From Selenomonadaceae bacterium (GTDB lineage: Bacteria > Bacillota > Negativicutes > Selenomonadales > Selenomonadaceae): DNA of 34,363 nucleotides. The translations under genes were made by a program, and so were the position numbers. The stretch spans positions 1 through 34,363 of the forward strand of contig JAFPVP010000069.1 of the NCBI GenBank assembly GCA_017412925.1, read 5' to 3'. Positions 1 to 34,363 of the stretch are shown one piece after another; within the stretch, counting starts at the first letter, position 1, and each line of letters opens with the position of its first letter. The notes below the pieces were generated by a model. The model was not told the origin of the DNA. It was given only the letters and a program-made list of their open reading frames with translations, and did not search any database.

Positions 1-4
1 ACAA

Positions 5-48
5 AATTTTTAGGAACCGTGCACCAATTTACGCAGGTACACGGTTCC
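5..48 (-). terminator. Probable terminator downstream of proS
   Basis: An inverted repeat at 13-25 and 36-48 forms a 13-bp stem with one G-U pair around a 10-base loop. Read on the minus strand it is followed by a moderately U-rich run (TAAAAATTTT). It lies 9 bases past the proS stop, so it probably ends the acyl-CoA synthetase/proS transcript. The U-tract is interrupted by A residues, so efficiency is uncertain. Confidence 0.6.
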
Positions 49-56
49 CAATTTCT

Positions 57-1769
57 TTATAGCGTCTTCAACAGCTCCAAAATTTTTTCTACGCAATTTT
101 CGCGGGCAAAATTCAAAAATTCTCCCGTCCGACGAACTTTTACTTCAATATTTCCGCTTTCTAAAGCCTTCGGGCTAATCGTCACGCGCAAAGGATAGCC
201 GATAAGGTCGCAATCCTTGAATTTGACGCCCGCGCGCTCTTTTCTGTCGTCTAAAAGCACGTCGACGCCCGATTTTTGCAGTTCATTATAAATTTTTTCC
301 GCAAATGCAAGCTGTTTGTCGTCTTTTGCGTTGACGGGCACGACCACAACCTCGAACGGCGCAATAGCTCGCGTCCAAATTATTCCGTCAGCGTCGTTAT
401 TCTGCTCAATCGCCGCCGCCATCGTCCTCCCGACGCCGATTCCGTAGCAACCCATTTCAAAAACTTTCGTCGAGCCGTCTTCGTCAAGGAATTTTGCGTT
501 TAAAGTCTCGGAATATTTCTTTCCAAGCGTAAAAATCTGTCCAACTTCAATTCCGCGCGTCATTTTGAGCGGTGAGCCGCAATGCGGGCACGGATCGCCC
601 TCTTGTACCATGCGAATATCCGCCACAATAATTTTTTCCGCGTCAAAGTCTCTGCGCGGCGTCACGTTGATAAAATGCGCGTCAATTTCGTTCGCACCAG
701 CCACCGCGTTCGACATAAGCATTACACTTTGGTCGACAACGATAATTGCGTTTAAAATTCCAATCGGGCTCATGAATCCAGCCACAGTTCCGGCATTTTC
801 AATCAATTTATCGCCCGCCATGTAAAGATGATTCGCGCCCTCGACCGAATTTATAACTTTTATCTCGTTGACTTCGTGGTCGCCGCGCACAAACGCCAAA
901 ATTAGCCGCTCGTCGTCGTCCATGAACGCCACAGCCTTAATCGTCTTCTCAATCGGCACGTTCAAAAAGTTTTTTACAAGTTCAATCGTGTGACAGTCCG
1001 GAGTTTTAACTTTTTCCAGCGGTTTAAGCTCTTCAGGCGCACTTTGAATGATTTTTAGCTCGGCTTTCTCGTCGCTCGCCGCAAAATTGCAATTTTCGCA
1101 GTAAGCAATGCTACTTTCGCCGCTCGGAGCTAAAACCGTGAATTCGTGGGAGTGACCGCCGCCGATTGCGCCGTTATCCGCCTCGACAGCACGAAATTTC
1201 AGCCCGCAACGCTCAAAAACCCTGCTGTAAGCGTCGTACATCTTGTCGTAGGAAATATTCATGCCGTCAACGTCGCGGTCGAAGGAATATAAATCCTTCA
1301 TAATGAATTCGCGGCTCCTCATCAGCCCAAAACGCGGTCGAATTTCATCGCGGTACTTGTTTTGTATCTGATAAAGCATAACGGGTAGCTGTTTATAAGA
1401 ACGAACCTCGTCGCGAATCAAAGTTGTAATCATTTCCTCGTGCGTGGGGCCTAATGCGAACTCTCTGCCATGTCTGTCCTTCAAACGCATCATTTCATCG
1501 CCGTAAACCGCCCAACGACCCGATTCTTTCCACATTTCAGCCGGTTGAACGATTGGCATCATGATTTCTTGCCCGCCTTTAGCGTCCATTTCCTCGCGAA
1601 TGATTTGCATAATCTTTTTTATCGTGCGCCAACCGAGCGGCAAGTAAGAATAAAGTCCGCCAGCGGCTTTTCTAATCAATCCCGCGCGATACATCAGTTT
1701 ATGGCTGATAAGTTCGGCTTCGGCGGGCGATTCACGCAGCGTCGGCGCGTAAAGTTGTGTTGCTTTCAT
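57..1769 (-). CDS. proS: Prolyl-tRNA synthetase, bacterial type
   Basis: Class II aminoacyl-tRNA synthetase that attaches proline to tRNA-Pro in the cytoplasm. At 570 residues it has the usual length of the bacterial (ProS type 1) enzyme. Class II motif 1 is near residues 60-85, motif 2 near 138-160 ([20 protein letters not shown]) and motif 3 near 440-470 ([18 protein letters not shown]). The long segment between motifs 2 and 3, about residues 225-395, is the inserted editing domain that clears mischarged Ala-tRNA-Pro. It is flanked by the conserved Cys pairs CENC and CPHC. The ATG follows an AGAGGTG ribosome site. The gene starts 13 bases after the acyl-CoA synthetase stop, so the two are probably cotranscribed, although their functions are unrelated. 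Nothing looks damaged. Confidence 0.98.
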
Positions 1770-1782
1770 TAAAATTCACCTC

Positions 1783-3420
1783 TTAACTACGATTTTCCAG
1801 CGCAACAAGTTTATCTGCGCCATATCTTTTGCGTAAAACGGGCTTTTCAATCTTTCCAGTGGCATTTCGCGGCACGTCGGCAAAAATAATCTTCTTCGGA
1901 CGTTTATAACGCGGCAATTCAAGGCAGAAATTATTAATTTCCTCCTCCGTGCACTCGACGCCAGGTTGAATTTCGATAATCGCAGCAGAAATTTCGCCCA
2001 AACGCCTGTCAGGCAAGCCGATAACCGCCACGTCTTTAATTTTCGCGAATTTGTGCAGGAAATCTTCAATCTGAACCGGATAAATATTCTCGCCGCCGCT
2101 GATAATAACGTCTTTTTTGCGGTCAACAAGAAAATAAAAGCCGTCCTCGTCCTGATACGCCATATCGCCCGTAAAAAGCCAGTCGTCTTTCAAAACTTCG
2201 GCGGTTGCCTGCGGATCGTTGTAGTAACACGTCATAACGCCAGGACCTTTTACGCAAAGTTCGCCAACTTCGCCCTTTTGAACAGTTTTTTCATGTTCGT
2301 CGACGATTTTGCACTCCCAACGATAGCCAGGCACGCCGATTGCACCAACTTTTGAAATATTTTCCAATCCCAAGTGCACACAACCGGGGCCTGTCGACTC
2401 GCTCAAGCCATAATTCGTGTCGTAGTCGTGATTCGGGAAATATTTTTTCCAACGGCTGATTAAACTCGGCGGAACGGGTTGCGCACCGATATGCATGAGC
2501 CGCCACTGCTTTAAATTGTAATTTTCGAGTTTTAAATCGCCTCTGTCCAGCGCGTCGACAATATCTTGCGCCCACGGCACCAAAAGCCAGACGATTGTGC
2601 ATTTTTCCTTTGAAACAGCGTCCAAAATGATTTCAGGCTTCGTTCCTTTGAGTAAAACAGCTTTTGAACCCGCAACTAAGCTTCCCATCCAATGAAATTT
2701 CGCGCCAGTGTGATAAAGCGGCGGTATACACAAAAAATTATCTTCCCGCGACGTTAAATGATGTTTTTGCTCCATTTGCGCGGCTTGAGTTAAGCTTTGG
2801 TGCTTGTGAAGTATCGCTTTTGGAAAACCAGTTGTCCCAGACGAAAAATAAATCGCTCCGAAGTCTTCTTCCGTGATTCCTCCGACCATCGGCGGCAAAC
2901 TTGAGCAATCATCAACCATAATGTGATAACTTTCGGCAAAACTGGGGCAATTATCGCCAACATAAATCAAAAGTCGTCCTTTGCTAAGGCGTTCAGCGTT
3001 AGTTTCGATACGTCCAATGAATTCTGAGCCAAAAATTATCACGTCGACCTCGGCGAGCTCCGCGCAGTAGAGAATTTCGGCTGCATCGTAGCGAAAATTG
3101 AACGGAACGGCGATTGCGCCCGATTTTAGCACGCCAAAATAAATCGGGAGCCATTCAAGGCAGTTATACATCAAAATTGCGACCTTATCGCCCTTGCGAA
3201 CGCCGCGTTCGATTAAAAGATTCGCGCAACGGTTAGCTTTTTCGTCGAAAACGCGCCAAGTTATCTCCCGACGATAGGGCGCGAACGTATTCGATTCAAT
3301 TAAGCTGAATTCTTTCCAACTCATGCGTCGACCGTCCGCTACCGCCGGATTTAATTCGACTAGCGCGACTTCATCGCCGTAAAGTCGAGCATTGCGCTCC
3401 AAATATTCCATTACCGGCAT
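1783..3420 (-). CDS. AMP-dependent acyl-CoA synthetase/ligase
   Basis: A 545-residue member of the class I adenylate-forming (ANL) family. It activates a carboxylic acid with ATP to an acyl-AMP and then transfers the acyl group to CoA. The phosphate-binding loop is at about residues 192-201 (YFSSGTTGFPKA). The A5 motif YGLSES and the TGD motif follow, and the hinge and C-terminal catalytic lysine region (NATGKIEKPVLRKRY) lies near the end. The substrate cannot be read from the sequence; a medium- or long-chain fatty acid or an aromatic acid are both possible. The N-terminus carries an extra stretch at about residues 30-50 before the usual T/WxxFDEKAN block. The start ATG is preceded by AAAGGAG at good spacing. 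proS follows 13 bases downstream. No strong promoter is obvious upstream. Confidence 0.9.
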   Translation of the reverse strand: MPVMEYLERNARLYGDEVALVELNPAVADGRRMSWKEFSLIESNTFAPYRREITWRVFDEKANRCANLLIERGVRKGDKVAILMYNCLEWLPIYFGVLKSGAIAVPFNFRYDAAEILYCAELAEVDVIIFGSEFIGRIETNAERLSKGRLLIYVGDNCPSFAESYHIMVDDCSSLPPMVGGITEEDFGAIYFSSGTTGFPKAILHKHQSLTQAAQMEQKHHLTSREDNFLCIPPLYHTGAKFHWMGSLVAGSKAVLLKGTKPEIILDAVSKEKCTIVWLLVPWAQDIVDALDRGDLKLENYNLKQWRLMHIGAQPVPPSLISRWKKYFPNHDYDTNYGLSESTGPGCVHLGLENISKVGAIGVPGYRWECKIVDEHEKTVQKGEVGELCVKGPGVMTCYYNDPQATAEVLKDDWLFTGDMAYQDEDGFYFLVDRKKDVIISGGENIYPVQIEDFLHKFAKIKDVAVIGLPDRRLGEISAAIIEIQPGVECTEEEINNFCLELPRYKRPKKIIFADVPRNATGKIEKPVLRKRYGADKLVALENRS

Positions 3421-3491
3421 AAAATTCTTTCTCCTTTGACTTAAAATTTCAAACGCGCCTATTCTACACCGTTGCGATAAATTTTTCCACG

Positions 3492-3523
3492 AAAAAAAAT
3501 CCTCCGTGCCACCACACGAAGGA
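3492..3523 (-). terminator. Rho-independent terminator after the flavoprotein gene
   Basis: A 9-bp stem (3500-3508 with 3515-3523, one G-U pair) and a 6-base loop are followed on the minus strand by eight U residues (the A run at 3492-3499). It lies about 90 bases beyond the flavoprotein stop and before the acyl-CoA synthetase gene, separating the two minus-strand units. Confidence 0.75.
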
Positions 3524-3610
3524 AAACTTTTAAAAAAATTTTCGTTGCATTGATTTCGCCGCGTAACCGATTAAAAATTTATAACGCTCGACCGCCGCGA
3601 CGAGTTCTCT

Positions 3611-4174
3611 TCAAAGACCGTTGCCTTGCGCGACTTTTTTGCCGAGTTCGTAAGCCTCCGTTAATTCTTTGTGACCTTTAATGTCGCCGACTTTAAAGAC
3701 GCCGCCCGCCAAAACGTGACCGCGCTCCGTCCAGCCGAGATGTTTCATCAGATTTTGATAATAAGTCAGCGCGTCGTCGAAGCCGTAACCTTCCGCCGCC
3801 ATTAACAAGACGGATTCTTTTTTAGGGTTGGCGAGATTCGGATCGCATTCAGCGACGGCGAACAATCTATCAAAAGCCGTGCGAAGTTGTCCGCTGAAGT
3901 TCCAATAATAAAGCGGAGTCGCCAAAACAACGAGGTCAGCGGCTTTATACGCGGGATAAATCTTGTCCATGTCGTCTTTTTGCACGCAAGGGCTATCGGG
4001 ATTGCGTCCGCCGCCGAAACAACCTTTACAACCGTGAATATTCATCTTGTCGAGGAAAAAAACTTCGACTTCGCAACCTTTTTCGCGTGCGCCGCGAGTA
4101 AATTCCTCAACCAGCGCGGAAGTATTGCCTTTCGGGCGCGGACTGCCATTTAAAACGATAATTTTTCTGCTCAT
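3611..4174 (-). CDS. Flavodoxin-fold NAD(P)H-dependent FMN reductase family protein
   Basis: A protein of about 187 residues of the NADPH-dependent FMN reductase/iron-sulfur flavoprotein superfamily. The N-terminal phosphate loop for FMN is clear (VLNGSPRPKGNTS), as is the second flavin segment (ATPLYYWNFSGQLRTAFDR). It is a cytoplasmic redox enzyme whose substrate is unknown; quinones, nitro compounds or electrophiles are common for relatives. The segment GCKGCFGGGRNPDSPC resembles the cluster loop of iron-sulfur flavoproteins but shows only three of the four cysteines, so a full 4Fe-4S site is doubtful. I chose the ATG at 4174 because it lies about 10 bases after AGGAG. An in-frame GTG at 4183 is too close to that site. 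The divergent HxlR regulator next door suggests induction by reactive or electrophilic compounds. Confidence 0.85.
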   Translation of the reverse strand: MSRKIIVLNGSPRPKGNTSALVEEFTRGAREKGCEVEVFFLDKMNIHGCKGCFGGGRNPDSPCVQKDDMDKIYPAYKAADLVVLATPLYYWNFSGQLRTAFDRLFAVAECDPNLANPKKESVLLMAAEGYGFDDALTYYQNLMKHLGWTERGHVLAGGVFKVGDIKGHKELTEAYELGKKVAQGNGL

Positions 4175-4204
4175 CAAGTTCACTCTCCTAAAATTTATGC
4201 TCGG

Positions 4205-4240
4205 TGGTATAATAACAGAAAAAATTTTGGTATCAAGTAC
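4205..4240. promoter_or_regulatory. Divergent promoter/operator between flavoprotein and HxlR genes
   Basis: On the plus strand, TGGTATAAT at 4205-4213 is an extended -10 element for the regulator, 54 bases before its ATG. On the minus strand, TTGATA (4231-4236) with TATTAT (4209-4214, spacer 16) or TTATAC (4207-4212, spacer 18) could serve the flavoprotein gene. The two -10 elements overlap. A short dyad GTATCAAGTAC (gta-N5-tac, 4230-4240) covers the minus-strand -35 and would be a natural operator for an HxlR repressor. The operator is inference. Confidence 0.55.
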
Positions 4241-4266
4241 GAATTTTTTTATTAGAGGCGATAAAA

Positions 4267-4596
4267 ATGGAAAGATGCATAGGAAATGAGAGTTTCAAGG
4301 ACACAGGCTTAGCTTACACGCTGAAATTGATTAAGGGCAAGTACAAAATGCGGGTGTTGTACACGTTAATGGAGTTTGGAGCGGTACGTTTCGGGGAAAT
4401 GAAGCGATATTTGGGCGAAATCTCGTTTTTCATGCTAAATCGGACGTTAAAAGAGTTGGAAGCGGACGATTTGATAAAAAGAAAAGAGTACGACCAACTT
4501 CCGCTGAAGGTGGAGTACTCTTTAACAAAACGCGGGAAATCTTTAATCCCTTTGCTCGACGGATTATGCGCTTGGGGTGACGCTCACAAACCTTGA
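4267..4596 (+). CDS. HxlR-family winged-helix transcriptional regulator
   Basis: A 109-residue DNA-binding protein of the HxlR/YodB family (MarR-like winged helix, usually a dimer). The family pattern is visible throughout: an N-terminal Cys (MERCIG), LKLIKGKYKMRVLYTLM, FGEMKRYLGEISFFMLNRTLKELEADDLIKR, and the wing VEYSLTKRGKSLIPLL. HxlR regulators often sense electrophiles or disulfide stress through a conserved N-terminal cysteine, and Cys4 here is in the expected place. It is transcribed away from the flavoprotein gene with overlapping promoters, so it most likely controls that gene and itself. The ATG is preceded by GAGGCG. Confidence 0.92.
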   Translation: MERCIGNESFKDTGLAYTLKLIKGKYKMRVLYTLMEFGAVRFGEMKRYLGEISFFMLNRTLKELEADDLIKRKEYDQLPLKVEYSLTKRGKSLIPLLDGLCAWGDAHKP

Positions 4597-4692
4597 AAAG
4601 TCGTTAAGCGTGTGGTAAATTTTCTACGTTGAACTTGCGCAGTCTTCCGACGGGCGGAGCGGTTAATCAACCCCCGGAAAGGGGGCATAAGC

Positions 4693-4824
4693 ATGTTGAA
4701 GATGATTTTCTTCGTAATCTTGATTCTTTGGCTGATAAAAAGTTTGGCGTACCAGTCTCCGCGCGTCAACCTCGTAATTCTATTTTCCAGTGCGGCGATT
4801 TTTTCCTTCGCGCGGTCAAGGTGA
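4693..4824 (+). CDS. Possible 43-residue membrane peptide
   Basis: A short frame encoding one hydrophobic helix (residues about 4-20, MIFFVILILWLIKSLAY) and a second weakly hydrophobic stretch (VNLVILFSSAAIFSF). The ATG lies 7 bases after GGAAAGGGGG. That ribosome site is folded into a CCCCC/GGGGG hairpin, so translation could be conditional. No family is recognised. The strand opposite also has an open frame, so this may be chance. Its stop overlaps the ribosome site of the next tiny ORF, which mildly supports both. Confidence 0.3.
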   Translation: MLKMIFFVILILWLIKSLAYQSPRVNLVILFSSAAIFSFARSR

Positions 4825-4827
4825 TCG

Positions 4828-4938
4828 ATGAGCGGTTCATGCAACGTCGCCGCGTTCAAGGAGGCGTTCTGTCACAGGCAAGTTTATGTTCAGATTAGCT
4901 TGGGTGTCACTTTGTCCGCTATCCGCTCCAGCTACTAG
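4828..4938 (+). CDS. Possible 36-residue peptide
   Basis: A short frame beginning MSGSCNVAAFKEAFCHRQV and ending SAIRSSY. AAGGTGA (4818-4824), which contains the stop of the preceding tiny ORF, is placed as a ribosome site. No homology is recognised, and there is no clear membrane segment or signal. It is listed only because the two tiny ORFs are arranged like a coupled pair. It may equally be noncoding. Confidence 0.2.
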   Translation: MSGSCNVAAFKEAFCHRQVYVQISLGVTLSAIRSSY

Positions 4939-5200
4939 TTCCACGGCTGGATTAATCGTCGCCTATCATGATTCATTCGTCTCTAAAGCGGTTGGGCTCT
5001 CGAATCCGACAGTTGAAAATATTCTCAAGCGCGGACAGCGAGCTGAATATGGTTACGTGCAACCTTTTTTGGAAGAATCTCCAAATGTGACTGGAGCTAC
5101 TTGAAAAAACTTGCTAAAAATCAAAAATAAATTTGTCTTTTATCCCTTGTGTGGGGAGTGTCAAAAGCACAATAAATTGAAGAAATACATAAAAAAGCAA

Positions 5201-5235
5201 TAAAAAAGCCCTCCAAGGCGGAGGGAATTTTTTTT
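5201..5235. terminator. Bidirectional rho-independent terminator
   Basis: CCCTCC (5209-5214), loop AAGGC, GGAGGG (5220-5225), then AATTTTTTTT on the plus strand. On the minus strand the A run at 5202-5207 gives CTTTTTTATT after the stem. It isolates the yybS transcript from whatever is read through the gap before it. Confidence 0.8.
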
Positions 5236-5271
5236 GAAGAGAATTCAACTATGGCAAAAGTTTTCGGCGTC

Positions 5272-5280
5272 TGGTATAAT
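5272..5280 (+). promoter_or_regulatory. Extended -10 promoter of the yybS-gdpP operon
   Basis: TGGTATAAT gives a perfect -10 hexamer (5275-5280) with the TG extension. No good -35 hexamer is seen at 17 bases, which is acceptable for an extended -10 promoter. It lies 27 bases before the yybS ATG and just after a terminator. Confidence 0.65.
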
Positions 5281-5307
5281 GCGTAAAATTTTTTCGGAGG
5301 AAGTTGG

Positions 5308-6258
5308 ATGGGAAGAAATATTACGCCGACGGTCGAAGGCGGTCTGTTCGTGGCGATAACGGTGATAATGGGGCTCGTCACGGTCTACGTCCCGATTCTC
5401 GGCATGTTTTTGGAATTTTTTTGCGCGGTGCCGTTGGCATTGCTGACGGCGCGTCAAGGGGCGGGCAAAGGCTTAACCGCGCTGGTCGTCGCGTTTATTT
5501 TGTTGGCGATTTTAATCAGCCCGTTGCTCGCCGCCCGAATTGTTTTGAGTTTCGGGATATGCGGCGTCGCGCTCGGTTGGTGCGTCAAGAAAAATTTCGG
5601 CGCGGTGAGAATTTTTTTGACAACGCTAATCGTTGCTTCCGCCGCGCAGGTTTTGTCGCTGTGGCTCCTGCTGGTGATAATGGACGTGAACTTTATCGAA
5701 ACGCAAGTTGAAATGGTGCGCGAATCATTTAACGAATCCTTTGCAATGTATGAAGGCATGGGCGTCGATAAAGTCCGAATCAACGAGGCAAAAAGCCAAG
5801 TGGAGCCAGCCCTGCAGACGCTGACATTTTTAATGCCGACGTTGCTAATGCTCAGTGCGCTGATAAATTCGGTGGCGGTTTGGTTCACGTCTAAATGGAT
5901 TTTCCCGAAACTGCAAATGAAATTGCCGACAATGCCGCCGTTCGCCGAATGGAAATTCCCCGCGCTGTTCTTCTACACGGGGATAATCGGCGGGCTGGGA
6001 ATTTATTGGGGCTTGACGCGCGGCTGGACGGAGATTTACGAAATATCGCTGAACTTGACGATTGTCTCAATGATAATCGGGCTCTTGCAAGGGCTGGCGT
6101 TGTTATCTTTTATCTTCGACCGATATAAAATTTCAAAAATCATGCGGCGAATTTTTTACGTGATTTTAGTCTTGAACATGTTTTTATTGCAGCTGGTGGC
6201 GATAACGGGCTTGGTCGATATGCTCTTCGATTACCGGAAAAGACTTTTCAAGGACTAG
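5308..6258 (+). CDS. yybS: YybS-like DUF2232 membrane protein
   Basis: A 316-residue integral membrane protein of the DUF2232 (YybS) family, which precedes gdpP in many Firmicutes. It has about eight hydrophobic segments: two or three in the first 75 residues (LFVAITVIMGLVTVYVPILG, FFCAVPLALLTA, GLTALVVAFILLAILI), then VLSLWLLLVIM, a charged loop at about residues 130-170, and further segments ending with FYVILVLNMFLLQLVAITGL. The fold resembles substrate-binding S components of transporters, but the function of the family is not established. The ATG follows GGAGG at 7 bases. The stop is 12 bases before the gdpP start, so the genes are one operon. Family assignment rests on the hydrophobic pattern plus the gdpP neighbour. 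Confidence 0.85.
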   Translation: MGRNITPTVEGGLFVAITVIMGLVTVYVPILGMFLEFFCAVPLALLTARQGAGKGLTALVVAFILLAILISPLLAARIVLSFGICGVALGWCVKKNFGAVRIFLTTLIVASAAQVLSLWLLLVIMDVNFIETQVEMVRESFNESFAMYEGMGVDKVRINEAKSQVEPALQTLTFLMPTLLMLSALINSVAVWFTSKWIFPKLQMKLPTMPPFAEWKFPALFFYTGIIGGLGIYWGLTRGWTEIYEISLNLTIVSMIIGLLQGLALLSFIFDRYKISKIMRRIFYVILVLNMFLLQLVAITGLVDMLFDYRKRLFKD

Positions 6259-6270
6259 GGAGGTGAGGAC

Positions 6271-8346
6271 GTGCCGAGAATTTTATCCGCGTGGCCCGAT
6301 TCGGTGATTAATCTGGCAGTTATGTTGGTTATGACCGTGATAATTTTCCAATACAACAAAATTTTGGGCGCGATGTCTTTTTTGGTGCTGGGCTTGTTGA
6401 TTTGGTTCGCTATCGTGCGGCGGCGTGAGCGCGAGAAAAGATTTAAAGAATACGCCGAAAATGTCATCGGGAATTTCAACGACATGATGTATTACGCCAT
6501 GACGAAGTTGCCGGAAGGAATTATCGTCGTCGACGAAGAACGGCGGCTACAGTGGTGCAATTCGATTATGCAAAATTTCGCCGAAGTTCTTCCGCAACAG
6601 GGCATGGACATTGAGGAATTTTGGGAAGGTTTGTTGCCCGAAGAAATTTCGTCGCTTGCGCCCGAAGGAGAAAATCCCGCGCCGAAGGAGGGCGAATATC
6701 AAATTAAATCTCTGCGGCAACGCAAGACGACGGACGGCGAAGTCGAGGAGTTTTATCGGCACTTCCTGGTTAAGTATCGCCACTTGCAAGCCAACGCGGA
6801 CTATTCGCGCATGATTGTGCTGTTCGCGCGGGAGATTACGCCCTACGAAGATTTAAAGATAGAGTATTCGCGGAGCCGCACGGCGATTATTTACGTGCAG
6901 ATTGACAACTACGACGAAGTGACTCAAGGCTTGACGGAGGCGGAAAAAACTTCGCTCATGCTGTCCGTCAGCGAAATTTTGGAGAAATGGGTAGAATCTT
7001 TGGCGGGCTTTATGCGGCGCGTGTCGAGCGATTTATATCTCGTCCTGCTGGAACGTCGCGCATTGGAGCTTGCGATTGCCCAAAAATTTGTCGTCTTGGA
7101 CAAGGTGCGCCAACTCGTTAACAAGCACCAGCTACAAGTTACGTTGTCTATGGGCGCGTCGGTCGCCGAAAAACCTTCCGACGAACAATCAATGAGCGAA
7201 CTGGATACAAAAGCGCAGGCGGGCTTGAATTTGGCATTGGCTCGCGGCGGTGACCAAGTGGCAGTCAATATCGGCGATAAAATGCAATTCTTCGGCGGCA
7301 GAGCTAAGGCTGTCGAGCGCAACACCCGCGTCAAAGCCCGCGTCATGAGCCATTCAATTCGCGACACAATGGCGGCGGCGGACGAAATTTTTATCATGGG
7401 GCACACCCGCGAAGATTATGACGCATTCGGGGCGGCGGTCGGCGTCGCGCTCATGGCTAAAAGTTTGGGCAAGCCCGTGCATATCGTCCTCAGCAACTGG
7501 CTTGACAGCGTCGAAAAAATTATCGAACTCCTCAAAAAGGACGACGCTTACAAAAATATTTTCGTGACGGAGAACGACATCAGCATTTCCAACGCGCTTG
7601 AGCCGCTGTTGGTCGTCGTCGATACGTTTATCCCAAAACTCGTCGCCGCGCCGATTCTCCTTGAACGGATTAAAAAAGTCATCGTCATTGACCACCACCG
7701 CCGCAACGAAAACACGATTAAAAATCCCGCGATAACTTATCTGGAACCCGGCTCAAGTTCGACGTGCGAAATGGTTACGGAACTTTTAATGTACTTCGAC
7801 GAGAAAATTAAAATCGGCAAGCTGGCGGCGACTGCGCTCTATTCGGGCATCGTCGTCGACACGAAAAATTTTTCTATACAGGCGGGCGCACGGACTTTCG
7901 AGGCGGCGGCTTATCTGCGGCGCAGCGGTGCTGACCCCGTTGTCGTGAATTATCTTTTCAAATCTGACTACGAAACAACCGTGTCGCTCGCCAAGACCAA
8001 AGCGCAATCGGAATATTTCGAGGGCGGGCTGGTCGTCTCTTACATTGAAAACATTATCCCGAACGTGCAGGCAATCGCCGGTCAGGCGGCCGACGGACTT
8101 TTGCGCGTCGAGGGCGTGCGCATGACGATTATCCTGTTCCAAATGAAAAACGATATGGTCGGGATAAGCGCGCGCTCCAGCGGCGATTTGAACGTTCAAG
8201 TCATCATGGAGAAATTCGGCGGCGGCGGTCATCAAAATGTTGCGGGCGCACAGGTTAAAAACATTCCGATTCTTGAGCTGAAAAACTCTGTCGTCGACGC
8301 GGCACGAAAATACATTGCCGAGACCGACAAGCCCGCCGATAAATAG
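6271..8346 (+). CDS. gdpP: Cyclic-di-AMP phosphodiesterase GdpP
   Basis: A 691-residue membrane enzyme that hydrolyses the second messenger c-di-AMP to pApA, controlling osmotic and cell-wall homeostasis. Two membrane helices (about residues 11-29 and 32-49) are followed by a PAS-like region (about 75-190). Next comes a degenerate GGDEF domain (about 200-345, with SSDLY where the signature would be). A DHH phosphoesterase domain follows, with GHTREDYDAFGAA at about 377-389, VVVDT at 448-452 and IDHHRR at about 473-478. The C-terminal DHHA1 domain has FGGGGHQNVAGA. The metal-binding Asp and His residues are present. The start is a GTG with AGGGAGGTGAGG just upstream. In many Firmicutes the next genes are rplI and dnaB; here a membrane protein follows after 9 bases. 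Confidence 0.96.
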   Translation: MPRILSAWPDSVINLAVMLVMTVIIFQYNKILGAMSFLVLGLLIWFAIVRRREREKRFKEYAENVIGNFNDMMYYAMTKLPEGIIVVDEERRLQWCNSIMQNFAEVLPQQGMDIEEFWEGLLPEEISSLAPEGENPAPKEGEYQIKSLRQRKTTDGEVEEFYRHFLVKYRHLQANADYSRMIVLFAREITPYEDLKIEYSRSRTAIIYVQIDNYDEVTQGLTEAEKTSLMLSVSEILEKWVESLAGFMRRVSSDLYLVLLERRALELAIAQKFVVLDKVRQLVNKHQLQVTLSMGASVAEKPSDEQSMSELDTKAQAGLNLALARGGDQVAVNIGDKMQFFGGRAKAVERNTRVKARVMSHSIRDTMAAADEIFIMGHTREDYDAFGAAVGVALMAKSLGKPVHIVLSNWLDSVEKIIELLKKDDAYKNIFVTENDISISNALEPLLVVVDTFIPKLVAAPILLERIKKVIVIDHHRRNENTIKNPAITYLEPGSSSTCEMVTELLMYFDEKIKIGKLAATALYSGIVVDTKNFSIQAGARTFEAAAYLRRSGADPVVVNYLFKSDYETTVSLAKTKAQSEYFEGGLVVSYIENIIPNVQAIAGQAADGLLRVEGVRMTIILFQMKNDMVGISARSSGDLNVQVIMEKFGGGGHQNVAGAQVKNIPILELKNSVVDAARKYIAETDKPADK

Positions 8347-8355
8347 GAGTTCACA

Positions 8356-9816
8356 ATGAAAAATTTTTCCCTTACCTTTATGACAGGCACGCTGATTTTC
8401 GCGGCGATGTTTATTTTTTTTTCGCAAGTGCACCCGATTGTTTTATTTGACGGCGACGATTGGAACGTTATCTCCGACGCCCGCGTTGGCTTGCCGAAAT
8501 GGGGCGGCTGGAACCCGATAAAAGTTTTGCCCGAAACTTTTTTCCCGATTTGCGGCTACTTCGCGGCTTACGTCGTCAATCCGATTATCGGCGATTATTT
8601 GACGGCGGTAACAATTTCCGCCGCGCTGATTGTCAGCATTTTTATCACGGCTTATATTTTTTGGTTCGTGAAGTTCGCGGAAAAAATTTTTCGGCTCGGC
8701 GAAATGTCAGCAAATTTATTCGGCGCGATGTTCTTGCTCCTGCACTTCGCAATTTTCCTCAAGCACAACACGCAGGACAATTTTTATCTCTTCCACACGA
8801 CCGACGCCGATTGCGTCTTCAACTATGTTTTGCCAAATGTTTTAAACGCGGCGTTAGTTTTATTTTTGACTCGTGTCGACGTGACTAAAAGATTTTTCGC
8901 GCACGTGACGCCGTACGCCTTGAATTTATTTTTCGCGCTGTACCTAGCAATTTTTTCCAACGTGCTGTCCTCGTGCGTCTTGGCGATTTTTATTTCCGTC
9001 GAGTTGTTACTTCGCGTGGAGCCCAAGGAATTCAAGCTTAAAAAATTTTTCGTCGCGAATAAAACGCTGTTCGTGATTTTGATTTTCTGGTTGATAAGTT
9101 TGCTATTCGAGGCGAACGGCGGGCGGGCGAATTCCATGGCGCACGAAGAAAATTATTTCCTGCTGATACTTTACACGGCGTCAACGTTAATTCAATCGCT
9201 CCTTTTCGACAATCGCGGCGCGGCACTGATAATTTTCGCGGCGGTCACGACGATTTTTATTTGGCGGGAAGACAAGGAACTTTGGCGCACGATAAAAAAA
9301 TTCTGGCTGTGCTTGCCGCTGTGGACGGCGTACATAATTTTGGTAACTGCGCGTGCAAATCCTGTTTACGCACTGCGCCCCGACGTTCAATTCGGATTTT
9401 TCTTCTTTGTGTTCGTGATATTCTTCGCGGCGTTGAGCTTCTGGATAAAAAAATTTCCGCGAGCCGCGCTCATCCTGCCGATATTGGCGTTCGCGCTGTT
9501 CACGTGGATTTTCAGCGGCAAACGGACGCTTTGCCCGTCGACATTTAATCACGTGCCCGAAAAAATTTGCGTGGAAGTCAGCCAACACCTAATCGACCAA
9601 ATAATTGCCGCCGACCGCGCAGGGCTTGACGAGGTAACAATCACCGTTCCGAAGGGCGACGACGTTGATAATTGGCCGCACCCGCTTTACATGGGCAAAA
9701 ATATTTCGCGGACGCTCCACGCTCACGGAATAATTTCGCGGCGGCTTGAAGTAAAAATTCAGCCTGACCAAACTTTGAACGAACGATTTAATCTGCCGCA
9801 AACTGCGCCGGAATAA
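8356..9816 (+). CDS. Multi-pass membrane protein, possibly GT-C glycosyltransferase-like
   Basis: A 486-residue protein with roughly ten hydrophobic segments spread over residues 10-395, then a soluble tail of about 90 residues. The first extracytoplasmic loop has an acidic motif (FDGDDWN) near residue 35. An acidic residue in that loop is typical of GT-C glycosyltransferases that use lipid-linked sugars and of uncharacterised relatives such as DUF6056 proteins. That resemblance is my only basis for the suggestion. The tail has a VTVP-like beta segment and ends QTAPE. The ATG follows AGGAG, 9 bases after the gdpP stop, so it is cotranscribed with gdpP. The last 69 bases before the QTAPE codons are repeated just downstream, where the copy would end NLP and stop. 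The final five residues may therefore be a recent addition. Confidence 0.7.
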   Translation: MKNFSLTFMTGTLIFAAMFIFFSQVHPIVLFDGDDWNVISDARVGLPKWGGWNPIKVLPETFFPICGYFAAYVVNPIIGDYLTAVTISAALIVSIFITAYIFWFVKFAEKIFRLGEMSANLFGAMFLLLHFAIFLKHNTQDNFYLFHTTDADCVFNYVLPNVLNAALVLFLTRVDVTKRFFAHVTPYALNLFFALYLAIFSNVLSSCVLAIFISVELLLRVEPKEFKLKKFFVANKTLFVILIFWLISLLFEANGGRANSMAHEENYFLLILYTASTLIQSLLFDNRGAALIIFAAVTTIFIWREDKELWRTIKKFWLCLPLWTAYIILVTARANPVYALRPDVQFGFFFFVFVIFFAALSFWIKKFPRAALILPILAFALFTWIFSGKRTLCPSTFNHVPEKICVEVSQHLIDQIIAADRAGLDEVTITVPKGDDVDNWPHPLYMGKNISRTLHAHGIISRRLEVKIQPDQTLNERFNLPQTAPE

Positions 9817-9880
9817 TTTCACGGCGGCTTAAAGTAAAAATTCAGCCTGATGAAACTTTGAACGAACGATTTAATCTGCC
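9729..9880 (+). repeat. Direct repeat of the 3' end of the preceding membrane-protein gene
   Basis: Copy 1 (9729-9797) lies inside the gene. Copy 2 (9812-9880) lies directly after its stop. They match at 65 of 69 bases, with a period of 83. Copy 2 reads in its own frame as the same peptide (IISRRLKVKIQPDETLNERF) and stops right after NLP. It has no start codon of its own and is a gene fragment, not a gene. Confidence 0.9.
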
Positions 9881-9888
9881 ATAAAAAA

Positions 9889-9922
9889 TAAGCCCCCGAC
9901 CTTTTGCAGGCGGAGGCTTTTT
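9889..9922. terminator. Bidirectional terminator between convergent genes
   Basis: A GC-rich hairpin (arms GCCCCCG and CGGAGGC within 9891-9917, with mismatches) is followed by TTTTT on the plus strand. On the minus strand a U run follows from the A run before 9891. It separates the gdpP operon from the convergent HPr-like gene. Confidence 0.7.
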
Positions 9923-9964
9923 AAGTGGGGTTTTTATGAGTGGGTGGGTTAAGTTGATTTCAAA

Positions 9965-10312
9965 TTAGCTGTTAGAATCGGTCTCGCCGCCGATAATTTT
10001 CGACACTTCGCGGAAGGCCTCTTCGTTGCGTTCTCCCTTGATATTGAGCACGAGGCTTTTACCGGGCTTGATTGTCAGGTTGACGAGCGAGAGGATGCTT
10101 TTCGTCGTGCCATGTTTCTTGCCCGACGCGATGCTGATAGCGCAACCTGTCTCCTCGCCGACCTTGATGATGTGCGCGCTCTCTCTGAAGCCGAGCACGC
10201 CCTTTGCAACCATGATGAAAGAAACTTCTTTGGCACGCGCCGCCTTTGTCGCAACTTCGGCGCACGCTGCAATTTTATTATTTATGGTTTTAACCTTGTA
10301 TGCACGTTTCAT
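9965..10312 (-). CDS. HPr-fold protein lacking the active-site His (Crh-like)
   Basis: A 115-residue protein whose residues about 30-115 match the HPr fold of the phosphotransferase system. In HPr the site is HARPA with His15. Here the aligned block is GFRES, with Gly41 at the His15 position and Arg kept. The regulatory serine is kept: KSIL with Ser72, exactly 31 residues after Gly41, as Ser46 follows His15. It cannot carry phosphate from enzyme I at the usual site but could be a substrate of HPr kinase, like Bacillus Crh (which has Gln there). About 26 extra residues precede the first strand. The ATG at 10312 lies 9 bases after AAAGGAG. A TTG at 10321 abuts that site and is unlikely. The gene stands alone with its own promoter and terminator. 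Confidence 0.85.
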   Translation of the reverse strand: MKRAYKVKTINNKIAACAEVATKAARAKEVSFIMVAKGVLGFRESAHIIKVGEETGCAISIASGKKHGTTKSILSLVNLTIKPGKSLVLNIKGERNEEAFREVSKIIGGETDSNS

Positions 10313-10381
10313 TTTGAACAACTCCTTTAGGATTTCCTTGAACAGGTTTTGAACTTGTTTGCGCTTCCTTGCGTCGAGTGT

Positions 10382-10410
10382 ATTGTAGCAAAGCCTTTAG
10401 GTTATGGCAA
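10382..10410 (-). promoter_or_regulatory. Promoter of the HPr-like gene
   Basis: On the minus strand, TTGCCA (10405-10410), a 17-base spacer and TACAAT (10382-10387) with a TGC extension. This is a good housekeeping promoter about 70 bases upstream of the ATG. The leader holds no obvious riboswitch. Confidence 0.7.
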
Positions 10411-10918
10411 CGGGCATTCATTATTGTTTCATATCCGATTCGTTCGTGTTTGGTAGGAATTTGTTCCGATTTGATAAAAAATGCCCCCTGACTTTGTGTA
10501 ATGGCATTAACTTAACAAAAAGCGGAAGAAATATAAAAGTTACTGTTGGCAGTGGACGATTCAGACTGTAATTTGCTAAACAGCGGCTACGATGGACTTT
10601 AAAGAACTCGACCGGGATTTGCAACTTGATGTAAAGACTTTTCTGCTCGCAAGTTTTTGTACGAGAAACGTTGACAAATTGAGTTAGCGTTTCGAGATAT
10701 AGTTCGCCTATATCGCCTTTTTTTACTTCGGATAAAATCAGTCGTGATGTTGCAATCTTTCTAGATAAGAGCGAAGGAAAATTTTTAGAGCTAAATAACA
10801 GTTGAAGTTTAAGGCTAGTTGCACTATAATTAAATAAATTTTTGTTTGTGAACGCCGTCAACTGGTGCATAGTAGGATTTTGCAATTCAATACGCTGTTT
10901 GTAAATGCAGAGCAAAAT
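10411..10918. other. AT-rich stretch without a supported gene
   Basis: About 500 bases between the HPr-like promoter and the integrase fragment. Codon use in all six frames is unlike the neighbouring genes. A minus-strand frame of 170 codons (10421-10933) is open, but it has no ribosome site or recognisable motif and an unusual Ser/Leu/Asn-rich make-up. A short plus frame starts MDFKELDRDLQLDVKTFLL at 10592 and stops after 31 codons. With the integrase piece next door, this is probably decayed horizontally acquired DNA. Confidence 0.4.
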
Positions 10919-11079
10919 ACATTTAACAACCACGGCGAGATTAAAAATAATTTTGTGTCATATGGCGGGCGAATTTTTTTTCTACGCCAAAGACGCCGTT
11001 TTATTATTGACGAAATTTTAACCAAAGAGTTAAAGCAATGGCGTGAGCGACAAATTCAAAACGAAAAAATTTTCGGCTT
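10919..11079 (+). pseudogene. Remnant of a tyrosine recombinase (integrase)
   Basis: The plus-strand frame reads HGEIKNNFVSYGGRIFF, then an apparent shift, then IIDEILTKELKQWRERQ followed by IQNEKIFG. This resembles the part of Tn916/phage-type integrases just after the first catalytic Arg region: a beta hairpin, a PKT segment, then L..ELKxWxxRQ...E...G. A PKT tripeptide is found in the neighbouring frame at the expected place (about 10985-10995), pointing to a frameshift. No catalytic Arg, His or Tyr boxes remain. The identification is from remembered family patterns. Confidence 0.5.
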
Positions 11080-11099
11080 AGTAAGGACGTGGATTTTTT

Positions 11100-11948
11100 A
11101 TGCGATTTGATTACCACATGCACTTTGAATACGGTGATTACGACGCGGCTTGGGTTGAAGGTTTCTTCGACGCCGCTAAATCACACGGGCTTGACGAGAT
11201 TGGCGTAAGCGAACACACGCACACTTTCCCCGAATTCGAGCGGCTCTATTACGACGACTTGATTTTAGATTCCTCGCCCGTCGGTGAATTTCAAAAGGTC
11301 TGGCTCAAGACAAACAAGTTTAAGCACACGCTTCAAGATTATTTTGACTTCATGGCGCGGCTTAGGGAGAATCACGCGGTTAAAATCGGCATTGAAGTTT
11401 GCAACTTCCGCGACCAAGGAGCCGTGAAAAAAATCCTCGACGCTTGGGATTTCGATTACCGGATTGGCTCGGTGCACTTTTTATGGGGCTGGGGCTACGA
11501 CGCCGCCAAACTTATCGACGAATGGAATAATCACGCCTTGGAAAATATTTATGACGAATACGCCGCGCAGGTCGAACTCCTTGCGGCGAGCGGCAATTAC
11601 GACATTTTGGGTCACCCGTTCAATATTCGGCTGTTTAAATTCTTCCCCGACTTCGACGCGACGCCCTACCTTGAGCGCGTTGCCGCCGCCTTGAAACGTG
11701 CGGATATGGCGGTCGACGTGAACACCGGCACGCTTTACCGCTACCCCGTCAAAGAAATTTCGCCCTACGCGGACTTCATGAAAGTTGCCGCCGCCTACGA
11801 CTTGCCGATAACAATTAACTCCGACGCTCATCAACCGGAAGATTGCGGCAAATTTTACGAGGAGGCTGTCGATTACGTTCGCGGCTTTGGCTACAAAAAA
11901 ATTGCCCGCTTCGATAAACGCCTGCGCGAACTTGTCGAGCTGACTTGA
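11100..11948 (+). CDS. PHP-domain phosphatase, histidinol-phosphatase (HisK) type
   Basis: A 282-residue metal-dependent phosphoesterase of the PHP superfamily, closest in layout to the HisK-type histidinol-phosphatase. Metal-binding motifs appear in order: HMH (residues 6-8), SEHTH near 37-41, a Glu in GIEVC, SVHF, LGHPFN, and INSDAH near the C-terminus. If it is a true HisK it removes phosphate from L-histidinol phosphate. No other his gene is in the window, so another phosphate ester is possible. The start ATG follows AAGGA at about 12 bases. The radical SAM gene begins 12 bases downstream, so the two form a transcription unit. The region just upstream is integrase debris, which makes the promoter uncertain. 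Confidence 0.85.
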   Translation: MRFDYHMHFEYGDYDAAWVEGFFDAAKSHGLDEIGVSEHTHTFPEFERLYYDDLILDSSPVGEFQKVWLKTNKFKHTLQDYFDFMARLRENHAVKIGIEVCNFRDQGAVKKILDAWDFDYRIGSVHFLWGWGYDAAKLIDEWNNHALENIYDEYAAQVELLAASGNYDILGHPFNIRLFKFFPDFDATPYLERVAAALKRADMAVDVNTGTLYRYPVKEISPYADFMKVAAAYDLPITINSDAHQPEDCGKFYEEAVDYVRGFGYKKIARFDKRLRELVELT

Positions 11949-11960
11949 GGAGGAATTAAT

Positions 11961-12977
11961 TTGATAGTCTCATGGAACACAACGAACGCTTGCAACATGT
12001 ACTGCGCCCATTGCTACCGCGACGCCGGCTGTAAGGCGCAGGAAGAACTTTCCACTGCCGAGGCTAAGGAGCTTTTGAATCAGATAGCCCGCGCAGGTTT
12101 CAAGATAATGATTTTCTCCGGCGGCGAACCTTTAATGCGCCCCGATATTTTGGAGCTCGTCGAACACGCGACGCGGCTAAAGTTAATCGTGGTCTTCGGC
12201 ACGAATGGCACGCTGATAACGCCGCAAATGGCACGCGACTTGAAATCAGCCGGCGCAAAGGGCATGGGCATTTCCCTAGATTCGCTCGACGCCGCTAAGC
12301 ACGATAAATTTCGTTCGTTCGCGGGCGCGTGGCAGGGCGCAGTCGACGGCATGAAAAATTGCTTTGAAGCGGGCTTGCCCTTCCAAATTCACACGACGGT
12401 CATGGATTGGAGCCAACACGAGCTGGAGGCGTTGACGGACTTCGCGGTTAAAATCGGCGCAAAGGCGCACCATTTCTTTTTCCTAGTGCCGACGGGCAGA
12501 GCCAAAACGATTGAGGAAGAATCACTGCGCGCGGAAGGTTACGAGAATGTTTTAACGCGAATCATGCGCAAACAGCAGGAAGTTTCAATCGAACTCAAGC
12601 CGACGTGTGCGCCGCAATTTTTACGAATCGCCGACCAACTCGGAATCAAAACGAGATTTAAGCGCGGCTGTCTGGCAGGTTTAAGTTATTGCATAATCAG
12701 TCCGCGCGGCAAAGTTCAGCCGTGTGCTTACTTGAACATGGAGCTGGGCGACGTGCGCGAAATTCCCTTTGATGAGCTGTGGCGGTCGAATAAAATTTTA
12801 AAAACGTTGCGCACGCTCGAATACAGCGGGAATTGCGGCTCGTGCAAATACAAAATGAAATGCGGAGGCTGTCGGGCGCGTGCGGCGTGCTACTCAGGCG
12901 GCGACTTCATGAGCGGCGAACCCTGGTGCAATTTTAATGAGGAATTAGGAACTGGCAATGCGCAACATTGCGTATGA
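11961..12977 (+). CDS. Radical SAM/SPASM enzyme, NirJ/AhbD-like (haem synthesis)
   Basis: A 338-residue radical S-adenosylmethionine enzyme. The cluster motif is CNMYCAHC (Cys11, Cys15, Cys18). FSGGEPLMRPD is the SAM-binding GGE motif. The C-terminal SPASM region has CIISPRGKVQPC and CGSCKYKMKCGGCRARA, which binds extra iron-sulfur clusters. CGGCRARA with a following EPWC is typical of NirJ/NirJ2/AhbD enzymes, which modify side chains of sirohaem-derived intermediates on the way to haem or haem d1. The ccmEF and nrfHA genes just downstream all depend on haem, which fits. A peptide-modifying SPASM enzyme is the alternative. The start is TTG after GGAGG. The last 12 residues (EELGTGNAQHCV) lie beyond a duplicated segment and are probably not native. 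Confidence 0.8.
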   Translation: MIVSWNTTNACNMYCAHCYRDAGCKAQEELSTAEAKELLNQIARAGFKIMIFSGGEPLMRPDILELVEHATRLKLIVVFGTNGTLITPQMARDLKSAGAKGMGISLDSLDAAKHDKFRSFAGAWQGAVDGMKNCFEAGLPFQIHTTVMDWSQHELEALTDFAVKIGAKAHHFFFLVPTGRAKTIEEESLRAEGYENVLTRIMRKQQEVSIELKPTCAPQFLRIADQLGIKTRFKRGCLAGLSYCIISPRGKVQPCAYLNMELGDVREIPFDELWRSNKILKTLRTLEYSGNCGSCKYKMKCGGCRARAACYSGGDFMSGEPWCNFNEELGTGNAQHCV

Positions 12978-13138
12978 ACGCGGCGATAACGTCTGAATTA
13001 CGCAACATTGGAGCGCGACATCAGGATCTGGCGGGTGTCGGGCGCGTGCGGCGTGCTACTCAGACGGCGACTTCATGAGCGGCGAACCTTGGTGCAATTT
13101 TAATCGCTGACCAACTCGACAATGAAAAATTTTTATAG
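12978..13138 (+). pseudogene. Scrambled copy of the radical SAM gene's 3' end
   Basis: Bases 13036-13104 repeat 12870-12938 at 67 of 69 positions and keep the frame GCRARAACYSDGDF up to EPWCNFN, then Arg and stop. Directly joined to this, 13103-13118 matches an internal part of the same gene (12627-12642, 15 of 16 bases). The segment is thus a patchwork of two non-adjacent gene pieces. A second CGCAACATTG motif is also repeated between the copies. Nothing here is likely to be translated. Confidence 0.8.
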
Positions 13139-13170
13139 TTGCCTGCGCAACAGCACGCCCAAATTTGCAA

Positions 13171-13179
13171 TGATATAAT
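13171..13179 (+). promoter_or_regulatory. Extended -10 promoter of ccmE-ccmF
   Basis: TGATATAAT, with TATAAT at 13174-13179 and the TG extension, lies 32 bases before the ccmE GTG. No convincing -35 hexamer is seen. It would start a transcript separate from the radical SAM gene and just after the scrambled repeat. Confidence 0.6.
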
Positions 13180-13210
13180 CAGCAAAATTTATCGAAAGGA
13201 GTTGCGGCTT

Positions 13211-13585
13211 GTGCGGAAAATTTTTTTAATTGTCCTGCTGGTCGGCTTCGTTGTCTATGCAGGCTTCAATCTCGCCGAAAGCGTCACGCCCTACGTCAGC
13301 ATTGCCGAGGCTCGTGCGTCTTCAAGCGGCGTGCAAGTCAAAGGTCTGCTCGATAAAAATTTTGCTCCCATGCAGGACGGCGACGAATTCAACTTCAGCT
13401 TGCTAGACGAGACGACGGGCGAAACTATGCGCGTTAAATTCGACGGTATCAAGCCCGACCAATTCGACCAAGCTTATCACATCGTCGCAGTCGGCAAGTA
13501 CACGGCGGCGGACGAAACTTTTCACGCCAAAAAACTTTTAATCAAATGTCCCTCCAAGTACGAAGGGCAGAAACCCCAAGCTTGA
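13211..13585 (+). CDS. ccmE: Cytochrome c maturation haem chaperone CcmE, CxxxY type
   Basis: A 124-residue membrane-anchored chaperone of System I cytochrome c maturation. It receives haem and passes it to CcmF on the outer face of the cytoplasmic membrane. An N-terminal helix (residues about 3-20) precedes an OB-fold beta barrel (VQVKGLLDKN, FDGIKPDQF, HIVAVGKY, FHAKKLLIK). The covalent haem site, normally HxxxY, here reads CPSKY (Cys113, Tyr117). Such CxxxY forms are known from archaea and some sulfate reducers. I chose the GTG at 13211 because AAAGGAG precedes it and the helix starts right after it. Frames further upstream overlap the promoter. ccmF begins 10 bases later. Confidence 0.9.
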   Translation: MRKIFLIVLLVGFVVYAGFNLAESVTPYVSIAEARASSSGVQVKGLLDKNFAPMQDGDEFNFSLLDETTGETMRVKFDGIKPDQFDQAYHIVAVGKYTAADETFHAKKLLIKCPSKYEGQKPQA

Positions 13586-13595
13586 TTAAGGGGGA

Positions 13596-15542
13596 ATGTT
13601 ATTGACGGGAAATTTACTTTTGGGCGGCGGCTTGACGGCGGCTCTTGCGGCAATGGCAATTTGTTTCGCGCAAAAAATTCCCTCTGCGCGGGCGGTAAAA
13701 ATTATCGCGATTGTCTCGGCAGGATTCATAACGGCGGCAAGTCTGCTCCTATGGATTTTGCTCTTTGAAAACGATTTCAGCGTCGAATACGTCGCGGCTT
13801 ATTCTTCAACGACGCTCCCGACGATTTATAAAATCTCCGCGTTCTGGGCGGGTCAGCAAGGTTCTTTTTTATTGTGGTTGCTGATTCACGCGATAATCGG
13901 CGCGGTGCTGACATTCAGGCGAACACAAGCGGCGGCGTTGGGAATTTATTTCCTTTTGCAAAGCGTGCTAGTCTTCCTAGTGCTGGCGAAGTCACCCTTT
14001 GCCGAACACAGCGCGCAGGTCTTCGAGGGCGTCGGCTTGAATCCGCTGTTGCAAGATTTTTGGATGGCGATTCACCCGCCGATAATCTTCGTGGGCTACG
14101 CACTTTTAGCGGTGCCGTTCGCGCTGAGTTTGGGCAGTTTATTAACGGAGGCGGCGTCGCGAAGTTGGCTGGAAGAAGCAAGACATTGGACATTGGCGGC
14201 GTGGAGTTTCTTAGGCGCGGGAATATTTATCGGCGGCTATTGGGCGTATAAAGTTTTAGGCTGGGGCGGCTATTGGGGCTGGGACCCGGTAGAAAATTCG
14301 TCGCTGGTGCCGTGGCTTTTGGCGGCGGTTATGTTGCACTTGATAAACCTTGCGCGAAAAAAATCTGCGGTCTTAGCACAAGCACACGTGGCGGCGACGT
14401 TCACCTACGCGCTAGTCATCTACGGAACATTTTTAACGCGGTCGGGCATATTGGGAGATTTCTCGGTGCACTCGTTCGCCGGCTCAAATATCGGAACGGT
14501 GATAGCCCTTGCCAACGCGCTCGTCCTAATCGGTGGGCTGATGATAATTTTAGTCAAGGCAAAGCAACTTCCGCAAGGCGAGCTGTACAAATCCTACGGC
14601 GAGGCGTCGTTCATAATCCTTTTGAGTTGCTTACTACTGATTTTTATCGCGACGATAGTTTGGATAGGAATGTCAATGCCGCTGTTGACGCAACTAGTCG
14701 GCGAGGCGGCGGCGGTCGATTCGGATTTCTACATCAAAAGCACTTCGCCCATAGCCCTAACCTTAGCCGCGCTTATGATTTACACGTTCGTAAAATTCGG
14801 GCGGACGATAAGTTTAGGCGGGAAAATCGCGCACGTCGGATTCTTGGCAATGTTGGCGGCGATTGTAATTTCCGCGCAGGGCGAAACCGTCACGCAAGAA
14901 TTTCAGCCGCGCACAAAAGTTTCAATCGCGGGTCACGAAGTCATCTACGAGGGGCAAGTCTTCCAAGAGGACGAGCGACAAAAATTTTACGTCTACACGG
15001 TCGACGGCGAGGCAATCCGCGCTTTAACGAAACTGCACGGCAACGGCACCGACGCGGCTCGTGAACCGGCTATCCTGAAAAATTTTGGCGGCGACGTGTA
15101 CATTGCTCCGCACGCCGCGCAGATTGATAGCGTTCAAGAATTAATGCTCACCAAAGGTCTTTTCGCAATGGACGGCGAGTTCGGCTACGTGTTCGAGGAC
15201 GCGCACATTGACTACGACGAGCACAATCAGCCGATTCAAGCGACGGCGGCAATCACGATAACCGACGGCGAAACCGAGGAAGTGATTCACCCGCTGATAA
15301 TCGTGACGCCCGACGGCGGCACTTCAAAATCGCTGGAAGTTTTCGGCGGCAAGCGGCGTGTTCGATTGACGGGCATATCCGGCGACTTAGACAAAGCACG
15401 GCTGGAAATTTTGCCGACGTATGAAAAACTTTCCGCCATGCCGATAACCTCCACAGTCAGCACGAAACCTTTTATCTGGCTACTTTGGCTAAGCGTCACG
15501 GCAATCTGTTTAGGAACTTTATTGGCGATTAGAAAATTTTAA
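13596..15542 (+). CDS. ccmF: Cytochrome c-type biogenesis protein CcmF (haem lyase)
   Basis: A 648-residue polytopic membrane protein of the haem-handling (HHP) family. It attaches haem to CxxCH motifs of apocytochromes outside the membrane. The tryptophan-rich signature is GWGGYWGWDPVENSSLVPWL (about residues 223-242). Histidines expected to ligate haem lie in AIHPPIIFVGYA and in AHVAATF and FSVHSF around it. There are some 13-15 hydrophobic segments. A large extracytoplasmic domain spans about residues 440-620, and a final helix (PFIWLLWLSVTAICLGTLLA) ends the protein. The ATG follows AAGGGGG. It is cotranscribed with ccmE. The other System I genes (ccmA, ccmB, ccmC, ccmH) are not in the window and must be elsewhere or missing. 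Confidence 0.93.
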   Translation: MLLTGNLLLGGGLTAALAAMAICFAQKIPSARAVKIIAIVSAGFITAASLLLWILLFENDFSVEYVAAYSSTTLPTIYKISAFWAGQQGSFLLWLLIHAIIGAVLTFRRTQAAALGIYFLLQSVLVFLVLAKSPFAEHSAQVFEGVGLNPLLQDFWMAIHPPIIFVGYALLAVPFALSLGSLLTEAASRSWLEEARHWTLAAWSFLGAGIFIGGYWAYKVLGWGGYWGWDPVENSSLVPWLLAAVMLHLINLARKKSAVLAQAHVAATFTYALVIYGTFLTRSGILGDFSVHSFAGSNIGTVIALANALVLIGGLMIILVKAKQLPQGELYKSYGEASFIILLSCLLLIFIATIVWIGMSMPLLTQLVGEAAAVDSDFYIKSTSPIALTLAALMIYTFVKFGRTISLGGKIAHVGFLAMLAAIVISAQGETVTQEFQPRTKVSIAGHEVIYEGQVFQEDERQKFYVYTVDGEAIRALTKLHGNGTDAAREPAILKNFGGDVYIAPHAAQIDSVQELMLTKGLFAMDGEFGYVFEDAHIDYDEHNQPIQATAAITITDGETEEVIHPLIIVTPDGGTSKSLEVFGGKRRVRLTGISGDLDKARLEILPTYEKLSAMPITSTVSTKPFIWLLWLSVTAICLGTLLAIRKF

Positions 15543-15560
15543 ACGTAACGAATCAGCGGC

Positions 15561-15722
15561 CGTCATGGATGACGACCGTCCCGCCGCCGCATTTGCCGGA
15601 AGCAAATACCGGCGGCGACACCCGCTGAAAAATATCGAAACGCACGGGTAGCGGACACTCGCCCCTGCGAGGTGCACTTTCTCTTTGCTACTTTCTCTTT
15701 GGGCGAACAAAGAGAAAGTAGG
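15561..15722. repeat. Intergenic cluster of palindromes between ccmF and nrfH
   Basis: Three hairpins sit in tandem. One is CGCCGCC...ATTTGC-CGGAA-GCAAAT...GGCGGCG (15582-15617). The second is CTCGC-CCCT-GCGAG near 15658-15671. The third is a perfect 14-bp stem CTACTTTCTCTTTG/CAAAGAGAAAGTAG (15688-15701 with 15708-15721, loop GGCGAA). ACTTTCTCTTTG also occurs twice in direct orientation (15676-15701). No U-tract follows, so a simple terminator is unlikely. It looks like a dispersed extragenic palindromic element, possibly modulating the ccmF/nrfH junction. Confidence 0.6.
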
Positions 15723-15761
15723 TTAAGCAAACATTAATAAAAATAGGAAATTTCTTTGAGA

Positions 15762-15781
15762 CCTTTCTAGTGAAAGAAAGG
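15762..15781 (+). promoter_or_regulatory. Inverted repeat upstream of nrfH, possible operator
   Basis: CCTTTCT-AGTGAA-AGAAAGG is a perfect 7-bp dyad about 58 bases before the nrfH ATG. It could be a regulator site for the nitrite reductase operon or a small leader hairpin. No FNR-type TTGAT-N4-ATCAA box and no clear -10/-35 pair were found nearby. Confidence 0.3.
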
Positions 15782-15838
15782 ACAACGCCCCACAACGAAA
15801 AGTATGTTCAACAAAAAATCCGGAAAGGAGGAGGGAAA

Positions 15839-16318
15839 ATGTGCCTGAAATCTTTGTTTGAAAAGCACACGCTCAAATGTCTGGCGGGCGGCTTTATCTT
15901 GGGCGCGGCGACAATCGGAGTTGTTCAATTCGTACTGCACGCGAGCGGCAATCCAACTTTCTGCGGACAGTGCCACTCAATGAAACACGAAGCCGAAACG
16001 TTCGCAATGTCAGTCCACCGCAACCAAGACTGCGTGGAATGCCACCTGCCGCACGACAACACCGCGCATTATCTGTTTGAAAAAGGGCGCACGGGTATGG
16101 TCGATATGTACCACGAGGCAATGCGCGATTATCCGAATCGAATTAAGCTAGACGCCGACGCCCGCAAAATGGTCGCTGAAAACTGCGTTCGTTGCCACGG
16201 CGCGACAATGTCCTACGTGGAAACCGCGCCCGAAGGTACGCAGGACGATTGCTTAAAGTGCCACAGCAAAGTTGCGCACGGCACGAATCACTTGGAAGGG
16301 GGTATAAAAGTTGAGTAA
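15839..16318 (+). CDS. nrfH: Tetrahaem quinol dehydrogenase NrfH
   Basis: A 159-residue membrane-anchored cytochrome c of the NapC/NirT family. It takes electrons from menaquinol and passes them to NrfA. An N-terminal helix (about residues 14-33, CLAGGFILGAATIGVVQFVL) anchors it to the membrane, facing the periplasm. Four haem sites are present: CGQCH (42-46), CVECH (65-69), CVRCH (116-120) and CLKCH (138-142). Met48 two residues after the first CxxCH is the expected axial ligand of haem 1. The ATG at 15839 follows AAAGGAGGA. An earlier in-frame start at 15770 adds a charged stretch before the anchor and lacks a ribosome site. The stop overlaps the nrfA start by 8 bases. Confidence 0.96.
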   Translation: MCLKSLFEKHTLKCLAGGFILGAATIGVVQFVLHASGNPTFCGQCHSMKHEAETFAMSVHRNQDCVECHLPHDNTAHYLFEKGRTGMVDMYHEAMRDYPNRIKLDADARKMVAENCVRCHGATMSYVETAPEGTQDDCLKCHSKVAHGTNHLEGGIKVE

Positions 16319-17699
16319 GATGCAAAAATACATCGCGGGCATACTCGTCTTGTGCGTCGCATTCTTTGGCTTAATGTTCGCCAGAGTTATCGCCAAGCCC
16401 GCGACAAAATTTGAACTGGTTCCAATTCCGGAAGACCAGAAATTAACGCGCATGGGCTACGAAAAAGCCTATCCGTTGCAGTTCAATTCTTATAAAATGA
16501 ACATGGACAAATCTCCCAGCCCGACAGGTTTCGGCGGCGCGGACGCTTATTCCCACCTTACCGAACAGCCTGAACAAATTGAGCTGTTCAAAGGCTACAA
16601 ATTCTCCATTCAATACGACGACGACCGCGGTCACTGGTACGCCGGCGAAGATATTTTAAATTCTAAACGCCGTCCCGGTCAGCTCGGCTCCTGCATAGTC
16701 TGCAAAGGCTCCTACATGTACGACGTTTACTTCAAGGAAAGCGGCTGGGATTTTGCCTCCAAACCGTTCGATGAAGTTGTCGCTCCGATTAAAGATGATG
16801 AATGGTTCGGTTGCTCAAGCTGCCACGACCCCGACACCATGAAGCTCCGCATTTACAATCAAGGTTTCGTCGAATCAATGGCGGAACTCGGAATTGACGT
16901 AAACAACGCCACGCATAACGAAATGCGCGCTTATGTCTGCGGTCAGTGCCACAACGAATATTATTTCAAGAAAAAGGAAGACGGTCGCGTTCATATGCCG
17001 TTCGCAAATGGTCTCGGTCCCGAAGAGGAATGGAAATATTATCACGACGGTCACGACCCGAAATTTGACGCCGACTGGATTCACCCTGATAGCGGTGCCG
17101 CAATGTTGAAAGTTCAGCACCCCGACTTTGAAGTTTGGACGGATTCTATCCACGCGCTTAACGGCGTCACCTGCGTCGATTGCCATATGCCGTATATGCG
17201 CAAGGACGGTCAGAAATACACTTCGCACTGGATGACAAACCCGCTTAAACACTACGACACCGGTTGCGCAAAGTGCCACGACGAATCCTACGAAACTATG
17301 CTCCACCGCGTGCAGACGATTAACGACAACACGTTTAAACTTTTGCGCACGGCAGGACAAACGACGGCTCGCGCACACAAAGTCATCAAAGCCGCAAAAC
17401 TCGCAGGCGCAACCGATGAACAGCTCGCCGAATCCCGTCAACTCGTCCGTGAGGCGCAGTGGTATTGGGATTGGGTCTCCGCCGAAAGTGCTATGGGCTT
17501 CCACAATCCCGATAAGTGCATGAAGGCATTGGGCATTTCGATTGACGCCGCGCACAGGGCGATTGAATCTGCAACTGCCTCAGTCAAGGGCGGCGCACTC
17601 GCGATTGAACCCATGCCGACGGAACCTTTCACGGATACAAAATTCGACGACGCAATTAAACCAGGCGCACCAGCACCAGCTCCCGCTCCGGCGCAATGA
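16311..17699 (+). CDS. nrfA: Pentahaem cytochrome c nitrite reductase NrfA
   Basis: A 462-residue exported enzyme that reduces nitrite to ammonium with six electrons (formate- or quinol-linked dissimilatory ammonification). The active-site haem motif is the diagnostic CIVCK (128-132), where lysine replaces the usual histidine. Four ordinary sites follow: CSSCH (168-172), CGQCH (210-214), CVDCH (288-292) and CAKCH (319-323). An N-terminal signal or anchor helix spans about residues 7-28. The C-terminus ends in an Ala-Pro repeat (APAPAPAPAQ). The start is TTG at 16311, 7 bases after GGAAGGGGGT. The ATG at 16320 is too far from it. The nrfH overlap implies translational coupling, and NrfH and NrfA form a membrane complex. 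ccmEF upstream supply haem attachment. Confidence 0.97.
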   Translation: MSKMQKYIAGILVLCVAFFGLMFARVIAKPATKFELVPIPEDQKLTRMGYEKAYPLQFNSYKMNMDKSPSPTGFGGADAYSHLTEQPEQIELFKGYKFSIQYDDDRGHWYAGEDILNSKRRPGQLGSCIVCKGSYMYDVYFKESGWDFASKPFDEVVAPIKDDEWFGCSSCHDPDTMKLRIYNQGFVESMAELGIDVNNATHNEMRAYVCGQCHNEYYFKKKEDGRVHMPFANGLGPEEEWKYYHDGHDPKFDADWIHPDSGAAMLKVQHPDFEVWTDSIHALNGVTCVDCHMPYMRKDGQKYTSHWMTNPLKHYDTGCAKCHDESYETMLHRVQTINDNTFKLLRTAGQTTARAHKVIKAAKLAGATDEQLAESRQLVREAQWYWDWVSAESAMGFHNPDKCMKALGISIDAAHRAIESATASVKGGALAIEPMPTEPFTDTKFDDAIKPGAPAPAPAPAQ

Positions 17700-17710
17700 G
17701 TTAATCCTTT

Positions 17711-17754
17711 AAAAAAAATTATCGCCTCTCCTAATCGAGGGGCGATTTTTTTTT
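17711..17754. terminator. Bidirectional terminator between nrfA and the CHAT gene
   Basis: A 10-bp stem (17721-17730 with 17737-17746, one G-U pair) and a 6-base loop. Eight T residues follow on the plus strand, and eight A residues precede it, acting as the U-tract on the minus strand. It serves both convergent operons. Confidence 0.85.
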
Positions 17755-17773
17755 GCTTAATAAATCGACGGTC

Positions 17774-20700
17774 TTAAATGCCGTACAATATGAACGCCGC
17801 CCAAACCGACGAATCTCTATGCTTCGGATTGGTGCTCTGCAAAAATTCTCGTTTGGTTTCATTCAGCGCGGCGACTTCCGACTTGCCTTTGCTTAGCTTT
17901 TCAAAAACCGCCGAAGTAAATTCCGCCGTCGCCTCGTCGTCGACCTTCCAAAGGCTCATCACCGTATCTTTATTGCCCGCGACGGTCAGCGCATAGGGTA
18001 TGCCGACAATGCCCTCGCCCGCCTGATAGCCGCCCAAACCCGATTCGCACGCCGAAAGATAAACCAGATTACTGCGCAAATCGTAGCCCATCCACTCGCC
18101 GACCGTGATATAGCCGTCCGTGTCCGCGTCATTGAATTCTTGACTTAGAACGATTGAACTGACTTCGGGCATTTCGGGGACAAAAAGTCCGTGCGTCGCA
18201 AAAAGCAGATACTTATACTTTGAAAGTTCGCCGCTTAGGTTCATGCGCCGCAGATTTTTTTCCGTGACTTGTTCGCGCCTGAAAATATCTTTGCTCTCAA
18301 AAAAGGGCGAAACTTTGTCGAGTTCGCGAGCGGTGCCGGGCAAGTTGCTCCATTTCAAGGCGGTTATGTCAATTTTGTCATTGGATTTGCTCCGCAACGT
18401 GTTGAAGAAATCTAACTGACTGCCGCGCGAAGTTGCCGCGTCGCTGTTCCCGTAAACAGCGTCGCCCATTGCGAAAAGTTCTTTGCTCTGTCTGGTGGAG
18501 TTTTCGTGCTCGCGCTTCTTCATCAAATTCAGCACGGCAAGCGACGGCACGTAGCTGACATCAACGGATTCAATCAGCATTTTGCCACGATAGTTAAGCG
18601 TCTCGAAGGGCAGGAGGTTCAATTCAGCGTCGGGCGAAATAATCCAATGTGCAGAGCCGCCCGCATACGTTTCAATCGTCGGGATAAGTTTTTGGCTAAG
18701 CTCGGCGGACAATTCTTTTTTAAGTTCAGACCACTTGGCGGAGTCGTTTATCGCAACGGCTCCCGCTACGGGCGCAGTCCTTCCGGCGGCGATTATATAT
18801 TTGCTGTCGCCGGTGCGCCAAAGATATTTTCCGTCGCCGTGCAAGGCGTTAATGTCGGCGTAGGAGTTAAGCTCGTGATAGAGGCGGCACCTGTCAAAAA
18901 AATTTTTATCAACGGAAATGTTCGCCGCGCCAACGTCGCTGTCATTGCGCAGGAAAACCGTCAGCAATTCTTCGTCGGAGATTTTCATAAACTCAACAAA
19001 GCACGCGCCGTCGGGAATTGCTTGACGATTTTTATTTACGTCGAAATCTTTTATCCACGAATCAGTTTCTTCTGCCGAATCAGCTTGACTGCCGCCGGAA
19101 TATTTTTTGCGAAGTTCGCCCTTGAATTTATGGTAGTCAAGACGAAGAATACCGTAAATCCTTTCAAGACCTGAAAGGAGCTCTTCGTCGCCCTTGGCAA
19201 CGGCGTAGTCGGACGCAACTTCGCAGGATTGGAGTAAATTTTGATACTCGGCAAGGGAATTTTTTTCATCGGAAGTAAGGAGATAATCTTTCGTGACAAG
19301 CGCGTCGTTGTAGCGGTCAATGAGATTTCGACCTTTGCAAAACTCCGCGCAGTAAAAAGCAAAATTTCTGTCGGCGATTTCTCTTGACGCGAAAACTGCG
19401 GCGGCGTCCCTGTAAACGGGAATTTTATCGGCGAACCATCTGGATTTGTTTTCAATCGTAGAAAAGATTTCTTCTTTTAAGAAAAGCCGCCCCTGTTCGT
19501 AAGCTTTTATCATCTTCCTGTAATTTTCTGCCGCGTCTACATTTTTGCCCGAAAGTTTTTGCGCCGTCGTTTTAATGCGGAACAACTCCACGATATTTTT
19601 ATCAGGAGAAATTTCATCGTTTATAAACACCGGATTTTTTTGATTAGCTAAAGTTTCGTCGCATAATTTTATGGCGGCGTCGTATCTTTTTGTCGCAACG
19701 TAACTTTCAGCCAAGTTCGCTCTCAGCAGAAGGGTATTTTCGTCTTCGTCTTCCAAAATTTTTTTATACTCCGCCAAAGTTTGTTCGCGGATTTTTATCG
19801 CTTCGGAAAAATTTCCTGTCGCCGCGTGGTCGCTCGCGATTGAATCAAGCGATTGCAACCGCTCCAAAGAATTTCTCCCGCAAACTTTTTCCGCAATTTG
19901 CAGGGCTTGCGTATCGATAGCAAGAGCGTCGGAAAAATTTCCTTCAGCGCGGCGTATCTTCGACAAATTATTTAAAGCCGCCCATTCATAAAAATTATTT
20001 TCGCCGAAGTGCGCACGACTTAAGTTATAAATTTGCTTGGTAATTCTTTCCGCGTCTTTAAATCTGTTCGCGGCAATGTAAGTTTTGACAATTTCATTTT
20101 TGGTTGCCAGAATTCTTGGTTGATAATCTCTTAAGGTAAACTTGAAAGAATTCAACATTGTCAGCTCTAAATCTGTAAAATTATCAGGGTTGGTAATTGC
20201 TCGAACCAAAAGTATTTGTTGCTGGATATGTTCGCAATATATTCTCATTGTATATCGGTTGGGCAACTTCGCTCTTATCGGCAAATCTTTAGAGATAATG
20301 TCGCTGAATTTTCTATATGCACCCGTCACAAAAGCGGTATTTCCTCTGATAAGCAAAAGTTCATGATAAATCGCCGGATTCGCTTCAAGGAGGTCGCGGT
20401 TGCCAGCTTCAATGTCCTCAAGCATTTTGTCGGCGGTTTTATATTTGCCCGTCTTGTAATAAACGTTCGCCAAATCAACTGCGCTTTCGACGGTGTGCGC
20501 GTCATGGTCACCGAAATTTTTTTTGCAGACGGTCAACTTCTCGTCGATGATTTTCTTCGCGTCGGAGTATTTTCCAAGCATAATATAATCGTCGCTCAAA
20601 ATTTTCATCAGGGTTAATGTCTCATTGCCCTGTTCGCCAAAAATTTTTTTGAACTTCGGCAAACTTTTTGTGCAAATTTCTATGGATTGGGGAATATCGC

Positions 20701-21706
20701 CAACGATGTTATGCACGTCAGCCAAGCCAAGCTCCGATTTCAAAACAATGGGATGGTCGGGTTTTAAATGCCGGAGCGCAGTTTCATTGAGCGTCTTATA
20801 AAATTGAAGACTTATATAGTAACTATTTTCAACAAGTTTAGCTGCGCCAAGTAGCCCGTCGTTTAGCAAAAATTCCGCGCGGTCGTTCTCGCCTTTATCA
20901 AAATCAAAGTCAATCTGCTCCGATAAAAACTTCGCAACGATAGCAAGATTTGGATTCTTACTTTCCGCCAAAACAATTTGTTCTTTGAGGCCCAAAATAT
21001 TTTCGCGTTCTTTGTGGCAATTAAGTTTGCGGTAATCCTCGATGAGCGTAGACATCAGCGAAAATGTTTCAATGTCCAATTTTCCGAAAGCATTTTGCAT
21101 TGACGGGAAAATTTTTTCGGCGATTGCCAATGACTTTTGATTTTCGTTGAGCCCGCAAAGAGCCGCCGCCACCCGCGCCTGATTTATCAGCGATAAAGTT
21201 TCATCGGGCGTCGACTGCAAAAGATTTTGAACCGCTTGCGTTACCTGCAGAGCCTCGCCGTATTTGCCCGTTCGATTGCACAAATCGGATTTCAAATTCA
21301 ACACACGGATTTTCGTCAAATTATCGTGGGCGTTGTCCGAAAGAAGATTTATTTCCCGTTCGGCTTCGGCGTATTCTCCCGCCGACAAATAAAGTTTAGC
21401 GATTAATTCTGCTAGCCCCTCATCAAAATAATCTGCGCCAAAAATTATTTTCTGCGTCGCTTCCACCAATTTGCAATAAGTTGCCGCCTCGATATAGCCA
21501 CCGGTGTTTGCAAAAGAATAAATTTCATCGCGCATTTCAATTACGCCATTATATTTTTTATTCATCGCCGAGAATAGCCTGTTGTGGGAGTTATAGGCGT
21601 CGATATTTTTAATGTCCCAAGAAAAATAAGAATCCGCTTCAGCGGCGTGGGCGGCGGCAAAATTAAATACAAGCGCGACCATAAGGCTGACAAAAAATTT
21701 TTTCAT
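17774..21706 (-). CDS. Secreted TPR-CHAT protein (caspase-like protease)
   Basis: A 1310-residue protein with an N-terminal signal peptide (MKKFFVSLMVALVFNFAAAHA), so it acts outside the cytoplasm, presumably in the periplasm. Residues about 50-800 are repeated helical hairpins of the tetratricopeptide type (for example YAEAEREINLLS, YSDAKKIIDEKL, YKTADKMLEDIE, FSEAIKIREQTLAEYKK). They usually bind partner proteins. Residues about 960-1310 are a CHAT domain of the caspase/separase clan. The catalytic His1172 lies in FATHGLF and Cys1220 in YLSACESGLGG, both intact. Between them DADTDGYITVGE (1193-1204) matches an EF-hand loop. Caspase-clan enzymes usually cut after Arg, Lys or Asp; the target here is unknown. 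It is the last gene of an operon with a FecR-like and a CHASE2 protein. The ATG follows GGGGGAGA. Confidence 0.92.
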   Translation of the reverse strand: MKKFFVSLMVALVFNFAAAHAAEADSYFSWDIKNIDAYNSHNRLFSAMNKKYNGVIEMRDEIYSFANTGGYIEAATYCKLVEATQKIIFGADYFDEGLAELIAKLYLSAGEYAEAEREINLLSDNAHDNLTKIRVLNLKSDLCNRTGKYGEALQVTQAVQNLLQSTPDETLSLINQARVAAALCGLNENQKSLAIAEKIFPSMQNAFGKLDIETFSLMSTLIEDYRKLNCHKERENILGLKEQIVLAESKNPNLAIVAKFLSEQIDFDFDKGENDRAEFLLNDGLLGAAKLVENSYYISLQFYKTLNETALRHLKPDHPIVLKSELGLADVHNIVGDIPQSIEICTKSLPKFKKIFGEQGNETLTLMKILSDDYIMLGKYSDAKKIIDEKLTVCKKNFGDHDAHTVESAVDLANVYYKTGKYKTADKMLEDIEAGNRDLLEANPAIYHELLLIRGNTAFVTGAYRKFSDIISKDLPIRAKLPNRYTMRIYCEHIQQQILLVRAITNPDNFTDLELTMLNSFKFTLRDYQPRILATKNEIVKTYIAANRFKDAERITKQIYNLSRAHFGENNFYEWAALNNLSKIRRAEGNFSDALAIDTQALQIAEKVCGRNSLERLQSLDSIASDHAATGNFSEAIKIREQTLAEYKKILEDEDENTLLLRANLAESYVATKRYDAAIKLCDETLANQKNPVFINDEISPDKNIVELFRIKTTAQKLSGKNVDAAENYRKMIKAYEQGRLFLKEEIFSTIENKSRWFADKIPVYRDAAAVFASREIADRNFAFYCAEFCKGRNLIDRYNDALVTKDYLLTSDEKNSLAEYQNLLQSCEVASDYAVAKGDEELLSGLERIYGILRLDYHKFKGELRKKYSGGSQADSAEETDSWIKDFDVNKNRQAIPDGACFVEFMKISDEELLTVFLRNDSDVGAANISVDKNFFDRCRLYHELNSYADINALHGDGKYLWRTGDSKYIIAAGRTAPVAGAVAINDSAKWSELKKELSAELSQKLIPTIETYAGGSAHWIISPDAELNLLPFETLNYRGKMLIESVDVSYVPSLAVLNLMKKREHENSTRQSKELFAMGDAVYGNSDAATSRGSQLDFFNTLRSKSNDKIDITALKWSNLPGTARELDKVSPFFESKDIFRREQVTEKNLRRMNLSGELSKYKYLLFATHGLFVPEMPEVSSIVLSQEFNDADTDGYITVGEWMGYDLRSNLVYLSACESGLGGYQAGEGIVGIPYALTVAGNKDTVMSLWKVDDEATAEFTSAVFEKLSKGKSEVAALNETKREFLQSTNPKHRDSSVWAAFILYGI

Positions 21707-21723
21707 GGCGATTTCTCCCCCGC

Positions 21724-22617
21724 TTACATTTCCTCATCAAGGTGACGGGCGCATTTTTTCAGCAGGACGCTTTTATCTTCCGAAAGTTTTCCGTCCGTCG
21801 GAGAAATTTCGCTGAGCCACTGCGCACTTAGCCAATACAAATCAACCGTGTCCGGATAAAGGTCGCTGATAAGCTGAACATACGCCGCCTTTTTCAACGT
21901 GCGCTCCTCCGCCGAAATATTTTCCGCGTCAAGTTCGGCTAGTCTGTCGAGAATATCTTTTTCTGTCTGCGCGTCTAAAATCGTGAACTTAAAGTCGCCG
22001 GTATCGTCGAGGCTCCACGAATATTTTTGCCCCGCCTTAAGTTTTACAGCGTTCGGCACGAGTTCAATAGAATTCGCCGCGCCAATTTTTTTGTCGAAAA
22101 CTTTTTTGCCCTTGCCGTCCTTGATGACGAAATTTTTTGCGGCTCCGTCCCAAGCAAAGCGCACGGTTTGATTCGTCAGCAACGTGACATCAAAGCCAGG
22201 TCGCGGATTCAAATTCGGTTCATCGTCCGAGCCACGACTCGCGCCGGAAACGACACTTTCCACGTTGTTCCAAAAAGAATTTACGTAATCAATGGCACTT
22301 TGCGCCACGCCGCCAATACCTGTGGGCGGATTGTAGGAAATGACGTAAGCTCCGTTTTGCGCGTGGAAGTCCGCGTAGGGCGCGCATTTAATTTTCACGT
22401 AGCCGACGTTGCCAGTAATCGCGTCGCCGGGATAAAGCAGAGCGTCCGAGCCGCCGGGTATTCCGTTCGCCCGCTGAATTGCAATGCCGCCCGCTACTTC
22501 CTCGTAATTGGTGATGACTGCCACGGGTTTTGGATAGGCAAAGCCCGTTTGAAAATTGCCCAAAACAAACGCCACGCAAAAAGCGACCATGACAGCGAAT
22601 TTTTTGATAGTGCTCAA
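21724..22617 (-). CDS. Secreted FecR-like protein
   Basis: A 297-residue protein with a signal peptide (about residues 1-27, ending GFAYPKPV). The first 100 residues (VAVITNYEEVAGGIAIQRAN, then LLYPGDAI, VGYVKIKC) follow the FecR-like beta pattern in which a GD.I motif marks a small beta domain. A linker follows (about 110-150). Residues 150-215 form another beta-rich segment (VTLLTNQTVRFAWDG, SIELVPNAVKLKAGQKYSWSL), and the C-terminal 80 residues are helical. The function is unknown; FecR-like domains often bind extracytoplasmic ligands or partner proteins. The start is TTG. Its ribosome site AGGAGGAGA is also the Arg-Arg-Arg end of the upstream CHASE2 gene, 3 bases away. The CHAT gene follows after 17 bases. 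Family call is moderate. Confidence 0.7.
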   Translation of the reverse strand: MSTIKKFAVMVAFCVAFVLGNFQTGFAYPKPVAVITNYEEVAGGIAIQRANGIPGGSDALLYPGDAITGNVGYVKIKCAPYADFHAQNGAYVISYNPPTGIGGVAQSAIDYVNSFWNNVESVVSGASRGSDDEPNLNPRPGFDVTLLTNQTVRFAWDGAAKNFVIKDGKGKKVFDKKIGAANSIELVPNAVKLKAGQKYSWSLDDTGDFKFTILDAQTEKDILDRLAELDAENISAEERTLKKAAYVQLISDLYPDTVDLYWLSAQWLSEISPTDGKLSEDKSVLLKKCARHLDEEM

Positions 22618-22620
22618 CTT

Positions 22621-24015
22621 TTATCTCCTCCTAAAGAAATGCCTAAACGAAATGCCGCCGACAATAAAAGCCTGAATATTATTTATAAAATTATAAACTC
22701 CAACAGCCGTAAACGCAAAGCTCAAGTAAATAAATTCGTTCGTGGCGCAAAAATAAATGTAAGTAAAAAGCCAACAAAGCGGCGTCAGCGCAAATATCAC
22801 ACACTTTGCCCTGAACTCGCTCAAGATTAAAAATGCATACGAGGCAATCACAATCAAAATTATTTCAATCAGAATGTGTTTGTAAGGCGAAGTCAAATGC
22901 GGGCGCGTCTCGCCCAAAATGGAGGCGATGCTGTTGCCGTGAACGTACATGCCCGGCAAATTTCCGACGGGCGTTGAAAAAAAATCGGCGCAATCTTCGT
23001 CAGCACGACCGATAATCACGATTTTATTGCGGCAATTGATTTTTTTGTTGTCCAAGCCGTCCCGCCGCCAATGCCCGATATTAATCGGAGAAATCGTCCC
23101 GAAAGGCATTTGCGCAAGGACGTCGGGCGGAATGGCGACGTATTGAATTCTGTTATACTGCAAAGAGATTGTGTCCCGCAATAAATCGCCGTCCCGCGTC
23201 CGTTCCCTGTAAAATTTGAACGGCTTCTTTATTGTCGTCACGAAAAAATTTTTGTCTGTGTTAAGAATTTCGGCTTGAAGATTTTCCAGCTCTGCGAAAT
23301 TTCCGCTGTAAAGCACGGCAGTCAACAAAGGTATCGACCATAAAATTTTTTGCTCGCCCGTTTGAGCGTCTTTAACTTCAAGATAGGGCAACCAGAAACG
23401 AGCGTAATTATCGCCCACCTGATTTACCGTGAACGTCGGCGTGACAGCGAAAATTTTTTCATTATCGATTAGTGCCGCGAAACTGTTATGCTTAATTGTT
23501 CTATCAGCGTAAGTCGCCAGCGGCAAAAGAATTTTCGTCTGCGCGGCGGAATCGTTTTTTATCTGTTCAAGCAGGTCAAACAAATCTTTATCGCGCTCCG
23601 AACCAGTCTTTGCAAATTCTTCGCCGTCAAATTTTTTGGCAGGAGAGTAATCGTCTTCGGAAAAATCCATGTCAAGCACGACGACTTTTGCGCCGCCTTG
23701 ATAAGCGACGTTCAGAAGTTGCGCCACTTTATCGCGCGGCGTCAAATCCGGCTTAGCCAGTGTCTGAAAAGATTTGTCATCGAAATCCAAAAAAATTATG
23801 TCTTGAGCCGCCTTCCACGTGTCCGTTTCGGAATCCATGCGAAGTTTTATATAGCGGTCAAACCAGCCATTGATGAAGCTCTGCCGCATGGTCGTATCCT
23901 TCATGGCAACAAAAAAAAGCATGAGCACCACGCCCAGCAAAATGTTGAAGATAAATTGATTTCTTCTCTCCGTAGGGTATCTGTTGATGTTAAAAAAATT
24001 TACAATCTTGCTCAT
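22621..24015 (-). CDS. CHASE2-domain membrane protein without output domain
   Basis: A 464-residue membrane protein. One helix near residues 24-42 leads to an extracytoplasmic CHASE2 sensor domain (about 45-370). Its typical blocks are IIFLDFDDKSFQ, GGAKVVVLDMDFSEDD, KIVIIGRADEDCADFF and MYVHGNSIASIL. Three helices follow (ILIEIILIVIASYAFLIL, CVIFALTPLCWLFTYIYF, YLSFAFTAVGVYNFI). In most CHASE2 proteins these lead into a histidine kinase, cyclase or GGDEF domain. Here the chain stops about 20 residues later at HFFRRR, so no enzymatic output is encoded. It probably signals by protein contact, perhaps with the two secreted proteins of the same operon. The ATG is preceded by GGGAAAG, and a near-consensus promoter lies about 30 bases upstream. 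Confidence 0.88.
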   Translation of the reverse strand: MSKIVNFFNINRYPTERRNQFIFNILLGVVLMLFFVAMKDTTMRQSFINGWFDRYIKLRMDSETDTWKAAQDIIFLDFDDKSFQTLAKPDLTPRDKVAQLLNVAYQGGAKVVVLDMDFSEDDYSPAKKFDGEEFAKTGSERDKDLFDLLEQIKNDSAAQTKILLPLATYADRTIKHNSFAALIDNEKIFAVTPTFTVNQVGDNYARFWLPYLEVKDAQTGEQKILWSIPLLTAVLYSGNFAELENLQAEILNTDKNFFVTTIKKPFKFYRERTRDGDLLRDTISLQYNRIQYVAIPPDVLAQMPFGTISPINIGHWRRDGLDNKKINCRNKIVIIGRADEDCADFFSTPVGNLPGMYVHGNSIASILGETRPHLTSPYKHILIEIILIVIASYAFLILSEFRAKCVIFALTPLCWLFTYIYFCATNEFIYLSFAFTAVGVYNFINNIQAFIVGGISFRHFFRRR

Positions 24016-24045
24016 CGTAATATCTTTCCCGAAATTTTTTTGTCA

Positions 24046-24074
24046 AGTATAGCTTTAGATTCAGGTGCTGTCAA
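24046..24074 (-). promoter_or_regulatory. Near-consensus promoter of the CHASE2/FecR/CHAT operon
   Basis: On the minus strand, TTGACA (24069-24074), a 17-base spacer and TATACT (24046-24051) form an almost perfect housekeeping promoter. The leader before the ATG at 24015 is about 25 bases. A second TTGACA overlaps (24041-24046) with TATTAC 18 bases on. The strength suggests constitutive expression unless a repressor acts. Confidence 0.85.
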
Positions 24075-24091
24075 AAATTTTCTCCCTGCAC

Positions 24092-24123
24092 AAAAAAAAG
24101 ACCCGTTCAGCGAGGAACGAGCC
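24092..24123 (-). terminator. Terminator after leuB
   Basis: A hairpin with arms CGTTC and GAACG (plus one outer pair past a mismatch) in 24102-24120 is followed on the minus strand by GGGTCTTTTTTTT. It lies 13 bases past the leuB stop and just upstream of the next operon's promoter. Confidence 0.6.
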
Positions 24124-24135
24124 GTAAAGTTCAAT

Positions 24136-25200
24136 TTATAGATTGCTGCAGATAATTTCTGTAGCCTGCGCGGTACCGATTTTCTTAAAGCCGTCGGAGT
24201 AAATGTCAGCGGTGCGCCAGCCGTCAGCCAACGTTTTATCAATCGCGGATTCGATAGCTTTTGCGGCGTCCTCCTCCTTGAGGCTGTAGCGCAGGAGCAT
24301 AGCCGCGCTTAAAATCGTGCCCATGGGGTTTGCAATATCTTTGCCGGCGATGTCGGGCGCGGAGCCGTGAATCGGTTCGTAAAGGCTGGTGAGTTCTCCG
24401 ATTGACGCGCTGGGCATTAAACCAATCGACCCGCCGATAACCGCCGCCTCGTCGCTTAAAATGTCGCCGAAAATATTATTCGTGACGATAACGTCGAATT
24501 GCTTCGGGTTGAGGACGAGTTGCATTGCGGCGTTGTCGACGTAAAGATGATTCAATTCAACTTCGGGGAAATTTTTTGCCACGTCGACGACAACTTTTCT
24601 CCACAGACGACTTGCCGCCAGAACGTTTGCTTTGTCGACGGAAGTAACTTTTCCGCGACGGAGTTTAGCAGTTTCAAAGGCAAGCTTGGTGATTCGTTCG
24701 ATTTCGGGCACGGAATAAATTTCGGTGTCCCACGCCTGTTCGACGCCGTCTTTAAGTTCAGATTCACAGCGCGGTCCGAAATAAATTCCGCCGACGAGTT
24801 CGCGGACGATAAGCAAATCAGATCCGCCGACGAGTTCGGGTTTGAGCGGCGAAGAATTTATCAGTTCGGGATAAACTTTCGTCGGGCGCAGGTTAGCAAA
24901 AAGTCCGAGACCTTTGCGCAAGCCGAAGATAGCTTTTTCGGGGCGCAGGTGCACGGGCAATGAATCCCACTTTTTGCCGCCGACCGCGCCGAATAAAACG
25001 CCGTCAGCTTTTTTGCAAGCGTCGAGGGCTTCGTCGGTTAAGGGCGTCCCGAATTTTTCGTAGGAGGTGCCGCCGGCGTCGCGCGTTTCAAACTCCAAAC
25101 CGATTTTAAATTTTGCGTCGACTTTTTTAAGGACTTCGACGGCGGAGGCGGTTATCTCCTGCCCGATTCCGTCGCCTGGAATGACAATAATTTTTTTCAT
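24136..25200 (-). CDS. leuB: 3-Isopropylmalate dehydrogenase
   Basis: A 354-residue cytoplasmic enzyme of leucine synthesis that oxidises and decarboxylates 3-isopropylmalate with NAD+. Landmarks are the N-terminal PGDGIGQEI, the substrate region LRKGLGLFANLRPTKV, and the LeuB-type signature RELVGGIYFGPR, which separates it from isocitrate dehydrogenase. The metal-binding DILSDEAAVIGGSIGLMPSA and the NAD+ site EPIHGSAPDIAGKDIANP are also present. Length is normal. The ATG follows AGGAAAG, and the gene begins 6 bases after the nifJ stop, so both are read from the nifJ promoter. leuA, leuC and leuD are not in the window. Confidence 0.97.
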   Translation of the reverse strand: MKKIIVIPGDGIGQEITASAVEVLKKVDAKFKIGLEFETRDAGGTSYEKFGTPLTDEALDACKKADGVLFGAVGGKKWDSLPVHLRPEKAIFGLRKGLGLFANLRPTKVYPELINSSPLKPELVGGSDLLIVRELVGGIYFGPRCESELKDGVEQAWDTEIYSVPEIERITKLAFETAKLRRGKVTSVDKANVLAASRLWRKVVVDVAKNFPEVELNHLYVDNAAMQLVLNPKQFDVIVTNNIFGDILSDEAAVIGGSIGLMPSASIGELTSLYEPIHGSAPDIAGKDIANPMGTILSAAMLLRYSLKEEDAAKAIESAIDKTLADGWRTADIYSDGFKKIGTAQATEIICSNL

Positions 25201-25206
25201 GAGTAA

Positions 25207-28200
25207 TCACTTTCCTGCGAGAATTTTATAACCTGCAATGCGTTCCTCGGCGTCGCGTTGAGTTTTCTCGAACAATTCCTGCGCGGCGTCGGGGAAATTT
25301 CTTTTCAGCGACGAGTAGCGAACTTCGCCCATCAAAAATTCTTGGAACTTGGAGAAATCCGGCTCCTTGCTGTCGAGCGTGAACTTTTTATTGACGGGAT
25401 TGTAACGCCAATTCGCCCAGTAGCCGCACTGAACCGCAAGCTTGCCTTCCAACTGACTGGAGCCCATGCCTTTTCTAATGCCGTGGTTGATGCAAGGCGA
25501 GTAAGCGACAATCAGCGACGGACCCGGATAAGCCTCCGCCTCGGTGATAGCTTTGAGCAACTGATTTTGGTCTGCGCCCATGGAAACTTGCGCGACGTAA
25601 ACATAGCCGTAGCTCATCGCCATCTTGCCCAAATCTTTTTTCTTGGTGCGCTTGCCGGTCGCCGCGAATTGCGCGATAGCCGCAGCAGGTGTCGCCTTGG
25701 ACGCTTGACCGCCGGTGTTGGAATAAACTTCCGTGTCGAAGACAAAGACGTTAATATCTTCGCCGCTCGCCAAAACGTGGTCAAGTCCGCCGTAGCCGAT
25801 GTCGTAAGCCCAGCCGTCGCCGCCGAGAATCCATTGCGAACGTTTAACAAAGAAATCGCGGTTATCGTAAATTTTATTGAGCAAAGCGTCGGTGCCCTTC
25901 TGCGCGGCAAGCAGAGCAGTCAATTTATCGGCGCGTTCGCGGGTGTTTTCGCTGACGTTGAGATTTTCTTTCCAATCGGCGAGCGCGGTTTTAAGTTCGT
26001 CGGAAATATTTTCGGCAAGAGCTTTTTCCACGTCGCTTGCAAGTGATTCGCGGACAGCTTTGACGCCTAAGAACATGCCCAGCCCGTATTCGGCGTTGTC
26101 CTCGAAAAGGGAATTGCCCCACGCGGGACCGCGCCCGAATTGATTTTTGGTGTAGGGCATGGCGGGAGCCGACGCGCCCCAAATCGACGAGCAACCCGTT
26201 GCGTTGGCAATCATCATGCGGTCGCCGAAAAGTTGCGTTAAAAGTTTCGCGTAGGGAGTTTCTCCACAGCCCGCGCAGGCTCCGCTGAACTCGAACAACG
26301 GCTTTTCAAATTGACTGCCGATAACGGTCGTCTTCTTCGTCGGATTAACTTTGGGCGCAACCTTCATGCCGTAATCGAAAACTTTTTGGCGAGCCTTAGC
26401 GTCGTCGTCATATTTAACCATAGTCAACGCTTGCTTCGGACAAACTTGCGCACAGTTGCCGCAACCGAGGCAATCCATAGTTGAAACGGCGATTGTCAGA
26501 TTGTACGCGCCGCGAGAAATTTTTGACGGGATACTCTCGAAACCTTCGGGAGCATTTTTAAGTTCGTCGTTGGTTGTGAGAATCGGGCGAATTGCGGCGT
26601 GCGGGCAGACGAACGAACATTGATTGCAACCGATACATTTTGACTTGTCCCACGCGGGAACTTTGATAGCCGTGCCGCGTTTTTCGTAAGCCGTGCCGCC
26701 GACAGGGAATGTGCCGTCCGCCAGCTCGACAAATTTGCTGACGGAGAGATTGTCGCCCTCCTGCCGGTTCATGACGTTTTGAATATCGGTGATAAATTCG
26801 GGCGGGTCGACTTGTTGCAACGTGCGATTCATGCTGGTATCGTCAACGTTCCACGTGCTAATGTCAACTTTGTGGAGCGCGGCAATGCCTTGGTCAATCG
26901 CGCCGCAGTTCATATCGACGACGTTTTGCCCCTTTGAGCCGTAAGATTTTTCGACGGCGTCTTTGAGATATTTAACAGCCTCGTCAATCGGAATGATATT
27001 CGCCAGCTTGAAGAAAGCCGCTTGCATGACCATGTTGAAGCGTCCGCCAAGTCCGAGTTCGCCCGCGATTTTTACGGCGTTGACGGTGTAGACTTGAATA
27101 TCATTTTCGATGATGTAGCGTTTCATGGAAGGCTGAAGTTTTTTGCCGAGCTTCTCGTCGCTCCAGTCGGTGTTCAAAAGGAAAGTGCCGCCGCGTTTCA
27201 AGCCCGCGATTAAGTTGTAGTGGTGCACGTAACTTTTCTGCGAACAAGAGACGAAATCGGGCTTGGTGATAAGATACGGAGAAGTTATCGGCAATTTTCC
27301 GAAGCGCAAATGGCTCATGGTTATGCCGCCGGATTTTTTGCTGTCGTAGGCAAAATAAGCTTGTGCGTACAAATCTGTATTGTCGCCGATAATTTTAATG
27401 GCGGATTTATTTGCGCCGACGGTGCCGTCCGAGCCGAGCCCCCAGAATTTGCAAGCGGTGGTTCCTTCGGGCGTGAAGTCAACGTCATGATAAGCCGTCG
27501 CCAAAGATTTATTTGACACGTCGTCATTTATGCCGATTGTGAAGCCGTTCATGGGCGAATCTTTTTTGAGTTCATCGAAGACGGCGAGCATTTGGTCGGG
27601 CGTGGTATCTTTGCCGCCCAAGCCGAAACGTCCGCCGACGATAACGGGCTTATCTGCCACGTCGTAGAAGGCGGCTTTCACGTCGAGATAGAGCGGTTCA
27701 CCGACTGCTCCTGATTCTTTTGTGCGGTCGAGGACGGCGATTTTCTTGACGGTTTTGGGAATGGCGTTGAGGAAATGTTTGACGCTGAACGGGCGGAATA
27801 AATGCACGTTGACGACGCCGACTTTCTCGCCGCGCTCGTTTAGATATTGAGCCGCCTCGCTTGCAGTTTGACAGCCGGAGCCGATAGCGATAATGACACG
27901 TTCGGCGTCGGGTGCACCGCTGTAATCAAAGACGTGATGAACGCGCCCCGTGATTTTTGCCACGTCCGCCATAGCCTCTTCGACAATATCGGGCAAGCGG
28001 TCGTAGTTGTTGTTGACGGTCTCGCGAATTTGGAAGTAGACGTCGGGATTAGTCGCCGTGCCGCGCATGACGGGGTGGTCGGGATTGAGCGCGTTTCGGC
28101 GGAAATTGTTTACCGCGTCGAAGTCTAAAATTTTTGCCAAGTCCGCGTAGTCAATCATTTCGATTTTCTGAATCTCGTGACTGGTGCGGAAGCCGTCGAA

Positions 28201-28710
28201 GAAATTTATAAACGGAATGCGCCCTTTAATCGCCGCGAGGTGCGCCACTGCTGACAAGTCCATAACTTCCTGCACACTTGCCTCCGCCAACATCGCGCAA
28301 CCAGTCTGCCGCGCCGCCATTACGTCTTGGTGGTCGCCGAAAATTGACAGCGTCGAGGTTGCCAAAGCCCGCGCAGAGACGTGGAAGACGCCCGGCAAAA
28401 GTTCGCCCGCGATTTTGTACAGGTTGGGAATCATCAGCAAAAAGCCCTGCGACGCCGTGTAAGTTGTGGTCAGCGCGCCCGCTTGCAGTGAGCCGTGAAC
28501 GGTACCCGCCGCGCCGCCTTCCGATTGCATTTCCACCAAACGAACTTTCTGCCCGAAAATATTTTTGACGCCACGCGCCGCCATGACGTCGACCTCTTCA
28601 GCCATAGGCGACGACGGCGTTATCGGATAAATCGCCGCAACGTCCGTGAAGGCGTAAGAAATATACGCCGCCGCTGCATTGCCGTCCATCGTCTTCATTT
28701 TTTTTGCCAT
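25207..28710 (-). CDS. nifJ: Pyruvate:ferredoxin (flavodoxin) oxidoreductase
   Basis: A 1167-residue single-chain enzyme that converts pyruvate and CoA to acetyl-CoA and CO2, reducing ferredoxin; it is central to anaerobic energy metabolism. In order: domain I with YPITPSSPMAEEVD and the TASQGF loop, domain II (ERVIIAIGSGCQTASEA), and the gamma domain (DTTPDQMLAVFDELK and beyond). Two 4Fe-4S ferredoxin sites follow, CIGCNQCSFVCPHA near residue 690 and CLGCGNCAQVCPK near 748. The thiamine diphosphate domain has the proximal-cluster segment FSGACAGCGE near 815 and GDGWAYDIGYGG near 960, with DTEVYSNTGGQASKATP. All cluster cysteines are present. Length is typical. The ATG follows GAGGAGAA, with a good promoter about 50 bases further up. 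leuB follows in the same operon. Confidence 0.98.
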   Translation of the reverse strand: MAKKMKTMDGNAAAAYISYAFTDVAAIYPITPSSPMAEEVDVMAARGVKNIFGQKVRLVEMQSEGGAAGTVHGSLQAGALTTTYTASQGFLLMIPNLYKIAGELLPGVFHVSARALATSTLSIFGDHQDVMAARQTGCAMLAEASVQEVMDLSAVAHLAAIKGRIPFINFFDGFRTSHEIQKIEMIDYADLAKILDFDAVNNFRRNALNPDHPVMRGTATNPDVYFQIRETVNNNYDRLPDIVEEAMADVAKITGRVHHVFDYSGAPDAERVIIAIGSGCQTASEAAQYLNERGEKVGVVNVHLFRPFSVKHFLNAIPKTVKKIAVLDRTKESGAVGEPLYLDVKAAFYDVADKPVIVGGRFGLGGKDTTPDQMLAVFDELKKDSPMNGFTIGINDDVSNKSLATAYHDVDFTPEGTTACKFWGLGSDGTVGANKSAIKIIGDNTDLYAQAYFAYDSKKSGGITMSHLRFGKLPITSPYLITKPDFVSCSQKSYVHHYNLIAGLKRGGTFLLNTDWSDEKLGKKLQPSMKRYIIENDIQVYTVNAVKIAGELGLGGRFNMVMQAAFFKLANIIPIDEAVKYLKDAVEKSYGSKGQNVVDMNCGAIDQGIAALHKVDISTWNVDDTSMNRTLQQVDPPEFITDIQNVMNRQEGDNLSVSKFVELADGTFPVGGTAYEKRGTAIKVPAWDKSKCIGCNQCSFVCPHAAIRPILTTNDELKNAPEGFESIPSKISRGAYNLTIAVSTMDCLGCGNCAQVCPKQALTMVKYDDDAKARQKVFDYGMKVAPKVNPTKKTTVIGSQFEKPLFEFSGACAGCGETPYAKLLTQLFGDRMMIANATGCSSIWGASAPAMPYTKNQFGRGPAWGNSLFEDNAEYGLGMFLGVKAVRESLASDVEKALAENISDELKTALADWKENLNVSENTRERADKLTALLAAQKGTDALLNKIYDNRDFFVKRSQWILGGDGWAYDIGYGGLDHVLASGEDINVFVFDTEVYSNTGGQASKATPAAAIAQFAATGKRTKKKDLGKMAMSYGYVYVAQVSMGADQNQLLKAITEAEAYPGPSLIVAYSPCINHGIRKGMGSSQLEGKLAVQCGYWANWRYNPVNKKFTLDSKEPDFSKFQEFLMGEVRYSSLKRNFPDAAQELFEKTQRDAEERIAGYKILAGK

Positions 28711-28759
28711 AAGCTTTCAAAGTTCTCCTCTCAAACATTGGAAAATAAATTTGCGGGCA

Positions 28760-28788
28760 ATTATATCACGCGGCTATAAAAAAGTAAA
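28760..28788 (-). promoter_or_regulatory. Promoter of nifJ-leuB
   Basis: On the minus strand, TTTACT (28783-28788), a 17-base spacer and TATAAT (28760-28765) with a TGA extension (TGATATAAT). This is the same extended -10 as upstream of ccmE. The leader to the ATG is about 45 bases. Confidence 0.75.
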
Positions 28789-28812
28789 CCGCGCCGCATA
28801 TTTTGAATTTGC

Positions 28813-28865
28813 CCTAACGACGAATCCCCCTCACGAATTAAATCGCAAGGGGGATTTGTCGGTTC
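28813..28865. repeat. Strong hairpin between ruvB and nifJ
   Basis: Arms CGACGAATCCCCC (28818-28830) and GGGGGATTTGTCG (28849-28861) pair over 13 bases with one G-U pair and an 18-base loop. No U-tract follows on either strand. It may stop or protect the ruvB transcript, or be an extragenic palindrome. The rest of the 264-base gap holds only the nifJ promoter. Confidence 0.55.
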
Positions 28866-28974
28866 CTTTGTCGTCTCCGCACCCCACAACGTAACCGATC
28901 TGTTTTTATCTATTCGTGACCATATTGAGGCACGTCTCCGAGGAGCTTTATTTTATCAATCAACAAAAAATTTT

Positions 28975-30009
28975 TCAAGCCTCCTCAAAGTCAAAGAGCG
29001 TCGGAACATCATTTGATTTCGGATAGGCAACGCCCATGTGCAAATAGCCCGCCTCCGTGACGACACGCCCGCGCGGTGTCCGCATGATAAAGCCCAGCTG
29101 CAAAAGGTACGGCTCGTAAATATCCTCAATAGTTTCGCGCGATTCGCTGATTGCGGCGGCAAGTGTATCCAAACCCACGGGACGCCCGCGAAATTTTTTT
29201 ATCATAGCGTCCAACATGCGCCGGTCTGTGTGGTCGAGTCCAACGCGGTCAACTTCCAACGCCAGCAGGGCTTTATCGGCAATCTCATTGGTTATAACTT
29301 GCGAGCCTTCAACCTGCGCGAAGTCGCGGATACGTTTTAAAAGTCTGTTGGCAATGCGCGGCGTCCCCCTTGAACGTCGAGCAATTTCCTGCGCGCCGCC
29401 GAGTTCAATCGGGATTTTTAAAATCTGCGCGGCGCGGGTGATGATTTCAACCAATGCCTCCGTCGAATAATATTCAAGCCGACTGATGACGCCGAATCTG
29501 TCACGCAACGGCGGCGATAACGAACCTGCTTTTGTCGTCGCGCCAATCAGCGTGAACGGCGAAATATCTACGCGAATGCTCCGCGCCCGCGGTCCCTTGC
29601 CGATGATTATATCAAGCGCGAAGTCTTCCATTGCCGAATATAAAATTTCTTCAACTTGGCGGCTCAGGCGGTGTATCTCGTCGATAAATAAAACGTCGCG
29701 CTCCTGTAAATTCGTCAGGATTGCCGCGAGGTCGCCCGTCCGTTCGATTGCCGGTCCCGAAGTTTGACGGAAATTTACGCCCAGTTCGTTTGCGATTATC
29801 GCTGCCAAAGTCGTTTTGCCAAGCCCCGGCGGTCCGTATAAAAGCACGTGGTCGAGAGCCTCCCGCCGTTTGACTGCCGCCTTGACGAACACTGATAAAT
29901 TTTCCTTAGCCTTGTCCTGCCCGATATATTCCGCCAATCTGCGCGGGCGCAAGCTATATTGCCAATCGTCCGCGCTCTGTTCTATCGTCGCGATTATTCG
30001 CTCGTCCAA
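28975..30009 (-). CDS. ruvB: Holliday junction branch-migration helicase RuvB
   Basis: A 344-residue AAA+ motor that drives branch migration at Holliday junctions together with RuvA. The N-terminal [13 protein letters not shown] is the RuvB signature. Walker A is [10 protein letters not shown] (about residues 59-68), Walker B is LFIDEIHRL, sensor 1 is LIGATTKAG, and the arginine/sensor 2 region is [19 protein letters not shown]. The C-terminal winged helix has [21 protein letters not shown]. The start is TTG at 30009, inside the end of fmt; the stop of fmt is 14 bases further on. The two are therefore translationally coupled. ruvA and ruvC, usual neighbours, are absent from this window. Confidence 0.96.
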
Positions 30010-30905
30010 AAATTTTCACCAACTTTATTGCCGCGCAAAAAATCTGCCGCGTTGAGTTTCTTGGCGTTGGGAGCTTGTATTTCCAAAATCTCCAGCGAAC
30101 CGTCGCCCGTCCCAACAAAAAATTTTCCGCTGGCGATTTTAATTTCTCCAGGCAAAAGTTTTTCCTCCGCCAGCCGTGTCCGCCAGATTTTAAATTTGCC
30201 CGCACGCGCCCCGCCGTAAAGTCCGCGTACAAGATTGTGTATCGCCCGCGCAGATTTTTTCCAATCAATCAGCCCCGTGTCCTTTTTCAGCAGCGGCGCA
30301 TACGTCGACAGCGAATCATCTTGCTTTATCGGCTGAAGTTCGCCGTTTTGAAGTTTGTACAGCGTCTTGAGTAGCAAGTCCGCGCCGACCGTCATTAGCC
30401 GTTCGCGCAGTTCGGGCAAAATCATTTCCTCGGAAATTTTTACTTCGCTTTGGAGCAAAATGTCGCCCGTGTCAAGTCCCGCGTTCATCTGCATTGTCGT
30501 GATTCCCGTGACGGTTTCGCCGTTTATCATCGCCCATTCAATCGGTGCCGCCCCGCGATATTTCGGCAACAGCGACGCATGAACATTTATGCAACCGAAG
30601 CGCGGGATGTCCAAAATTTTTTGCGATAAAATTTGTCCGAACGCAACGACGACGATTAAATCCGGCTTGAGCGCAGCGAGTTCGGCGACGACTTCCGGAG
30701 CTTTGACTTTGAGCGGCTGAATTACGCGCAAATTATTTTCCTCGGCAAAAACTTTGACGGGCGGCGGCTGAAATTTATGACCACGCCCCTTGGGTCTGTC
30801 GGGTTGCGTGACGACACAAATTATTTCCGTCTTGTCGGTGAGCGCGGCTAAACTCGGCACGGCAAAATCGGGCGTGCCCATAAAAATTACTTTTAACTTG
30901 TCCAT
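29994..30905 (-). CDS. fmt: Methionyl-tRNA formyltransferase
   Basis: A 303-residue cytoplasmic enzyme that formylates initiator Met-tRNA using 10-formyltetrahydrofolate. The N-terminal [17 protein letters not shown], the folate-binding and catalytic segment [20 protein letters not shown] (Asn and His of the catalytic triad) and [10 protein letters not shown] (the catalytic Asp) are all present. The C-terminal tRNA-binding domain spans about residues 205-300. The ATG is followed by KLKVIF as in the family; AAGGAG is the ribosome site. def, its common partner, is not beside it. The gene ends inside the ruvB start. The 73-residue exported protein lies 9 bases upstream. Confidence 0.97.
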
Positions 30906-30914
30906 AAAATCTCC

Positions 30915-31136
30915 TTAGGGTTTGCAACGTTTGCAGGGGACGTAGCCCGCCGCAACCGCTTCCTCGCGGCTGTTCATGAAAACTTTGTTCGTGGGATTCA
31001 TCTTGTTGACCATGGAGCAATCGGCGTAGTGAAATTTTTTAGTTTTGGCGTTGCCTACGTAGCTTGACGCCAGCACCGTAGCAAAAGCCGTCGTCATGAC
31101 AATAACCGCGACAACCGCCGCAAAAATTTTTTTCAT
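30915..31136 (-). CDS. Small exported Ada-type zinc-site protein
   Basis: A 73-residue protein with a signal peptide or anchor (about residues 1-24, KKIFAAVVAVIVMTTAFATVLAS) and a short domain of the Ada metal-binding type. The domain runs SYVGNAKTKKFHYADC, then SREEAVAAGYVPCKRCKP. In the Ada DNA-repair protein this fold holds zinc with four cysteines. Here only three are seen (one in YADC, two in PCKRC), and His or Asp may complete the site. Similar export-tagged modules are often fused to nucleases or stand alone; the role is unknown. It sits 12 bases after the AMMECR1 fusion gene and 9 before fmt, so it is part of that operon. The ATG follows GAGGGGGG. Confidence 0.8.
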   Translation of the reverse strand: MKKIFAAVVAVIVMTTAFATVLASSYVGNAKTKKFHYADCSMVNKMNPTNKVFMNSREEAVAAGYVPCKRCKP

Positions 31137-31148
31137 GCCAAGCCCCCC

Positions 31149-32543
31149 TCAGTGGTGGCGAATGACTTCAAATCTCCACAGCGCAACTTTTTCTTCGGGA
31201 CGAATGCCCGCCTTGCGTTTGGCGATTGCAATTTGCTCCGCGACGGTGTCCACGCCCTCCAAGTCAGGCAAGAGTAAACCTCTGCGTGCACCGTTCTCGA
31301 CAATCACGCCGTAACGTTTAACGTTCAAGTCCTTAACGTCGAAAATTCTTTCCGGCTCGCCCAAAACGTCGACGCTGTATTCAATATCGTCAAGCTCGTC
31401 AATCGTCACGGGCTCGAAGCGCGGGTCTTTGGAGCAGGCGGAAATTGCGTTCTGCAAAATTTCTTCGGCAAGATTATCCTGCGTCGCTATAATCGTACCG
31501 ATACACCCACGCAGATTTCCGTCCTTGTGCAAGCTCACGAAAGCTCCTGCGCGGCGATTGATAAGTTCTTCGGGCAGGTCGGCGGGCAAAGTTGCGGGCT
31601 TGCGCGTCTTAACGAACGTCTCCAGACTGTGGCGCGCCAATTTAACAAAAGCGTCTTCGTTAGCCTTGCGCTCCTCCGCCTCGTGTTTTTTAAATTTCGC
31701 CAGCTGATAAGCAAAATTTCTGCCCGCGTCCTCGCCGTCGATATTGAAATAAACAATGCCGTAGCCGACGCCGAACGTGCCCTCGTAAGATAATTTTTCG
31801 GCGCGGATAGCTTTTCTGTCGAGTGCGCCCGCCATTATCCAAAAGCTTCTCAAGCCGCACTCCGCCGCCCGATTGCACATCGTATTATCCATCGTCAGCA
31901 GTTGCAAAAAGTTCGCGCCACCCAAATTCTCCATGACTTGCGAATCAAATTGCGGTCCTTCTTCCACAAAGCCGTAAGGTCCGTCCGATTTTAATTTGTG
32001 CGATAAATCGCCGCTCGCGATGAAAAAAATTTTCCGTCCAAGTTCGTCCGCCACGCGCGCTATCGTCTGCCCGAATTTATAATGAAGTGCCGCCGACATG
32101 CCCGACAAGCCGATTCGCAAAAATTTTACGCGATTGAAGTCCAGCCCCGCTTCCTGTAAAAATCTTAGCGGAATCATCGTGCCGTGGTCTAGGGAAGAAT
32201 TTCTTTCGCCCAACGTGCCCGCAGGAACGCCCGCCGCCATTGCGCTGTTTGAAAGTTTCGTTACAAATTCCGTGTCGTAATTTATTGCCAACGCCACTTG
32301 CGGTGCTCGGAATTGCGCCATGTTGCCGGTTGCCGCCTCGCCCGGCGAAATGTGGAAATAATCCGCGTACAGGATTGAATGCGGGCTGGTGATTATTATC
32401 GTGTCAGGGGCAAGCTCGACGATTCTGCGCGAAACTTCTTTGTAAGCCGCTGTCGTCGCTGAAATTTTTTGTTCCTCGCCGTGCCCGACTTCAGGCAAAA
32501 TTATCGGCGGGTGCGGGACAACTGTTGCGCCCAATATGCTCAT
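31149..32543 (-). CDS. MEMO/LigB-like and AMMECR1 fusion protein (AmmeMemoRadiSam system)
   Basis: A 464-residue two-domain cytoplasmic protein. Residues 1-265 resemble class III extradiol dioxygenases and MEMO (GATVVPHPPIILPEVG, SPHSILYADYF, SSLDHGTMIPL, FFIASGDLSHKL), with conserved histidines for a metal site. Residues about 285-464 are AMMECR1, shown by its hallmark LRGCIGTI plus AFVSLHKDG and CSKDPRFEPV. The two domains, separate or fused, normally occur with a radical SAM enzyme as the AmmeMemoRadiSam system, whose chemistry is unsettled. No radical SAM gene is adjacent here. The ATG follows GGAGGAATAA, and a TATAAT box lies about 30 bases upstream. Confidence 0.9.
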   Translation of the reverse strand: MSILGATVVPHPPIILPEVGHGEEQKISATTAAYKEVSRRIVELAPDTIIITSPHSILYADYFHISPGEAATGNMAQFRAPQVALAINYDTEFVTKLSNSAMAAGVPAGTLGERNSSLDHGTMIPLRFLQEAGLDFNRVKFLRIGLSGMSAALHYKFGQTIARVADELGRKIFFIASGDLSHKLKSDGPYGFVEEGPQFDSQVMENLGGANFLQLLTMDNTMCNRAAECGLRSFWIMAGALDRKAIRAEKLSYEGTFGVGYGIVYFNIDGEDAGRNFAYQLAKFKKHEAEERKANEDAFVKLARHSLETFVKTRKPATLPADLPEELINRRAGAFVSLHKDGNLRGCIGTIIATQDNLAEEILQNAISACSKDPRFEPVTIDELDDIEYSVDVLGEPERIFDVKDLNVKRYGVIVENGARRGLLLPDLEGVDTVAEQIAIAKRKAGIRPEEKVALWRFEVIRHH

Positions 32544-32571
32544 GATTATTCCTCCTCAAAATTTTTTAAAC

Positions 32572-32580
32572 ATTATACCA
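32572..32580 (-). promoter_or_regulatory. Extended -10 promoter of the AMMECR1-fmt-ruvB operon
   Basis: On the minus strand, TGGTATAAT with TATAAT at 32572-32577, about 29 bases before the ATG. It lies immediately after the U-tract of the upstream terminator. No good -35 is visible. Confidence 0.65.
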
Positions 32581-32581
32581 C

Positions 32582-32618
32582 AAAAAAATAACCCGCCGCG
32601 ATTGTGTGACGGATTATT
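32582..32618 (-). terminator. Terminator after the PHP gene
   Basis: Arms AATAACCCG (32587-32595) and CGGATTATT (32610-32618) form a 9-bp stem with one G-U pair. On the minus strand the stem is followed by a run of T (32582-32588 as A). It lies 10 bases past the PHP stop and directly abuts the next promoter. Confidence 0.7.
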
Positions 32619-32627
32619 TTTTTGCTT

Positions 32628-33452
32628 TTAATTTGGAGACTTGACGAAAAACTTTTCGGCGAGGGTGTCGCTTATCGTGAAGTCGCCCAGCTCGTTTACA
32701 AATCGTGACGCGGCTCCGTGAAAATCACTGCCGCCCGTTATCAGCAGATTGTATTTCTTTGCCAAGAAAAAGTAATGTTGCGTTTCGTCGGGCTTATGGG
32801 AAGGATAATAGACCTCCAGCCCGTCCAATTTTTTACACAGCTCCTCGACAAGTTCCTCATCGCCAACAAGTTTAGGATGCGCCAGCGTAGCCACGCCGCC
32901 CGCTTGATGAATCACGTCAATAACTTCGTCGACTTCAGGCAAATAGCGTGGCACATAGGCGGGGTTGCCCTTGCCCAACATCTTTTCAAAAACTTCGCGA
33001 ACATTTCTAAACGCGCCGACTTTAACCAGTGCTCTAGCGATATGCGCCCGCCCGATTGAGCGGCTCGTGCCCGCGACTTTCAAAACGTCAGCCTCGCGAA
33101 TATTGAACCTCTTCGATTGAAGGATATTGATAATTTCGCTAAATCTCTCCCAACGTGCCTCAATAATTTTGTCAATCATTTCCAAAAGGGCTTCGTTATA
33201 AATGTCAATGTTATAGCCGACAATGTGAATGTCCCTTTCGGGGTGGTTCGCGCTGAGCTCGACGCCCGGAATTATATTAACGATTCTATCCGGATAGAGC
33301 CCGTTTTCATAAAGTTGGCGAACTCCGTCAATCGTGTCATGATCGGTGATAGCCAGATAATGTAGACCGATTTTCTTCGCTGCCGCCACGAGTTCTTCGG
33401 GCGAGTAGGATCCGTCCGAAAAATTTGTGTGGGTGTGCAAATCGCCGGCCAT
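32628..33452 (-). CDS. PHP-domain phosphoesterase, TrpH/YciV (RNase AM) type
   Basis: A 274-residue metal-dependent phosphoesterase. Motifs in order: DLHTHTNFSDGS (residues 4-15), AITDHDTIDG, GVELSA, a helical insertion at about 100-170 (RWERFSEIINILQ, RAHIARALV), TLAHPKL, and ITGGSDFHG. This matches the TrpH/YciV family, whose E. coli member is a 5'-3' exonuclease on short RNA and 3',5'-bisphosphonucleotides; relatives cleave pAp-like substrates. The ATG follows GGAGGGAAAA. It sits downstream of ymdB and spoVS on the same strand, with 71 bases after spoVS and no clear terminator between, so it may be cotranscribed with spoVS. Confidence 0.92.
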   Translation of the reverse strand: MAGDLHTHTNFSDGSYSPEELVAAAKKIGLHYLAITDHDTIDGVRQLYENGLYPDRIVNIIPGVELSANHPERDIHIVGYNIDIYNEALLEMIDKIIEARWERFSEIINILQSKRFNIREADVLKVAGTSRSIGRAHIARALVKVGAFRNVREVFEKMLGKGNPAYVPRYLPEVDEVIDVIHQAGGVATLAHPKLVGDEELVEELCKKLDGLEVYYPSHKPDETQHYFFLAKKYNLLITGGSDFHGAASRFVNELGDFTISDTLAEKFFVKSPN

Positions 33453-33523
33453 TAAATTTTCCCTCCGTTACTTCACGGCTTCAAAAAAACTAATTACTAA
33501 CAGCTAAAAAGCGGGGTGAGGAA

Positions 33524-33784
33524 TTAACGCGGTTCGACTATGAGCTTGATAGCAGTGCGTTCACTCCCGTCAATTTCGATGTCCGTAAAAGCAGGAATGC
33601 AGATGAGGTCTACGCCGTGCGGTGCCACGAAGCCGCGTGCAATGGCAACTGCTTTAACCGCTTGGTTCAGCGCTCCGGCACCTATCGCCTGCATCTCGGC
33701 ACTTCCGGTTTCGCGGATAACTCCCGCGAGTGCGCCGGCGACGGAATTGGGGTTAGATTTGGCTGATACCTTTAGGATTTCCAT
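33524..33784 (-). CDS. spoVS: Stage V sporulation protein S
   Basis: An 86-residue Alba-like protein of the SpoVS family. The family is conserved along nearly its whole length, and so is this protein (EILKVSAKSNPNSVAGALAG, AIGAGALNQAVKAVAIARGF, DLICIPAFTDIEIDGSERTA). In Bacillus it affects spore coat formation and septation; it also occurs in non-sporulating Firmicutes, probably as a nucleic-acid-binding regulator. The ATG follows GGGAGGAGGA. A sigma-H-like promoter lies about 90 bases upstream. Its neighbours ymdB and a PHP enzyme are typical for Firmicutes. Confidence 0.97.
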   Translation of the reverse strand: MEILKVSAKSNPNSVAGALAGVIRETGSAEMQAIGAGALNQAVKAVAIARGFVAPHGVDLICIPAFTDIEIDGSERTAIKLIVEPR

Positions 33785-33874
33785 GATTGATCCTCCTCCC
33801 TTGTTGCATTTTGGTGTTGTAGTGGTTTTCTACCTGCTGCGGCTCCTTCTGCGTCTAAAATGTCTTTCCTGTTA

Positions 33875-33901
33875 ATTCTTCAAACTTAAAGTAAATCCTT
33901 C
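33875..33901 (-). promoter_or_regulatory. Sigma-H-like promoter of spoVS
   Basis: On the minus strand, GAAGGATTT (33893-33901), an 11-base spacer and GAAGAAT (33875-33881). This fits the sigma-H consensus RnAGGAwWW, 11-12 bases, RnnGAAT at every fixed position. spoVS is a known sigma-H target in Bacillus, which supports the call. A leader of about 85 bases follows. Confidence 0.65.
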
Positions 33902-33952
33902 ACATTTCCTAACCGATTTTGTCATATATTTTATTATAGTAAGCGATATTTT

Positions 33953-34108
33953 TTATTTATGGCTTTTCTCTCTGATAAGGACGCGCTCAATCTTTGTCGG
34001 CTTGTTCGGCACGGCACAATAGATAGCCGCTCCCTCCGCAACTTCAAATTTGCTCGGTCGTCCCGTTAAAAGTTTCTTTACCACTGGCTCAATCGCCATG
34101 TCCAAAAT
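33953..34108 (-). pseudogene. Diverged partial copy of the 3' end of ymdB
   Basis: Bases 33961-34108 repeat 34120-34288 of the intact gene. There is one 21-base (7-codon) in-frame deletion and about ten substitutions, most of them synonymous or conservative (V/I, F/L). The copy stays open for 48 codons (33953-34099, starting MAIEPVVKKLLTGRP and ending REKSHK then stop). It has no good ribosome site. It lies between ymdB and the spoVS promoter. Confidence 0.85.
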
Positions 34109-34111
34109 TTT

Positions 34112-34363
34112 TTACTTAAGGCTCTTCTCTCTGATAAGGACGCGCTCAATCTTTGTCGGCTTGTTCGTCTTGTCGTTAATGTCAATCTGCACGGCGCAAT
34201 AGATAGCCGCTCCCTCCGCAACTTCAAATTTGCTCGGTCGTCCTGTTAAAAATTTCTTTACCACCGGCTCAACCGCCATGCCCAAAATAGAATGTTCCGC
34301 GCCGACCATGCCCAAATCGCTGATGTAAGCCGTGCCCTTCGGCAAAATTCTTTCGTCCGCCGT
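34112..34363 (-). CDS. ymdB: YmdB-family metallophosphoesterase, C-terminal part
   Basis: The last 83 codons of a gene whose start lies beyond the window edge. The reading TADERILPKGTAYISDLGM, followed by VGAEHSILGM, is the conserved C-terminal block of the YmdB (TIGR00282) family, including the Asp of the second half of the active site. YmdB is a dinuclear-metal phosphodiesterase acting on 2',3'- or 3',5'-cyclic nucleotides and binds RNase Y in Bacillus. It ends VLIREKSLK. rny would be expected further upstream but is outside the window. A partial copy of its 3' end follows 3 bases after the stop. Confidence 0.9.
   Translation of the reverse strand, partial: TADERILPKGTAYISDLGMVGAEHSILGMAVEPVVKKFLTGRPSKFEVAEGAAIYCAVQIDINDKTNKPTKIERVLIREKSLK

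Follow-up and report, generated by a model that had tools for sequence, protein, structure and literature searches.

Within a 34,363-nucleotide stretch of DNA from a Selenomonadaceae bacterium, analyzed whole and here called the window, we identified a three-gene operon that may encode a membrane-tethered extracytoplasmic protease complex, with a TPR superhelix that recognizes targets and with marks of exchange between strains, a reading to which we give roughly an even chance. The genes lie on the minus strand and encode a CHASE2 membrane protein (22621-24015; 464 aa, ATG start), a secreted-type partner (21724-22617; 297 aa, TTG start), and a TPR-CHAT protein (17774-21706; 1,310 aa, ATG start). 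Open reading frame coordinates place 3 bases between the CHASE2 and partner genes and 17 bases between the partner and TPR-CHAT genes, as the first-pass annotation of this DNA had described. Its near-consensus promoter was also recovered, a sigma-70-like TTGACA-17-TATACT (24046-24074, minus strand) with 11 of 12 consensus matches; this is a consensus match only, and sites of this kind show no enrichment over shuffled sequence (11 observed versus 8.5 ± 3.2). Terminator-like hairpins, of which 20 were observed versus 14.3 ± 2.9 in shuffles, occupy the interval between leuB and the promoter (24100-24123, minus strand; 9 pairs, 8 T) and that between nrfA and the CHAT gene (17721-17746, plus strand; 10 pairs, 8 T). 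With a hairpin after leuB (24136-25200), a promoter before the CHASE2 gene, and a hairpin before nrfA on the nrfHA side (15770-17699), the operon looks self-contained. No Cas genes were found among the ten window genes scanned against Pfam, and the operon itself is flanked by nrfA and leuB.

The first protein carries a CHASE2 domain (PF05226; 22843-23922, minus strand), matched at E = 4.1e-23 and 82.7 bits against a gathering cut-off of 26.3, which bears out the initial call of a CHASE2 membrane protein. A search of its 464 residues for a cytoplasmic output domain returned no Pfam family besides PF05226. In the structure model (pLDDT 89, pTM 0.88), long helices at residues 15-38, 377-397, 400-425, and 434-452 place one helix before the outer domain and three after it, and our own hydropathy script calls one membrane segment before and two after; both leave little of the protein inside. 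Among 74 CHASE2 homologues longer than 440 aa, the script finds three segments in 53 and four in 12. Based on the model and hydropathy, the outer domain is predicted to lie outside the cytoplasm; one membrane helix before the outer domain and three after it are described for a Trichodesmium CHASE2 protein (PMC3501461). The other CHASE2 protein of the window's genome (L034) carries a cyclase, and in the genus many further CHASE2 proteins are encoded within open frames of about 600 aa. Because the window's CHASE2 protein showed no output domain, the sole catalytic part of the system would be outside.

That part would be the CHAT domain of the third protein (PF12770; residues 998-1309; 17780-18715, minus strand), matched at E = 5e-52 and 177.6 bits against a gathering cut-off of 24. 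It is preceded by a variable TPR region (residues 1 to about 920; 18947-21706, minus strand), delimited by a drop in identity to a sister operon, and the protein matches TPR_12 at E = 3.6e-33. The catalytic pair named in the first-pass annotation is intact, with His1172 (codon 18191-18193, minus strand) within ATHG and Cys1220 (codon 18047-18049, minus strand) within SACES. This pair is kept in 67 of the 68 best homologues, the exception being a sequence that stops before the Cys. Of the 68 best TPR-CHAT homologues, 56 are full-length, and the hydropathy script called a signal-peptide-like start in 50 of these; it did so too in 75 of 79 partners of at least 280 aa (of 110 partners). A possible later membrane segment was noted in 2 of the 56, and some misses of the test resemble wrong start sites. 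Checked for missing signal peptides or a missing dyad, the CHAT homologues therefore side with the proposed secreted protease. Based on such starts, which in the window's partner and TPR-CHAT proteins were called by our own hydropathy script, not SignalP, both proteins are predicted to be exported by Sec.

The partner had been annotated as FecR-like, an identification that Pfam does not bear out: none of 32 partner-family members matches FecR (PF04773) in Pfam at E ≤ 0.1, and the protein is instead of the MtxA/DUF928 type. Its structure model (pLDDT 87, pTM 0.81) resembles MtxA in its Ig-like plus TPR-like fold, with the Ig-like and helical (TPR-like) region at residues 138-294 (21736-22206, minus strand); a profile search of PDB sequences for homology to MtxA did not return 4z29 at E ≤ 1. 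DUF928 (PF06051) is matched below E 0.1 by 6 of the 32 members (best 1.3e-4, under the gathering score), and no DUF928 match over the cut-off was found in the 12 genomes or records scanned. The partner profile aligns with the cyanobacterial CHASE2 partners (hhalign 95%, E 2.9e-8) and recovers five cyanobacterial CHASE2-partner proteins in four loci (E 8.7e-9 to 6.5e-4), and a cyanobacteria-only profile recovers the partner of the L043 operon at E 2.8e-7. The DUF928 identity of those cyanobacterial partners is itself given by weak matches only (L065, E 0.0017). Several of our profiles were built from some of the same proteins, so matches on those loci are circular, and the cyanobacterial partners of L132, L133, and L136 were recovered only by the profile built with them; that circularity does not touch the Pfam matches or the use of the cyanobacteria-only profile on Negativicutes. 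As far as sequence profiles can place it, the partner is a distant relative of the DUF928-like partners of cyanobacterial CHASE2 genes.

We searched 380 genomes of Negativicutes, the class in which Selenomonadaceae are placed, with the window's genome included, and found CHASE2 in 34 and CHAT in 13. Strong CHAT matches (E < 1e-40) came from nine genes in 8 genomes of four families. Each of the 8 has all three genes, and 6 have the whole set on a single contig; in the other five CHAT genomes the matches are weak (best E 1e-7 to 1e-11), and these genomes fall outside the 34 with CHASE2. The whole trio stands in the same order on one contig in the window and in L043, L045, L046, L047, and L048, with an extra 173-aa secreted-type gene between the partner and TPR-CHAT in L043. 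In one genome the CHAT gene stands between the other two (CHASE2-CHAT-partner), and its CHASE2 gene falls at contig ends (L051, L052). Another locus (L044) has CHASE2, the partner, and what by eye is the start of a TPR-CHAT-like protein at the contig end, and the CHAT gene of that genome is on a separate contig (L182). The ninth strong CHAT gene (L181) lies on a 6.9-kb contig without CHASE2 or partner. As an independent indication of linkage, homologues of the three families share longest-contig size 14 to 17 times per pair versus 0.3 to 0.7 expected, in a comparison that took in 110 partner, 91 CHASE2, and the best 73 of 485 CHAT homologues. The trio is not a product of chance. It is nevertheless rare (8/380 Negativicutes genomes), the CHASE2 protein has a patchy distribution (in one sample, 1 of 59 other relatives had it), and no module genes were seen in 12 same-genus nrfA loci.

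The first-pass annotation had tied its proposal to recurrence, also beyond Negativicutes, and the trio does recur, in all 8 strong-CHAT genomes of the class and outside it, on cyanobacterial plasmids and, in a C14 version, in Aminicenantes. When one genome per species was scanned, five loci contained the partner, two from Selenomonadaceae and one each from Sporomusaceae, Aminicenantes, and Nitrospiraceae; the scan used a single short peptide pattern and so cannot serve as a census. In Sporomusaceae, the CHASE2 protein has DUF4062 (a weak match) and nSTAND1 domains, and DUF4062-nSTAND1 is found on the CHASE2 proteins of L010 and L048. At the Aminicenantes locus, two C14 caspases, whose starts look signal-peptide-like by eye, take the place of CHAT beside CHASE2, and the partner has an additional C-terminal part. 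The Nitrospiraceae partner gene (L012) is in a locus without CHASE2 or CHAT. Across 199 genomes of the Aminicenantes genome's phylum, which we take to be Acidobacteriota in GTDB, CHASE2 was found in 62, C14 in 46, and CHAT in 120, with CHASE2 and C14 about 10 kb apart or closer in 4 (G380, G421, G456, and G527). Fifteen CHASE2 loci, a nonrandom set picked largely because their CHASE2 proteins were short or scored weakly, have CHAT nearby in L115, L120, and L122 and C14 in L113, L114, and L117. Among eight CHASE2 neighbors scanned in these loci, TPR was matched at E < 0.05 in four and FecR in one, which adjoins a TIR-CHASE2 protein (L118); L121 has a kinase-CHASE2 protein.

Eight plasmid CHAT loci were examined, and CHASE2 was present in two, both cyanobacterial (L065 and L068); eight further loci were taken from 41 records matching the L065 CHASE2 protein. 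In these ten loci with CHASE2, the partner directly follows CHASE2 in seven and lies about 6 kb away in L134, CHASE2 occurs without a partner in L137 and L138, and CHAT is near CHASE2 in all except L138 (9/10). The CHASE2 protein of L068 has an N-terminal CHAT of its own (43.6 bits), and that of L065 scores 23.6, just below the cut-off of 24. The TPR-CHAT proteins near CHASE2 on cyanobacterial plasmids have, by eye, signal-peptide-like starts. We counted against our preferred explanation the rarity of the trio, the order variation (L051), the lone CHAT and partner genes of L181 and L012, the missing partner in L137 and L138, the presence of CHASE2 in only 2/8 plasmid CHAT loci, and the CHASE2-C14 proximity in 4/199 genomes.

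The closest comparison is with a sister operon in a genome of the same genus (G200; L043), which is 97% identical to the window in the partner and in leuB, 95% in CHASE2, and 93% in the CHAT part, and 57% in TPR-CHAT residues 1-930. The drop starts at the CHAT gene start (blastn, 93.7% for 21692-24933 and 67% for 20344-21656) and ends near residues 885-945, with residues 600-799 intermediate at 74%. Four-fold sites differ by 9% in the partner, 16% in CHASE2, 13% in the CHAT part, and 17 to 32% in the flanks (upstream gene, nrfH, leuB, and nrfA), and by 48, 39, 29, and 46% in four TPR blocks. Because the flanks reach 32%, the 29% block (residues 600-799) is within their range; the other three blocks are more divergent than any other gene compared, suggesting that a diverged allele replaced them and that selection was not the only cause. 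Operons whose partners are 72 to 73% identical have TPR identities of 55 to 60%, comparable to that of the window and G200. A third allele, P0207, for which the source is given as Quinella sp. 3Q1, shows 71 differing columns when aligned with G200, and 70 of these cluster in a single internal TPR block of about 170 columns; random placement put at most 26 differences in any 175 columns (2000 trials). P0207 is a protein sequence only, so its assembly may mix strains. In the P0203/P0205 lineage, the partner is 94%, CHAT 90%, and TPR 65% identical. Across 105 operon pairs, identity in the TPR part falls short of partner identity in 104 and of CHASE2 identity in all 105, so rapid change of TPR parts is general. 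Judged from these alignments, which cover few lineages and come largely from metagenomes, the TPR half looks swapped between otherwise near-identical operons.

We propose that the CHASE2 membrane protein and the MtxA-like partner would hold the caspase-like TPR-CHAT enzyme at the membrane, with the three proteins binding one another. The TPR superhelix would act as an exchangeable recognition cassette, and target binding there would switch on the CHAT domain, which could then cut envelope or incoming proteins. This membrane-tethered peptidase fits the anatomy, the missing inner output domain, and the TPR pattern. The first-pass annotation had supposed that CHASE2 senses, the middle protein relays or binds, and TPR-CHAT cuts, a division of labor that is conjectural; the evidence puts target recognition in the TPR region at least as well as in CHASE2. 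In relatives that add inner parts (DUF4062-nSTAND1, CHAT, TIR, kinase, or cyclase), the same outer assembly would pass signals inward as well. Through this unit CHASE2 gains a partner whose fold is solved and, in the window, a peptidase predicted to share its side of the membrane. Should the TPR region be an exchanged recognition cassette, comparison of strains could reveal its target, making an opaque system testable, and caspase-like bacterial effectors would extend from the cytoplasm to the envelope. We also entertain, as a somewhat unlikely possibility, an innate-immunity-like envelope surveillance in which the secreted protease, held by CHASE2 and the MtxA-like protein and fitted with interchangeable TPRs, cuts phage, rival, or predator proteins outside, and other phyla wire the outer complex to nSTAND, TIR, CHAT, or caspase effectors.

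In a rival reading the peptidase would provide input for signaling: TPR-CHAT would clip either the partner or the outer domain of CHASE2, and whatever the CHASE2 protein carries inside would read the clip, the window's inner part being lost or a separate protein. Relatives' CHASE2 proteins do carry candidate readers, DUF4062-nSTAND1 (L010, L048), CHAT (L068; sub-threshold in L065), TIR (L118), and kinase (L121), and published ones carry a histidine kinase (PMC5192318) or a cyclase (PMC4439547). Apart from the outer domain and helices, the window's CHASE2 protein consists of short ends only, and still the operon retains its peptidase; a protease of this kind, which we think unlikely, suits relatives with inner effectors better than it does the window operon. 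Nor do we favor envelope quality control or processing of a fixed substrate, with TPRs that differ merely by quick repeat evolution. Fast TPR change is indeed general (104/105 pairs against the partner, 105/105 against CHASE2), but in the sister pair three of the four TPR blocks also show elevated synonymous divergence, and the G200-P0207 difference falls within one block, for which fast amino acid change alone is insufficient, and we regard this alternative as improbable. A cluster with no common function, whether assembled by chance, carried as a passenger, or built around a binding protein with a noncutting CHAT fold, would accord with the patchy CHASE2 protein (1/59) and the 12 nrfA loci without module genes. 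It is very unlikely given that the trio recurs across phyla and the His/Cys dyad persists in 67/68 homologues.

The preferred membrane-tethered protease complex is partly new. The first-pass annotation had put the system forward as a candidate for an undescribed one, which does not hold for CHASE2 beside a secreted partner, already published (PMC5192318, PMC4439547, PMC5587647); a separate secreted-type CHAT peptidase in a CHASE2/partner unit, with exchange of its TPR part, did not turn up in the open-licence papers searched. Its statement that known CHAT systems act in the cytoplasm applies to the studied ones only, given the signal-like starts of the plasmid TPR-CHAT proteins near CHASE2. 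MtxA is a secreted Ig/TPR protein of magnetotactic bacteria whose gene precedes a CHASE2-adenylate cyclase gene; there the output is a cyclase inside, the available text does not describe CHAT, and deletion gave no visible phenotype (PMC4439547). The BiofilmReg operon of Burkholderia likewise joins an extracytoplasmic LysM/FecR protein to a CHASE2 membrane sensor, but its CHASE2 is within a histidine kinase acting with a response regulator, and no peptidase appears in the available description (PMC5192318). A Nostoc punctiforme cluster likewise pairs CHASE2 and DUF928 genes, with WD40 proteins and a hypothetical protein where the window has TPR-CHAT (PMC5587647). CHASE2 is likewise coupled to a caspase-type peptidase in the Trichodesmium metacaspase-CHASE2 fusion, whose peptidase is cytoplasmic and on the same chain, whereas that of the window is a separate secreted-type protein (PMC3501461); other papers also mention CHASE2 joined to a cytoplasmic caspase within a single chain (PMC8195603, PMC5756287). 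Craspase (TPR-CHAT/Csx29) shares the TPR-CHAT protease fusion and partner-controlled activity but is bound to Cas7-11 and RNA, whereas the window protein has a signal-peptide-like start and a CHASE2 neighbor (PMC10028731, PMC9729208). The antigen sensors of multicellular bacteria, which include CHAT and nSTAND1 among their parts and have some targets predicted outside the cytoplasm, likewise combine a variable recognition part with a conserved effector; they vary by diversity-generating retroelements, whereas the window operon looks to vary by exchange of TPR blocks (PMC10907252).

The sister operon (L043), from a genome of the same genus as the window, carries an additional gene for a 173-aa secreted-type protein at the partner/TPR-CHAT junction (L043:8526-9047). 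No Pfam family matched its product at E ≤ 0.01, nor did any NCBIfam family at E ≤ 0.1, and the window lacks a counterpart of this gene. Many relatives of the 297-aa partner in the P0072 to P0102 range of listed homologues are only ∼220 aa long and cover about half of the query; in all six of the short relatives from this range that we aligned, the N-terminal beta region was missing.

Elsewhere in the window, LigB-type dioxygenase and AMMECR1 domains are combined in a single protein (31149-32543). A copy of nrfA, a member of the gene pair flanking the operon, is broken by one stop codon in another genome (G033:C183; L155/L180).

Besides the operon's CHASE2 protein, the window's genome encodes a second, a CHASE2-adenylate/guanylate cyclase fusion (G000:C43:2494-3381, L034), and the adjoining 327-aa protein had no Pfam match. 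In two other whole Negativicutes trios, a DUF4062-nSTAND1-CHASE2 fusion is encoded 5' of the partner and TPR-CHAT genes (L047:10739-13792 and L048:7315-10392). At L010/L047, a SlipAM/TPR protein (surface lipoprotein assembly modifier-like) is encoded close to the DUF4062-nSTAND1-CHASE2 gene. A TIR-CHASE2 fusion (L118:7145-9992), in a genome from the same phylum as the Aminicenantes genome, adjoins a FecR-domain protein.
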